A stretch of DNA of 56,678 nt from Chthoniobacterales bacterium (GTDB lineage: Bacteria > Verrucomicrobiota > Verrucomicrobiia > Chthoniobacterales > JAATET01): contig DATCRI010000048.1 in assembly GCA_036569045.1 (NCBI GenBank), positions 1 through 56,678 on the forward strand, read 5' to 3'. Both the position numbers and the translations under genes were made by a program. Shown piece after piece: positions 1 to 56,678 of the stretch. The notes beneath the pieces were generated by a model, which made no database searches, had not been told where the DNA came from, and worked only from the letters and a program-made list of their open reading frames with translations. How positions within the stretch are numbered: the first letter of the stretch is position 1; each line of letters begins with the position of its first letter.

Positions 1-1
1 G

Positions 2-1162
2 CTTTCCAACCTCGTCGGCAACGCGGTGAAGTTCACCGAAGCGGGCAGCGTCGTGGTCTCCGGCCGGCTCGTCTGGCTGGAAGGCAGCGAAATGACGATG
101 GAGTTTCTCGTGCGCGACACCGGCATCGGAATCGAGAAAGAAAAGCTCGCGCATCTCTTCGAGCCGTTCATGCAGGCGGACAGCTCGATGTCGCGTCGCT
201 ACGGTGGCGCCGGGCTTGGTCTCGCGATCTGCCGTCGACTGGTCAATGCCATGGGCGGAAAAATCTCCGTCTCGAGTGAGCCGGGGTGGGGGACGACCTT
301 TGCCCTGACGGTGCGGCTACAGCGCGACGCGGCGAAACCCGGCGATCCTCCACCGCAGTTCCCGGGCCGCCGCATCGTGGTCGCGGAGGCGAACGACGCC
401 CTGCGCACGGCGCTTCTCGAGCAACTTGCCTCGTTCGGTGTGGAGACGGCGGGCTGCGCGTCGCTGGCCGGAGTTCATGCCGCTTTCGACGACGAGAAGG
501 CCGTCGATCTCGTCGTCATCGACTCGATGCTCACGGACGATCCGACCGGGCTGGCCGACTACGCCGCCGCCGCGAATATTCCCGTCCTGCAGCTCGTGCC
601 CCTCGGCGTGCCAGCCTCGGAACAGCCGCCAAACCTGCCCGGCGAATGGGGCCGCCTCGCGAAACCCGTGCATGCGAACGCCCTCGTCGGAGCGCTCTCG
701 GCCATCTTCTCCGAGCGGGCTCTGCCAGGCAAGATCCCCATTTCGGAATCGGCGGAGGAAAGCCTGCTCTCCGCCGCGAATCCGCGCTCGACGCGCATCC
801 TCGTCGTCGAGGACAACGTGGTGAACCAGAAGCTGATCCGGCGCATGCTCGCCAGCCTCGGCTTTGTGGCCGAGGTCGTGGACGGCGGCGAGAAGTGTCT
901 CGAGGTTTGTTCGCAGACGGCGTTCGACCTGATCTTCATGGACATCCAGATGCCCGGCCTCGATGGCCTCGAGACGACCGCGAGACTGCGGAAACGAGGC
1001 GACCAGGCCTGGATCGTCGCGCTCACGGCCCACGTCATGAAAGAGCAACGTGACGAATGCGTGGCCGTCGGCATGAACGACTTTCTGGCGAAGCCGATTC
1101 GGAGGGAGGCGCTGCGTGCCGTGCTCGTGACCTTTCTCGGCGGCGTGCCGGCCTCCTCGTAG
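2..1162 (+). CDS. hybrid sensor histidine kinase/response regulator, 5' truncated by window edge
   Basis: The reading frame is open from the first bases, so the sensor and dimerisation parts lie outside the window. Visible are the HATPase N box (LSNLVGNAVKFT), G1 box (DTGIGI), F box (LFEPF) and G2 box (GGAGLGLAI) in the first ~85 residues. A degenerate receiver-like stretch follows (~110-235), then a canonical receiver (~260-375) with the acidic pair in VVEDN, phospho-acceptor Asp in MDIQMPG, the ALTAH Thr and the conserved Lys in LAKPI. This is the order of BarA/ArcB-like hybrid kinases with a pseudo-receiver plus a receiver. It autophosphorylates and relays phosphate internally; the signal and output partner cannot be seen. 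Confidence 0.9.
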   Translation, partial: LSNLVGNAVKFTEAGSVVVSGRLVWLEGSEMTMEFLVRDTGIGIEKEKLAHLFEPFMQADSSMSRRYGGAGLGLAICRRLVNAMGGKISVSSEPGWGTTFALTVRLQRDAAKPGDPPPQFPGRRIVVAEANDALRTALLEQLASFGVETAGCASLAGVHAAFDDEKAVDLVVIDSMLTDDPTGLADYAAAANIPVLQLVPLGVPASEQPPNLPGEWGRLAKPVHANALVGALSAIFSERALPGKIPISESAEESLLSAANPRSTRILVVEDNVVNQKLIRRMLASLGFVAEVVDGGEKCLEVCSQTAFDLIFMDIQMPGLDGLETTARLRKRGDQAWIVALTAHVMKEQRDECVAVGMNDFLAKPIRREALRAVLVTFLGGVPASS

Positions 1163-1216
1163 CCGCAAGTTTTTCCCTCGCCAACCGCGCGGGGGCTTTT
1201 GCATCTTGCGCGCCTT

Positions 1217-2128
1217 ATGTCCGTTCTCGTCGTTGGCTCCATCGCACTCGATACCATCAAGACTCCCATCGAGGAGCATGCCGATCTCCTCGGAGGCTCG
1301 GCCTCCTACGCCGCCGTGGCCGCGGCCTTTTCCGCTCCCGTGAACCTGGTCGGCGTCGTCGGCGATGACTTCCCGAAGGACCACGTCGAGCTCTTCCGCA
1401 GCCGCCGCATCGACATCGCCGGTCTGCAGATCGTCCCCGGCAAGACCTTTCGCTGGTCCGGCGAATACATGTGGGACCTGAACACCCGCGAAACGCGCTC
1501 CGTCGAACTGAACGTCTTCGAGCACTTCACGCCCACGCTGCCGGAGGCCTACCGCGCCACGCCGATCGTTCTGCTCGCGAACATCGCTCCCGCGCTGCAG
1601 CACCACGTGCTCGATCAGATCGCCGATCCGAAATTCATCATCGCCGACACGATGGATCTCTGGATCAGCATCGCGAAGGAGGAACTCGTCTCGCTGCTCG
1701 CCCGCGTCGACATGCTCATCCTCAATGACGGCGAGGCCCGCCAGCTTACCGAGGAGACCAGCCTCATCCGCGCCGGTCGCAAGATTCAGGCGATGGGGCC
1801 GAAATACGTCGCCATCAAGAAGGGCGAGCACGGCTGCCTGCTCTTCGGCGAGGGCGAGTTCTTCAGCTGCCCGGCTTACCCGCTCGAGGACATTCATGAT
1901 CCGACCGGGGCGGGGGATACCTTTGCGGGCGGCCTTGCCGGCTATCTCGCGAAGCGCGGCGGCCGCGTGACCTTCAGCGCTCTGCGCTCCGCCGTCGTTC
2001 ACGGCAGCGTGCTCGCCAGCTACAACGTCGAAAAGTTCAGCCTCGAGCGGCTCCGCACCGTCACGGCGGAGGACATTACGCAGCGCTTCGAACTCTTCCG
2101 GATGATGAGCCAGTTCGAGGTGATCTAA
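1217..2128 (+). CDS. PfkB-family sugar/nucleoside kinase
   Basis: A ribokinase-fold kinase of about 303 residues, normal for the family. The N-terminal strand MSVLVVGSIALD is followed by the substrate-side GG motif (LLGGSASYAA), and the C-terminal signature DPTGAGDTFAGG carries the catalytic Asp and the anion hole. I chose the ATG at 1217; an in-frame TTG at 1199 would add six residues that do not belong to the fold. PfkB proteins phosphorylate sugars, ribose or nucleosides using ATP; the substrate cannot be assigned from sequence alone. It is convergent with tpiA and separated from it by a long hairpin. Confidence 0.88.
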   Translation: MSVLVVGSIALDTIKTPIEEHADLLGGSASYAAVAAAFSAPVNLVGVVGDDFPKDHVELFRSRRIDIAGLQIVPGKTFRWSGEYMWDLNTRETRSVELNVFEHFTPTLPEAYRATPIVLLANIAPALQHHVLDQIADPKFIIADTMDLWISIAKEELVSLLARVDMLILNDGEARQLTEETSLIRAGRKIQAMGPKYVAIKKGEHGCLLFGEGEFFSCPAYPLEDIHDPTGAGDTFAGGLAGYLAKRGGRVTFSALRSAVVHGSVLASYNVEKFSLERLRTVTAEDITQRFELFRMMSQFEVI

Positions 2129-2132
2129 CGAT

Positions 2133-2201
2133 TTTTACCACCAAGACACCAAGGCTCCAAGATTTCGAATTCTTGATGTCTCCGTGTCTTGGTGGTGAAA
2201 A
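2133..2201. repeat. long imperfect palindrome between convergent genes (probable bidirectional terminator / dispersed repeat)
   Basis: Arms ACCACCAAGACAC (2137-2149) and GTGTCTTGGTGGT (2184-2196) are perfectly complementary. They are flanked by TTTT and AAAA, so each strand ends in a U-run. An inner near-palindrome (2158-2175) extends the hairpin. The CCACCAAGACACCAAG type of sequence is, from memory, a common dispersed intergenic repeat in environmental bacteria. The placement between the stops of the pfkB-family gene and tpiA fits termination. Confidence 0.6.
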
Positions 2202-2204
2202 GAA

Positions 2205-2969
2205 TCAATCTCGCGCTCCGGCCTTCACGATCTCCGCAAAGCTGCGGGGATCCAGGCTCGCGCCGCCAACGAGGGCGCCGTCGATGTCGGGCTGGCTGAG
2301 CAGTTCGGCCGCATTCGCGGGCTTCACGCTGCCGCCGTATTGGATGCGCACCTTGTCCGCCGTGGCTGCGTCGGAAAGCTCGGCGAGCACCGCGCGAACG
2401 TGGGCGTGGCAATCCTGCGCCTGCGCCGTGCTTGCGGTCTTGCCCGTGCCGATGGCCCACACGGGTTCGTAGGCGATGACGATTTCGAGCAACTGCTCCG
2501 GCGTCACGCCCGCAAGGCTGCCGCGAAGCTGGGTCTCGAGCACTTCCTTTTCCTTGCCGGCTTCGCGCTCCTCGAGCGTCTCGCCCACGCAAAGGATCGG
2601 CTTCAGCTCGTTCTCGAGCGCGGCGATGACCTTCTTGTTGATGATCGCGTCGGTCTCGCCGAAGATCGCGCGGCGCTCGCTGTGGCCGAGGATCACGTAT
2701 TTCACGTAGAGTTCGCGCAGCATCGGCGCGCTGATCTCGCCGGTGTAGGCCCCGCTCGTCTCGAAATACATGTTCTGCGCCGCGGTGCGGATCTTTTGGG
2801 AACCGCCGAGCAGCTCGGAGAGTTTCACGAGCGCGGTGAAGGGCGGGGCGATGACGATGTCGACGCCGGAGACATCTTCCACCTCGAGGCGGAAGTCCTT
2901 CAGAAAGGTTTCGGTTTCGGCCACGGTCTGGTTCATCTTCCAGTTCGCGGCGATGATTTTTTTGCGCAT
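2205..2969 (-). CDS. tpiA: triosephosphate isomerase
   Basis: A 254-residue TIM barrel interconverting dihydroxyacetone phosphate and glyceraldehyde 3-phosphate. Catalytic Lys11 (NWKMN), His96 (GHSERR) and Glu168 (AYEPVWAIGTG) are all present, with the phosphate-binding GG near the C-terminus (QYGGSVKPANA). It is last in the minus-strand order gap, pgk, tpiA, nine bases after pgk, so it is very likely cotranscribed with pgk. Confidence 0.97.
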   Translation of the reverse strand: MRKKIIAANWKMNQTVAETETFLKDFRLEVEDVSGVDIVIAPPFTALVKLSELLGGSQKIRTAAQNMYFETSGAYTGEISAPMLRELYVKYVILGHSERRAIFGETDAIINKKVIAALENELKPILCVGETLEEREAGKEKEVLETQLRGSLAGVTPEQLLEIVIAYEPVWAIGTGKTASTAQAQDCHAHVRAVLAELSDAATADKVRIQYGGSVKPANAAELLSQPDIDGALVGGASLDPRSFAEIVKAGARD

Positions 2970-2977
2970 GAGGGTGT

Positions 2978-4222
2978 TTACTTGTCGTTGAGGTTGGCGA
3001 CGCCGGGGAGAATCTTGCCTTCGAGGAGTTCCAGCGAAGCTCCTCCGCCCGTCGAGGCGTGGGTGACCTTGTCGATCACGCCAAATTTCTTCGCGGCGGT
3101 GGCGGTGTCTCCGCCGCCAACCACCGTGGTCGCGCCCGCGGCGGTGGCTTCCGCGATGGCGACGGCCATCGATTTCGTGCCTTCGGCGAACGCGTCGAAT
3201 TCGAACACGCCGGCCGGTCCGTTCCAGATGATGGTCTTCGACTTCGCAATGACGGCGGCGAACAGCTCGCGGCTCTTCGGGCCGACGTCGAGGCCCTCGC
3301 GGTCGGCGGGAATGCCCTCCTCGACGGTGGCGGCGCCGACCTCTGCGTCGGGCGCAAATTTGTCGGCGGTGACGAAGTCGACCGGCAGGTGAATGCTCAC
3401 GCCCTTCTCCTTCGCCTTGGCGACGAGCTCGGGAATGATCTCCGCGCCGGCGGGATCGTAGAGGCTGTTGCCGATTTCCATGCCGTTGAGCACCTTGAGG
3501 AAGGTGTAGGCCATGCCGCCGCCGATGATGATGTCGTCGGCGCGGTCAAGCAGGTTGCGAATGAGCGGAATCTTGTCGGCGATCTTGGCGCCGCCAAGGA
3601 TGGCGAGGAGGGGACGCTGCGGATGCTCGAGCACCGCGGCGAAGGCGGTGAGTTCCTTCTCGACGAGCAGGCCGGCGACCTTGTCCGGCACTTCGATGCC
3701 GACCACGGACGAATGCGCGCGGTGCGAGGTGCCGAAGGCGTCGTTCACGTAGACGTCGCCGAGCTTCGTGAGGCTCGCACGGAAGGCCGCAATGTCAGCG
3801 GGATCGGCCTTCACCGAGTTGCCGTCGGCGTCCTTGGCCTTGCCCTCTTCCTCGATGTAGAAGCGGACATTTTCGAGCAGGATAACTTCGCCGGGTGCGA
3901 GCGCGGCGCAGGCGGCCTCGACTTCGGGGCCGACGCAGTCGTCGAGGAATTTGACCGGCTTGCCGAGGAGTTCCTCGAGCTTCGCGGCGACGGGCGCGAG
4001 CGTGTATTTGGGCGTCTTCCTGCCATTCGGGCGGCCGAGGTGACTGGCGAGAACGACGGACGCGCCCTGCTCGAGCGCGTATTGAATCGTGGGAAGCGCG
4101 GCGGTGATGCGCTGGGTGTTCGTGATTTCGCCGGTCTGCTTGTCCTGCGGGACGTTGAAGTCCACGCGAATGAACACGCGCTTTCCGGCGAGATCGAGGT
4201 CCTTGATCGTTTTTTTAGCCAT
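2978..4222 (-). CDS. pgk: phosphoglycerate kinase
   Basis: 414 residues, full length. The N-terminal substrate-site motif RVDFNVP, the LASHLGRP loop and the C-terminal nucleotide-binding [10 protein letters not shown] mark the two-domain kinase that makes ATP from 1,3-bisphosphoglycerate. It lies between gap and tpiA on the same strand. A strong hairpin with U-run separates it from gap, so differential expression within the cluster is possible. Confidence 0.97.
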
Positions 4223-4253
4223 GTGAGGAGAGGTCGTTGAACGAGGGAAAAGG

Positions 4254-4295
4254 AAAAAGGGGGAAAGGAGTGTTTTTCTCCAGTTCCCCCTTTTT
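4254..4295 (-). terminator. intrinsic terminator or attenuator between gap and pgk
   Basis: A perfect 12-bp stem (AAAAAGGGGGAA at 4254-4265 with its complement at 4284-4295) is capped by an inner GGAG/CTCC pairing. On the minus strand it ends in a run of T. It lies after the gap stop and before the pgk start. Confidence 0.6.
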
Positions 4296-4325
4296 CGCGT
4301 GATTCAGAGTGTCAGAGTGGTTTTT

Positions 4326-5402
<1,077 letters not shown>

Positions 5403-5491
5403 CTACATCTGAGCCCGAACGACGCCGTCCGTGACTTTCCCCGCCTCGATAGCACGTCAATTAAATCGCGCCGCTTTGGGGGCGTCAACTG

Positions 5492-6025
5492 TCAAACCCC
5501 GGGCGTGAATTTTTGGATGCGTTCCACCTCGTTCAGCACCGCCTGGGCGACGTCGTCGTGGGATTCGCCGGTCGAATCCACGCGGAAATCCGCCGTTGCC
5601 GCGTAAATTTCCCGACGCGAGGCGAGCAGGGTGTCGAAGCTCGCGCGGGGGTCCTCGGTCTGGAGGAGGGGACGCTTCTTGTTGCGGGAGACGCGCTCGA
5701 AGAGGGCATCGGGATCGGCATCCAGCCAGACGACCGGGCCGATGCGGTGAAGGGTCTCGCGGTTTTCCTCGCGGAGGATGATGCCGCCGCCGGTCGCGAG
5801 GACGATGCCGGTGCGCCCGACACATTCGAGCAGAGCGGCAGTCTCCAGGTCACGAAAATGCGTTTCGCCATGCTCGGCGAAGATCTGGGTGATCGAGCGG
5901 CCCGCGCGCGTGGCGACGAGCTCGTCGGTATCGACAAAACGGTGGCTGGTCCGGGTGGCAAGACGGCGGCCCACGGAGGACTTGCCGCTCCCCATGAAAC
6001 CAATCAGGACAATGTTCGGGAACAC
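5492..6025 (-). CDS. aroK: shikimate kinase
   Basis: 177 residues, the usual size. Walker A is [15 protein letters not shown] near the N-terminus. FVDTDELV carries the Mg/shikimate Asp pair, and [10 protein letters not shown] is the shikimate-binding GGG. The lid contains RPLL. It phosphorylates shikimate in aromatic amino acid synthesis. Its start is only four bases from the stop of the upstream cold-shock gene on the same strand, so the two are probably cotranscribed. Confidence 0.93.
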
Positions 6026-6029
6026 CCCG

Positions 6030-6233
6030 CTACACTTTCATGACGTTTTTGGCACGCGAGCCTTTTTCGTCCTGATAAAGTTCGTATTCCACGTCCTCGC
6101 CCTCCTTGAGCGTCTTGAACCCCTTCGCCTGAATGGCGGAGAAGTGGACGAAAATGTCACCCGAGACCTCAGGATCGACAATGAACCCAAATCCCTTTTT
6201 GTCGTTAAACCACTTTACTGTTCCTCGAGCCAT
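6030..6233 (-). CDS. cold-shock domain protein (CspA family)
   Basis: 67 residues, one OB-fold cold-shock domain. RNP1 is KGFGFI and RNP2 is DIFVHFSAI; the N-terminus [14 protein letters not shown] is canonical. It binds single-stranded RNA/DNA and acts as an RNA chaperone. It lies immediately upstream of aroK in the same direction and divergent from purE. Confidence 0.95.
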
Positions 6234-6371
6234 AAAACATCTACAAATCTGTGCCGCCGCCGGTCGTCTCGCTCCGGGACGTCGTTTCCGCTGCGCCTAG
6301 AGATTTTCCCCATGGGCCGTCAATCGGTTATTCGCTACAAAAATCACCGGAATCCGCATATACGAACGCTG

Positions 6372-6860
6372 ATGGAGAAAAAACCGCTTGTCGGAGTCGT
6401 GATGGGAAGCACTTCGGACTGGGACACCATGAGAGAAAGCTCTGCGTTGCTGGAAGCATTCGGCGTGCCACACGAATGCCGCGTCGTGTCCGCCCACCGC
6501 ACCCCGGATTTGCTCTCCCGTTATGCAAAGTCCGCGCAGAAACGCGGCCTGCGCGCCATCATTGCCGGCGCTGGCGGGGCGGCCCATCTGCCGGGCATGC
6601 TCGCGGCCCACACGCTCGTCCCGGTGCTCGGCGTGCCGGTGGAGAGCAGGGCGCTCAAGGGCATGGACTCGCTCCTGTCGATCGTGCAAATGCCGGCCGG
6701 CATTCCTGTGGCCACGTTCGCGATCGGCGTCGCCGGCGCGAAGAACGCCGCAATCTTCGCCGCCGAGCTGCTCGCGCCGGAGTTCGAGGGCGTGCGCGCC
6801 GCGCTCACGAAATTTCGGAAGGACCAGACCGCTGCCGCCCTCGCCAGCAAGCTCGCTTGA
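6372..6860 (+). CDS. purE: N5-carboxyaminoimidazole ribonucleotide mutase (PurE class I)
   Basis: 162 residues. [12 protein letters not shown] (mononucleotide-binding), VVSAHRTPD (catalytic His) and [11 protein letters not shown] are the class I PurE signatures. It converts N5-CAIR to CAIR in purine synthesis. The ATG at 6372 gives the normal N-terminus [13 protein letters not shown]; longer in-frame extensions run into the divergent cspA region. The stop overlaps the TTG start of the next gene (TTGA). No purK is visible nearby. Confidence 0.95.
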
Positions 6861-7804
6861 AAACGGAAGTCCTCGCGGCGGACGACCCCGCCACGCTTCG
6901 CCGCGCCTCCGCCGCCCTGCGCGCCGGCGATCCCGTCGCCCTCCCGACCGAGACCGTCTACGGCCTCGCCGCGGATGCTCTGAATCCGCGGGCCTGCGCC
7001 CGCATCTTCGAAGCGAAGGAGCGCCCGCTCAGCGATCCGCTTATCGTCCATCTCCCCGGTCTCGAGTGGCTCGAGCGCCTCACCGAGGCCGACGGCGTGG
7101 CGATCCGGCTCGCCGAGGCCTTCTGGCCCGGCCCGCTCACGCTCGTGCTGCCGCGGCGGGAGATCGTCCCGGACATCGTGACTTCGGGCCAGGAAACCGT
7201 GGCCGTGCGACTGAGCGCGCATCCGGTTTTTCGGCAGATCGCCATGAATGCCGGCACGCCGCTCGCCGCGCCGAGTGCAAATCGCTTCGGTCGCATCAGC
7301 CCCACGTCGGCCGCGCACGTGCTCGCCGAGCTCGACGGTCGCATCGAGCTGATCGTGGATGGCGGACCGTGCGCCCACGGCATCGAGTCGACCATCGTGC
7401 TGGTCGCCGACGGGCATTTGGAAATTCTTCGTCCGGGTCCGATCACCGCGGAGGCGTTGTCCGTCTTCGCGCCGGTGCGAACTGCCGGGCGAGGGGATAT
7501 CGCGGTGCCGGGCAGCCTGAAGAGCCATTACGCGCCACGCACGCCGCTCGACATCGTGGCCGAGCCGGTCCCGAACGCGCGGGAGGGGTTGCTCGCGTGG
7601 AAACCGGTCGACGCAGCCGGATTCGGCGCCGTCGAGGTGCTCTCGGCGTCGGGCGATCCGCGCGAAGTCGCGGCAAATCTCTACGCGGCCATGCGCCGGC
7701 TTGACGCCGCGGGATGGGATCGCATTGTGGCGCTGCCCGGGCCCGAGGAAGGTCTCGGCATCGCCATCATGGAACGACTTCGAAAGGCCGCCGCGCGTGG
7801 GTAG
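6857..7804 (+). CDS. L-threonylcarbamoyladenylate synthase (Sua5/YciO/YrdC family)
   Basis: About 315 residues starting at a TTG that overlaps the purE stop. An N-terminal YrdC domain ([41 protein letters not shown]) is followed by a C-terminal Sua5 domain beginning near [14 protein letters not shown]. It makes threonylcarbamoyl-AMP for the t6A37 modification of tRNA. The Sua5 form (two domains) rather than the short TsaC form is supported by length. It overlaps murJ by eight bases. Confidence 0.92.
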
Positions 7805-9383
7805 TCACAAGCTCAATACGAAGGCCTCGGGCATCATCGCCCTGGCGGTGATGTGCTCGCGCGTGCTGGGCCTCGTCCGCGAGGTGGTCTTCAGTGCGCT
7901 GTTCGGTTCGCAGCTGCTCGGCATTTTCATCGTCGCCTTCCGCGCGCCGAATCTTCTGCGCGACCTCTTCGCGGAAGGCGCGCTTTCGACGGCTTTCATC
8001 ACGGTCTTCTCGAAGAAGATCGAGCGCGAGGGGCCGCAGGCGGCCTGGGTGCTGGCCTCGAAGATGATGACGCTGGCGACGGTCTTCATGAGCGTGGTGA
8101 CGATTCTTGGCGTCGTCTTCGCCGAGCCGCTTGTGGGGCTGCTCGCGTGGGGCTTCTCGCCCGAGTTCAAAAGCCTCACCGTCCTGCTCACGCAGATCAT
8201 GTTTCCCTTCATCCTGCTCGTCTCGCTGGCGGCGCTGGTGATGGGAATGCTGAATTCGCGCGACGTCTTCGGCGTGCCCGCGATGGCCTCGAGTTTTTTC
8301 AATATCGGCTCGATCGTCGGCGGCCTCGCGCTGGGCTGGTGGCTGGATCCGCATTTCGGCGAACGCGCGCTCATCGGGCTGGCCTGCGGAACGCTGCTCG
8401 GCGGCCTGCTCCAGCTCGCGATCCAGATTCCGAGCCTCGGCAGGGTGGGCTTCTCGTTCCGACCGGATTTCAAATGGCGCGACCCCGGTGTGCGCCAGAT
8501 TTTGCTGCTGATGGTGCCTTCGGTGATCGCCGCCAGCGCCGTGCAGGTGAACGTGCTCATCAACACGAGCTTCGCCTCCAGTCTCGGTCCGGAGGCCGTA
8601 ACCTGGCTCAATAACGCCTTCCGCCTCATGCAGCTGCCGATCGGCATCTTCGGCGTCGCGGTGGCCACGATTACGCTGCCCGTCGTTTCGCGGATCGCGG
8701 CCAATGTCGACCGCAGCGCATTTGGCCCCACGCTCGGCAAGGCGTTGCGACTCGCCGTGTTCCTCACGCTCCCGTCGGCGGTCGGTCTGTTCTTCCTCGC
8801 GCATCCGATCATCTCGCTCATCTACGAGCATCACAACTTCGTGTCGCGCGATTCGCTGAACTGCGCCGCCGCCCTCCAATTCTACGCGCTCGGGCTCGTG
8901 GCCTATTCGGGCATCAAGGTGCTGTCCCCGGCCTTCTACGCGATCGATCGCAAGTGGACGCCCATGTTCGTGAGCTTCGGCTCCATCTCGCTGAACATCG
9001 CGCTGAACTGGTATCTCATTTTCCACGCCGGCTTTGGTCACCGCGGCCTCGCGCTGTCGACCGCGCTCGCCGCCACGTTGAATTTCTTGATCCTCTACGT
9101 CCTGATGCACCGCACGGCGGGCACATTGCACACCGGCCAGTTGCTCAGCGCCGGGGTTCGCTGCGGCCTCGCCGCCGCGGCGATGGGGGCGGCCTGCTGG
9201 GCCGCGACGACGTGGCTGCACGCCTGGCTGTTCGAGGCGCCGTTTGTCGTGCGTCTGGTCAGCCTCGGCGTGGTGGTCGGCGCCGGTGGCGCGATCTATC
9301 TCCTTCTCTGTCTGGCGTTTCGGGTGGAGTCGACCCGGGACGCCCTTGCCGCGATCCGGCGCAAGCTCACCCGAAAGGGTTAG
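7797..9383 (+). CDS. murJ: lipid II flippase MurJ (MVF family)
   Basis: About 528 residues, strongly hydrophobic throughout, consistent with 14 membrane segments. The N-terminus SRVLGLVREVVFSALFG with the essential Arg, and AFRAPNLLRDLFAEGALSTAFI, are hallmark MurJ sequences. It moves lipid II across the inner membrane for peptidoglycan assembly. I use the GTG at 7797, giving [12 protein letters not shown]; an upstream start at 7701 would lie inside sua5. Confidence 0.95.
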   Translation: MGSHKLNTKASGIIALAVMCSRVLGLVREVVFSALFGSQLLGIFIVAFRAPNLLRDLFAEGALSTAFITVFSKKIEREGPQAAWVLASKMMTLATVFMSVVTILGVVFAEPLVGLLAWGFSPEFKSLTVLLTQIMFPFILLVSLAALVMGMLNSRDVFGVPAMASSFFNIGSIVGGLALGWWLDPHFGERALIGLACGTLLGGLLQLAIQIPSLGRVGFSFRPDFKWRDPGVRQILLLMVPSVIAASAVQVNVLINTSFASSLGPEAVTWLNNAFRLMQLPIGIFGVAVATITLPVVSRIAANVDRSAFGPTLGKALRLAVFLTLPSAVGLFFLAHPIISLIYEHHNFVSRDSLNCAAALQFYALGLVAYSGIKVLSPAFYAIDRKWTPMFVSFGSISLNIALNWYLIFHAGFGHRGLALSTALAATLNFLILYVLMHRTAGTLHTGQLLSAGVRCGLAAAAMGAACWAATTWLHAWLFEAPFVVRLVSLGVVVGAGGAIYLLLCLAFRVESTRDALAAIRRKLTRKG

Positions 9384-9415
9384 GAACTCCGGCGCAAAAT
9401 TCCGGCGACTGTTGG

Positions 9416-9443
9416 TATTTTCTCATATCCATCTGAGAAAATA
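9416..9443. other. 10-bp stem hairpin after murJ
   Basis: TATTTTCTCA (9416-9425) and TGAGAAAATA (9434-9443) are perfectly complementary around an 8-base loop. It lacks a long U-run on the plus strand. It may terminate murJ transcription weakly or be an upstream binding site for the next gene. Confidence 0.4.
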
Positions 9444-9497
9444 TCACGGCGCTGTGGGCTGAAGTTGCTGCACTATATTTGCAATTAATGCCTCGAG

Positions 9498-9512
9498 TGG
9501 CACCCGCGGTGC
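9498..9512 (+). promoter_or_regulatory. candidate sigma-54 promoter
   Basis: TGGCACCCGCGGTGC has the GG (-24) and GC (-12) dinucleotides separated by exactly ten bases, with TGGCAC perfect and TTGC mutated to GTGC. It lies 55 bases before the amidase start. rpoN itself is 4 kb downstream. Confidence 0.45.
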
Positions 9513-9566
9513 TTTGAATGGGGTCCGCTCGAAGTCGAGCCAGCAACCACCAAAAAACAAAGAACC

Positions 9567-11675
9567 ATGATTTTTCCGAACAAATGGATGGGGTCGCTCC
9601 TTGCGGCCGGATTCCTTCTCGCGTGCGGTGCGAGTAAGGCGAATGCAGCCCTCGTTTCTTTCGACCTGGAGACGGCGACGCTCGCCGACCTCCAGGCGGC
9701 GATGGACGCCAAGGCGCTCACCAGCGTCGAACTGGTGAACATCTACCTCCAGCGCATCGCGACCTACGACCAGGGCGGCGTGAAGCTCAACTCCGTGCCC
9801 GCAATCAATCCCGATGTCCTGGCCGAGGCCGCCGCGGCGGATCTTCGCCGGGCGAAGGGCGAAACCGGCCCGCTCCTCGGCGTGCCTTTCGTCATCAAGG
9901 GCTCCATCGCCGCGAAGGGCATGCCGTTGACCAACGGCATCAACGCCTGGGTGGACCTCGTGTCGCCCTTCGACGCCTTCCTCCTCGAGAAACTTCGGGA
10001 GGCCGGCGCGGTGTTCCTCGGTCACGCGAATCTCGACCAGTTCCAGACCGGAACGGGCAGCTCGGTCTCGCAGAACTGGGGGACTGTGAAGAATGCCTAC
10101 GTCCCTTACACAAACTCCGGCGGCAGCAGCGGCGGCTCGGCCGTGGCAACCGGGGCGAACATGGCGTTCTTCGCCATTGGTTGCGAAACCGGCGGCTCCA
10201 TTCGGGTGCCCTCCGATCGCGCGGGCGTCGTCGGCATCAAGTCCAGCAACTCGGTCATCTCCGTGCGCGGCGCCGTGCCGCTCGCCTGCGACCGTGACGA
10301 GCCGGGCCCCATGACGCGCTATGCCGTCGACAATGCCAAGGTGCTCGACGTCGTGAGCGCGCTCGATTCCAAGGACGTCTGGAATTTCGTCCAGCTCTCG
10401 CCGGGCCGCGCCCGTCCCTCCGGCTACGCCACGAAGCTTGCGGCGGGCTCGCTCACCGGCAAGACGTTCGGCGTTCTCACGAACTACCTCGCTACCCAGG
10501 CGGCGATCGATGCGAATACGAGCGCGGCGGGGGACATCAATGCCCTCTTCCAGCAGGCCAAGGCCGACCTCGTTGCCGCCGGCGCCACCGTTGTCGACGT
10601 CACGCTGCCGATCAAACCGGGCGACACGTCCACCTACATCGACATCGCCTACACCGGTCGCCGTGACTCCGTTCCGTCCTCGATCGCGGTGGGATCGGAG
10701 CCGAAGCGCGTGCTCTACAATCCGGTGACTGCCGACCTCACGGGCAGCATGGTGCCCGAAGCGAAGGCCTTCCCATTCCAGGAGCTCATCAAGGCCGTCG
10801 CCACCTCGCCCGGCGACACGGAAGACCAGAAGCTCGCCACCGTCATGCGCTGGATCAACCCCGTATCGACCAGCAGCATCTCGCAGGCGATGCGCGACGC
10901 GATCCTCAACAAGACTACCTACGGTTTCAACAACCCGCTCGCCCAGCAGCACTTCCTCGCGGTTCGCTACCAGATCGCGGATTACGAGACCTGGCTCGCG
11001 ACCGCCGGCCCCGGTGGCACTCCGATCGATGCGCTCATCTTCCCCGTGGCGACGAGCAAGACGATCGGCACGAACCCCAGTGCCGTCGGTGGCTCCAGCT
11101 CCGCGCCCGGCCGCACGCTCATCAATTCGTTCTCGCTGCCGTTCGTCGCGGTGCCCATGGGCGTGCTGCCCACGGGTGAGCCTTCGGACCTCGGGTTCCT
11201 CGGCAACAAATACTTCGCCGACGCGGATCTGATGGCCATGGTTGGCGCCTACGAGCAGGCCACGAAGAAGCGCATCGTTTCGCCGCTCGCTCCGGCGCTC
11301 GCTGAAGAGCACATCGAATACGATCCGGACGCGGCCACCGCGCCGGTCGTCGATGCGGTTCGTCCGGGCATCTCCATCCGCGGCGGCGCCGATGTGAAGG
11401 GCTCCGGCAAGAAGGCCCGCGTCTATTTCGGAGGAGGCGCCTACGACAACAAGGGTGTGGCCAGCGTCACCGTCACGGTGCACGGCGATCGCGCCGAGGT
11501 GAAGCTCACCGCGAAGGGGTGGGTGGCGTCGAAGTCGATGTCCTTCGTGCGCCAGCTCGTTCGCAAGGGAGTGCGCTCGGTGAAGGTCGTCGCGATCGTC
11601 CGGGATTCCGCCGGGAATGCAACGGCGTCCACGAAGACCGTGAAGCTGCCGAAGGAAGACGCTCTCGACATCTGA
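9567..11675 (+). CDS. secreted amidase-signature enzyme with C-terminal Ig-like domain
   Basis: 702 residues. A Sec signal peptide ends about residue 27 (LLACGASKANA). The amidase signature follows: catalytic Lys in PFVIKGSIA, GGSSGGSA with cis-Ser, and nucleophile Ser region ETGGSIRVPSDRAG, i.e. Ser-cisSer-Lys. The last ~95 residues (VYFGGGAYDNKG onward) look like a beta-sandwich module of the type appended to secreted verrucomicrobial enzymes. It probably hydrolyses amides outside the cytoplasm; the substrate is unknown. A candidate sigma-54 promoter precedes it. Confidence 0.85.
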   Translation: MIFPNKWMGSLLAAGFLLACGASKANAALVSFDLETATLADLQAAMDAKALTSVELVNIYLQRIATYDQGGVKLNSVPAINPDVLAEAAAADLRRAKGETGPLLGVPFVIKGSIAAKGMPLTNGINAWVDLVSPFDAFLLEKLREAGAVFLGHANLDQFQTGTGSSVSQNWGTVKNAYVPYTNSGGSSGGSAVATGANMAFFAIGCETGGSIRVPSDRAGVVGIKSSNSVISVRGAVPLACDRDEPGPMTRYAVDNAKVLDVVSALDSKDVWNFVQLSPGRARPSGYATKLAAGSLTGKTFGVLTNYLATQAAIDANTSAAGDINALFQQAKADLVAAGATVVDVTLPIKPGDTSTYIDIAYTGRRDSVPSSIAVGSEPKRVLYNPVTADLTGSMVPEAKAFPFQELIKAVATSPGDTEDQKLATVMRWINPVSTSSISQAMRDAILNKTTYGFNNPLAQQHFLAVRYQIADYETWLATAGPGGTPIDALIFPVATSKTIGTNPSAVGGSSSAPGRTLINSFSLPFVAVPMGVLPTGEPSDLGFLGNKYFADADLMAMVGAYEQATKKRIVSPLAPALAEEHIEYDPDAATAPVVDAVRPGISIRGGADVKGSGKKARVYFGGGAYDNKGVASVTVTVHGDRAEVKLTAKGWVASKSMSFVRQLVRKGVRSVKVVAIVRDSAGNATASTKTVKLPKEDALDI

Positions 11676-11693
11676 TCGTTCCTCACCTCAACC

Positions 11694-11727
11694 GGAGCGG
11701 CGGTCGAAAGGGCCGTCGCTCCTTTGC
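11694..11727 (+). terminator. intrinsic terminator after the amidase gene
   Basis: GGAGCGGCGG and CCGTCGCTCC form a 10-bp stem (one G-U) with a TCGAAAGG loop, followed by a short T stretch. It lies 18 bases after the amidase stop. Confidence 0.55.
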
Positions 11728-11736
11728 CATTTCCCG

Positions 11737-13278
11737 ATGAATTCCCGTTTCTCATTCTCGCCGGCTCTCTGGATCGGAGGAGCCGCCCTCTTGGTGGTGC
11801 TCGGCACGGGTGCCTGGCTCCTGCGGCCAGCCGGCCACCCGTCCGCCGCTTCGACGCCGACCCTTCCCCCAGCGACTGCCGCGGAAAAATCCTCCGTGGC
11901 TGCCACGCTGCCCGATTCCGTGCGCCAGATTCTTGCGCTGCCGGCCTCCAAGGCGCGCGACCAGAAACTCGCGACGCTTCTCTCCGACTGGCTCGGCCGC
12001 GATCCGCAACGCGTGCGCACCTTTCTCGACTCTCTCGGAATGGACGACGGCGACGCTCTGTCGGCCCAGTTTTTTGCCGTGCTTCCCGATGCGTTGCCGC
12101 ATCTCGACGACCGCGCGGCGCGTTCTCCCTATCTCGCGGAAATGGTTTCCCGGTTGATCGAGGAAACCGCTGCGGACGATCCCCATCGCGCCCTGAAATG
12201 GGCGGAGGCCTGGCTGCTCGACGACTCCCTCGACCAGGCCCGCGTCACCATCGCGGGCGAACTTTCCCGGGACAACCCCCAGGAGGCGATTGCCTTGCTT
12301 GGCGAGATTCATAATCCGCTCCGGCGCGTCGAGGCGCTCTCCGCCATCGGTGAAGGCTTTGCGGAGAACGATCCCCAGGGCGCCATCGGCTGGGCTGGAA
12401 CTCTCCCGCACGACACGGAAATCGCGACGGCGATGAACAGCGTTCTCGTGGTGATGGCCGAGAAGGATCCGGCCGGCGCGAAGGAAGCCTTTGGCGCCGT
12501 GCAAAAGCGGATCGCGGATAATTATCAGCGCCTCCTCGTGCAGGACCGCCGTCGCCGCGGATTGCCGGATGCTCCTGAGCTCGACGCGCAGGGGAACGAG
12601 CTCGTGCGCGACGCCGGCGGCGAGGATACGCCTCCGTCGGAAAATCCCGACTTCAACCTGATGGCCGATGCCTCCGAAACGATCGCCCACGCGCTTGCGG
12701 CGAAGGATCCGGCGGCCGCGCTTGCCTGGACGAACTCGCTGCCGGGAGTTCTGCAGACCGGGAGCCGTCGCGCGGCGCTCGGCGCCTGGGCCGAGACGGA
12801 TGCCCTGCAGGCTTATCGCTACTGTCAGGCCAATGGGTTCCGCGACGCGGAGACCTACGGCGCCGTCTTCTCCGCCTGGTCGGAAAGCGATCCCCACACG
12901 GCGGGCCGGGAAGCGCTTGCCGTCACAAGTCCACTGGCCCGGCAGCAGGCCATCACGGGCGTGGTTTCGACCTGGGCGGATGCCTCCGCCTCCGAAGTCA
13001 CGCAATGGATCGATCGGATGCCAGACGCCGCGGATCGCGACGTCGCGAATCGCAGTCTTGCCGAGGAGGAATCCGGTGATCGTCCGCAGGACGCCTGGCG
13101 TCGCGCGGTGTTGATTTCGAATCCGGATGTCCGCCGGTCGGTCCTCGCCACTGCCTTCGCCAGCCTCGTTGCGAATGCCCCGGCGAAGGCTGCGTCCGCG
13201 CTTTCCGAAGCTCCCCATCTCACCTCGCAGGAGCGAAGCGAGCTCGCCAGCATGCTCGAGAGTGCCGTCTCCCGGTAG
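11737..13278 (+). CDS. membrane-anchored alpha-helical repeat protein of unknown function
   Basis: 513 residues. An N-terminal hydrophobic segment (about 8-28) is followed by a Pro/Ala/Thr linker. The rest is helical repeats in which motifs of the type DP-x2-A-x2-W recur: DPHRALKWAEAW, DPQGAIGWAGTLP, DPAAALAWTNSLP. The spacing resembles TPR/HEAT-like solenoids common in Verrucomicrobiota proteomes. No catalytic motif was seen. It is likely exported and cell-envelope anchored, perhaps a protein-protein scaffold. It starts 61 bases after the amidase gene, beyond a terminator. Confidence 0.75.
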   Translation: MNSRFSFSPALWIGGAALLVVLGTGAWLLRPAGHPSAASTPTLPPATAAEKSSVAATLPDSVRQILALPASKARDQKLATLLSDWLGRDPQRVRTFLDSLGMDDGDALSAQFFAVLPDALPHLDDRAARSPYLAEMVSRLIEETAADDPHRALKWAEAWLLDDSLDQARVTIAGELSRDNPQEAIALLGEIHNPLRRVEALSAIGEGFAENDPQGAIGWAGTLPHDTEIATAMNSVLVVMAEKDPAGAKEAFGAVQKRIADNYQRLLVQDRRRRGLPDAPELDAQGNELVRDAGGEDTPPSENPDFNLMADASETIAHALAAKDPAAALAWTNSLPGVLQTGSRRAALGAWAETDALQAYRYCQANGFRDAETYGAVFSAWSESDPHTAGREALAVTSPLARQQAITGVVSTWADASASEVTQWIDRMPDAADRDVANRSLAEEESGDRPQDAWRRAVLISNPDVRRSVLATAFASLVANAPAKAASALSEAPHLTSQERSELASMLESAVSR

Positions 13279-13414
13279 TCGCACCAGCGGGCGGCGGATC
13301 TGCGGTTGCGCGTTCAGAATCAGCCGTTTCCTTCAAGAAATCGCAAAAATGTAGTGAGGGAAACCTACCAGTGCGTGGCAGTTTGAGAGGCGATTCAAAA
13401 TTTGGCTCGGAAAG

Positions 13415-13428
13415 TGCTTGCGCAAGCA
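13415..13428. promoter_or_regulatory. 14-bp perfect palindrome upstream of rpoN
   Basis: TGCTTGCGCAAGCA lies 26 bases before the chosen rpoN start. A perfect dyad at this place could be an operator or lie in the 5' UTR; no regulator is identified. Confidence 0.3.
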
Positions 13429-13453
13429 GGATCGATGCCTGATTACGGTCGTG

Positions 13454-14851
13454 ATGGCCGGATTTGAGCAGTCTCTTGGTCTTTCGCTTCAGCAAACGCT
13501 GTCGCCGCAGATGCAGCAAAGTCTGCAGGTCCTGCAGGCGCCGGTGCTCGAGCTTCGCAATCTGGTCGAGCAGGAATTGCAGGCGAATCCCGTCCTCGAG
13601 GAAGAGGTTCCCGAACATGAAGGGGGAGCCGACAGTCCGGACGAATGGGAGAAGGATCTCAGGGAGGTCAATCGTCTCGACGAGGAGTGGCGGGATTACA
13701 TGTCGCAGAGCGGGGCCTACGACGGCCGATCGGCCGAGGCGCAGGAACGCCGCGAATTTCTTTTCAATTCCCTGCACACGCCGAAGAGCCTCCAGCAGCA
13801 TCTCATCGATCAGCTTGCGCTCTCGGAGTTGGACGACGAAGACCGGGAGGTGGCCGACGCGATCGTGGGAAATCTCAATGAGGCCGGGTTGCTTGATGTG
13901 ACCGTGGCCGAACTGGCGAATCTCACGAACACTCGCCCCGAGCGGGTGGAGCGCGTGCTCGGCGAAGTGCAGGGGCTCGATCCGGTCGGCGTCGCCGCGC
14001 GGGACTTGAAGGAATGTCTGTCGATCCAGCTTCGCCGCCTCGGCAAAGCCGAGAGCCTCGAGGCGCGAATCGTGAACGGACATCTCGACGACCTGCTGAA
14101 GCGCCGTTTTCCCGAAGTGGCGCGACGCCTCGGGGTGGGGGTGCACGACGTGCAGGAGGCGGCGGATTTTCTGGCTACGCTCGAGCCCCGGCCGGCGCGA
14201 CAATTTTCCGTGCATATCGATCACGTGATCCAGCCCGACGTCATCGTCGAGGAGGAGGAGGACGGCGGTTTCTCGATCTCGCTGAACAACGAGCACGTGC
14301 CGATGCTGCGAATCAGCAACTACTACAAGGACCTGCTGTCCGAGCCGAATTCGCGCGGGCAGGTGCGAGACTACATCCGCGACAAGATCAAGGGCGGCCG
14401 GTTCTTCATCAAATGCATTCAGCAGCGCCAGCAGACGATTCTGAACATCGCGCGCGAGATCGTGCGGCGGCAGGAGGAATTTCTGCGTGAGGGACCCGGC
14501 GCGCTCCGTCCGATGACCATGAACCAGGTCGCGCTCGCCGTCGGCGTGCACGAGACGACCGTTAGCCGCGCGACGAATGGCAAGTATCTCCTCACGCCCC
14601 AGGGCGTCTTCGAGATGAAGTATTTCTTCACGCCCGGCTACCAGACGGAGAGCGGCTCCGACATCAGCAACGAGAGCGTGCGCAAGGTCATCTCCGACGT
14701 CGTCGAGAAGGAGGACAAGCACCGCCCGCTCAGCGACCAGGCGATTCTCGAGATTCTCAAGGAGCGTGGCATTCCCATCGCGCGCCGCACCGTGGCGAAA
14801 TACCGCGAGCAGCTCGACATCCTGCCGAGCCATCTGCGCAAGACGTTTTGA
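13454..14851 (+). CDS. rpoN: RNA polymerase sigma-54 factor
   Basis: 465 residues. The glutamine-rich activator-interacting region I is at the N-terminus (SLGLSLQQTLSPQMQQSLQ). A core-binding domain follows, then the HTH, and the RpoN box ARRTVAKYREQL near the C-terminus. Upstream in-frame starts exist, but MAGFEQSLGLSLQQ matches the family start. It directs core polymerase to -24/-12 promoters and needs AAA+ activators, none of which is in the window. Confidence 0.97.
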   Translation: MAGFEQSLGLSLQQTLSPQMQQSLQVLQAPVLELRNLVEQELQANPVLEEEVPEHEGGADSPDEWEKDLREVNRLDEEWRDYMSQSGAYDGRSAEAQERREFLFNSLHTPKSLQQHLIDQLALSELDDEDREVADAIVGNLNEAGLLDVTVAELANLTNTRPERVERVLGEVQGLDPVGVAARDLKECLSIQLRRLGKAESLEARIVNGHLDDLLKRRFPEVARRLGVGVHDVQEAADFLATLEPRPARQFSVHIDHVIQPDVIVEEEEDGGFSISLNNEHVPMLRISNYYKDLLSEPNSRGQVRDYIRDKIKGGRFFIKCIQQRQQTILNIAREIVRRQEEFLREGPGALRPMTMNQVALAVGVHETTVSRATNGKYLLTPQGVFEMKYFFTPGYQTESGSDISNESVRKVISDVVEKEDKHRPLSDQAILEILKERGIPIARRTVAKYREQLDILPSHLRKTF

Positions 14852-14916
14852 GTTTTCCGGACGGAAGGAATCCTCCCTTCCTTTCCCGACGATTCGTTCG
14901 GTAGAAGTATCCCCGC

Positions 14917-15969
14917 ATGATTTCCGAAGAGCAGATTCTCGCCGCGTTGAAGGACGTGAAATACCCCGGCTTCAACCGGGACATCGTGTCCTTCGGGCTG
15001 GTCAGGGAGGCGCACGCCCACGGCGCCGACATCCACGCGCGCCTGGTGGTCACCACCAACGACCCGAAGATTCCTGCGGCCATTCACGAGGCCGCCGTGG
15101 CCCGGCTGCGGGCGATTCCCGGCGCCGGCAAGGTGGAGGTGCGGATCGATATTCAGGGCGCGCCGACCGCGGCCGCCGGCGCCTCGGGGCCGCAGACGAT
15201 CGACGGCGTGAAGCACGTGATCGCCGTGGCCAGCGGCAAGGGCGGGGTGGGGAAGTCGACGGTGGCCGCCAATCTTGCCGTCTCGCTGCGCCGTGCGGGC
15301 GCGCGGGTCGGACTTTGCGACTGTGACCTTTACGGGCCGAGCATCGCGCTGATGTTCGGCGCGAACGAGCGCCCCACCGCCGATGACGAAAATCGGATCA
15401 TTCCCATCGAGCGTTACGGCGTCGAGCTCATGTCCATGGGTTTCCTCCTCGATGACGACTCCCCGGCCGTGCTGCGCGGGCCAATGGTCACTCGCTACAC
15501 CCAGCAATTTCTCCGGCAGGTCGCCTGGGGCGAACTCGACTATCTCATTCTCGATCTGCCGCCTGGAACCGGCGACATCCAGCTCACCATCGTGCAAACC
15601 GTCGCGCTGGCCGGCGCAATCATCGTCACCACGCCGCAAGAGGTTGCGTTGATCGATGCCCGTAAGGCCGCCCGCATGTTTGCGAAGACGAATGTCCCGG
15701 TGATCGGCATCATCGAGAACATGAGCTACTTCCAGTGTCCGAGCGACGGCGTGCGCTACGACCTGTTCGGAAAGGGGGGAGGGGCTCGCGAGGCGCAGCG
15801 GCTCGGGGTGCCTCTGCTGGGTGAAATTCCGATCGAGGTCGCCCTCCGCGAGGGCGGCGACATTGGCCGGCCGGTGGCCGAATTTGCCGGGAACGGTCCA
15901 TCCGGCACGGCATTTGCTCAAATAGCTCTCACCATCGCTGAAAAATTTTCCACAAATGTAAGTGCATGA
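14917..15969 (+). CDS. Mrp/ApbC-type P-loop iron-sulfur carrier protein
   Basis: 350 residues. An N-terminal MIP18/DUF59 domain (about 1-85) is fused to a deviant Walker A ATPase (ASGKGGVGKSTVAANLA) with the CDCDLYGPS and LPPGTGD motifs. It delivers Fe-S clusters to apoproteins. Odd point: the usual C-terminal CxxC after the MSYF motif reads CPSD, so the second cluster-ligand Cys is missing and only the first is present. The protein may bind a cluster differently or be degenerate for carriage. Confidence 0.9.
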   Translation: MISEEQILAALKDVKYPGFNRDIVSFGLVREAHAHGADIHARLVVTTNDPKIPAAIHEAAVARLRAIPGAGKVEVRIDIQGAPTAAAGASGPQTIDGVKHVIAVASGKGGVGKSTVAANLAVSLRRAGARVGLCDCDLYGPSIALMFGANERPTADDENRIIPIERYGVELMSMGFLLDDDSPAVLRGPMVTRYTQQFLRQVAWGELDYLILDLPPGTGDIQLTIVQTVALAGAIIVTTPQEVALIDARKAARMFAKTNVPVIGIIENMSYFQCPSDGVRYDLFGKGGGAREAQRLGVPLLGEIPIEVALREGGDIGRPVAEFAGNGPSGTAFAQIALTIAEKFSTNVSA

Positions 15970-16039
15970 CTGTGAAGGGATAAGTCGCCATGACATTGAC
16001 TTTTCTCTGTAGTCCCCCCACCATAACACCCGATTGCAT

Positions 16040-16291
16040 ATGAGTTCACCGAAGACCGAGGTTCCTTTCGATCTCGTAAAAAATTCCTCCCTTTACCGCG
16101 AGTATCTTGCGGAGCGCGAAGAGATCCTGCGTCACAAATGGATCGAGAGTGAGAAAGCCGGCCGGGATATCGGTTTCGAGCGCGCGTTGCTCGACTGGAT
16201 CATCAAATACCGGTCCGAGTGGCGTGATTTGCGCGTGAAGCCGGCGACTCCGCCGACGAACGGCGAACGCACGGAGGCGGGCGTGGCCTGA
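16040..16291 (+). CDS. small conserved protein of unknown function
   Basis: 83 residues, highly charged and helical. It contains HKWIESEKAGRDIGFERALL, which I recall as a recurrent small family in Verrucomicrobiota and Planctomycetota. The ATG at 16040 is preferred over a TTG six bases upstream. There is no signal peptide or transmembrane segment. It sits between mrp and the pyrimidine genes, and no function can be assigned. Confidence 0.75.
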   Translation: MSSPKTEVPFDLVKNSSLYREYLAEREEILRHKWIESEKAGRDIGFERALLDWIIKYRSEWRDLRVKPATPPTNGERTEAGVA

Positions 16292-16312
16292 CCCCTCCGG
16301 CTTTCCTTTAAT

Positions 16313-16337
16313 GCAGTCCCGCGAGACTGCGAAGGAG
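16313..16337 (+). promoter_or_regulatory. hairpin next to pyrR ribosome-binding site (possible PyrR/UMP-responsive leader)
   Basis: GCAGTC (16313-16318) and GACTGC (16325-16330) pair around CCGCGA. AAGGAG follows directly and the pyrR ATG is six bases further. AGUC...GAGACU has some resemblance to PyrR binding loops. This is a possible translational control site. Confidence 0.35.
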
Positions 16338-16343
16338 ACTTGA

Positions 16344-16901
16344 ATGACCCAGATTCCAGAGAAACCGGCCACCGTTGTGGTCATGGATGCGGATGCGATC
16401 CGCAAGGCGATCCGGCGCATCGCGCACGAGATCATCGAGCAGAATTCCGACGTCTCCCGGCTCGTGCTCGCCGGCATTCCCACTCGCGGCGTCGAGGTCG
16501 CGCGTCGGCTCGTCGATCACATTGCCAGCGTCGAGGGCGTGCGCCCCGAAATGGGCGTCGTCGATGTCTCGATGCATCGCGACGATCTGGCCACCCGCAA
16601 ACGGTTCACCGCGCTCGAGGAAACCCAGCTGCCCTTCGATCTCGAGGGGCGCACGCTCGTCCTCGTCGATGACGTGCTTTATACCGGCCGCAGCTGTCGC
16701 GCCGCGATGGATGCGGTGGCTTCCTTTGGCCGGCCGGATCGGATCCAGCTCGCCGTGCTCGTGGACCGCGGCCATCGCGAACTGCCCATCCGCCCCGATT
16801 ACGTGGGCCGCAACGTGCCGACCGAGCGCACGGAGAAGATTCGCGTGCGATTTGAAAATTCCGACAACGTGCCGGACAGCGTGCAGGTGGTGAAGCCATG
16901 A
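16344..16901 (+). CDS. pyrR: bifunctional pyr operon regulator / uracil phosphoribosyltransferase
   Basis: 185 residues. The PRPP-binding motif [13 protein letters not shown] is diagnostic of type I phosphoribosyltransferases, and the whole length matches PyrR ([30 protein letters not shown]). In other bacteria PyrR binds pyr leader RNA with UMP and also makes UMP from uracil. It heads the chain pyrR-pyrB-pyrC-tgt, overlapping pyrB by ATGA. A hairpin sits at its own ribosome-binding site. Confidence 0.95.
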
Positions 16902-17838
16902 CGACGCCCGTGACCTGGACTCGCAAGGATCTCGTGGCGCTCGATGCGCTGAGCTCGGACGAGATCACGCTCCTGCTCGACACGGCCAAGGCTTTCAAGG
17001 GCGTTGGCCAGCGCACGCTCAAGAAGGTGCCCGCGCTTCGCGGCAAGACGCTCGTGAATTTCTTCGTCGAGCCGAGCACGCGCACGCGCACGTCGTTCGA
17101 GCTGGCCGCGCATCGTCTCAGCGCCGACGTCGTGAACATCGCCGCGACGGCCTCGAGCCTGCAAAAGGGAGAGACTCTCAAGGACACCGCGCTCAATCTT
17201 CAGGCGCTGCTCGCCGACATCATCGTGCTGCGCCACAGCTCCGCCGGAGCGGCGCAATTCCTCGCGGAGCGGCTGCAGGCCAGCGTGATCAACGCCGGCG
17301 ACGGTTCGCACGAGCACCCGACGCAGGGCCTGCTCGATGTCTTCACGATGCGCGAGCGCTTTGGCGATCTCGCGGGCCTGAAAGTCGCGATCGTCGGCGA
17401 CATTCTCTTCAGTCGCGTGGCGCGCTCGAACGTGCATGCTCTCGTGAAGCTTGGCGCCGACGTCACGCTCGTCGGGCCGACCACGCTCGTTCCGCGTTCG
17501 CTGGAATCTCTGGGCGCGAAGGTCACGCATCGCATCGACGACGTGCTCGAATCCGCGCAGGTCATCAATCTCCTGCGCATCCAGCACGAGCGGCAGCGGA
17601 AGGAATATTTCCCGAGCCTTGGCGAATACACGTCGCTTTTCGGGCTGACGAAAGCCCGCGCCGCGCGCATTCGACCGGATTGTCTCGTGATGCACCCCGG
17701 TCCCATCAACCGCGGCGTCGAGATCGACAGCGATGTGGCCGACGGGCCGAACAACGTCATTCTCGAGCAGGTCACCAACGGCCTCGCCGTGCGGATGGCC
17801 GTCCTTTATTTGTGCGCCGGCAACGCCGGAGCTGCCGT

Positions 17839-17842
<4 letters not shown>
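16898..17842 (+). CDS. pyrB: aspartate carbamoyltransferase catalytic subunit
   Basis: 314 residues. The carbamoyl-phosphate site [13 protein letters not shown] and the later HPTQGLLD and [12 protein letters not shown] motifs are complete. It catalyses the first committed step of pyrimidine synthesis. It begins with ATG inside the pyrR stop and its own stop overlaps the pyrC start (ATGA). No pyrI regulatory chain is seen next to it, as usual outside enterobacteria. Confidence 0.96.
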
Positions 17843-20234
<2,392 letters not shown>

Positions 20235-20240
20235 AAGCAA

Positions 20241-20268
20241 AAACGGCGGAGATTGCTCTCCGCCGTTT
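20241..20268. terminator. bidirectional intrinsic terminator between tgt and TIGR04073 gene
   Basis: A perfect 12-bp stem AAACGGCGGAGA (20241-20252) with TCTCCGCCGTTT (20257-20268) is closed by TTGC. A-rich and T-rich flanks serve both convergent genes. Confidence 0.8.
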
Positions 20269-20288
20269 CAAGATGGTTGCCGGTTCGC

Positions 20289-20714
20289 TTAGAGCGAGGG
20301 CGATTGCTGGTAGTCGCGCACGTAGTTGTAACGCGTCTCGAAGCCGAGCTCCGGCGGGAACTCGCTGTAACCGCAATGGATCCAGGGAATGTCGCTCTTG
20401 TAGGGCGGACGATAGCTGCCCTTGTAGGTCGGGAAGGGGAAGAGTGCCACTTCGTAGATGCCGAAGCCGAGGCGGGCGAGCGAACGGCCCGTGCCGCGGA
20501 CGATGCCGTAGCTGAATGCGGCGGCGTTGCCTTCGGAGTAGTTGATCGAGACAAAGGAGTCGATGAGTTCGGAGGAGCCAAAAGCGATGTTGGCGAGCCC
20601 GCGGCCGAGCTTACGGGTCGGGCCGTAATCGGAAGCCGGGGGGGACTGGATGTCGGCGAGGGCGACGGATGCGCCAACGGCCAACACGAAAGCAAGGAGG
20701 GCGGGAAACTTCAT
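20289..20714 (-). CDS. exosortase system-associated protein, TIGR04073 family
   Basis: 141 residues. A signal peptide (about 1-20, ending ALADI) is followed by KLGRGLANIAFGSSELIDSF and GIVRGTGRSLARLGFGIYE with ALFPFPTY. These match my memory of the TIGR04073 pattern (KLGRGL-N, G-x-x-E, GxGxA-x-R-x-G-x-G-x-Y-E, PFP). The family co-occurs with the exosortase/PEP-CTERM protein sorting system in Verrucomicrobiota and related bacteria; its biochemical role is unknown. No exosortase gene is present in this window. Confidence 0.8.
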   Translation of the reverse strand: MKFPALLAFVLAVGASVALADIQSPPASDYGPTRKLGRGLANIAFGSSELIDSFVSINYSEGNAAAFSYGIVRGTGRSLARLGFGIYEVALFPFPTYKGSYRPPYKSDIPWIHCGYSEFPPELGFETRYNYVRDYQQSPSL

Positions 20715-20772
20715 AGCTTGGCGCTATCTAGGGTGTTCCACGGAGGCGTGGCAAGGATTTTTGCGAGGCGGG

Positions 20773-21711
20773 TCAACCTTCGTCGCGGAGGGCGCGAAAA
20801 TGGGCGTTTGCGGCGGCCGCGAGACCGGGGAGCGAGTAGCCGCCTTCCAGCACGGAAACGACGCGGGCGTCGATGGCGGCCGCGGTTTCCAGCGTGTCGA
20901 GAGTGAGCGTGGTGAAGTCGGCGTCGGTGAGGCGGAATTCGCCCAGCGGGTCGCCGAGGCGAGAGTCGAAACCGGCGGAAATCAGAATGAGCTGCGGCGA
21001 AAATGCGCGCACCGCGGGCAGGAACTCGTCGCGAAAAGCGGCGCCGATTTCGGCGAATCCCGCGCCGGCGCGGAAGGGACGATTGATGGTGAGACCGGCG
21101 CCCGAGCCTTCGCCGGTCTCCTCCCGATCGCCCGTGCCGGGATACCAGGGGCGCTGGTGGGTGCTGGCGAAGAGAACGGTGCCGTCGGCGTAGAAAATAT
21201 CCTGCGTTCCGTTGCCGTGGTGGACGTCCCAATCGAGGATTGCGACGCGTTCCACGCCGTGCACCGCCTGGGCGTGGCGAGTGGCGATGGCGACGTTGTT
21301 GAAGATGCAGAAGCCCATTGCGCGGCTGGCGGTGGCGTGGTGCCCCGGTGGCCGCACGGCGCAGAAGGCGTTGTCCAGTTTGCCCGAGAGGACGGCGTCG
21401 ACGGCATTGAGCACGCCGCCGACCGCCTGGAGGGCGACGTCGCCGGATTGCCGGCAGACGCTCACGTCGCCGTTGGCGAGGGAGTCTTCGCCGCGGGCCA
21501 TGAGCGCGAGCACGGTCTCGATGTAGCGCGGGTCGTGGGCCCGGCCGACTTCCTCGAGCGTGGCGGGTCGCGGGGCAATGCGGGTGGAGGTGGCGATCAG
21601 GCCGGCGGAATCGAACGAGTCGTGAATGGCGTCGATGCGTTCCGGCGCCTCGGGGTGATCCCACCCGGTGTCGTGGTTCCTGTAGATCGGATCGAGAAGG
21701 AGCCCGGTCAT
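20773..21711 (-). CDS. class II histone deacetylase-family (acetylpolyamine/acetoin-type) deacetylase
   Basis: 312 residues. The start MTGLLLDPIYRNHDTG is four bases after the stop of the penicillin-binding protein gene. HHATASRAMGFCIFNN, the metal-binding DWDVHHGNGTQ, and SAGFDSRLGDPLG carry the HDAC Zn ligands and His pair. Substrates of bacterial members include acetylpolyamines and acetoin-related amides; which one applies here is not evident. It is cotranscribed with the upstream pbp gene. Confidence 0.92.
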   Translation of the reverse strand: MTGLLLDPIYRNHDTGWDHPEAPERIDAIHDSFDSAGLIATSTRIAPRPATLEEVGRAHDPRYIETVLALMARGEDSLANGDVSVCRQSGDVALQAVGGVLNAVDAVLSGKLDNAFCAVRPPGHHATASRAMGFCIFNNVAIATRHAQAVHGVERVAILDWDVHHGNGTQDIFYADGTVLFASTHQRPWYPGTGDREETGEGSGAGLTINRPFRAGAGFAEIGAAFRDEFLPAVRAFSPQLILISAGFDSRLGDPLGEFRLTDADFTTLTLDTLETAAAIDARVVSVLEGGYSLPGLAAAANAHFRALRDEG

Positions 21712-21715
21712 GGCG

Positions 21716-23647
21716 TCAGTCGGGATAGGCCTTTGCGTCGGCGGCCTGCATGACGTCGACCCAGATCGGCAGGGCGAGGTCGGCGCCGTAACCGCCGCGG
21801 AGGATGGTCTGCGGGCGGTCGAAGCCGACCCAGACGCCGCAGGTGAGCGAGCGGGTGAAGCCGACGAACCAGGCGTCGCGGAATTGATCGGTGGTGCCGG
21901 TCTTGCCTCCGGCGTGCTTGCGAAGGCCAAGCTGCCGGGCGCTGGCAGCGGTGCCGCGGGCAACGACGTCGTCGAGGATCTCCGCCGTGGCGGCGGCGGC
22001 GCGGGCGTCGAGGAAGCGGATCTGCCCGTGGGTGGATTGGAAAAGCACGTTGCCCTCGGTGTCGGTGACTTTCTCGATGAGGAATGGCTGGCGGCGGATG
22101 CCCGCATCCGGAAAAGCGGTGTAGGCGGCGGTGAGGTCCTTCAGCGTCGTCTCGAAGGAGCCGAGGCAAAGCGAGGGGAAGGGGGAGACGCTTTCGGCGA
22201 GGCCGGCCTGCCGGATGGTGGCGGCGACGTTGCCGAGTCCGGCCCGAAGGCCGACCCGCACGCTGGCGGTGTTGCGCGAGTCGATGAGCGCGTCGGCAAC
22301 GCGGATGTCGCCGCCGTAGGAGTTGTCCGAGTTGTCGGGATTGTAACGGCCGAGGTCGCGGGGAATCTCGTCACGGCCGAGGCGCGCGTCGGATACGCGA
22401 TCGCCGGGTCGCACGCCCCTCGCAAAGGCGGTGGCGAAGACGAAGGGCTTGGCCGTGGAACCGGCGGGACGGTGCGCGTCGAAGGCGCGGTGGTATTTGC
22501 TGTCGCCGTAGTCGCGGCCGCCGACGACGGCGCGAATGCCGCCGGTGCGGTTGTCGATGGCGAGCAGGGCGCCCTGCAGGTATTCGTCCGTGCCCGCGCT
22601 CTTTCGAGGATGCGGATAGCCGGGGCGGCGCTCCACTTGGGCAAGGCGGGCGGACAAGGCTTTCTCTGCGGCGGCCTGCAGGCGGGAATCGATCGTCGTG
22701 TGGACTCGGAGTCCGCCCTCGGCGAGGCGATCCTCGGGAAGGACGAGCGCGAGCTCGCGGCGAATCGTGGCCGTGGCCCAGTTTTCTTCCTCGGCGGCAT
22801 TCCGTTTCGGGGCAAGGCGAACGGGATCCGCCAGCGCGGCGGCCAGCTGCGCGTCATCGACGAGGCCGATCTCGTGCATGCGACGGAGCACGACGTCGCG
22901 ATTGCGGATCGAGGCCGCGAGGTCGTTGAAGGGCGAGAATCGCGTGGGGCTGCGGATCAGCCCGGCGAGCAGCGCAGCCTCGGAGAGCGAGAGCTTCGCG
23001 GCGGGATGGCCGAAATACGCGCGGCTGGCGGTGTCGACGCCGTAGTAGCCCGAGCCGAAGTAGATGCGGTTCATGTAGGCCTCGAGGATTTCCTCCTTCG
23101 TGAGCTCGGTCTCGATGCGGAAGGCCAGCGCGGCCTCGATGAGCTTGCGCAGCAGCGTGCGGCCGCCGATCGCGAAGCTGTTACGCGCGAGTTGCTGGGT
23201 AATGGTCGATGCGCCTTCGCGCACGCTGCCGAGCAGCAGATTGCGAACGACGGCGCGGGCGATGCCGATGGGGTCCACGCCGTGGTGGCTGTAAAAACGA
23301 GTGTCCTCGCGGGTGATGAGCGCATTGACGAAGTGGTTCGAGATGCGGTCGAAGGGTGCGACGATGCGGTTTTCCCCGGCGAGCCGGCTGTAGATCTGGC
23401 CGGTGCGATCGAGCACGACGGAGCGCTGCGGCATGTCCTGAATGGCGCGGAGGTCGAACGTGAGTGCGTAGGCGTAGAAGGCCGCGGCAATGAGCGCCCA
23501 GAGCACGAGGGCGCAGAGGCCGAGCTTGAAAAAAGCGACGAGAAACGGGTGCCGGCGGCGGCGCGAGGCGCGACGCGATCTGGCGCGCACGCGCCGCGAG
23601 GTCTTCAGCCAGAGGCGTTTGAGCGTGGGTTTCTTCCGCACGAGCAC
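21716..23647 (-). CDS. class A penicillin-binding protein (bifunctional transglycosylase/transpeptidase)
   Basis: 643 residues. A basic cytoplasmic head (1-33) precedes one transmembrane segment (about 36-60). The GT51 domain has REDTRFYSHHG (catalytic Glu114) and EGASTITQQLARN. The transpeptidase domain follows with STAK (Ser nucleophile; AGSTAKPF), SRN and KTGTT. It polymerises and crosslinks peptidoglycan in the periplasm. The architecture is PBP1A-like without the OB insert. Confidence 0.95.
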   Translation of the reverse strand: MLVRKKPTLKRLWLKTSRRVRARSRRASRRRRHPFLVAFFKLGLCALVLWALIAAAFYAYALTFDLRAIQDMPQRSVVLDRTGQIYSRLAGENRIVAPFDRISNHFVNALITREDTRFYSHHGVDPIGIARAVVRNLLLGSVREGASTITQQLARNSFAIGGRTLLRKLIEAALAFRIETELTKEEILEAYMNRIYFGSGYYGVDTASRAYFGHPAAKLSLSEAALLAGLIRSPTRFSPFNDLAASIRNRDVVLRRMHEIGLVDDAQLAAALADPVRLAPKRNAAEEENWATATIRRELALVLPEDRLAEGGLRVHTTIDSRLQAAAEKALSARLAQVERRPGYPHPRKSAGTDEYLQGALLAIDNRTGGIRAVVGGRDYGDSKYHRAFDAHRPAGSTAKPFVFATAFARGVRPGDRVSDARLGRDEIPRDLGRYNPDNSDNSYGGDIRVADALIDSRNTASVRVGLRAGLGNVAATIRQAGLAESVSPFPSLCLGSFETTLKDLTAAYTAFPDAGIRRQPFLIEKVTDTEGNVLFQSTHGQIRFLDARAAAATAEILDDVVARGTAASARQLGLRKHAGGKTGTTDQFRDAWFVGFTRSLTCGVWVGFDRPQTILRGGYGADLALPIWVDVMQAADAKAYPD

Positions 23648-23703
23648 TTGCGCACGTTAGACGCCATCGCCATAAAAGCCAGTGAAGAGCCGGTGAATTA
23701 CGC

Positions 23704-24387
23704 GTGAAGATCGATATCCTGACCCTGTTCCCCGGCATCTGCCACGGCGCGCTCGGCGAGAGCATGATGAAGCGCGCGCGTGAACGGGGGCTGGCGGAAA
23801 TTAACGCCGTCGATCTTCGCCAATGGGCGATCGGCCGGCATCGTCAGGCGGACGACATGCCCTATGGCGGCGGGCCGGGCATGGTGATGAAGATCGAGCC
23901 GATCCATGCCGCGCTGCAGGCCCTGCGCTCGCCGGAGACGCGCGTCGTTCTCATGACGCCGCAGGGGCGGCCGTTCACGCAGACGATTGCTCGCGAATAC
24001 GCCCGCGAGCGGCACGTCATCCTGCTTTGCGGGCACTACGAGGGCGTTGACCAGCGGGTGGCCGATCATCTCGTCGACGACGAAATTTCCATCGGCGACT
24101 ACGTGCTGACGAATGGCGCGCTCGCCGCGCTGGTGGTGACGGATGCCGTCGTGCGGCTGATCCCCGGCGTGCTGGGCGACGCAGATTCAGCGGAACAGGA
24201 TTCCTTCGGCAACGGCGAAGGCGGGCGGCTGCTCGATCACCCGCACTATACGCGGCCCGTGGATTACGAAGGCTGGCGAGTGCCGGACGTGCTGCTCTCG
24301 GGCAATCACGCGGCCATCGAGAAATGGCGTCTCGAGCAGGCGCGGGCGCTCACGCGCGAGCGCCGGCCGGATCTGCTCGAGGATTAA
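23704..24387 (+). CDS. trmD: tRNA (guanine(37)-N1)-methyltransferase
   Basis: 227 residues beginning at GTG (MKIDILTLFPGI). The SPOUT trefoil-knot motifs are present: PYGGGPGMVMK, LLCGHYEGVDQR and EISIGDYVLTNGALAA. LSGNHAAIEKWR is the C-terminal catalytic-side helix. It methylates G37 next to the anticodon. It stands divergent from pbp and its stop overlaps the convergent transporter stop by four bases. Confidence 0.96.
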   Translation: MKIDILTLFPGICHGALGESMMKRARERGLAEINAVDLRQWAIGRHRQADDMPYGGGPGMVMKIEPIHAALQALRSPETRVVLMTPQGRPFTQTIAREYARERHVILLCGHYEGVDQRVADHLVDDEISIGDYVLTNGALAALVVTDAVVRLIPGVLGDADSAEQDSFGNGEGGRLLDHPHYTRPVDYEGWRVPDVLLSGNHAAIEKWRLEQARALTRERRPDLLED

Positions 24388-25625
24388 ATGAACATTCCGG
24401 CGATGCTGGCCGTGAGGTAGCTCGCAAGCAACCCGCCGACCATGGCGCGCAGGCCGAGGCTTGCGAGTTCGCCCCGGCGCTCGGGGACGAGGGCGCCGAT
24501 TCCGCCGATCTGGATCGCGATGCTCGAGAAGTTTGCGAAGCCGCAGAGCGCGTAGGTCGCGAGCGTGAAGCTGCGGGGCGTGAGTTGTTCCTTCAGCGCG
24601 GCCAGGTCGAGAAAGCCGACGAATTCGTTGAGCACGATGCGCTTTCCGAGCACCTGCCCCACGGCGGCGCAATCGGCGGCCGGCACGCCCATCACCCATG
24701 CGAACGGCCAGTTCACCCAGCCAAAAACGTGCTCGAGCGTGATGGCATCCTTGAAGCCGAAGAGATGCTGAAGCGAGCCGAAGAGGGCGTTTGCGAGCGC
24801 CACGACGGCGACGAAGGCGATGAGCATTGCGAGCACGTTGATCGCGAGAGACATCCCCTCCGCGGCGCCCCGGCAGAGGGCGTCGATCCCGTTCACGGAG
24901 GTGCGCGGCACGGTCGTGGAATGCGTGGCCGAAGTTTCGCTCTCGCGCGTTTCGGGGAGCAGGATCTTGGCGACGAGCAGTCCGCTGGGCGCGCTCATCA
25001 CGGACGCCGCGAGCAGGTGGCCGGCTTCGATGCCCATCTGCGCGTAGACGGCGAAGACCGAAGTCGCGATGGTTGCCATGCCGGTGACCATCAGGGCGTG
25101 CAGTTCGCTCGCCGTCATGTGCGGCAGGTAGGGACGGATGATCAGCGCGGCCTCCGTCTGGCCGAGGAAGATATTGCCGGCCGCGGCAAGGCTTTCGCTG
25201 CCGGTGGTTCGCATCACCCGCTGCATCACCCACGCCGCCCCGTGCACCGCCCGCTGCAGCACGCCGTAGTGGTAAAGAAGCGTGGAAAGCGCCGAGACGA
25301 CGATGATGATCGCGGTGATCGTGATGGCGAAAATGACGCCGCCTCCGCCGAGTCCGCGATTCACGGCGCCCTGGTCGGCGAGGGGGCCAAAGACCATTGC
25401 CGCGCCCTGCTGGGCGAAGAGGCTGATCTGGTTGATGGCCGCGCGCGCGGCGCCGAAGACGCCTTCGCCGAACGAGGTCTTGAGAATGAGCGCGGCGAAC
25501 AGAATCTGGAGCACCAGGCCACTGATCACCGTTCGCCACGGAAAGCGGTCGCGCCGGGTCGAGCAGATCCACGTAAAGGCGATGAGCGCGACAATTCCAA
25601 GCGCGCTGACAAGCTGGAGAGGCAT
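24384..25625 (-). CDS. concentrative nucleoside transporter (CNT/NupC family)
   Basis: 413 residues with about ten hydrophobic segments. The N-terminal FTWICSTRRDRFPWRTV is followed by QISLFAQQGAAMVFG; the SLAAAGNIFLGQTEAALIIRPY loop and the ALCGFANFSSIAIQIGG motif are the two CNT repeats that bind nucleoside and Na+. It imports nucleosides, probably Na+-coupled. It is the last host gene before the tRNA integration site. Confidence 0.92.
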   Translation of the reverse strand: MPLQLVSALGIVALIAFTWICSTRRDRFPWRTVISGLVLQILFAALILKTSFGEGVFGAARAAINQISLFAQQGAAMVFGPLADQGAVNRGLGGGGVIFAITITAIIIVVSALSTLLYHYGVLQRAVHGAAWVMQRVMRTTGSESLAAAGNIFLGQTEAALIIRPYLPHMTASELHALMVTGMATIATSVFAVYAQMGIEAGHLLAASVMSAPSGLLVAKILLPETRESETSATHSTTVPRTSVNGIDALCRGAAEGMSLAINVLAMLIAFVAVVALANALFGSLQHLFGFKDAITLEHVFGWVNWPFAWVMGVPAADCAAVGQVLGKRIVLNEFVGFLDLAALKEQLTPRSFTLATYALCGFANFSSIAIQIGGIGALVPERRGELASLGLRAMVGGLLASYLTASIAGMFI

Positions 25626-25716
25626 CGTGCGCGGGGTAGGGAGCGAATTCCGTGCCGCAATCGCGGGAAATTTCGATTGCGCTGGCGGGGGAATCCACGC
25701 ATGTTCCTCGCTTTCA

Positions 25717-25793
25717 CGGGCTGTGGCTCAGCTTGGTAGAGCGCCTCGTTCGGGACGAGGAGGTCGCAGGTTCGAATCCTGTCAGCCCGACCA
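25717..25793 (+). tRNA. tRNA-Pro(CGG), integration target
   Basis: 77 bases including an encoded CCA. The acceptor CGGGCTG pairs with CAGCCCG. The anticodon stem CCTCG/CGAGG encloses loop TTCGGGA, so the anticodon is CGG at 25751-25753. The T arm is GCAGG-TTCGAAT-CCTGT. The 3' part from about 25767 was probably supplied by the mobile element, since a second 3' end with a different T stem lies at 46344-46389. Confidence 0.95.
25745..25766 (+). repeat. attL core (22-bp direct repeat)
   Basis: Identical to 46344-46365. It covers the tRNA anticodon stem 3' of position 27 to the variable region, the classical crossover zone for tRNA-targeting tyrosine integrases. Confidence 0.85.
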
Positions 25794-25803
25794 TTTAACC
25801 AAG

Positions 25804-25830
25804 CCCATCCGAGGGTTTTTCTCGGATGGG
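25804..25830 (+). terminator. terminator following tRNA-Pro
   Basis: CCCATCCGAG and CTCGGATGGG form a perfect 10-bp stem around a GGTTTTT loop, eleven bases after the tRNA CCA. Confidence 0.6.
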
Positions 25831-25853
25831 GTGTGCTAGGAAAAGGTGTGCTA
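25831..25853 (+). repeat. left integrase arm-type sites
   Basis: GTGTGCTA occurs at 25831-25838 and 25846-25853 (15-base period). The same octamer pair occurs near the right end at 46228-46248, in the same orientation. Confidence 0.5.
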
Positions 25854-25872
25854 AAAAGTTTAGGGCACATTT

Positions 25873-26256
25873 TTAGAAGTCCTCCGGGAATCCGATGGTC
25901 ACCACGGGGGACGGATCATCCCCCGGCCCAACGTGGGCGATGAGATGCACGTATTTTTTCCTGGTGGAATCGCGGTGCATGATGAGCTCAAACGCGAGAC
26001 GATCGCCGCCCCGTGATGCCTTCGCTGCTCTGCTCGCCATCCACACGACATCCCACAAGCGGCCCTCTGCGGATTGGTAGGAATGTCGCGAGGGAATTGT
26101 CTCGACGACTTGCCAAAGGGCGGCGGTAACTGCCACGGGCCAGCGCCAGCCCGCTTCCCTCGCGGTGCTGGTGACATCAACAAGCATGCCGTCTGCGAGG
26201 GCTTGCGCTCGCGTATAGATCGAGATGGGTTCGCCAAAGATTTCGTCGGAGTTCAT
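25873..26256 (-). CDS. DUF6573-family protein
   Basis: 127 residues. The N-terminus IFGEPISIYTRAQALADGMLVDV with AREAGWRWPVAVT matches the DUF6573 pattern I remember, a small family often found on plasmids and islands beside RadC and ArdC-like genes. The function is unknown. Its ATG overlaps the stop of the radC-like gene by one base, so the two form an operon reading toward the left att site. Confidence 0.75.
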   Translation of the reverse strand: MNSDEIFGEPISIYTRAQALADGMLVDVTSTAREAGWRWPVAVTAALWQVVETIPSRHSYQSAEGRLWDVVWMASRAAKASRGGDRLAFELIMHRDSTRKKYVHLIAHVGPGDDPSPVVTIGFPEDF

Positions 26257-26735
26257 TACAGGAGCCCTCCTTCCCGGAACGAAAAATGGGTGCTGTCGCC
26301 AATGATGACGTGGTCCAAAAAGCGAATCTGCAAGATGTCTGCTGCCTCGCTCACGCGGCGGGTAACGCGGTGGTCTGCCTCGCTCGCGGCGGGGTCGCCA
26401 GACGGATGGTTGTGCATCAATACAAGGCCGTAGGCGCTAGCAACAACTGCGGCCCTCATGATCTCGCGGGGATGCGCGATTGCTTCATTCAGACTGCCAA
26501 CGCTGATGATGTGGTAACCCGTGGGGCGAAGTTTGGTGTCCACTAACACGGCAACCAAATGTTCCTTGTCGGCTTCGAACGAAGGTTCCGGAGAGACAAT
26601 GTCCCTCCAGAATTTCGCCGCTTCCTGCGGCTCATTGAGAGGTGTTCTCGCTGCCCCGTAGTGGGCCAGAGAAGGTTCGCCGATTCGTGAAAGAACCACA
26701 CGGAGGGGGTTCGAGGTCTTGGGAATTGTTGTCAT
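26256..26735 (-). CDS. RadC/JAB-domain (MPN) protein of mobile-element type
   Basis: 159 residues, shorter than chromosomal RadC and lacking its N-terminal HhH region. The JAMM metal motif MHNHPSGDPAASEAD and the downstream DHVIIGDSTHFSF are intact. Such short RadC proteins are frequent on integrated elements; a metalloprotease or DNA-related role is suspected but not established. Confidence 0.88.
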   Translation of the reverse strand: MTTIPKTSNPLRVVLSRIGEPSLAHYGAARTPLNEPQEAAKFWRDIVSPEPSFEADKEHLVAVLVDTKLRPTGYHIISVGSLNEAIAHPREIMRAAVVASAYGLVLMHNHPSGDPAASEADHRVTRRVSEAADILQIRFLDHVIIGDSTHFSFREGGLL

Positions 26736-27090
26736 AACAATTTTCCCAAGAGCGAGAATCCACGGTGTTCGAGCGGGCCGCCAAAGCCCGGCGGGTCAAG
26801 GCCAAGCGAAGCGCAGCACAAATTCTGAATGGAGAACGTAGGAGGGAACCCCGGGCGGCGGCCTAGTTCTCAGAATTTTGGAGAGTCTTGACGCGGAGAG
26901 CCGACAAAGTCGGGCGAGTCGAAGTCGCAGACGGAGCGAGAGGCCGGCGGCAACACGGAGGGCAAAGCCCGGAGTCACTTTCAAAGCGAAGCGACCCCAA
27001 GGCGTAGCCTATCGTGTTTGAAACGTCGGGAGTTATTCGTTCCGCCGGAGGGACAAACGTGAGTGAAGCAGCGAGCGAGAATGGGCCGTC
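26736..27090. other. 355-bp apparently non-coding, repeat-like GC-rich stretch
   Basis: No convincing gene. The stretch is rich in short GCGAG/CGAAG-type repeats and purine-skewed words (AAGCGAAGCGA, GCAGCGAGCGAGA), with complementary words such as GGGCAAAGCCC. It could hold structured RNA or an origin or transfer-related site, or be decayed DNA. Confidence 0.4.
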
Positions 27091-27522
27091 TCAAGCTCGT
27101 CGGAGCCGCTCGCAAATAACTCGACGGAGCTTACCGATTAGCCGGGTTGGCTGTTTGAATTCGTGTTCCCACACGCGGACGACTTTCCACCCGCTCAATT
27201 CGAGATCTTGCTTTACTCGGCGATCCCGCTTTTTATTTCGCGCAATTTTCGGCTCCCAGTATTCCTGCCGAGATTTCGGCGGAACAAAGCACTTCGGGCA
27301 CCCATGCCAGAAACATCCATCGACGAAAATTGCCACTCGGGGACGGGGAAAAATAAAGTCTGGTTTGCCGGGGAGCATCGAGTTGCGCCGCCATCCGCTC
27401 AATCCCGAGCTACGCATCAGAATGATCAGCGCTATTTCAGTGGACTTGTTCCCCTTAGAACGAATCGCGGCCATCATCCGCGAACGGGTTTCGGAAGTAA
27501 CCGCGTCCGCCACAGCGGTCAA
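27091..27522 (-). CDS. vsr: very short patch repair (Vsr) endonuclease
   Basis: 143 residues beginning at a TTG that overlaps the restriction enzyme stop (TTGA). SETRSRMMAAIRSKGNKSTE, PDFIFPRPRVAIFVDGCFWHGCP and the later VRVWEHE are the Vsr signature, including the catalytic Asp and zinc-site residues. It nicks T:G mismatches that arise when 5-methylcytosine deaminates. It belongs with the adjacent C5 methyltransferase as the third gene of the R-M operon. Confidence 0.93.
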   Translation of the reverse strand: MTAVADAVTSETRSRMMAAIRSKGNKSTEIALIILMRSSGLSGWRRNSMLPGKPDFIFPRPRVAIFVDGCFWHGCPKCFVPPKSRQEYWEPKIARNKKRDRRVKQDLELSGWKVVRVWEHEFKQPTRLIGKLRRVICERLRRA

Positions 27523-28370
27523 ACTGCTAGGTCGAGCGGGAGATCTGAAATGTCCTTCAAACGTTTCCCATCGACCAGTGTGCGTAACTGATCTGCTTGG
27601 TCTTCCAAGCCGAATTCTTCGAGGGACTGCTGCAACTCTGGAAGGGCAAAGTGATACATGCAGTCGATGTCGCCCGTTCCGAGGGCAACGGACACTAATC
27701 GACTCGGCAGAGGTTCTGCCGATACGATGGCTATGTGAGGGAGATGCCCCTTTCGATTACGGATTAGATTGAGCGCCTCGGTTCTGGAGTTTTGAGATCG
27801 GTCGCTCCGTATCGTCCACTTACAGGATACCGATGCGTGAAGAACCTCGAAGGGACTCTTGTCGGATCGGATTGATGCACGTATGGCAACGTCATCGTTT
27901 ACCAGCCATTCATCTCGATTGATGAATCGGTCTGTTTCAGGCTCCCTGGACACTAAAATGTCAGGTTTGATGAGGTAGTCGTTTCCCAAAACGACTTTCA
28001 GTTCCTCATGTTCCTTTGCAAGGCGTTCAATCTCGGCCAAGTGGGCGTATTGTTCGAAACGCGAGAGGGCAGCCGCGTCTTTTACATAAAAGTTCCAGCG
28101 ACCTGGGCGGAGGTGAGGCAGCTTCTCGAAGCAAGTGCGAATGTAATCGCAAACAGCGACTTCAAACTCCGCGCCGGATGTTTGTCCGGCCTGCTTGTCC
28201 CGCGTTTCAGGGTCTTCGATGATTCGGGCGGCAATGCCAGCCGCCAGACTGGAACTCGATTTATTCCGTTTGTCAGCATTCGCCCAGACGTTTCCGTCGA
28301 AACTGAGGGGACCCTTGAGTAGGGCGGCATGAAAAGAGGCCCTCTGCTCTTCGAACAGCGGCTCTGTCAT
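27519..28370 (-). CDS. NgoMIV-family type II restriction endonuclease
   Basis: 283 residues. The start MTEPLFEEQRASFHAALL at 28370 overlaps the methyltransferase stop (ATGA). GQTSGAEFEVAVCDYI, PDILVSREPETD, the active-site SCKW (Ser/Lys after Asp) and the C-terminal tail GKRLKDISDLPLDLAV closely follow NgoMIV of Neisseria as I remember it (286 residues). NgoMIV is a tetrameric enzyme cutting GCCGGC; the same specificity is likely here but not proven. The reading frame is open further upstream, but inside the methyltransferase. Confidence 0.88.
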   Translation of the reverse strand: MTEPLFEEQRASFHAALLKGPLSFDGNVWANADKRNKSSSSLAAGIAARIIEDPETRDKQAGQTSGAEFEVAVCDYIRTCFEKLPHLRPGRWNFYVKDAAALSRFEQYAHLAEIERLAKEHEELKVVLGNDYLIKPDILVSREPETDRFINRDEWLVNDDVAIRASIRSDKSPFEVLHASVSCKWTIRSDRSQNSRTEALNLIRNRKGHLPHIAIVSAEPLPSRLVSVALGTGDIDCMYHFALPELQQSLEEFGLEDQADQLRTLVDGKRLKDISDLPLDLAV

Positions 28371-29344
28371 ATCGCGAGCTGGAGTTGGGCGCTGCTCGCG
28401 AATGCTTCTTTGATCTTGAGAGCTACTGCCTCGGCCACCGGAGGTGGGAAAGCATTGCCAACTTGACGGTAAGCGTTGGTTTTTTTTCCGGAAAATTTCC
28501 ACGAGGTAGGAAAGCCTTGCAGAACGGCGCACATCTCGACGGTGAGGCGGGGCATCCCCACGTAATCCGGTGGGGGAGGTTCGTTGGCTAGAGAGATTGC
28601 ATTTACACCTAGTTCCGCCCAAGCCCGTTTGGCACGAGTGGGCCCAAGATCAGGGCCCCCATGCTTGAAGCTACCCCCGACCAAGGTTGGAGCTATTTCA
28701 TCGGCATTTTTCGCCCATTCTTTGGCGCCCTTCCAGCCACACGAGGACATCAAAGGGTAGAGCGATTTGCCGACAGTGGTTCTCTTCGTTACGGTTGGCT
28801 CTGGCCACTCGAAGTGCGGGAACAAGTCCTTCTTCATCGCGACAAAAACGACGCGTGGGCGCAACTGCGGAACTCCAAAATCGGAAGCGTTGAAAAGCTT
28901 CCAGTCGGATTCGTATCCGATACGCTTGAGCTGTTTTTGGAATTGAGAGCGAAAATCTAGAAAGACTGCATCAAGAAGCCCCCGGACGTTTTCGATCATG
29001 ATCGCCGACGGGCGACATTCTTTGATGATACGAAACGCCGCTGGAAAGAGATTGCGTTCGTCTTGATCTCCTAGCTGTTTGCCGGCTTTGGAGAATGGCG
29101 GGCACGGAAGTCCCGCGGCGAGCAGGTCAACGCCTTTGAAATCGGATGCACTCCACGTTTTAAGATCTTCTTCGACTACATTCCATTCAGGTCTGTTATC
29201 GCGGAGAGTCTGCGCAGCATGTTTGTTGAGTTCGACGACTGCCAAATGCTGAAAGCCAGCTTTTTCGACTCCGAGTGCTTGCCCGCCACCCCCTGCGCAG
29301 AGTTCGATTGAGGTCAGATTGCCGAACATGGCGAGATGGTGCAT
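28367..29344 (-). CDS. C5-cytosine DNA methyltransferase (partner of NgoMIV-type enzyme)
   Basis: 325 residues. Motif I is ELCAGGGGQALG, motif IV GLPCPPFSKAG with the catalytic Cys, motif VI ENVRG, motif VIII QLRPRVVFV, and motif X GNAFPPPVA. It should methylate the endonuclease site (predicted GCCGGC) and protect host and element. It is first gene of the operon methyltransferase, endonuclease, Vsr, each overlapping the next by four bases. ATG at 29344 or at 29329 are both possible starts. Confidence 0.93.
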   Translation of the reverse strand: MHHLAMFGNLTSIELCAGGGGQALGVEKAGFQHLAVVELNKHAAQTLRDNRPEWNVVEEDLKTWSASDFKGVDLLAAGLPCPPFSKAGKQLGDQDERNLFPAAFRIIKECRPSAIMIENVRGLLDAVFLDFRSQFQKQLKRIGYESDWKLFNASDFGVPQLRPRVVFVAMKKDLFPHFEWPEPTVTKRTTVGKSLYPLMSSCGWKGAKEWAKNADEIAPTLVGGSFKHGGPDLGPTRAKRAWAELGVNAISLANEPPPPDYVGMPRLTVEMCAVLQGFPTSWKFSGKKTNAYRQVGNAFPPPVAEAVALKIKEAFASSAQLQLAI

Positions 29345-29411
29345 CCAAGGAGGTGTTTTCGCAAGGAATCGTGCGAGAAAATCTGTCGGAATTTTTCTAC
29401 AACTGTCCGTT

Positions 29412-29966
29412 ATGCGCTGCTTGATTTTTCTTTTGATCTTTCCTGCGATAGCCCTCGCGGCGGAACCGCAGTGGGAGAAAATCGAGAACTGCTCGCTCGT
29501 CGAAGACGGCTACCGCGACGGGGACAGCTTTCTTGTCCGCATCGCACCAAAAACCTTCCGTGTTTTCCGGCTCTACTTCGTGGACACGCCGGAGGACTCG
29601 GCCGATCAGCGATACCCCGAGCGCATCGCCGATCAGTCCAAGTATTTTGGCGTTTCGACGACCCGCGCTCTTCAATTGGGCGACGAAGCCGCCACATTCT
29701 CCTCAAAGACCCTCGCCAAGGCGTTCACGGTGTGGACGTGTTGGCAGAAAGCGCCTGGGGCTAGCTCACGCCAACGCTACTACGCTCGGATTTCTACGCC
29801 TCAAGGCGACCTCGGAGAATTGCTTGTGGCAAACGGACTTGCCCGTATCTACGGCAAACGGATCACGCTACCCGGCGGCACAAGCAGCCGCGATTACCTC
29901 GACAAGCTTAGGGCCATTGAATCCAAGGCGAAAGCCGAAGGAGAGGGCGGGTGGAGCGCTAGATGA
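29412..29966 (+). CDS. secreted thermonuclease-like (SNase-fold) nuclease
   Basis: 184 residues. A signal peptide (about 1-16, IFPAIALAAEP) is followed by an OB-fold SNase domain: DGDSFLVRI, the Arg/Asp site RLYFVDTPED, and YYARISTPQGDLGELLVANGLARIYG. It probably cleaves nucleic acid outside the cytoplasm. It is divergent from the methyltransferase with 67 bases between. Secreted nucleases are frequent passengers of islands and plasmids. Confidence 0.85.
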   Translation: MRCLIFLLIFPAIALAAEPQWEKIENCSLVEDGYRDGDSFLVRIAPKTFRVFRLYFVDTPEDSADQRYPERIADQSKYFGVSTTRALQLGDEAATFSSKTLAKAFTVWTCWQKAPGASSRQRYYARISTPQGDLGELLVANGLARIYGKRITLPGGTSSRDYLDKLRAIESKAKAEGEGGWSAR

Positions 29967-30234
29967 GTCCCAGCTCTTGGGCGAGCTTTTCGAGCCCGCC
30001 TTCGCTGCTGTAATCGATCAGAATCTCACAGGCGGCCGGTTCATCGACGGCGTCTTCCTCCGCATCCGGATCGGGATATTCCGGCACGGTGACAACGACT
30101 TCAAAGGTCTTTCCCGCGTAGCTCAACGTCGCCGGTCCATCTTCCAAAACTTCATCGGATTCGGCCATCAACGACTCTTCAATCACGTAGGCCTGTCCGC
30201 CCTCGATGACGCCGTGCGGTGGTGAGTAATCCAA
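29959..30234 (-). CDS. small acidic protein of unknown function
   Basis: About 91 residues, very acidic (VPEYPDPDAEEDAVDEPAA). It is convergent with and slightly overlapping the thermonuclease gene end. No family is recognised. A shorter start at the internal Met (residue 23, MAESDEV) is possible. Acidic small proteins on islands are sometimes anti-restriction or DNA-mimic proteins, but nothing here proves it. Confidence 0.5.
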   Translation of the reverse strand: MDYSPPHGVIEGGQAYVIEESLMAESDEVLEDGPATLSYAGKTFEVVVTVPEYPDPDAEEDAVDEPAACEILIDYSSEGGLEKLAQELGLI

Positions 30235-30265
30235 GTTTGGATGGGCCTACCGATACGAGAGGGGC

Positions 30266-30382
30266 ATGAAATGGGAAACGATCGCCCTTGGGTGCGAGTT
30301 CCACGACGGCCGCCGGTGGTGCAAGAAGACGAGTGACGTTTCGCCTGCGCCCAAGTTGAGTAGCTACCTTATTCGCTACTAA
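30266..30382 (+). CDS. possible 38-residue protein
   Basis: ATG with a good upstream purine box (GAGAGGGG) encodes 38 residues containing CEFHDGRRWCKK. It ends by overlapping the stop of the convergent 60-residue gene. It may be real or accidental. Confidence 0.35.
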   Translation: MKWETIALGCEFHDGRRWCKKTSDVSPAPKLSSYLIRY

Positions 30383-30561
30383 CCGAGGTGCTTGTGGATC
30401 GTCTCGAAAATCTCGTCGTTTTCGAGATCCCAAAGTTGGGACGGTCCATCTTCTCCCCTCGCGAAAACCGCGATAGAGGTGACGAGCTGCCCAAGGCGCA
30501 TGTCCGGGTATTTTTCCCATAGACACTCAAGGGCCTCGATCACGTCCGCTCTAGTTGGCAT
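30379..30561 (-). CDS. small conserved protein (RLGQL-type, 60 residues)
   Basis: Starts MPTRADVIEALECLWEKYP and contains DMRLGQLVTSIA, a pattern I recall from a widespread small-protein family of unknown function (W-x-x-YP-D-x-RLGQL). The ending DLENDEIFETIHKHL also fits that family. The reading frame extends upstream, but the family start fits the ATG at 30561. Confidence 0.6.
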   Translation of the reverse strand: MPTRADVIEALECLWEKYPDMRLGQLVTSIAVFARGEDGPSQLWDLENDEIFETIHKHLG

Positions 30562-30600
30562 ACTGGGGACCCTACACAAAACCTCGGCGATTCCAAACCC

Positions 30601-31368
30601 ATGAGCTTCCCAACAGGTGACGAACTCAAAGCGGCCATCGAGCGTGGAGACGTTCGCCCGGTGCTTCAGGCGCAAACGCCTTACCTCCACGGAATCAAAA
30701 TCGCGAACGGAGCGGCCTGTGACAAGTGGGCGGAGAAAGGCGAAGTGATGTCCTCGGAGTTTGAAGCGATTACCAGCTCCGAACTCTTCTTCAAACAACG
30801 GGGAATTCGTAATGCCCCGTTCGATCTGCTGAGACAGCCATCCTTCACGCCGGGACTAACAACGCCCCGAGCGAGCTTTGTGGTTAGTCAGGCCGCACAT
30901 GCTCGTGCCGGCATTCCATTCAAACTTCCGAATGGCCGGGAAGTTAACGTGGCTGGGAATGCCAGACTAATCGACCTCGGAGAAGTCGAGTTAGCTTTCG
31001 AGGAGATGCGACGAGCTTTATTCCCCAACGCCCCAAGCCGACTTTGTTGTTTGTGGGTCGCAGAAGCTAACGACGCCGGCAAAAAACACATCATACAAAT
31101 GTTAGCGAAGGGAGATGCTGACAAAATGTTTGTTTTCCCGGTCATCGTGGTCCACGAACGCACCCCTGCAAAAGTAGAGACCTTCTGGTTTAACGAATAT
31201 TACGCAACCAGAGACCGGAGTTGTATCGAGCGATATTGGGCTGGGGAACCACGTCCGGACGGTGAAGAGCCCACCTGGGAGATTCTCATCGAGGGCAAGC
31301 TGTTCATGATTTACAACGAGGACATCGAGCACGTCCGCACGCTCGCTCCGAATTGGCCCAAACCGTAA
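30601..31368 (+). CDS. protein of unknown function, possibly DUF2441-like
   Basis: 255 residues, soluble. The segment EEMRRALFPNAPSRLCCLWVA and the C-terminal IERYWAGEP ... WEILIEGKLFMIY resemble the arrangement of DUF2441/ADP-ribosyltransferase-like proteins (PSR-x-x-x-x-FV; YW-x-G; E-x-L-x-E-G). This is a weak, memory-based resemblance. It stands alone between convergent or divergent genes, as island cargo often does. Confidence 0.6.
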   Translation: MSFPTGDELKAAIERGDVRPVLQAQTPYLHGIKIANGAACDKWAEKGEVMSSEFEAITSSELFFKQRGIRNAPFDLLRQPSFTPGLTTPRASFVVSQAAHARAGIPFKLPNGREVNVAGNARLIDLGEVELAFEEMRRALFPNAPSRLCCLWVAEANDAGKKHIIQMLAKGDADKMFVFPVIVVHERTPAKVETFWFNEYYATRDRSCIERYWAGEPRPDGEEPTWEILIEGKLFMIYNEDIEHVRTLAPNWPKP

Positions 31369-31508
31369 ATTTTCTGCCGGTTTCAATCTGACAAATTCGT
31401 CCCGAGGGTGCGAAAAGAGGCCGCTAAGTGATAAATTCTCGAATCTCTACACTAGAATTTCCCCAAAATTTCCCCAAAGCGTTGGAAATGAAAATATTAT
31501 GAAAATAA

Positions 31509-31540
31509 TTGTTGCGCGGTGAAAACGTCTGCTATATATA
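31509..31540 (+). promoter_or_regulatory. candidate promoter of the replication operon
   Basis: TTGTTG (31509-31514) and TATATA (31533-31538) are separated by 18 bases, in an AT-rich stretch just before the structured leader. Confidence 0.5.
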
Positions 31541-31600
31541 TATCCCATCGCAACGACACCAGAACCACGAAAATGACATAAAGAAAACACAGCACGAATA

Positions 31601-31709
31601 AGCTAACGAAAGTTAGCTAGGCTCAGAGAAAGAGCCGAACCCGAAATCGCAATCAATAGATGCCCGATTTCTGACTCTCCGCAAGGGGGTTCAGAAATCG
31701 GGTTTTTTG
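31601..31709 (+). ncRNA. structured leader RNA ending in an intrinsic terminator
   Basis: Three successive hairpins. AGCTAAC-GAAA-GTTAGCT (31601-31618) has a perfect 7-bp stem with a GNRA loop. GGCTC/GAGCC (31620-31636) has a 5-bp stem. A perfect 12-bp stem follows (31663-31674 with 31691-31702), extended inward by five pairs to a GCAA tetraloop and followed by six T. The segment GAAATCG at 31643-31649 can pair with CGATTTC at 31665-31671, giving a competing antiterminator. It is either a terminated small RNA or a transcription attenuator for the downstream operon. Confidence 0.6.
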
Positions 31710-31754
31710 TTTTCCTGAAAACCCGAATCAGAAACCTAAACCTAACTAACTAAA

Positions 31755-31991
31755 ATGAAAATGACAGCATTCTACGACCTCTCCGAAGACGACCAGGCCC
31801 TTTTCCGCGCCGCCGAGCGCAAGGCCTTTTTCGCCAACTCCGGAGACTTCTCGGGGGACTATAATTACGCCTCAAACGAAAACACGGAAATCTATCACGA
31901 GGGAGACTATCCAACTCGCGACGAGATCGAACAGGAAGGCAAATCGCTCGGAGAAGTCGACGCCAGCGTTTGCGAAGAGTCACAAGGATAA
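31755..31991 (+). CDS. small acidic protein, first gene of the replication operon
   Basis: 78 residues, acidic and aromatic-rich (FYDLSEDDQALFRAAERKAFF). The start is 45 bases after the leader terminator. No known family. It is followed at short spacing by four more tiny genes and the replication ATPase. Confidence 0.6.
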   Translation: MKMTAFYDLSEDDQALFRAAERKAFFANSGDFSGDYNYASNENTEIYHEGDYPTRDEIEQEGKSLGEVDASVCEESQG

Positions 31992-32002
31992 CACCTAAAG
32001 CC

Positions 32003-32131
32003 ATGGAAAACATCATCAAACTCACTGAGCAACTCGCCGCCGCTGAAACGGCAAAAGAGAAACTACAACAGGAACTCGCAATCCTCAGCCGCGAAGTTAC
32101 CGCCCGCCTCAACAACCTCGAAGAACTCTAA
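32003..32131 (+). CDS. 42-residue coiled-coil peptide
   Basis: Encodes a fully helical peptide with heptad-like Leu/Ile spacing (ENIIKLTEQLAAAETAKEKL...). It starts 11 bases after the previous stop and ends three bases before the next start, so it belongs to the operon. It may mediate dimerisation. Confidence 0.55.
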   Translation: MENIIKLTEQLAAAETAKEKLQQELAILSREVTARLNNLEEL

Positions 32132-32134
32132 GCC

Positions 32135-32263
32135 ATGAGCACCTCAACCAAATCCGCCCTCGTTGCAGCTAACTCGGCCTTTTGGGCATCCGCTTGCTTC
32201 ACAGCACTAATCCTAACACCCACCGTCTACTTCACGGCAATCCTAACCTACATCAACTCCTAA
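32135..32263 (+). CDS. 42-residue single-pass membrane peptide
   Basis: A short polar head is followed by one long hydrophobic segment (ANSAFWASACFTALILTPTV...). It is tightly spaced on both sides. Small membrane peptides are typical of plasmid and phage operons; the role is unknown. Confidence 0.5.
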   Translation: MSTSTKSALVAANSAFWASACFTALILTPTVYFTAILTYINS

Positions 32264-32266
32264 ACC

Positions 32267-32539
32267 ATGAAAACAGAAACACTTAAACCCGGGCGACGAC
32301 GCACGATTGTCGATCCGCGCCGCCTCGACCTAGTCGACTGGCTACGGCACGAAAAATCGGGCGAATATGTCGCAAAGCAGGTTCAAATCGAGTCCGCGAC
32401 CGGCATCAATCAGGGCGTGCTCAGCAAGCTCCTCCGCAAATGCGGCGAAGACGATCCCACGATCGAAATCGCCGGTTCACTCTACGCCACGCGCTCGGGT
32501 CTCACCCGCCGCATCAAAGCTCATAACGAGGGACACTAA
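32267..32539 (+). CDS. small basic protein, possible DNA-binding
   Basis: 90 residues. The basic N-terminus (KPGRRRTIVDPRRLDL) is followed by a helical stretch (INQGVLSKLLRKCGEDD) that could be the recognition part of a helix-turn-helix. It is three bases after the preceding stop. It could regulate or load the replication protein. Confidence 0.6.
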   Translation: MKTETLKPGRRRTIVDPRRLDLVDWLRHEKSGEYVAKQVQIESATGINQGVLSKLLRKCGEDDPTIEIAGSLYATRSGLTRRIKAHNEGH

Positions 32540-32540
32540 G

Positions 32541-32654
32541 ATGATCGCCGAACTAGACGACGTCGAAACCGATCCGCTCTTACTCGAAGAGCGGGAAACA
32601 GAAATCGCGGATGCTCTATATGAGCCCGAGGAGCCTAGCGAGGAAGAGCACTAA
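32541..32654 (+). CDS. 37-residue highly acidic peptide
   Basis: ATG one base after the preceding stop. Nearly half the residues are Asp/Glu (ETEIADALYEPEEPSEEEH). Its position inside the operon supports it; the role is unknown. Confidence 0.5.
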   Translation: MIAELDDVETDPLLLEERETEIADALYEPEEPSEEEH

Positions 32655-32708
32655 CACACCCTGAAAATGAACCCTGACGAAAACAACGGCTGATCTTCCG
32701 CCGAACAA

Positions 32709-34625
32709 ATGGAAGATAAATCAAAACGCTATCTCAGCCTCGTGCGCCCTGAAGACCGGACGGACGCAGAGGAAGACCAGACAACCCCGAACTGCTGCAA
32801 GACCAAGCTGGATTTCAAATTCCGCGGTGCCTGGGCATGTGTCGGCGAGATCATGGCTAAGCACCACTTTCGCCACCGCCAAGGCCGCGTCTACTGGATG
32901 CCCAAAGGTGCGAATGCCGAGGAAATCGAGGTCACCCCGGATTGGCTGGACACCCGCGCCCGTCGCTACGCCGCCCGCAAGAAGATCGAACTCAAAAACG
33001 TCCCCAAAAACTGGGCCGCACAAGCCCTACAGAATTGGGACGTGCTTGCTGCGATCCGCTGCGACGTGATCTGGGGCAAAGAAGATGATCTACCGGCGCT
33101 CAAGGTCATTGCATTTGAGTTGGCCCGGCGCGGTTGCTATCTGCGCGGTGGTCGCCTGAACATGGTAGTTGAATACCGTAGAGACGGTAAAATCGCCCTC
33201 GAGGAGATCAACGCCGAAGGGCTGCGAACGGCACTCAGCGAATTTAGGATCTACGTCGGCTCGATGGTCGAGACTGACGAATCCAAAGAAAACCGAAAGG
33301 AGGCCCGGAAGGAGAAAGACTTGGAACCGCCGAAGGAATACGGGTTCCGAGCCGAGCCGGTCAGCCAAGATCGCGCCAAGCTCATCTACGCCAGCGCGAC
33401 GGTTCGCACGGCCCTTCCACCCATCGACCGTTTGAACAAGCTCCGGCTTCCCGTTCGCCGTGAAGATGGCCGTGTGGTTCTCTTGCCGGTCGGTTACGAT
33501 CGTCAGTCCCGCACACTCACACTCAACGAGTTTGAGTATGAAACTGACATGCCAGTGCAGTTCGCGAGAGAGCTCCTGAAGAGCCTCTACAGCGAATTTC
33601 CCTACGCCGACAACGACGCCACCTCTCTAGGGATCGGCTACAGCGTCGCGCTCATGGGCGAGCAACTGCTACCCCATGGAGCCTTGTTCCCTGGCCTCGC
33701 GGTTGTCGGAAATACCGTTGGGGCAGGCAAAACACGCTTCGGAAAACTCGCCGCTCTCCCACTCGGAGTTGCTCCCAAAATCGACATGCCGAGCGGCATG
33801 GATGAAATGAGCAAGACCACCCATGCAATGTTGCGTGGGGGGCAGACATTGGCCTTCTTTGACAATTCCGTCCGGCGCGTTTCCGGCGGTCCCATCGAAG
33901 CGGCCATGACGACTTTCGTCCATGACAAGCGCGTTCTCGTTTCAAGCAAGATGGGTGGTGCGCTCGAAGGGGCCATGAAAATTATCATCACCGGCGTAGA
34001 TCTTAGATTGGATTTGGGAGTCGCCCGACGCTTCCGAACGGTTCGACTCAAATCGAACGAAGAAAATCCGGAAATGCGGGAGTTCAAGAACGAGCTGAAC
34101 GACTCCGCGATGTTTGGACTTCGACGGCAATATTGCGCGGCCATTTGGGCACTCATCCGCGACTGGGTCAAAAGTGGGCAAAAGGAAATGGTTGTCCGCA
34201 AACACATGCCGGAGGATTACCGCTCGTGGTATGCTCTTGCGGGTTCCGTCGTGGTCCACGCAGGGTTCTCTGATCTCGCTTTGGTCAACGACCGAAAAGC
34301 GAACGACGAACGGGAGTATGTCGTCGAGTTGCTCAAAGCAATGGCCGATCCGGTCGCACTCAAGATGGTGGCGGAGGAAGACTGCGATGCCGCTGCCCGA
34401 GGCGAGTGGGACACGCGAAACTTGGTCAAACTAGCCGAGAAGCGTGAGCTGTTCGTCGATGCCCTCACAAACGCCAGATCGCCAAAATCGGCACAGACAA
34501 TCCTCGGCCGCATTCTTGCCCGTTGGATAGACCGTCCGTGCGGCGGGCAGGTTCTCCGCTACCGACGTGTGCGGTCCTCGATCTACCGCGTCGAATCCAC
34601 CAACGCCCAAAAACTGGCGGCCTGA
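32709..34625 (+). CDS. replication ATPase/helicase (AAA/SF3-like), candidate initiator
   Basis: 638 residues. An N-terminal basic/cysteine-containing region (about 25-110) is followed by a charged linker (about 195-225). An ATPase core has Walker A GNTVGAGKTRFG (~345-356), Walker B-like TLAFFDN (~390), and sensor/arginine-finger region ITGVDLRLDLGVARRFRTVRL (~430-450). A C-terminal winged-helix-like end follows (SAQTILGRILARWID). This resembles plasmid and phage D5/P4-type replicative ATPases, but no primase active site was recognised. It is flanked downstream by iteron-like repeats. Confidence 0.75.
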   Translation: MEDKSKRYLSLVRPEDRTDAEEDQTTPNCCKTKLDFKFRGAWACVGEIMAKHHFRHRQGRVYWMPKGANAEEIEVTPDWLDTRARRYAARKKIELKNVPKNWAAQALQNWDVLAAIRCDVIWGKEDDLPALKVIAFELARRGCYLRGGRLNMVVEYRRDGKIALEEINAEGLRTALSEFRIYVGSMVETDESKENRKEARKEKDLEPPKEYGFRAEPVSQDRAKLIYASATVRTALPPIDRLNKLRLPVRREDGRVVLLPVGYDRQSRTLTLNEFEYETDMPVQFARELLKSLYSEFPYADNDATSLGIGYSVALMGEQLLPHGALFPGLAVVGNTVGAGKTRFGKLAALPLGVAPKIDMPSGMDEMSKTTHAMLRGGQTLAFFDNSVRRVSGGPIEAAMTTFVHDKRVLVSSKMGGALEGAMKIIITGVDLRLDLGVARRFRTVRLKSNEENPEMREFKNELNDSAMFGLRRQYCAAIWALIRDWVKSGQKEMVVRKHMPEDYRSWYALAGSVVVHAGFSDLALVNDRKANDEREYVVELLKAMADPVALKMVAEEDCDAAARGEWDTRNLVKLAEKRELFVDALTNARSPKSAQTILGRILARWIDRPCGGQVLRYRRVRSSIYRVESTNAQKLAA

Positions 34626-34647
34626 GCCGACCGAAGTTTCGTCAGGG

Positions 34648-34687
34648 AGCCCCCGGTTGCCGCTTGCGCGGTGGCTGGGGGCTTTTT
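34648..34687 (+). terminator. terminator after the replication gene
   Basis: AGCCCCC (34648-34654) pairs with GGGGGCT (34677-34683), with an inner CCGC-TTGC-GCGG hairpin and a trailing T run. Confidence 0.75.
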
Positions 34688-34700
34688 CGTGCCCCGATTT

Positions 34701-34930
34701 GTCGCACCTGCGCCTGAGGTGCGACTACCGTAAGCAGCTCTAAACGAGCCTCTTACAAAGAGTCGTCGCACCTACAGCACCTGTCTCCCAAAGGAGCCTT
34801 ATATATAAAATTTCTAAATTTTTTCTCTATAGAGACTTTTGTTTTCAGGTGCTACATGTGCGAAGGGTTTCTGCGAAACTCTTCGCTTACAGTAACTTAA
34901 CTCATGTTTTCCTCTTTTTTGAGGTGCGAC
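34701..34930. other. candidate replication origin (iterons around an AT-rich tract)
   Basis: The 9-mer GTCGCACCT occurs directly at 34701-34709 and 34765-34773 and inverted at 34717-34725 and 34922-34930. A second pair of inverted words, ACAGCACCTG and CAGGTGCTAC, flanks a very AT-rich tract (34801-34845). Iterons plus an AT-rich unwinding region directly downstream of the replication ATPase gene are the usual layout of an iteron-type origin. The stretch 34626-34993 holds no other gene that I can support. Confidence 0.55.
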
Positions 34931-34993
34931 TTTGGAGGCGGTCTCGAACCGGCGAAGCCGGGGCGGCTGGCCTACCAAAGGAGCTGGCAGCGC

Positions 34994-35206
34994 CTAAAGG
35001 CGGCTGCGGCCAAGACCAACGGCGGACAATACGGCCTCGGCGATTTCAACAGTTGTCGATTCCTCAGGGATCGGGAGCTTCACACTGTGGCCACCAGGAT
35101 TCACGACGAAGACGCCTTCTCGACGATTGGTTGCTGGGTTGATCTCAGCCGTGTCCGGATAAGTGATTTCGTAATCCTTGCCGTAGTAATTGATTTTAGA
35201 GGTCAT
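34994..35206 (-). CDS. small protein of unknown function
   Basis: 70 residues. The N-terminal half looks beta-rich (KINYYGKDYEITYPDTAEI) and the C-terminal part is helical (VEIAEAVLSAVGLG). It reads leftward, in the same direction as the HNH gene upstream of it. No family is recognised. Confidence 0.55.
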   Translation of the reverse strand: MTSKINYYGKDYEITYPDTAEINPATNRREGVFVVNPGGHSVKLPIPEESTTVEIAEAVLSAVGLGRSRL

Positions 35207-35251
35207 GGGGCAAGGGTCTCAAATCCCCAAAATCGCGCAAGGGTAGCGTGC

Positions 35252-36016
35252 TTATCTGGCTCCTGCGGTCACTCTCGCAACCTGAATCTTCTCCCGAAGG
35301 TACCGCAGCGCCTCAATGGTCAGCGGTTGCCGGGTCCGATGAATCATGGCGTGGCAGTTCGGGCAAACGGGTCGTAGATCGTTAATCGCATCGACAACGT
35401 ATTCACCACCTCTTTGGGAGACGGGAATCAGGTGGTGGACATGGATGAAGCCTTCGCCGTGCGGACCAAACACTTCCCCAAAATTAAAGTCACAAACCGC
35501 ACACGACCGGCCGTAGTGGGCCAAGCATTTGAGACGGGCTTCAGGACTTCGCTCGTAAACATTAACGGTTACCTGGCTCTTTGCTCCTTCGGTCGTCTGA
35601 GCCTCCTCCGACTCGGACAGCTCCTCGGGAATAACGGGATCGACTGCATCAGCGGAAATGGCAAACCACGAAGGTCCAACGTGAGAAAGCCGACGTGTTT
35701 CCAAGTGGGGTTCAATCCCTCCGATCTGCCATGTCCCCGTTTCGGGATCTTCGCCACCCTTGTATTGAACGAATGTCTTCAGCTCCCAGCCTTCATCCTC
35801 CACAAGGGCGATGTGCTTTCGTGCTCGGCTGTAGGCGGCATTGGTGGTTCCAGCATTCGTGAGACGCCAGCCTTCGGACAGGATCTCGCAGGTTCCGCCC
35901 TTTTCGTGAACATCCCAAGCGGGGAAAATAACCAAACGTTCTTCGGGAAAAGAAAAGGACCAAGCCCAAGGCCAATACTCGCCGCCAAGGGATTCGATGA
36001 ATTGCTTGCGGTTCAT
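35252..36016 (-). CDS. HNH endonuclease with N-terminal unassigned domain
   Basis: 254 residues. The C-terminal HNH has two CxxC knuckles (CAVC and CPNC) around HVHHLIPVSQRGG and NDLRPVCPNCHAMIH, the McrA-like zinc-bound form. The N-terminal ~130 residues (IESLGGEYWPWAWSFSFPEE, later ETRRLSHVGPSWF) form a separate domain, possibly for modified-base or target recognition. It overlaps the preceding small gene by ATGA. A restriction or defence nuclease is plausible. Confidence 0.82.
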   Translation of the reverse strand: MNRKQFIESLGGEYWPWAWSFSFPEERLVIFPAWDVHEKGGTCEILSEGWRLTNAGTTNAAYSRARKHIALVEDEGWELKTFVQYKGGEDPETGTWQIGGIEPHLETRRLSHVGPSWFAISADAVDPVIPEELSESEEAQTTEGAKSQVTVNVYERSPEARLKCLAHYGRSCAVCDFNFGEVFGPHGEGFIHVHHLIPVSQRGGEYVVDAINDLRPVCPNCHAMIHRTRQPLTIEALRYLREKIQVARVTAGAR

Positions 36017-36237
36017 TCCTTGTCTTTCTTTGGAATCCAGATTTGCAGGTCCATCGCCTTTTGCCGGGCCGCGTTAATGTCTTGGATGAGCCTGTCGAAA
36101 ACTTCGTCGATCTCCTCGGGCTCGAGGAAGGTTGCTCCAAGCTTCGGACCGTGTTCGCCGCCGCTGTATTCCGTGAGAACCAGCGAATAGTCCAAGCCTC
36201 CGCTGTTTTGCATGATGTCGAAAGTGTAGTTGCCCAT
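36013..36237 (-). CDS. small protein cotranscribed with the HNH nuclease
   Basis: 74 residues. It begins GNYTFDIMQNSGGLDYSLVL and ends basic (IWIPKKDKE). Its stop overlaps the HNH start by four bases. It could be a partner, antitoxin or immunity protein for the nuclease; there is no known family. Confidence 0.6.
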   Translation of the reverse strand: MGNYTFDIMQNSGGLDYSLVLTEYSGGEHGPKLGATFLEPEEIDEVFDRLIQDINAARQKAMDLQIWIPKKDKE

Positions 36238-36305
36238 GTGGTGACGTTATCCGTGCGAGGCAGGAAGATCGAGAATGATGGGGGGATAAACGAGTAACCG
36301 AAGGG

Positions 36306-36401
36306 CCGCCCATAGGGGCGGAACAAGGGGCAAAAATGTTGTAAGACATTTTTTTATCTCGCCCCATCATTATCACTATCATTTGACGCCCCGGTAGGGG
36401 C
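36306..36401. promoter_or_regulatory. cluster of inverted repeats, candidate oriT / autoregulatory region
   Basis: CCGCCC-ATAG-GGGCGG (36306-36321); AAAAATGT/ACATTTTT hairpin with T-run (36332-36355), framed by GGGGC and GCCCC; and GCCCC-GGTA-GGGGC (36388-36401) ending at the base before the start codon of the HUH-type gene. This density of dyads just before a relaxase-like gene is what an origin of transfer looks like. Confidence 0.45.
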
Positions 36402-37625
36402 ATGCCTCGCACACTCAACCTCGACGCTGGCTTACACGACGCAGTCGGTAAGAAGCACAAAACTGACAAAGCCGAGAAACGCTCCCGTGAGCGCTCGGAC
36501 TTTATTCCCGTCCCCAACTTCGTCCGCGAAGCAGGTGGAGGCGTCCTCAGCGGCACCTTCAAACCTGCCACGCCGCTCAATGGAGACGGCATTGTTTTTC
36601 GAGTCGGCCGCGATCAGGCCGAGAATGACGCGTGGGCGACGAAGCCCGGAAAGAGGATACCGGCACTTTACGCTCAACCTGACGACGGCGAGCCGCTCAT
36701 GCGGGAGCTGGTCGCACTTGCAAACGGTCGCCGTGGCTACAAAGACATTGTCGCGGGCGGAACGGTGAAACTCCGCAAACTCCCAAAGCATGCTGCTCAT
36801 AGCCTCGTAAGCACTGCACCGCCTTGGGCAGTAGAAGTCCTCTCCAAGTTGCCCCAGGAAGATTTTCTGGCCTACATGAAAGGCGGGGCGGGCATCGTGG
36901 CAACGACTACAAAGGATGTCTCGGGTCGGATGTCGTGGAGCGTTTCGGCCCATTGGGACAGCGCAGTGCCTCACTGGCATAGCTCGGTAGCTCAAACCTA
37001 CGATTTCGAGTCGGGAAGCACGCATGGCTTCCTTCACCCAAAATCTCGGTTCTATACGCCGTCATCGAGAGACGTTGGCGGCCACCGGATCATGCGTGAG
37101 TTTCCGGGTCTCCTGGACGAAGAAGTCGCTCGACAAGTTTCCCAAAACCTCTCACGGCCATCGAGAGCCGGAAAGCGCCTGCTAACCATCGAGATCGCCG
37201 ACGAACTCGACTCGTTCACCGAAGAATTTTTCCGGCAGCGTGGACTCTCCGCTGAATACGCCAAAGCCAAAGAAAACTACCGCGAGAAAAAGGAAATTGA
37301 GCAGGATGTTTATCCGCGCCTGCGAGTGGTCGAAAGAACCGCGCAGTATGCCGCAAAGGCCAAAGGCAAACGCCGGAAGAAAGCGATTCATTTGCTCGGA
37401 CATACCGTCGCCGAGCTGCTCGACCGCGCCCTCTGGGCGGCCATTCCGCCAGCTGCACGCCTGCCGCTCCGCTTGGCGTTTAAGGCCTACCGGATCTACA
37501 CGTCCTCAAACGTGCCAGTGACTCGCTCCGTTGCTGACGAGATTCAGCATCAGCTTTTGAGCCTCGTAAAATCCAAGCTCGATTACGCGATTGGCAAACC
37601 TGAGAGCCCCCGAGGGCCACGCTAA
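36402..37625 (+). CDS. divergent HUH-type relaxase/mobilisation protein candidate
   Basis: 407 residues. At ~182-201 the sequence SAHWDSAVPHWHSSVAQTYD contains H-x(7)-HWH: the two-His HUH core and an upstream His, like the HLDE-x-x-PHxH motif of MOBV/MobA relaxases. The N-terminus is basic, a long charged helical part (~285-335) follows, and there is an Ala/Leu-rich C-terminal segment (~340-375). Tyr residues near 216 are candidates for the nicking Tyr. I recognise no named family, so this is a motif-level assignment. Rolling-circle replication initiator is the alternative. Confidence 0.55.
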   Translation: MPRTLNLDAGLHDAVGKKHKTDKAEKRSRERSDFIPVPNFVREAGGGVLSGTFKPATPLNGDGIVFRVGRDQAENDAWATKPGKRIPALYAQPDDGEPLMRELVALANGRRGYKDIVAGGTVKLRKLPKHAAHSLVSTAPPWAVEVLSKLPQEDFLAYMKGGAGIVATTTKDVSGRMSWSVSAHWDSAVPHWHSSVAQTYDFESGSTHGFLHPKSRFYTPSSRDVGGHRIMREFPGLLDEEVARQVSQNLSRPSRAGKRLLTIEIADELDSFTEEFFRQRGLSAEYAKAKENYREKKEIEQDVYPRLRVVERTAQYAAKAKGKRRKKAIHLLGHTVAELLDRALWAAIPPAARLPLRLAFKAYRIYTSSNVPVTRSVADEIQHQLLSLVKSKLDYAIGKPESPRGPR

Positions 37626-37628
37626 ATG

Positions 37629-37648
37629 AAATGAATTTATTCATTTTT
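37629..37648 (+). terminator. terminator after the relaxase candidate
   Basis: AAATGAA-TTTA-TTCATTT stem followed by T residues, six bases after the stop codon. Confidence 0.6.
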
Positions 37649-37682
37649 ATGGATTGAGGATGCGGGGTGGGACAATGGCCGC

Positions 37683-38012
37683 ATGACTGACAAAGAAACT
37701 CTCCTGCAAAATCATTCCCGCACTCTCGACCTGCATTCAGAAATCCTGCTGACGGCCCGCCCGTCCTCTGCGCAAAACGGATTTCTCGTCGAGATCACAG
37801 AGCCTCAAGCAATCCAGCTTGAGGCTCTTTCCGTTGAGCGGAAGACGCTCCTACAAAAGATCTTTCCACCTGCCCCCGCTCCGGCTCGTGCGCCTTTGAG
37901 AAAGCGGTTCACTTCGAACGACCGTCGCTACTTCGAAGACGAGCATGGGAACCGCTTCGAGGACGCTGCCGGCAAAATCCCCTTCGATCCAAACGCCCCC
38001 GTTGTTCTTTGA
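37683..38012 (+). CDS. protein of unknown function
   Basis: 109 residues. A helical N-terminal half is followed by a Pro/Ala-rich linker (FPPAPAPARAPLRK) and a polar C-terminal tail (RRYFEDEHGNRFEDAAGKIP). The next start lies one base after its stop. No family is recognised. Confidence 0.6.
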   Translation: MTDKETLLQNHSRTLDLHSEILLTARPSSAQNGFLVEITEPQAIQLEALSVERKTLLQKIFPPAPAPARAPLRKRFTSNDRRYFEDEHGNRFEDAAGKIPFDPNAPVVL

Positions 38013-38013
38013 T

Positions 38014-38520
38014 ATGCGAGACATCGACGCAGCCGAATCAAACCTCGCGAGTTACAAGCCCGAGGAATACGTCGAAGATCCAATCGACGTTCTAGCAGAC
38101 GCAATCATCGAAGGCGGCGGGACGATCACCCCCGAGGCAAAGGCAAATCTCGCGAGAGCCTACAAAGCACTCAATGCGGAATCGTCCTTCGACGTGATTC
38201 AAATCGCAGTCGAAATCGCTTACGCGCTCGCGGCCTCCAAACTCCGCCGCTGGAAGATTTTGGGACATATCTTGCTAATCGCCATCAAGAAACACCCATG
38301 GTCCGGCGAGAAGGTCGGCAAGTTTTTTGGCCTCTCGCGGGCGGCGATAAACAAACAGGTCACCGAGTTCAAATCGAGGCAGCCCGACTTTTTGACCGCA
38401 GCTGAGGAGCGGTATTCAAAGCAATGCGCTGAACGCGCCGCTTGGGTCCACGAAGAAACAAACAACCATCTCACAGCATCATGGAATCTAGCCTCACAAC
38501 AACTCAAGAAGGCAGCGTAA
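38014..38520 (+). CDS. protein of unknown function with possible helix-turn-helix
   Basis: 168 residues. The segment GEKVGKFFGLSRAAINKQVT could be an HTH (turn at GLS). The N-terminal third is acidic. It overlaps the next gene in another frame by 40 bases, so these genes are translationally coupled. It may be a regulator within the mobilisation/maintenance operon. Confidence 0.6.
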   Translation: MRDIDAAESNLASYKPEEYVEDPIDVLADAIIEGGGTITPEAKANLARAYKALNAESSFDVIQIAVEIAYALAASKLRRWKILGHILLIAIKKHPWSGEKVGKFFGLSRAAINKQVTEFKSRQPDFLTAAEERYSKQCAERAAWVHEETNNHLTASWNLASQQLKKAA

Positions 38521-39131
38521 CGACTACTCCTGAAGTCGTCTCCGAAATCAAAACTCTCCATCTTCAAAGCCAGTGCGAATTTCTCGCGGCTGGCCGTGGC
38601 TTCCTGCAACGCGGGATACGGATTGGAGAGCTACTTCAAAATCGTCGACAGGGAATGCTCGATGCTCATCTGGCGTTTTTGGAAAAGGAATTTCCAAAGA
38701 AGCACGAGCAAGTCGCCCTCAAGGTTCTCGAACTTCAATCGCAGGGAGAAGATCCAACAAAGATCATCGCCCGGGAATTTTTCGATTGGTTCGAGCAAAG
38801 CGGAATCAACGAGGTTTTTTCCTCTCGGACTGCCACCGACTATCTCCAAATCTACGCACACCGTGCGGAGGTCGAGCAGCTCACCGAGATCAACTCACTG
38901 CATGCTGCATTGAGAATTATCCGAATTCCCAAACCGCAACTCGAAGCTCCCGAGGCGATCGACGAGGAGGAAGGCCAAGCGAAAACGAAAGAGACTCCTC
39001 TTGAAAAGGCTCTCCAAAGTTTCTGGAACTACGCCCTCGCGAAGGATGATTGGAGCGACGGAGAGAAGGGCGAATACCTCCACGATTTGTATGAACGGAC
39101 CACCTTCGCTCAACGCAAAGGTTGGCTGTAA
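38481..39131 (+). CDS. DUF3102-like protein
   Basis: 216 residues. GIRIGELLQNRRQ followed by WFEQSGINEVFSSRTATDYLQIY resembles the DUF3102 layout (IGELL-x-A-K ... F-S-x-R-T-A-x-x-Y). This family occurs on plasmids and phages, sometimes near partition genes, with unknown function. I use the ATG at 38481; an upstream in-frame start adds 13 residues inside the previous gene. Confidence 0.55.
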   Translation: MESSLTTTQEGSVTTTPEVVSEIKTLHLQSQCEFLAAGRGFLQRGIRIGELLQNRRQGMLDAHLAFLEKEFPKKHEQVALKVLELQSQGEDPTKIIAREFFDWFEQSGINEVFSSRTATDYLQIYAHRAEVEQLTEINSLHAALRIIRIPKPQLEAPEAIDEEEGQAKTKETPLEKALQSFWNYALAKDDWSDGEKGEYLHDLYERTTFAQRKGWL

Positions 39132-39135
39132 CTGT

Positions 39136-39190
39136 CTCCCCAATTTCTCCAATCGAGCGCGGAACTCCGCGTTCCTTTGGGGAATTTCAT
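39136..39190. repeat. palindromic repeat, copy A
   Basis: Core GAGCGCGGAACTCCGCGTTC flanked by CCAA/TTGG and followed by GGGGAATTTC. It is related to the longer palindrome at 43557-43596. It can also act as a terminator since T6 follows. Confidence 0.55.
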
Positions 39191-39212
39191 TTTTTGACCC
39201 CAACGGAGAAGC

Positions 39213-39362
39213 ATGGAACTCACACCCGAACAACAGGGATACGAGGCCTTTCAAGAAGGCGTCGAAAACTACTCAAATCCGTTCAAAGCGTTGGCTGAAG
39301 AGTGGGATATTGGATGGCTTCGGGGTTGGAACGAAGAAAACGAAGATGACGCCGTGGCGTAG
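39213..39362 (+). CDS. 49-residue RMF/CrpP-like small protein
   Basis: QGYEAFQEGVENYSNPFKAL followed by EEWDIGWLRGWNEE fits the pattern G-x-x-A-x-x-x-G-x(5-6)-NP ... W-x-x-GW, seen in ribosome-modulation-factor-related small proteins of proteobacteria and phages. It has a clear start just after the palindromic repeat. Function by analogy is only tentative. Confidence 0.6.
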   Translation: MELTPEQQGYEAFQEGVENYSNPFKALAEEWDIGWLRGWNEENEDDAVA

Positions 39363-39367
39363 ATGCC

Positions 39368-39541
39368 ATGACTAAACTAGAATTCATCTCCGCCCTTCAA
39401 GATTACCCCGATGAAGCAGACGTTTGCTTCAAGTCACCCGAGTCCGGGAGACTTTATATCCCGGAGGAATGCGACATGCGCGAGGAGACATCCCACCGGC
39501 TGGGCCTCCTTTGCCCAGAGCCTATAATCGTGATCGGGTAA
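39368..39541 (+). CDS. 57-residue protein of unknown function
   Basis: Starts five bases after the previous stop. It contains LEFISALQDYPDEADVCF, which resembles short phage/plasmid proteins that open with a helix followed by DD-x-x-V. It ends just before a terminator. Confidence 0.5.
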   Translation: MTKLEFISALQDYPDEADVCFKSPESGRLYIPEECDMREETSHRLGLLCPEPIIVIG

Positions 39542-39565
39542 ATCGAAGCCGAGTTTCATACCAAG

Positions 39566-39595
39566 AACCCGCCCTAACACGGCGGGTTTCTTTTT
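39566..39595 (+). terminator. terminator of the 37.7-39.5 kb operon
   Basis: AACCCGCC (39566-39573) and GGCGGGTT (39581-39588) form an 8-bp stem followed by TCTTTTT. Confidence 0.75.
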
Positions 39596-39627
39596 GCCCT
39601 TCTGCCTGATAAATACAGGCACTGCGT

Positions 39628-40461
39628 ATGATGACTCAAACGGCAAGGTCGGTGATTTCATCGTGTGTTGTTTCCGAACTTGGAGATTCCGCCGAGGCAG
39701 TTCGGACGACACGACTTCGACGCGCTGAGCAGTCTATCCAATGCGGGTTTAGCGGGGCAGATGGAGTTTCTGTGAACGCAATGGCCGTCGCGATGATGGA
39801 TCTCTATCGCGCCAAAGTTGAGGTCGCATGGGCGGAGGGAGAGAAAGCCGCAATTGAAGTCGTAACTCAGGAAAATGCTCCGATTGAAGGGGAGCTGTAT
39901 GAGGTGCTTCTCGCTGCTCTCGATAGCATTCGGGGGTTGGTTTATTCCCAATATCGAGAATGCGTCGCGATCATCGTTCGGCAAAATACCCAAATCGGAT
40001 TCCCACCTACCGAACCCAAGCCCACCTGGGATACCTTTGTTGCCGACGTTCATGGGCGCTTGAAAGCGAGATGTGAGCGAGTCACCCTCAAGCTGCAACA
40101 CGGTCGTCCGACTATGTCCACGAACACCTACAATTTTAACGTCGAAACCCTTTCTGGCGGGGTGATGATAAATTCTCCAGGGGCAACTCAGACAGTGACC
40201 AATACTGTCACGGTTCAGTTGGACTTTACCCCACTACGTCAGGCGTTGGAATCGGCCGATTTGCCGGAACCGGTGAAAGGGGCTGCTAGGGCTGAAATCG
40301 ACAAGATGGAAGCAGCCTCAGGGAGCGGGGATGCGAAAGGTTTCGCGGGTGCATATGTGAAGCTGACATCGATCGCGGCCGACCATGCCCAGCTTTGGCC
40401 TGTGGTAGCTCCATACGTGGCAAACATGGCGACGGCCCTGTCGCAGATTCTCTCCGGCTGA
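39628..40461 (+). CDS. protein of unknown function with N-terminal helical and C-terminal helical domains
   Basis: 277 residues. A helical N-terminal part (~1-165) is joined to a beta-rich hinge around YNFNVETLSGGVMINSPG and a helical C-terminal domain (~205-277, LRQALESADLPEPVKGAARA). The N-F-x-V ... G-x-x-I-N-S-x-G hinge is of the type found between effector and sensor parts of several defence proteins, but I cannot name a family. Confidence 0.6.
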   Translation: MMTQTARSVISSCVVSELGDSAEAVRTTRLRRAEQSIQCGFSGADGVSVNAMAVAMMDLYRAKVEVAWAEGEKAAIEVVTQENAPIEGELYEVLLAALDSIRGLVYSQYRECVAIIVRQNTQIGFPPTEPKPTWDTFVADVHGRLKARCERVTLKLQHGRPTMSTNTYNFNVETLSGGVMINSPGATQTVTNTVTVQLDFTPLRQALESADLPEPVKGAARAEIDKMEAASGSGDAKGFAGAYVKLTSIAADHAQLWPVVAPYVANMATALSQILSG

Positions 40462-40485
40462 ACGGTCGCGCCGGCAGAACATCGA

Positions 40486-41097
40486 TCAATCCATGTAGAA
40501 CCGTTCGGCATCCATGGCCTCGGCTTTCTGGTCCGTCAGAATTGGAATGTATCCGGCGACGGCCTCTAGCCAGTCGCAAACCCAAGTCAGGATCGTCCGG
40601 ACGTTTTCCAAATTGATATGCGTGATTTCCTTGGGGATGCCGGCGTCTGAGTAGCGGAAGCCAAACCCTTTTGGATCGACGGCCATGATTTGCCCGATGG
40701 CCTTTTCAACACCATTCATCCACTCCCCCTCTTCCTCGACGTTCTCAGAAATTTCGAGAATGAGCGGTTTGCATTCGCTCCAAAGTTTGTGGAGGTCGTG
40801 ACCCTTGATCACAGGCTTGTCGTAGATCCCATAGCGGCGGAACTCCTCGAGGATTTGTTTGAGCCGTAGCTCAAGGTGCTGCCGGTAGTTATAGATGATC
40901 GGATAGACGAGAAAGTCGATGACTCCACGGTTGTCCTCGATGTCGCGAATGAGCGCCTCGGCGGCTCTCCTGAACCCCTCGACATAACCCGTCTCGGGAT
41001 AGTGCGAGTAATTCACGCACGCATTCAGGTGATGAGGCCCTCCGCCTCTCCAAAGGTCGAAATCTGCGGGTGGGGGACCGTAGTTCGGCGTGGACAT
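40486..41097 (-). CDS. HEPN-like helical protein
   Basis: 203 residues, all-alpha. VYPIIYNYRQHLELRLKQIL followed by HDLHKLWSE resembles HEPN-fold proteins (a long helix with Y-R-x-H-L-E-L-x-L-K and a later H-x-L-x-x-L). A canonical R-x(4-6)-H ribonuclease motif is not certain (candidate RQHLELR). It lies nine bases after the upstream membrane-protein gene, so they form a pair. A defence or toxin role is a guess. Confidence 0.55.
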   Translation of the reverse strand: MSTPNYGPPPADFDLWRGGGPHHLNACVNYSHYPETGYVEGFRRAAEALIRDIEDNRGVIDFLVYPIIYNYRQHLELRLKQILEEFRRYGIYDKPVIKGHDLHKLWSECKPLILEISENVEEEGEWMNGVEKAIGQIMAVDPKGFGFRYSDAGIPKEITHINLENVRTILTWVCDWLEAVAGYIPILTDQKAEAMDAERFYMD

Positions 41098-41106
41098 ACA
41101 GCGTTC

Positions 41107-41949
41107 TTACTTCCAAGCCTCCGAGATCTTCGGCCAGTCGTAAGACTTCCGATTCTTGTGGTCTACGATGTGGATTTGCCCGCAATAGAAAAGGAAACAG
41201 AACGTGCGTTCATCACGCATGGCGGCTCTCAAGATCGCATTGTTGTAGACCCTTTTCGCTCCGATAAATGCAATCACGGGGAATGCGATAAGGCCCAGGA
41301 ACCACCAAAAGTTGAACAGAAATCCAAGGGCAACGGCGATTAATGGCCCTGCTGGAAACAGGAGTGCGAAAAACATGTGGAGGTGCTGGGTTCCTTTGTC
41401 TGCAACCAACCCCAGAAGCTGTGACTCTTGCTTGAATGCGAAACGCCCGACCGCCATTTCCCCACCTGCGATGGCATCTCTAAACGATGCCCATTCTCTC
41501 ACCGGAAACGTTGGAATCTGGGCGAGGTAAACGGGGTATTTCTCATCGGCGTTGATCAGTGAATCGGTGACGTGATCCAAAGGCGTTTCCTTGTATCCTA
41601 GCGGAGTCGAAAACAGCGGAGCGTCGAACGGTATACCTTCGTCCTCGGGAAGGTAGTGCTCGGGGATATCAAATTTGATCGTCCGATCTAGGCCTGAAAC
41701 ATTCTGAATGTTTATCTGCCCTCGGCCATCTTGGCGGACATGGATGAAATAGCGGTTGCCCTTAGAATCTGTCCCAATCGGCTTCTTTGCATCGAGTTCC
41801 TTCGCCGTTGGCGCATTCGGCATCTGAATTAACGAGTCCGTAAGAATCGGAACGTCGTGAGGCATTCGCTCTCCATCCTTCAGAGCCAACGAAACAGAAA
41901 TCCGCTTCACGGCATTCATGCGCCTTGCGCGTTCGTTGGGGGAGAGCAT
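41107..41949 (-). CDS. membrane protein with two transmembrane segments
   Basis: 280 residues. A soluble N-terminal region of ~190 residues (YFIHVRQDGRGQINIQNVSG) is followed by two adjacent hydrophobic segments (~203-222 and ~227-245) and a short C-terminal tail. A start at the internal Met 11 (MNAVKRISVSL) is possible. It is upstream partner of the HEPN-like gene. The function is unknown; membrane partners with HEPN proteins are seen in abortive systems. Confidence 0.6.
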   Translation of the reverse strand: MLSPNERARRMNAVKRISVSLALKDGERMPHDVPILTDSLIQMPNAPTAKELDAKKPIGTDSKGNRYFIHVRQDGRGQINIQNVSGLDRTIKFDIPEHYLPEDEGIPFDAPLFSTPLGYKETPLDHVTDSLINADEKYPVYLAQIPTFPVREWASFRDAIAGGEMAVGRFAFKQESQLLGLVADKGTQHLHMFFALLFPAGPLIAVALGFLFNFWWFLGLIAFPVIAFIGAKRVYNNAILRAAMRDERTFCFLFYCGQIHIVDHKNRKSYDWPKISEAWK

Positions 41950-42009
41950 TGGCCCGCATTATCAGATACAGATCCTCATTGCGAGGATTGACCCGACGCC
42001 ATGGGTGCC

Positions 42010-42690
42010 ATGAACACCAAATCCCGAGACTTAACAAAACGGGAAGTGGAGCAAACTTTCTGCCCGAGCTGACAGCCAAATTCCGTGGGCTAAAGCGCTC
42101 CAAACTTACCTCCGCTTGGCCTCTACAGCGGAGAAATCGACGGCATCGTCGGAGCCTTCACTCAACAAGCCGTAGCTCGGTTTGCCGATTCGCTCTCGGT
42201 CTCCAAAGTCGCGGAATCCAAACCTACACGTGTTTCGGATTCATACGGCGTCGATGAACGCAGCGCGAAGAACATTGCGACTCTTCACCCCAAGGTTCAA
42301 CCGATCGCCATCGAGTTTTTGAAGCAGGCAAACTCCGCCGTTCCTGCGGGCCATGTCGTGAAGATCATTTCCGGAACTCGGACCTACGCGGAGCAAGATG
42401 CTCTCTACGCGAAGGGCCGCACAGCTCCCGGTTTCAAAGTCACGAATGCTCGTGCCGGTTATTCAAATCATAACTTCGGAGTCGCCTTCGATGTCGGGAT
42501 CTTCAACGGCTCCGACTACCTTGAAGATTCTCCGTTATACCGCAAACTCGCTCCCGTCGGGAAAGCACTGAGACTGAGCTGGGGAGGCGATTGGAAATCG
42601 ATCAAAGATGAACCTCACTACGAATATCCGACCGGGTTAACGCTCGCCCAAATGCGGGCGCGGGTTGCGGAGGGTCACTCTGTTATTTGA
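42010..42690 (+). pseudogene. endolysin (peptidoglycan-binding + M15 L-Ala-D-Glu peptidase), frameshifted
   Basis: The C-terminal part (~42250-42690) is an intact M15C peptidase: SGTRTYAEQDALYAKGRT, NHNFGVAFDVGIF, LSWGGDWKS and DEPHYE give the Zn ligands. Upstream, LGLYSGEIDGIVGAFTQQAV is a peptidoglycan-binding domain in the same frame, but stops occur at 42070 and 42091. The missing piece (SARADSQIPWAKALQTYLR) is readable in another frame between about 42045 and 42115. So two compensating indels interrupt the gene near 42037-42050 and 42110-42118. A start at TTG 42319 could still express the peptidase alone. Confidence 0.75.
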
Positions 42691-42987
42691 GTTTAGGCTT
42701 GACTTACGAGGTCCGAGAGGACAGCTATCGCTTTGGCGGTAGCAGGAGCTACCTAGCGCCGCGTTTATCGGGCGGGCATTCAGCCCGCTCCAATAACGCC
42801 TAGTCGGCGTTTCTTTTGAGGCCTTAACCGAGTCGCCTTTCGGCGTCTCGATCAAGGCTCGTCGAATGGAGGGAGTTTTGAACTAACGAGAGAGACGACG
42901 ACGGCGCATAGGCGCTGATCGAAGTTCGATCCCGGTTAGCGACCTTGGCTGAGTCACTCGACTTGGCCGCAAGAAAGCCAAACCAAA
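42691..42987. other. non-coding stretch with hairpins
   Basis: No gene supported. It contains GCGGGC-ATTCA-GCCCGC (42772-42788), ACGCC-TAGTC-GGCGT followed by TTCTTTT (42796-42817, terminator-like) and GAGTCGCC-TTTC-GGCGTCTC (42829-42848). It could be a terminator region for the endolysin plus a small structured RNA. Confidence 0.45.
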
Positions 42988-43497
42988 ATGCGTAATCGCG
43001 CCAAAACCCACAACACCACAAACCAAACTGATAACTTCACGGAGTGTTACAAACGCTCCCTGAGCTACGACCATACGAAGAAACATCCGGGATACTGGAA
43101 GTTTGCTCTCGCTCTTCAATTCGATTGCGAGGGTCACGAGATTGATGAAGAGACACTCCTCGATGCTGGAACCCAAGTCGCATCCGCGCTTATGGGGGCC
43201 GGTGGATTCGGAGACACCGTTCTCGGAAACTGCTGGGTGATGTCACCCGAGAAAGTTTACTCGCAGGAAGATGCGGTCATATTCAGGGGAGAACTCCCGG
43301 ATGTGCCGGCAGACGTCAAACCTCAGGTCTTGCAGCAGCTGGCGGCCGTTGCGACGACGGCTACTGGCCACCGCTACACCGCGGCCCAGTATTGGGACGG
43401 AGAAGTATTGAAGTTCACGTTTGCAATTGGTGGCGGCCTGAGGCCGGTCCACATGGTGGACGGACAATATCAATTCGTCGACGTTTCGAAGAACTAG
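42988..43497 (+). CDS. protein of unknown function
   Basis: 169 residues, soluble, mixed alpha/beta. The C-terminal half alternates hydrophobic strands (EVLKFTFAIGGGLRPVHMVD). No motif is recognised. It is followed by a very strong terminator, so it is a transcribed single gene. Confidence 0.6.
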   Translation: MRNRAKTHNTTNQTDNFTECYKRSLSYDHTKKHPGYWKFALALQFDCEGHEIDEETLLDAGTQVASALMGAGGFGDTVLGNCWVMSPEKVYSQEDAVIFRGELPDVPADVKPQVLQQLAAVATTATGHRYTAAQYWDGEVLKFTFAIGGGLRPVHMVDGQYQFVDVSKN

Positions 43498-43514
43498 ACG
43501 GCGTTGAGCCAAGA

Positions 43515-43546
43515 GGCGGAGGAGAGAAATCTCCTCCGCCTTTTTT
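43515..43546 (+). terminator. strong intrinsic terminator
   Basis: GGCGGAGGAGA (43515-43525), GAAA tetraloop, TCTCCTCCGCC (43530-43540), then six T. Confidence 0.9.
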
Positions 43547-43556
43547 GTATTCAAAT

Positions 43557-43596
43557 TTCCCCATTCGAGCGCGGAGTTCCGCGTTCGAATGGGGAA
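43557..43596. repeat. palindromic repeat, copy B (19-bp arms)
   Basis: A nearly perfect 19-bp inverted repeat with only two central bases; the innermost part TTCGAGCGCGGA/TCCGCGTTCGAA matches copy A at 39136-39190. It is followed by CCAACGCGTTGG, another palindrome. Confidence 0.7.
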
Positions 43597-43728
43597 TTTC
43601 CAACGCGTTGGAACTTTGACGCACCGGCAGAGGCATGCCACCAGCCTTTTCTCCGGAATGAAATCAATCGCGCCTGCGACCGCTGGCTCCGCTCCCGTGG
43701 TTTGCCAACCTGTGGGAGTCGGTCCCAG

Positions 43729-44157
43729 TTACAACTTTTTGAGCGGGCTGTTCGTGGAGCTGTACCCACCTTTCCGCATGCTCGATTTGCGAAGCATGAG
43801 GTAGCGCGAAAAAACCTCGTAGGTCTGAGTGAGCTTTACGCCGTCGTTGGTCTTAATCTCAAGTTTGAGATACTTCGAACCTGCCTTCTTAACTTTGCCC
43901 TTCAATGAGACAGGATAGTTGGCGTAGTTACTCGAAGCTGGGCCTTCGGCGTTTGCGTTGCCGACGATCTTCCCCTTCGACGTAATCTTCGCCCCGCCTT
44001 GATAGCCCCAGCTTCCGTCGCCAACGTTCGCGACGTTTACGAGATTGATCGAGAAGAGGTAGTTCCCGGCAAGAAGTTTAAGCGGGTTAGGATTTGCCGC
44101 CTGCGTTTGGGCGACAGAGGCAAACATTGCGAAAGCGAGAAGGGAAAACAGGCGCAT
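43729..44157 (-). CDS. secreted protein of unknown function
   Basis: 142 residues. A signal peptide of about 20 residues (LLAFAMFASVAQTQA) is followed by a beta-rich domain (GNYLFSINLVN, GGAKITSKGKIVGNANAEG, YLKLEIKTNDG). It resembles small lipocalin-like/beta-barrel exported proteins, but no family is certain. It is divergent from an XRE regulator with a direct-repeat operator between, so likely controlled by it. Confidence 0.65.
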   Translation of the reverse strand: MRLFSLLAFAMFASVAQTQAANPNPLKLLAGNYLFSINLVNVANVGDGSWGYQGGAKITSKGKIVGNANAEGPASSNYANYPVSLKGKVKKAGSKYLKLEIKTNDGVKLTQTYEVFSRYLMLRKSSMRKGGYSSTNSPLKKL

Positions 44158-44191
44158 TACCTCGGCGTAAATGTTTCAAACAAACAAGTCA

Positions 44192-44234
44192 ATGCTGGCA
44201 TTCATCAACGGTAACATTGATCTATGCTGGCATT
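44192..44234. promoter_or_regulatory. direct-repeat operator between divergent genes
   Basis: ATGCTGGCATT occurs at 44192-44202 and 44224-44234, 32 bases apart (three helical turns). CGGTAA and CCGTTAA follow the two copies. It lies between the secreted-protein gene and the XRE gene. Confidence 0.55.
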
Positions 44235-44281
44235 ATTGCCGTTAAGGTGCTCAAGTGCCTGCGCGAACTCTCAATCGGACG

Positions 44282-44512
44282 ATGGATGGAAAATCGAATC
44301 TTCTCGGAGCCAAGCTCAAAGAGCTGCGGTTAAAAGAAGGTCTGACGCAAGCGCAGGTCGTGGAGCGGCTCCAAAAGCGAAAGAAGCAACCTTGGGACTG
44401 CGACACGATTGTTTACTCCACGATCGAACTTCAAAAGCGATCGCTGTCTGACATCGAGACAGCGGCAATCCTTGAGGTCCTCGGCCGAACGTGGGCCGAT
44501 CTGCAAACATGA
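44282..44512 (+). CDS. XRE-family helix-turn-helix regulator
   Basis: 76 residues. LGAKLKELRLKEGLTQAQVVERL is the XRE helix 1-2-3 start, and the end (LEVLGRTWADL) is the usual helix 5. A GTG start at 44255 would add nine residues. It overlaps the next gene by ATGA. It probably binds the ATGCTGGCATT repeats upstream and represses itself and the divergent secreted-protein gene. Confidence 0.82.
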   Translation: MDGKSNLLGAKLKELRLKEGLTQAQVVERLQKRKKQPWDCDTIVYSTIELQKRSLSDIETAAILEVLGRTWADLQT

Positions 44513-44772
44513 TGTTTACCTTCCAACTGCCCGCAAGTTTCAGTCAGCCCGAAGGGGCAGTTAGGGAGGCCTTACAAACAAACAGCGCGGAGCTTGTCGC
44601 CGAGGTCACGGGCGGTTGCTGCACCGTGGACGTGCGGGAAATCGCTATGGACGGCGCACACGCGGGCCATGCCATTGTTTGGATCGGCGGTGTTGCGAGG
44701 CTGACGGAACGGCTGCCTTTCGAAATCGACTGGGGAACGCGAGTCGTGAAGTTTACCGCGCCAGCGCAATAA
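44509..44772 (+). CDS. small protein cotranscribed with the XRE regulator
   Basis: 87 residues, Met-Met start overlapping the regulator stop. It looks beta/alpha mixed (EVTGGCCTVDVREIAMDG, RLPFEIDWGTRVVKF). No family is recognised. The XRE/partner arrangement is reminiscent of toxin-antitoxin or regulator pairs but lacks a known toxin motif. Confidence 0.55.
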   Translation: MMFTFQLPASFSQPEGAVREALQTNSAELVAEVTGGCCTVDVREIAMDGAHAGHAIVWIGGVARLTERLPFEIDWGTRVVKFTAPAQ

Positions 44773-44911
44773 CAACTCTGCCGACAAACGGCATGACGAG
44801 AAGGAATCCGGCAGCGACGAGAAGGCCCATGAAGCCAAAGCGCCGCTCGACAGCGCGGAGCAAGGCGAACAAAAGGCCGACGATGAGATAGCGGAGGAGG
44901 AAACGAGTCAT
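44753..44911 (-). CDS. 52-residue two-pass membrane peptide
   Basis: Two hydrophobic segments (LLRYLIVGLLFALL and FMGLLVAAGFLLVMPFVG) are joined by a basic loop (RAVERRFG). It is convergent with and slightly overlapping the preceding gene, 15 bases beyond the integrase stop. Size and composition resemble small toxins or holins; this is an inference only. Confidence 0.5.
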   Translation of the reverse strand: MTRFLLRYLIVGLLFALLRAVERRFGFMGLLVAAGFLLVMPFVGRVVIALAR

Positions 44912-44926
44912 TTTTATATCCTCGGT

Positions 44927-46210
44927 TTAAGGCAGGGGTTTGGAGCGGATGCGGACATCACCGACCTTCAAATCGGGCCAACGCTTCGCGTCTTCTTCGG
45001 AGACGATCCAAAATTTCTTTGCAGCCTTGGGCGACATTTTGCCCTGCGAAACCTTCGTCAGAATTTCTTCGAGAGTAGTGCCGGTGCTGACGGTCTTTTT
45101 GCCAGCAAGGACATCATCAAGGCCGTCCGCGTCGACGTTCTTTTTCCAATAGTGCCGCTCAATCGTTTCGATTTTGTCGCCACTCCAAGCAGACACTTTC
45201 ATAATCGTGATGTTTGGATTCCCTGAGTTGCAGAGGTGCGTGATGTAGCTGTGGCGCATCGCGTGCATCCCGAAGTTTTCTTGCTCGGGATGCTTCTCGA
45301 TGTAGTCCGCAACATGGTTTTCAAACGACGTGCGAGGATCGAAGCGGTATCGTTTCGAGCAAGCGTCGGGCTTGATTACAAACAACGCGTTGGCGTCGAG
45401 ATTCTCGCGAAGCCATGCCGTGAAATCTGCGGAGAGGGGAATGCTCCGGTCTTTGCCGTTCTTGCTCCGCCATTGGTAGGTCGTCCCGTTTGCGAGCCGC
45501 TGCGTTTCTTTCCCCGGAACTTTGATGTGGGGAATCTGTGCATCGAGCCGAATCCACTGAGGACGGCAATGGACGATTTCGTTTCGACGCATCCCGCAGT
45601 GAAACCCGGCGTAGAAAACAAACTTCGTTGAGTTCCGCGAACAGGATTCGATCAACTCGGTGTAGACCTTCGGCGCAACGACAACGTCGCGGACTTCCTT
45701 CTCGTCGTCCTCGTCGTAATGCGGTTTCGCAATGACGTGGCCAAGGTGCGAGAGGAAACACGCCACGCGATCAACGATCGTGCGAGCACTCGCAACGCTA
45801 CGCTTCTTCCGCTCGTCGTAAAATTTTTGGAGCGTGGGCGTCGTGATGTCGAACGGGCTTCGAGTCTTCGACCAATCGCCGAATGCGCGAAGAATGTCGG
45901 CTGTCCGCGTAGCGGTTCCCGGTCGGAATTTGCGGACCTTCTGTCCGTCCTTTTTTCCGGCGAGTTTGTCCGCGATGTAGCGATCAATCGCTTGCTTCCA
46001 AGTCGGGGTTTCACCGGGTTTGATTTTCGGGACGATTTGCTCTTTCGCGGTTCCGCGAATCTTCTTCGCTTCAGTCACCGCGTCCGCAAAGATGCGCGTG
46101 TGAAGAGGCACTCGGAGCTGCTCGCCATTGTGCGAGTAGCGCAACCAATACGACTTCTTGCGGAGGTAGATTCCTTTCGCTCCGGGGTCGGGTTTAGCAA
46201 GCTTCGGCAT
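44927..46210 (-). CDS. int: tyrosine recombinase/integrase of the island
   Basis: About 427 residues from the ATG at 46210 (MPKLAKPDPGAKGIYLRKKS); a TTG at 46255 would start inside the arm sites. An N-terminal arm-binding-like domain (WLRYSHNGEQLRVPLHTR) precedes an SAM-like core-binding domain. The catalytic domain has the first Arg in GMRRNEI, a Lys in SKNGKDRSIPL, HAMRHSYITHL (H-x-x-R), and a C-terminal ERHYW with the Tyr. It integrates the element into tRNA-Pro. It lies beside attR as expected. Confidence 0.9.
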   Translation of the reverse strand: MPKLAKPDPGAKGIYLRKKSYWLRYSHNGEQLRVPLHTRIFADAVTEAKKIRGTAKEQIVPKIKPGETPTWKQAIDRYIADKLAGKKDGQKVRKFRPGTATRTADILRAFGDWSKTRSPFDITTPTLQKFYDERKKRSVASARTIVDRVACFLSHLGHVIAKPHYDEDDEKEVRDVVVAPKVYTELIESCSRNSTKFVFYAGFHCGMRRNEIVHCRPQWIRLDAQIPHIKVPGKETQRLANGTTYQWRSKNGKDRSIPLSADFTAWLRENLDANALFVIKPDACSKRYRFDPRTSFENHVADYIEKHPEQENFGMHAMRHSYITHLCNSGNPNITIMKVSAWSGDKIETIERHYWKKNVDADGLDDVLAGKKTVSTGTTLEEILTKVSQGKMSPKAAKKFWIVSEEDAKRWPDLKVGDVRIRSKPLP

Positions 46211-46227
46211 AGATGCAACTGTGCTGG

Positions 46228-46248
46228 GTGTGCTAGAAAGGTGTGCTA
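46228..46248 (+). repeat. right integrase arm-type sites
   Basis: GTGTGCTA at 46228-46235 and 46241-46248 (13-base period) lies just upstream of the integrase ATG. It matches the left pair near 25831. A weaker GTGCTGGG precedes the first copy. Confidence 0.5.
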
Positions 46249-46343
46249 ACCGCAAGGCTTCTTTTCAGAGAGCACCAACCAACCCCAAAAACGACAAACA
46301 ACCACAAACCAAGTAAATAAGGGCTTCGAGGCCACAAATCCCG

Positions 46344-46389
46344 CTCGTTCGGGACGAGGAGGTCGTGGGTTCGAATCCCGCCAGCCCGA
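46344..46389 (+). repeat. attR and displaced 3' half of tRNA-Pro
   Basis: 46 bases aligned without gaps to tRNA-Pro 25745-25790; the first 22 are identical and four mismatches lie in the T arm (GTGGG-TTCGAAT-CCCGC). The discriminator A is followed by TTT, so no CCA is encoded in this copy. Confidence 0.85.
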
Positions 46390-46478
46390 TTTTCATTCCC
46401 GCATCCCGCCCGGGGTTCTTCATTCATTTCCGCGCGAATTTTTTTACTCATTCCGTGAATCCACTTCCGCACATTCCG

Positions 46479-47204
46479 ATGCCCCGCTCCGAGAACCGCA
46501 CGCCGAACGATCTCCGCACCGTCACCTTCGAAGTCGGGGTCGCTCCGCACGCGCTCGGTTCCGTGCTGATCGCCTGCGGCAACACCCGCGTGATCTGTGC
46601 GGCCACCGTCGAGGACTATGTTCCGCGCTGGATGAAGGAGCAGAACGTCAGCGGCGGCTGGATCACCGCAGAGTATTCGATGCTTCCGTATTCGACGCTC
46701 TCCCGAAAGCCCCGCGACATTTCCAAGGGCCGGCCCGACGGGCGGGGCACGGAGATTCAGCGCCTGATTGGGCGCTCCCTGCGCGCGTCGGTCGATCTCG
46801 AGGCGCTCGGTTCGCGCACGCTCTGGGTGGATTGCGACGTCTTGCAGGCCGATGGCGGCACCCGCACGGCGGCGATCACCGGCGCCTCGGTTGCGATTTA
46901 TCTGGCCTGCCGCAAGCTGGTGGAAATGGGTAAGGTGAAGCGCCTTCCGATTCGCCAGCGCGTGGCGGCGGTCAGCGTGGGCGTCGTTGACGGCGAAGTG
47001 CGCGTCGATCTCGATTACGTCGAGGACAAGGATGCCAGTGTGGACATGAATATTGTGCTCACGGAGCACATGGAATTCGTGGAAGTGCAGGGCTCCGGCG
47101 AGGAGGCAACCTTCACCCCCGAGCAGCTCTCCGCGATGCTCGAAGCGGGACGGTCGGGCGTGGCGCGACTTCTGGACCTTCAGGCCCAGGTGCTGGGAAT
47201 TTAA
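46479..47204 (+). CDS. rph: ribonuclease PH
   Basis: 241 residues. RTVTFEVGVAPHALGSVLIACGNT, EYSMLPYSTLSRKPRD and DCDVLQADGGTRTAAITGA are the phosphorolytic exoribonuclease signature. It trims tRNA 3' ends using phosphate. The ATG at 46479 starts MPRSENRTPNDLR, the family start; a longer frame runs into the att site. It is the first host gene right of the island. Confidence 0.97.
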   Translation: MPRSENRTPNDLRTVTFEVGVAPHALGSVLIACGNTRVICAATVEDYVPRWMKEQNVSGGWITAEYSMLPYSTLSRKPRDISKGRPDGRGTEIQRLIGRSLRASVDLEALGSRTLWVDCDVLQADGGTRTAAITGASVAIYLACRKLVEMGKVKRLPIRQRVAAVSVGVVDGEVRVDLDYVEDKDASVDMNIVLTEHMEFVEVQGSGEEATFTPEQLSAMLEAGRSGVARLLDLQAQVLGI

Positions 47205-47288
47205 CACCACGATCATCGAAAGAGAAAAACACTTGACCGGGCGGGGGATGCAAAGGATGCTCCCACCCCTTCACGATTTACAGATTTT

Positions 47289-47552
47289 ATGGCTAGACAG
47301 TGTCAAATTACGGGAGCCAAGCCCACGCGCGGTTCGAAGATTCACCGCCGCGGTATGGCGAAGAAAAAGGGCGGCATCGGTATGCACATCACGAAAGTGA
47401 CACCTCGCGAGTTCGTTCCGAACCTGCAGAAGAAGCGCATCTGGGTGGCGGAGTTGAAGAAATTCGTCACGGTCAAGGTGACGGCGCGAGCCCTCAAGAC
47501 GCTCACGAAAAATGGCGCCTACGCCACGCTGAAAAAAGCGGAGTTGATTTAA
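47289..47552 (+). CDS. rpmB: 50S ribosomal protein L28
   Basis: 87 residues, strongly basic. MARQCQITGAKPTRGSKI, then a basic loop and RIWVAELKKFVTVKVTARALKT are diagnostic of L28. It lacks the zinc-type Cys pairs. It is followed by a small basic protein gene. Confidence 0.95.
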   Translation: MARQCQITGAKPTRGSKIHRRGMAKKKGGIGMHITKVTPREFVPNLQKKRIWVAELKKFVTVKVTARALKTLTKNGAYATLKKAELI

Positions 47553-47611
47553 TTCCCGAATCTGGGACAAACTCCCGATTTTCCACCCCAACCAACCCAC
47601 CCCAAACGAAC

Positions 47612-47815
47612 ATGTCCTTCAGCGTTAACAGCAAGAAATCCGGCAAGACCTATTTCCTTCATCGTCGCCTCCAGAAGCTGCGCGGCGGTCAGGAAGTCAC
47701 GCTCTACTATTTCGCCGGTGCGGCTGGTGAAGGGGCTATCGATGAGTTGCCTGCGGGTTACGAAGTCTCCGAGAACGTCAAGACGGGTCTCCCGCTCTTG
47801 AAGAAGATCAAGTAA
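47612..47815 (+). CDS. small basic protein of unknown function
   Basis: 67 residues. It begins MSFSVNSKKSGKTYFLHRRL, with TLYYFAGAAGEGAIDELPAG in the middle. It is 59 bases after rpmB and ends before a strong terminator, so likely cotranscribed. The pattern recalls small conserved hypothetical proteins of Verrucomicrobiota; no function is known. Confidence 0.75.
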   Translation: MSFSVNSKKSGKTYFLHRRLQKLRGGQEVTLYYFAGAAGEGAIDELPAGYEVSENVKTGLPLLKKIK

Positions 47816-47840
47816 GCGTCGAGCGCAATCGCATTTGAAA

Positions 47841-47872
47841 AGGCCGGATGGAAACATCCGGCCTTTTTTTTT
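47841..47872 (+). terminator. intrinsic terminator of the rpmB unit
   Basis: AGGCCGGATG, GAAA tetraloop, CATCCGGCCT, then a long T run. Confidence 0.9.
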
Positions 47873-47881
47873 GCCGTGGAG

Positions 47882-48781
47882 TCAGGCCCGGGGATGGGCC
47901 TGATCGTAGGCGCGTTTCAGGCGCTCGGTGGTGACGTGGGTGTAAACCTGCGTCGTGGAAAGGCTGGCGTGGCCAAGGAGGGTCTGCAGGCTGCGGAGAT
48001 CGGCCCCGTTGTCCAGGAGATGAGTGGCGAAGCTGTGGCGCAGCTTGTGCGGGCTTGTTGTCGCCGGCAGGCCGACCTGACGAATGTATTTTTTCATCCG
48101 GGCCCAGATGGACTGCGTGCTCAGGCGGCGGCGGGATTTGTTGAGAAACAGGGGGCCTGTCTGCACGCCCGCGGCCTGGCGATAGCGGGAGATGACCTCG
48201 AGCGCCGGTCCGCCGACGGGACACACGCGTTCCTTGGATCCCTTGCCAATGACCCGGAGGGTTTCGCTGAACGGATCCAGATCCTTGACGTTGATCGCGG
48301 CGAGTTCGGAGAGGCGCAATCCGGCGGAGTAGAGAAGCTCGAGCATGGCGGCGTCCCGGAGCGGCACCCAGACCGGGGCCTGCTTCTCCAGCGGTGCGGC
48401 GAGGGGAGCGGCGAGAAGATCTTCGACCTGTCGGAGCGTGAGAAAAGCGGGAAGTTGTTTTTCCGCCTTTGGAAGAAGAACGGATGCAAGGGGATTGGCG
48501 CTCAATCCCTTTCGTTCCATGAGAAATCGGTAAAAACTGCGAAGAGCGGCGAAGTCGAGGCGAATGGACGCCCGGGAACGCTCCCGTTTCATGAGCTCGA
48601 AGAGGAAGGCTCGGAAGTCGTCGGCGGTGGCCGCTCGCCACGAGGCTTTGGGGCGAAAACTTTGGAATTCGCGCAGCGCGTGCCGGTAGTTGATGATCGT
48701 GCGAGGCGAGCAATTCCGCTCTCCTTCCAGGTAGGTGAAGAAGGCCTCCATCAAGGGATCGCGAGCAGCTTTGGCGGACAT
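47882..48781 (-). CDS. XerC/XerD-type tyrosine recombinase
   Basis: 299 residues. The N-terminal core-binding domain (FFTYLEGERNCSPRTIINY) and the catalytic domain with AGLRLSELAAI (Arg), GKGSKERVCPV (Lys), HKLRHSFATHLLD (H-x-x-R), LGHASLSTTQVYTHV (His, Tyr) are complete and Xer-like. It probably resolves chromosome dimers. It lacks the extra motif of integron integrases, so it is not an IntI for the cassettes further right. Confidence 0.92.
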   Translation of the reverse strand: MSAKAARDPLMEAFFTYLEGERNCSPRTIINYRHALREFQSFRPKASWRAATADDFRAFLFELMKRERSRASIRLDFAALRSFYRFLMERKGLSANPLASVLLPKAEKQLPAFLTLRQVEDLLAAPLAAPLEKQAPVWVPLRDAAMLELLYSAGLRLSELAAINVKDLDPFSETLRVIGKGSKERVCPVGGPALEVISRYRQAAGVQTGPLFLNKSRRRLSTQSIWARMKKYIRQVGLPATTSPHKLRHSFATHLLDNGADLRSLQTLLGHASLSTTQVYTHVTTERLKRAYDQAHPRA

Positions 48782-48853
48782 GGGAAGGAAAGGGAAAGGC
48801 CCGGATCTGGGCAGATCGCGGGCCTTGGAAGGGGATGGAAAAAAAGCGGGGAG

Positions 48854-50404
48854 TTATTTCTGGCCCATCGGCTCTCCGAGCGGCGGCTGCGCGGTATCCT
48901 TCACGTCGCCGTATTTCTCGGTCGTGCGGGAAAAGCGCAGGGTGGCGGAGCGGGTTTCGATGCCGTCGGGGGACTCGGCGACGATTGGGATTTCGTAATC
49001 CGAATTCGGGAAGATGAAGTGATAACGGAAGGTTCCGTCGGGACTGAGCGTGATGGGCTTGCCATCGACCGTGACCTTCGCGCGGGGGTCGGTGCCGCCG
49101 TAGAAGATCACCTCGGCGTTCACGTGCATGAAAAAGCCGCGCTCCAGACCGAAGGAGGAGAGGGTTTCCGATGCGCCGCTCCAGCTCGTGGTCGCGGAAG
49201 CCGAGAACCAGCTTGAAACCTCGGCCGAAGTCCAGCTCGAGAGGGCGGCCTCGGCCCAGCTGGATTGCACGCCCTGCAGCCAGCTTGACTGAGCGCCGAC
49301 GAGCCAGCTCGAGAGATTGCTGAAAGCGCCGCTGGATTCGATGCCCTGGAGCCAGCTTGCGCCGGCGCTCGTCTCGCCCCAGCTCGTGAGAGCGGCCTGG
49401 GCCCAGCTGGCGCCGATGGAAGAAGTCCAGCTCGTCTCGCCGCGGATCGCTGCCGTCTCGGCGGAGCCCCAGCTGGTCGTGCTGCCCCAGCTCGTGAGGC
49501 CCTGGCCGGAGGTGCTCCAGCTCGTGATGGCACCGGCGGCCCAGCTGGCAAGGGCGGCGATCTCCCACGACGTCGTGATACCGGCGCTGGAAAAAATGCC
49601 GCCGCTGAAGAGGGCGACGGAATCGCGGAAGGAATTCAGCGCCTCGCTGGCGCCACCGGAACTCAGTTGCTCCTCGAGGAAGGCGCGGATGCGGATTTCG
49701 ATTTCGCCGGAACTCTGGCCGCCGCTGGCAAGTTCCGCCAGGAGGGTGGGGCCGAGCAACGCCTGAAGAAGGATCCGTTGATCCTCGGAGAGAAGCTCCG
49801 GAATGCCGCTTGCACCGAAGGCGGAAAAGTCGCCCTTCTTCTGGATGCGTGAGAGGGCCGCCAAGAGTTCCTCGTCGGAATGCTGCGCGGACGAAAGGTG
49901 GTCCAGCATGCGCTGGAAGGTGAGGTGAAACGGGACGGTCGCGTATTCGAAGGAGTCTGATGACGCCATGCCCTCGGCAGGCGTGGTGACGGGCACGGAA
50001 CGCGCGATCAGGTTCCATGTATTCGCCCGGTAGAAGCCGATCTCGACGTAGTAATCCGTATCAGCCTTTTCGACGGGCACATACCAGTTCCGCGTCTCGA
50101 AAGGCACCTCGATTTCGCCTTCCTGGGAGCCCTCCGCGGTGTAGTAACGAAGGTAGGCCGCGCCGCCGGGATGCCGGGCAATATCGATGTCCCAGTAAGT
50201 GAATAGCCAGTGCGGCTCCTGGGCGATCAGGAAGATCGTATCGACCCCATAGCCATGGGGGAGGTCGCCGAGATTGCCGAAAGGCTCCCGAACGGGAAGG
50301 GACTCCATGGTGGCGTCGCTGACCCCCTCTTCCGATTCTTCGGGAAGCGGGCGAAGGGTGAAGCCCTTCGGCGTCGGTGTGCTCTGTCTCGGCTTGTTGG
50401 GCAT
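48854..50404 (-). CDS. DUF4912 protein with Ser-Trp repeat region
   Basis: 516 residues. DUF4912 (~45-145: HWLFTYWDIDIARHPGG ... RNWYVPVEKADTDYYVEIGFY) binds nothing known; a helical part follows (~155-260). Residues ~278-410 hold 15 copies of (S/T/A)SW spaced about 6-17 residues. The C-terminal ~420-500 beta domain (GFFMHVNAEVIFYGGTDPRA, VTVDGKPITLSPDGTF) is a typical partner of DUF4912. No signal peptide is seen. The role may be in surface or cell-envelope assembly; the SW region is unusual. Confidence 0.85.
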   Translation of the reverse strand: MPNKPRQSTPTPKGFTLRPLPEESEEGVSDATMESLPVREPFGNLGDLPHGYGVDTIFLIAQEPHWLFTYWDIDIARHPGGAAYLRYYTAEGSQEGEIEVPFETRNWYVPVEKADTDYYVEIGFYRANTWNLIARSVPVTTPAEGMASSDSFEYATVPFHLTFQRMLDHLSSAQHSDEELLAALSRIQKKGDFSAFGASGIPELLSEDQRILLQALLGPTLLAELASGGQSSGEIEIRIRAFLEEQLSSGGASEALNSFRDSVALFSGGIFSSAGITTSWEIAALASWAAGAITSWSTSGQGLTSWGSTTSWGSAETAAIRGETSWTSSIGASWAQAALTSWGETSAGASWLQGIESSGAFSNLSSWLVGAQSSWLQGVQSSWAEAALSSWTSAEVSSWFSASATTSWSGASETLSSFGLERGFFMHVNAEVIFYGGTDPRAKVTVDGKPITLSPDGTFRYHFIFPNSDYEIPIVAESPDGIETRSATLRFSRTTEKYGDVKDTAQPPLGEPMGQK

Positions 50405-50551
50405 CGGCTTGGCGTTATTCGAGTTATAGAAGCAGCCTGTCGGCGTCAGAATGCATCGCGAACTAGCCTGAACAAGGCAATTTTTGTGCCAGCACTGATA
50501 AATCGCTGGGCGGCCCTTGAAATTTGAAAGCGCGTCATTAGCTTTCCCGCC

Positions 50552-52045
50552 ATGAATCGCTTCTTCCTTACTCTGGGATTGCTCCTCGCGATGGAAGTCT
50601 CTGCCGGCGCGCAGAATACGGGAAATTTTTCAAATTCGCAGTCGCTGGCGCACAGTCTCAGCAAGGCTTTTGCGGATGTGTATGAGCGAGTTTCGCCAGG
50701 GGTTGTCGTGATTGAAGTGGAGGCAGACGATTCGGTGGACAACATTCCACAGGGTTCGCCGCTCGCGCAATTCTTCGGGCGCAACCCCAATCTGTTGCCT
50801 CAGCAACAGGAGACGAATCAAGGCTCCGGCTTCATCATCACGGCGGATGGTTATATTCTCACGAACAATCACGTGCTCGAGGGAGCCTCGACGAATCGTG
50901 TCCAGGTGATCCTCAAGGACGGCCGGAAGCTGGCGGCGAAGATCGTGGGCACCGACTCCATTTCGGACCTCGCGGTGATCAAGATCGAGGGCTCGAACCT
51001 GCCCGTCATCGAGCTGGGCGACAGTGACAAGATCCGCGTCGGCGAGTTCGCCTTTGCGATCGGCGCGCCGTATGACCTGCGCGACACCTTCACCTACGGC
51101 GTCGTGAGCGGAAAGGGCCGCACCGATATCACCGGCAGCCAGAATTACGAGGAATACCTCCAGACCGACGCGTCCATCAATCCCGGCAACAGCGGCGGGC
51201 CGCTCGTGGACATCGACGGCCGCGTGATCGGCGTGAACACCCTCATTCGCGACTTCAATCGCGGCCTCGGCTTCGCGATTCCCATCAACATCGCCAAGAA
51301 GATTGCGAGCCAGTTGATCGCCGAAGGTCGCGCGGTGCGGCCGTGGCTGGGCATCCTGATCAAGAGCATGGACGAGCTGCCGGAACTCACCGAGCGCTTC
51401 CCGGATCTGCCGAAGGGCATCCTCGTGCGAGGCATCGAGGATGGCACGCCCGCCGCCCTGAGCGACCTTCGGGTGAACGACATCATCACCCAGGTCGACG
51501 GCACGCCCGTCGCCAGCGCGCGGGAGTTGCAGAAGGTGATCCTCGACAAAAAGGTCGGCCAGGAAGTCGAGCTCCAAGTCTGGCGGAATCGCCGGATCGT
51601 CAAGATGAGGCTGCGCACCGCCGAGCATACGGATGGCTTCCTTCCTGTGGCGAATCCTCGTTCGGTCCCGGGGAACCGCCCGGCGCCGGTCGAGCCGGAT
51701 GACGAGGACGCCGCCGCCGTCGGCCCGCAGGCGGCGCCGCAGCCCCCGGCCGCGCCGATGCCACGGAGCCCCTCCGCCGGGCTGATGGTGCGCACGTTGA
51801 ATGCCGACACCGCCGTCGCCATGAATCTCCAGGCAGAGGAAGGCGTGCTCGTCACGAGCGTCCAGCCCGGCAGCCCCGCGGCCGCCGCCGGCGTGCAGGT
51901 CGGCGACGTCATTACCTCCGTCGGTTCGAAGCCCGTGCGCACGAAGGAGGATTTTCTTCGGGAGATCGGCTCCGCGACGGACGGCAACCTCATGCTGAAC
52001 ATCAACCGCGGCGACGAGAAGACCTACGAGATCCTGAAATTCTAG
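50552..52045 (+). CDS. HtrA/DegP-type periplasmic serine protease with two PDZ domains
   Basis: 497 residues. Signal peptide ~1-20 (SAGAQ). The trypsin-like domain has His107 (TNNHVL), Asp139 (SDLAVIK) and Ser214 (NPGNSGGPL). Two PDZ domains follow (about 285-350 and 410-490), joined by a Pro/Ala-rich linker. It degrades or refolds misfolded envelope proteins. It is a single-gene unit. Confidence 0.95.
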   Translation: MNRFFLTLGLLLAMEVSAGAQNTGNFSNSQSLAHSLSKAFADVYERVSPGVVVIEVEADDSVDNIPQGSPLAQFFGRNPNLLPQQQETNQGSGFIITADGYILTNNHVLEGASTNRVQVILKDGRKLAAKIVGTDSISDLAVIKIEGSNLPVIELGDSDKIRVGEFAFAIGAPYDLRDTFTYGVVSGKGRTDITGSQNYEEYLQTDASINPGNSGGPLVDIDGRVIGVNTLIRDFNRGLGFAIPINIAKKIASQLIAEGRAVRPWLGILIKSMDELPELTERFPDLPKGILVRGIEDGTPAALSDLRVNDIITQVDGTPVASARELQKVILDKKVGQEVELQVWRNRRIVKMRLRTAEHTDGFLPVANPRSVPGNRPAPVEPDDEDAAAVGPQAAPQPPAAPMPRSPSAGLMVRTLNADTAVAMNLQAEEGVLVTSVQPGSPAAAAGVQVGDVITSVGSKPVRTKEDFLREIGSATDGNLMLNINRGDEKTYEILKF

Positions 52046-52116
52046 GCCGTGGCCCGCGCCGAGACGGAAGAGGCTGGGCGAGCGCGCCCGCCGGCGGTTA
52101 AAGTCGCGACCTCCCG

Positions 52117-52743
52117 GTGAATCGTCTCCTCAATGAAATCGGCCGCACGCAGCGGCTGGGCATCGTCCACGAACTCAAGCGCTCCAACGGCTTGCCCGTC
52201 AAGGAGCTCGCCCGCCGCCTCGGCATGAGCTACATGGGCGTGAAGCAGCACTGCATCGAGCTGCACCGCGACGGCTACCTCGACACGTGGCGGAATCCCC
52301 GGCCCGTCGGCCGTCCGGAAATGCTCTACCGCCTCACGCAGAAGGCCCACGAGCTCTTCCCCGTGCAATCGCACGACATGCTCCTCGCCGTGCTCGCCGC
52401 CGCCCGCGAACTCTACGGACCCACCGCCCCGGCGAAGCTCCTCTTCGTCCACTTCCGCGAGAAGATGGAAGGCTACCGGGCCAAAGTCCGCGGGGAAACC
52501 CCGGCCGAGCGCGCGAAATGGCTGGCCCGTCTGCGCGAGGCCGAGGGCTGCATGGCCACCTTCGAGCCCGGCCCGCCCCTGCGCCTCATCGAGCGGCACA
52601 GCCCCATGGCCGAGCTCTTCACGCGCTTCCCGGAGACCGAGGGCATGGAGCGCGAGCTTTTCGAGAAAGTCCTCGGCGCGAAGGTGCGCCGCATCGCGAA
52701 GACGACGAGCGGCCTCTACGAGTGCGTCTTCGAGATCGGGTAG
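52117..52743 (+). CDS. winged-helix transcriptional regulator
   Basis: 208 residues from GTG 52117. The winged HTH is at the N-terminus (TQRLGIVHELKRSNGLPVKE, LARRLGMSYMGVKQHCIEL, GRPEMLYRLT), similar to SufR/ArsR-type repressors. The C-terminal half is helical with scattered Cys (EGCMATF, YECVFEI), not a clear cluster motif. Its target is unknown. Two minisatellites follow directly. Confidence 0.82.
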   Translation: MNRLLNEIGRTQRLGIVHELKRSNGLPVKELARRLGMSYMGVKQHCIELHRDGYLDTWRNPRPVGRPEMLYRLTQKAHELFPVQSHDMLLAVLAAARELYGPTAPAKLLFVHFREKMEGYRAKVRGETPAERAKWLARLREAEGCMATFEPGPPLRLIERHSPMAELFTRFPETEGMERELFEKVLGAKVRRIAKTTSGLYECVFEIG

Positions 52744-52752
52744 GGGCGGGGA

Positions 52753-52862
52753 GACGTCGAGTGTCGAGAGGACGAGTGTCGAGGGGGGCGCGACGAGGGT
52801 CGAGAGGGCGAGTGTCGAGGGGAGCACGACGAGGGTCGAGAGGGCGAGTGTCGAGGGCCGCG
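52753..52862 (+). repeat. 36-bp minisatellite (about three copies)
   Basis: GACGAGGGTCGAGAGGGCGA recurs at 52792 and 52828 with a 36-base period, preceded by a degenerate unit. It follows the regulator stop directly. Confidence 0.8.
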
Positions 52863-52874
52863 CCACCCGACTGC

Positions 52875-53160
52875 TCCTGCGATCTGTTTTGCCAAAAAAA
52901 TGGTCGCCCCGGCTGGTCCTGCGATCTGTTTTACCAAAAAAATGGTCACCCCGGCTGGTTCTGCGACCTGTTTTGCCAAAAAGATGGTCATCCCGGCTGG
53001 TCCTGCGACCTGTTTTGCCAAAAAGATGGTCACCCCGGCTGCCCCTGCGACCTGTTTTTCCAAAAAGATGGTCACCCCGGCTGCTCCGGTGACCTGTTTT
53101 GCCGGAAAACTGGTCATCCCGGCATCTCCGGCGACCCTTTTTGCGGAAATTCCGACCATC
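52875..53160 (+). repeat. 42-bp tandem repeat, seven copies
   Basis: Units begin with GATCTG/GACCTG at 52881, 52923, 52965, 53007, 53049, 53091 and 53133, exactly 42 bases apart. Each unit has GACC ... GGTC arms and a TTTTGCCAAAA inner palindrome, so it can fold. The length is a multiple of three and frames stay open in several directions, but no start context or codon bias indicates a real gene. Confidence 0.9.
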
Positions 53161-53488
53161 CGGCCATCGCCGCCGCGTCCGCTTTTTGGCGTTTACAGAG
53201 AAAAAGAGCTCCCGTTCCCCGCCCGTGGGCCACTTGATCCCCAAAAAGGCAGCAGACTTCCCCATGGGCTCCAATCCCGAGACTCGGTGTGAAACCCCGG
53301 CAAAAATCGGAAACGCCCTCAAAAACCTCCCTCGCGAAACCACCCTCCACCTCCCCGGACATTACCACCTTGCCGCAGTCCCGCCGCCCTGCTAGCCCTC
53401 ACCAAAAGCCGCCGCCTCCGGAGATCAGCTCCCGCCGCCTATTTCCCCACCACGCCATTTAATCTAACAAGCCATTCGGCTATATTTT
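53161..53488. other. 328-bp stretch without a supported gene
   Basis: I see no convincing gene. The last ~30 bases (ATCTAACAAGCC onward) are AT-richer and lead into the first cassette gene; TCTAAC could be a cassette-end remnant. Confidence 0.4.
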
Positions 53489-53929
53489 ATGTCACTTGCA
53501 ACGATTCTTCGTATCTCACTCATCGCTTCAATGATTCTCGCTGTTGTCGGATCATTGATCGACATGGCATTTCCCTCTCTTTTATCACCTTTTCTTCAAG
53601 AACATTTAAAGAAACAGATGGAAGCCGAGTTTTCTTCCAAGGATATCATTTTTGCCATCCTCGCTATACCACTTTGTATTTTGCTATTAGCATCATACAT
53701 CGGATTGTTTTTTTGGAAAAACTGGGCGCGATATCTTTATCTGGTTTTAGGAGTCATTGCTTACTTTCTTTCTCCGTTTTTAGGTGATCAGGTTTATTCA
53801 GGCGTAGCTTTCACACTTTATGATTTATCTACGGCAATTTTTGGATTCATTCTGGCACTATTGTTCTTTTCGCCTCTTGTCACTCGCTTTACACCAAAAG
53901 CCGAACAAGGCGCTGCAGTTAACCCCTAG
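53489..53929 (+). CDS. cassette gene 1: four-helix membrane protein of unknown function
   Basis: 146 residues with four hydrophobic segments (about 8-30, 52-75, 80-98, 108-130). AT-rich, Ile/Phe-rich codon use unlike the host. The stop TAG lies inside the following attC-like site. The function is unknown; small membrane proteins are typical integron cargo. Confidence 0.7.
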   Translation: MSLATILRISLIASMILAVVGSLIDMAFPSLLSPFLQEHLKKQMEAEFSSKDIIFAILAIPLCILLLASYIGLFFWKNWARYLYLVLGVIAYFLSPFLGDQVYSGVAFTLYDLSTAIFGFILALLFFSPLVTRFTPKAEQGAAVNP

Positions 53930-54019
53930 CCGCGACGCGTTATCGATTACGACCGTCCTTCCTTTCCATCAACACGCCATCTGAGTTGTCCGTCTGGTAG
54001 CTGAGCTTGACGTTAGCCC
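53909..54019 (+). repeat. attC-like site 1
   Basis: Left end ACAAGGCGCTGCAGTTAAC, right end GAGCTTGACGTTAGCCC. The inside aligns with site 2 over most of its length. The recombination point is between 54012 and 54013. Confidence 0.6.
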
Positions 54020-54025
54020 ATATAA

Positions 54026-54736
54026 ATGAAAAGACTACTACTCATCGCGATATGTGGCATATCAGGCGCCGCAGCGATTTGCTGTGTCATTCAGCCGATA
54101 AATTCTACGATTCTGCGCGTCTTTACTATCGCCAGCATTTTTGCATTTTTCGTCTCGTCTCTTCTTCTTGCCTGGCAGCATAAGGCAGTCCGGCTGTCAC
54201 TTTTAGCAATACCAATTTTATTTATTGTTATTGTATCACTTCCTGGGCGTTCGTTTGATATTGATCGCTTACGTCAGCGATACGCAGATTCACTGCATCA
54301 CTATTCCAATGTGCCTTATGTTTGGGGAGGCGAAGGCAAAATGGGGATTGACTGCTCAGGCTTACCTAGAAGGGCATTGCGGGATGCTTTAATTGCAGAG
54401 GGACTTACCACAATGAACGGCAGATTGATTCGTGAGGCAATTCGTCAGTGGTGGTTTGATGCAAGTGCTCGCGCACTTTCTGAGGGATATAAAGGCTACA
54501 TGTCCCCCCTTTTTGCTACCAAAGCTCTCAGAAACACGGATCTTTCTTCATTGAAGCCCGGAGATGTAGCAATCACAAACTCTGGAATTCATTGTTTGGT
54601 ATATTTCAAAGGCAATACTTGGATTCAGGCTGATCCAAATGTTGGAAAAGTAGAGGACTTTGATGCACGAAATACGGAGAGTTCTTGGTTCGACGATCCC
54701 GTTCATTTGTATCGCTGGACGTGGCTTCAAAATTAG
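54026..54736 (+). CDS. cassette gene 2: NlpC/P60-like membrane-anchored protein
   Basis: 236 residues. Two N-terminal hydrophobic segments are followed by a NlpC/P60 core: YVWGGEGKMGIDCSGL (catalytic Cys), LKPGDVAI, and SGIHCLVYFKGNTWIQADP (catalytic His). Papain-like enzymes of this family cut cell-wall peptides; some are used against other cells. Codon use is AT-rich. It starts 13 bases after the attC crossover, typical for cassettes. Confidence 0.75.
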   Translation: MKRLLLIAICGISGAAAICCVIQPINSTILRVFTIASIFAFFVSSLLLAWQHKAVRLSLLAIPILFIVIVSLPGRSFDIDRLRQRYADSLHHYSNVPYVWGGEGKMGIDCSGLPRRALRDALIAEGLTTMNGRLIREAIRQWWFDASARALSEGYKGYMSPLFATKALRNTDLSSLKPGDVAITNSGIHCLVYFKGNTWIQADPNVGKVEDFDARNTESSWFDDPVHLYRWTWLQN

Positions 54737-54740
54737 GCCT

Positions 54741-54863
54741 GACAAGGCGCTGCAGCTAACCCCCGAGCCGCCTCGCATTACGTTTCACGACCATCTTTCC
54801 TCTCTGTCCACGTCACCCAAGAGTTCAACCCGCGTTCGGAGCAGTTGAGCTTGGCGTTAGGGC
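54741..54863 (+). repeat. attC-like site 2
   Basis: Left end GACAAGGCGCTGCAGCTAAC, right end GAGCTTGGCGTTAGGGC. It is related to sites 1 and 3. The recombination point is between 54856 and 54857. Confidence 0.65.
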
Positions 54864-54880
54864 ATAATAAGTATCTCCCC

Positions 54881-55381
54881 ATGGCATCCATCGTTGATTT
54901 TGAATCTTTATATCTGTCGCTCGCGGCAGAACTGGAGCGCGAAAAGTGGTTCGACCGTCATTGGCAAGCGAGAGCAGGGCTGTATCCCGACGCCAGGGCT
55001 CCGAAAAGCGTTGCGATCCAGGTTTTCAAAGACACCTGGTTCAACGAGGAAGGCCGAGGCATTCATCTGGAGAGTTGGATGACGAACGCCGATGTTGCGC
55101 GGGGAACCGCAGCCTTCGTGCTGCACATCGAATCCAGTAAAGAGCGCACGGGAATCAATGGGAAAACGCTGGTGAAAGCTCTCTTTGAATCCTGTGGGGA
55201 CAAGATCCGCTCCTGGGAGGGGTATCAGGCAAAGGAGAGCTACACCATGCAGCCATTTATCAAAAGGGGCGTCGTCACGCCCGACACCTTCTCGAAGATC
55301 GCGAAGGCTGAGTTTACTCGGCTTGCGGGGATCGCGAAGGACATCGACGCAGCAATCGAAAAGGCCAAAATCCTGTCCTGA
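54881..55381 (+). CDS. cassette gene 3: protein of unknown function
   Basis: 166 residues, soluble. It contains SLYLSLAAELEREKWFDRHW, VFKDTWFNEEGRGIHLESWM and a C-terminal helix. No known family. The start at ATG 54881 is 25 bases after the crossover point; a GTG/TTG extension into the attC site is unlikely. Confidence 0.7.
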   Translation: MASIVDFESLYLSLAAELEREKWFDRHWQARAGLYPDARAPKSVAIQVFKDTWFNEEGRGIHLESWMTNADVARGTAAFVLHIESSKERTGINGKTLVKALFESCGDKIRSWEGYQAKESYTMQPFIKRGVVTPDTFSKIAKAEFTRLAGIAKDIDAAIEKAKILS

Positions 55382-55441
55382 CAAGACGCCGTAGCTAACT
55401 CCTGGCCGCGGCGCGTCACTTTCCTCCCACCGTTGTTTGGG
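55382..55441 (+). repeat. attC-like site 3 (possibly truncated)
   Basis: Left end ACAAGACGCCGTAGCTAAC is clear. The right end would be CGTTGTTTGGGC, a weak R', directly before the lepB stop. Confidence 0.45.
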
Positions 55442-55448
55442 CGGGCGT

Positions 55449-56558
55449 CTACTCGATGAAGCCCCAGTGGTTGCTGAAGGGCCAGAAGACGACGAAGGCC
55501 TTGCCAGTGACGTTCTGCTCGGGGACGAGGCCCCAGTAGCGGCTGTCGGAGGAGTTGCGGCTGTTGTCGCCCATGGCGAAGTAGAAATGCGGGGGAACGG
55601 TGAAGGTCTCGTCGGGGCTGGAGAGGTAGAGGCCGGAGTTCGAGTAGCCGCGGTAGCCGTCCTTGCCGGCCATCACGCGGAGGAATTGCTTCTCGGCGGG
55701 GAGCTGGCCGTTGATGAAGAGGTTGGGATCGTCGACGCGGAGGACGTCGCCGGGGACGCCGGCGAGGCGCTTGATGTAGTGCTGGGAGCCGAGGTCCTTC
55801 GGGAAGCCGGGGGCGTCTTCGATGCCGCGGATGCCGGTGGTGCGGAAGACGAAGACGTTGCCGCGCTGGGGCGGGACGAAGTTGTAGGCGAGCTTGTTGA
55901 CGAGGACGAAGTCGCCGTTGTCGATGTAGCCGCGGAGGAGGGGTTCGCCCTTCCTGATCTCGAAGCCGGGGCCGATGCCGAAGGTCTGCTCGACGACGGC
56001 GGCGGGGGCGAAGACGGTGTAGCGGCTGCGCTGGCCCTGGATCTCGGTGAAGGTGAAGTAGTTCAGGTAGGAGCTCTCGCGGACGCGGGCGACGACGACG
56101 TCGTCCTCCTTGCCGACGACGTCGAGGAAGGTGCGGCCGCGGAAGACGAAGTCGAAGGCGCGGACGAGGAGATTCGGGGGCGGGGTGTCGGTGACGGTGC
56201 CGATCATGCCATTGAGGGTGGGTTGCATGGAGCCGGTGGGAATCTTGAAGGGCTCCAGCAAATAGGCGCGGACGCCGGCGGCGATGACGATGGCGACGAG
56301 GAGCACCTCGACGTTCTCGCGCCAGCCGGCGTGGTCGCGAGGCGGGGCGACGCGGCCGACCGCGGCTTCGAGGGCGGCGACGCGGGATTTCACGGCATCC
56401 CTGTTCCGGTCGCGGGCGGCCTGCTCGAGGCCGGCGATGGCGTCCTCCACGCTGGCGACCTGGGCGGCGGTGAGGAGGTCGAGCCGGTAGCGAACGATGC
56501 GGCGCGCGGCCTCGGCGTAGTGGCGGGCCTCCTTGACATAGCGGGGCGTGAAGAACAT
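55449..56558 (-). CDS. lepB: signal peptidase I, long-headed form
   Basis: About 369 residues from the ATG at 56558 (MFFTPRYVKEARHYAEAARR); the frame stays open upstream to the window end, so a longer start cannot be excluded. A helical N-terminal head of ~95 residues precedes one transmembrane segment (ENVEVLLVAIVIAAGVRAYLL). The catalytic Ser is in PTGSMQPTL, the Lys in HYIKRLAGVPGD, and GDNSRNSSDSRYWG is the late signature box. It removes signal peptides at the periplasmic face. It also faces cassette 3 tail-to-tail. Confidence 0.93.
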   Translation of the reverse strand: MFFTPRYVKEARHYAEAARRIVRYRLDLLTAAQVASVEDAIAGLEQAARDRNRDAVKSRVAALEAAVGRVAPPRDHAGWRENVEVLLVAIVIAAGVRAYLLEPFKIPTGSMQPTLNGMIGTVTDTPPPNLLVRAFDFVFRGRTFLDVVGKEDDVVVARVRESSYLNYFTFTEIQGQRSRYTVFAPAAVVEQTFGIGPGFEIRKGEPLLRGYIDNGDFVLVNKLAYNFVPPQRGNVFVFRTTGIRGIEDAPGFPKDLGSQHYIKRLAGVPGDVLRVDDPNLFINGQLPAEKQFLRVMAGKDGYRGYSNSGLYLSSPDETFTVPPHFYFAMGDNSRNSSDSRYWGLVPEQNVTGKAFVVFWPFSNHWGFIE

Positions 56559-56678
56559 GGAATGGGGAGCTTTAGCGAAGTCGGCGATGGGACCAAAGGA
56601 GAAACTGGATTTGATCGCGGTGGCCGAGGAGGTGGTGGAAGCCACGCTGGACTCGCTGCCGGCAGAGATCGGCGAGGA

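Follow-up and report, generated by a model that had tools for sequence, protein, structure and literature searches.

The present analysis indicates that the three cassette genes next to lepB in the window form a decaying chromosomal integron array devoid of an integrase gene (a CALIN), one of seven in the same genome, which in all likelihood was loaded by the integron integrase IntI at a copy of the attI site lying away from intI. The window, i.e., the whole stretch of DNA that was analyzed, is the 56,678-nt contig C48 of the draft genome of a Chthoniobacterales bacterium (G000; 3.43 Mb, 91 contigs, 98.18% complete, 1.19% contamination). This genome was compared with three others of the same genus (G001, G002, and G003), the assemblies being drafts of the MAG type.

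The window array (53475–55448) contains three cassettes; two of its attC sites are complete and the third is truncated. Its left border is the gene of an HTH regulator (52117–52743, forward strand), the orthologue of which adjoins lepB in G003 (77% identity), and its right border is lepB itself, encoding signal peptidase I (55449–56645, reverse strand, PF10502). Following the regulator, the leader starts with a 36-bp tandem repeat (52748–52857, no strand assigned) and continues with a 42-bp tandem repeat of 6.6 copies (52866–53144). Next comes an attI-like core on the forward strand (53432–53474), positioned by its match to a sequence model of the core (R1) and by core-base counts, with the crossover after position 53474.

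All cassettes and their ORFs lie on the forward strand. Cassette 1 (53475–54012, GC 0.42) carries an ORF of 146 amino acids (53489–53929), hydrophobic and probably a membrane protein, for which family searches gave no match above a cut-off; its final residues, AEQGAAVNP, are encoded by attC. Cassette 2 (54013–54856, GC 0.47) encodes 236 amino acids (54026–54736) with N-terminal hydrophobic segments and an NlpC/P60 domain (PF00877, E 1.4e-7, 31.9 bits against a cut-off of 23; motif YVWGG..DCSG), a probable membrane-anchored NlpC/P60 cell-wall peptidase. Cassette 3 (54857–55448, GC 0.55), which is cut at its attC, carries an ORF of 166 amino acids (54881–55381) without an assigned family and without a match in Pfam, PHROGs, NCBIfam, plasmids, or viral sequences. 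The ORFs start 14, 13, and 24 nt past the respective crossovers. The original prediction, which had been made from the sequence alone and envisaged one NlpC/P60-like enzyme, one membrane protein, and one unknown protein with starts 13–25 bases after the crossover, agrees with this gene content. It had also called the genes AT-richer and had named equal GC of genes and host as evidence against itself; the GC content does differ, being 0.61 elsewhere in the window and 0.63–0.67 in the flanking genes, the AT-richness of cassette 3 being only mild.

The protein tail seen in cassette 1 recurs in 16 of the 43 cassette ORFs of the four genomes (the window stretch 53899–53929 included) as (A/T)EQ(G/D)AA(A/T/V)NP followed by TAG. 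It arises from in-frame reading of the left half of attC, and of the 19 ORFs extending into attC, 16 terminate with it; the tail may be under selection or may be a by-product.

From the repeats found at 53900, 54737, and 55376, patterns were derived for the left half (ACAAGRCGCTGCAGCNAACC) and the right half (GCTGAGCTTGGC/GTT), both of which recur on contigs C7, C18, C19, C51, and C60 of the same genome. An alignment (A3) and a covariance model (R2) were built from 25 sites of other genomes only, R2 being a purpose-built attC model used in place of that of IntegronFinder/HattCI. With this model, attC1 (53899–54019), which has a degenerate L box, scores 87.1 bits (E 4.3e-22) and attC2 (54736–54863) 77.9 bits (E 1.5e-19), so that the spacers, which would have spoken against a cassette array had they scored as non-sites, are recognized as sites. 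The truncated attC3 (55375–55448) consists of a 5′ half only, cut off where lepB has its stop codon (55449); it is 70% identical to the other half-sites and receives a weak score (13.2 bits, E 0.17). All three sites lie on the reverse strand, the bottom strand being the folded one. Nothing else in the 56.7-kb window is scored by R2, Rfam holds no family matching the spacers, and the attC half-site has no match among viral contigs.

In the alignment, the R box measures 8 bp, the spacers have 5 + 5 unpaired bases, the L helix comprises 13 bp plus two extrahelical bases, and the loop is about 80 nt long. In the L helix 97.5% of the cells are paired and four pairs show changes on both sides, and when the partners are slid by 1–3 columns, overall pairing falls from 90% to 26–46%. 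The R box enters the RNAalifold consensus only when the cassette end is joined to its own start, i.e., in the circularized form. The bottom-strand folding called for by the prediction accordingly gave a divided outcome: folds of the single window spacers have energies no better than those of shuffled sequences, and the hairpin with an unpaired central spacer and extrahelical bases emerges from the alignment of circularized sites. We attribute the uninformative single-strand folds to the fact that the R′ present in the array belongs to the next cassette. Judged by these sequence features, the window spacers are to be regarded as true attC sites. The spacers are related to one another, as had been proposed from their AAC...GTTAG ends; the assignment of CTAAC as the left end of the site was dropped on the basis of R″/R′ complementarity, the 5′ box (GCCGAAC and GCCTGAC at 53899 and 54736, respectively) lying upstream of that motif.

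The borders of the cassettes are exact. At four variable positions, the cassette start (following the crossover) was compared with the cassette end (preceding attC), and for 43 cassettes from this and the other genomes the mean complementarity within a cassette is 3.49 of 4, against 2.45 on permutation. For the 16 cassettes of this genome alone the values are 3.19 and 2.18, and in both cases none of 20,000 permutations reaches the observed mean. Window cassettes 1, 2, and 3 score 4, 3, and 3, respectively, and the first cassettes at the attI copies of this genome pair at all four positions at the crossover. R″ and R′ are thus complementary within the cassette and the crossover reads G/TT, the first one in the window being A/TT. 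Together with the R2 scores, these borders bear out the attC-like cassette array originally proposed.

No integron integrase was found in the window or the assembled genome, again as predicted. The TIGR02249 model gave no match above its cut-off, the best ones being Xer proteins on C39 and C48, and tblastn with the IntI sequences of the sister genomes returned only those Xer proteins and one weak tyrosine-recombinase match. The recombinase at 47882–48781, which had been called a Xer type, is indeed XerC-like (312 bits with TIGR02224; 118 bits with TIGR02249 against a cut-off of 265). A second tyrosine recombinase (44927–46255, PF00589), which the prediction had missed, as it had the attI-like core, and which the integron-integrase model does not match, adjoins the right end of a putative genomic island of 20.6 kb (25717–46389). 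The island is flanked by a 46-bp direct repeat (91%) of the 3′ half of tRNA-Pro (25745–25790 and 46344–46389), and its GC of 0.48–0.61, mostly 0.52–0.58, compares with 0.59–0.70 to its left.

All three same-genus genomes do encode IntI (432–436 bits; G001:C105, G002:C67, and G003:C52), adjoining arrays of the same attC family as the window, in a locus that is syntenic in the three species (intI, STAS gene, ABC permease). These IntI proteins are long, with open frames of 491–568 amino acids (e.g., L048:5744–7288); ahead of the integron-integrase domain they have about 190 residues, among which there is a weak SAM-like match. A second, divergent IntI is encoded in G002 (L051, G002:C3:843–1775; 333 bits); it shares about 39% identity with the first one and has an attI-core-like site of its own at C3:174–218.

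Since every sister has kept intI, the integrase of the present genome may simply lie on a contig missing from the draft, in which case the arrays would be ordinary satellites of a living integron. The fragmented and not fully complete assembly is in keeping with this, as are the C51 array, which runs off its contig (last site 28969–29094 of 29,151 nt), and the intI gene of G003, which is located at a contig end. A missing intI contig is thus possible, and we give this explanation a substantial chance, somewhat short of even. It has to contend with the lack of any intI fragment in the 3.43 Mb and with the decay of the window array, and by itself it leaves the attI copies described below unexplained. 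The ABC permease of the sister intI locus is absent from the present assembly, which fits the loss of that locus and an assembly gap alike.

The signs of decay in the window are the A/TT crossover, the gap and mismatches in the L box of attC1, and the truncation of attC3, and the two complete sites reach 87 and 78 bits with R2, compared to 102–121 bits for the sites of C7, C19, and C51. By these features the array looks decayed and, without IntI, is probably static. The suggestion of a mobile reservoir of functions consequently finds no backing, as the assembly offers no IntI to mobilize a window array that is itself decaying.

The genome-wide search for IntI and further arrays that the prediction had proposed returned six arrays besides that of the window. 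The seven arrays, located on C7, C11, C18, C19, C48, C51, and C60, hold 14 complete attC sites according to R2, and none of them has an integrase. The products of the other cassettes include a GNAT acetyltransferase, a GFA-family protein, and a protein of the metallo-beta-lactamase fold, which is ordinary cassette content. In the C51 array (L044), inspection by eye shows a transposase-like gene inside one cassette interval and an insertion-sequence-like stretch interrupting the last attC. The array ends of C7 and C18 had been considered as a special half-site structure, an idea that was discarded because they match the full length of the attC model, weakly and in decayed form (17.6 and 24.9 bits with R2); the simpler reading is ageing of the oldest attC.

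At C7, C18, C19, C48, and C60 a conserved core precedes the first cassette; its consensus is CCTATTTCCCCATCACCCCATTCAATCCAATATACTG/TT, and a second type reads ...CCAACAAGCTG/TT. Excluding C51, six arrays have an assembled left end, and five of them begin at such a core. The same core is found beside intI in G001, G002, and G003, with homology over about 40 nt, so that the copies are homologous to the attI of a genuine intI and end at the crossover of the first cassette. The arrays of G001:C64 and G003:C97 also begin with diverged cores. The window copy matches the two core types at 16 and 13 of 20 bases and has A/TT at the crossover, where most other copies have G/TT. A search with the core pattern gave matches only at array starts and intI sites, and the reversed control pattern gave none.

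The training set of model R1 comprised ten of these sites, the window copy among them, and the R1 scores for them, such as the 34 bits at 53434–53473, are therefore not independent. At E < 1e-3 all R1 matches are array starts or intI sites, apart from one degenerate tandem copy at C7; they include the site beside the second, divergent intI of G002, which was absent from the training set. The degenerate copy is situated about 70 bp upstream of the C7 core (L043:5928–5963) and is possibly a tandem attI. It was also considered whether the core could be a promoter, an option that was rejected because the AACAAGCTG type, as judged by eye, lacks a TATACT-like hexamer. The exactness of the junctions suggests that the cores take up cassettes by attI × attC recombination. 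That arrays start with a copy of the intI-linked attI is unusual among integrase-less arrays.

One could also imagine that every array once had an intI gene beside it, removed by seven local deletions, or that the arrays are rearranged pieces of one integron. Loss and rearrangement are the standard explanations of CALINs (PMC8618304), and the syntenic sister locus whose permease is missing here is compatible with them. We nevertheless consider such a history improbable. The regions upstream of the attI copies consist of FN3 genes, repeats, and unrelated genes, with no intI fragments detected there by tblastn; homology with the intI-linked attI does not reach beyond about 40 nt; and splitting a single integron would give one attI, not five.

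The leaders are shared among the loci to different extents. A whole FN3-type gene lies upstream of the C7 attI, and sequences homologous to its tail recur on C60 (74% over 197 nt, through to the crossover) and on G002:C47 (80% over 122 nt). The window shares with C7 the 42-bp repeats, located upstream of the FN3 gene in the latter (74% over 349 nt), and the 51 nt immediately before the crossover (82%). Genes with fn3 are rare in this genome: of only three matches at the E threshold of 0.01, two are immediately upstream of arrays. In G003, lepB and the regulator are convergent neighbors with overlapping stop codons and no intergenic DNA, whereas in the window 2,705 bp (52744–55448), made up of the repeats, the attI core, and the three cassettes, separate them. 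This difference may reflect either insertion in the present genome or deletion in G003.

These shared leaders and the empty G003 locus speak for a block, attI included, that was copied or moved, rather than for chance off-target insertion, in which IntI would have placed the cassettes at random attG-like sites and the likeness to attI would merely mirror its site preference. Insertion at attG is established (Loot et al. 2024, as cited in PMC12444791), the core is best conserved next to the crossover, and one array does start without a core, namely that of C11 (L105:1759–2815), which was found through R2, has two cassettes with another attC subtype (CCTAACCATGCGCTGCAGCGAACC...), and looks like an ordinary off-target CALIN. 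The C11 array likewise counts against our own explanation, in that not all arrays start at an attI copy. As an explanation of the arrays in general, off-target insertion appears quite unlikely: 22-nt exact core matches occur at three loci of this genome and nowhere else, eleven array starts agree with the core at 13–20 of 20 bases (C48 being counted from the correct crossover), compared to at most 12 for 1,250 control G/TT sites of the window, homology extends 40–195 nt upstream of the crossover in several pairs, and the orthologous G003 locus has no intergenic DNA to hold a target. That the spacers are ordinary dispersed intergenic repeats, as their unremarkable single-site folding energies might suggest, has almost no probability in view of the complementary cassette ends, the two-sided changes in the L helix, and the presence of IntI beside the same sites in the sisters.

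In the favored scenario of loading at an attI copy, the core and its leader (tandem repeats and an FN3 gene or its remnant) would have reached the lepB locus as a copied or moved block. The attC of a cassette, folded from the bottom strand, would then recombine with the G/TT point of the core, and an ancestral IntI acting in trans would insert the cassettes one by one, giving attI-cassette1-attC1-cassette2-attC2-cassette3-attC3. The intI gene would have been lost later, rather than left out of the assembly. From the sequences compared here, it is probable that attI and leader were copied together as one block and that the cassettes were added by an IntI that acted in trans or has since been lost. 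Extended to the genus, this would amount to one integron system with many scattered attI platforms, copied or moved with the repeat/FN3 leader and loaded in trans by a single IntI, the loss of which leaves orphan arrays; we put this forward tentatively, as a proposal that may well turn out otherwise.

The origin of CALINs is debated, and arrays that start with a datable attI copy provide a direct test. The window array itself is ordinary; what merits further attention is the dispersed attI copies. It seems that the landing site as such was copied here. If this is true, one integrase can serve several cassette platforms in one bacterium, and such platforms would escape attI finders limited to the clinical classes. 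In addition, a non-clinical attC/attI family with defined borders is gained for experiments in Verrucomicrobiota.

CALINs are common, and off-target insertion, intI loss, and rearrangement have been proposed as their origins (PMC8618304, PMC9024848). The window array resembles the CALIN of IntegronFinder 2.0 (PMC9024848) in having at least two tandem attC sites (two complete and one truncated), one cassette orientation, and no integron integrase nearby, none being found in the window or assembly above the TIGR02249 cut-off; with no intI adjacent to its attI, it is not a complete integron. It differs from that type in starting with a recognizable attI core, shared with the intI-linked attI of the sisters, and in being one of several such arrays in its genome. 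Several CALINs per genome are also known in Xanthomonas, where, according to the available text of PMC12444791, they are found at separate sites of the chromosome, away from the intI locus, and frequently in strains whose intI activity has been lost; that text reports no attI core, unlike the five of six testable arrays here. The sedentary chromosomal integron found in this genus (G001:C105, G002:C67, and G003:C52) has the same attC family and attI core but carries intI next to attI. Insertion at attG (Loot et al. 2024, as cited in PMC12444791 and PMC12901181) similarly places cassettes in the chromosome away from intI; as described there, however, attG is neither attI nor attC, and the site found here is a copy of the attI core. 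In the open-access literature on multiple or attI-like sites, we found no description of orphan attI copies at CALINs. Fragments of attI that move with cassettes are known (PMC12901181), and the Delta-attI cassettes of class 1 and 2 integrons described there are similar in having pieces of attI outside their normal place. In those cassettes, the attI pieces travel with the cassette and replace the attC downstream of the gene, whereas in the present arrays attI precedes the first cassette and has a leader.
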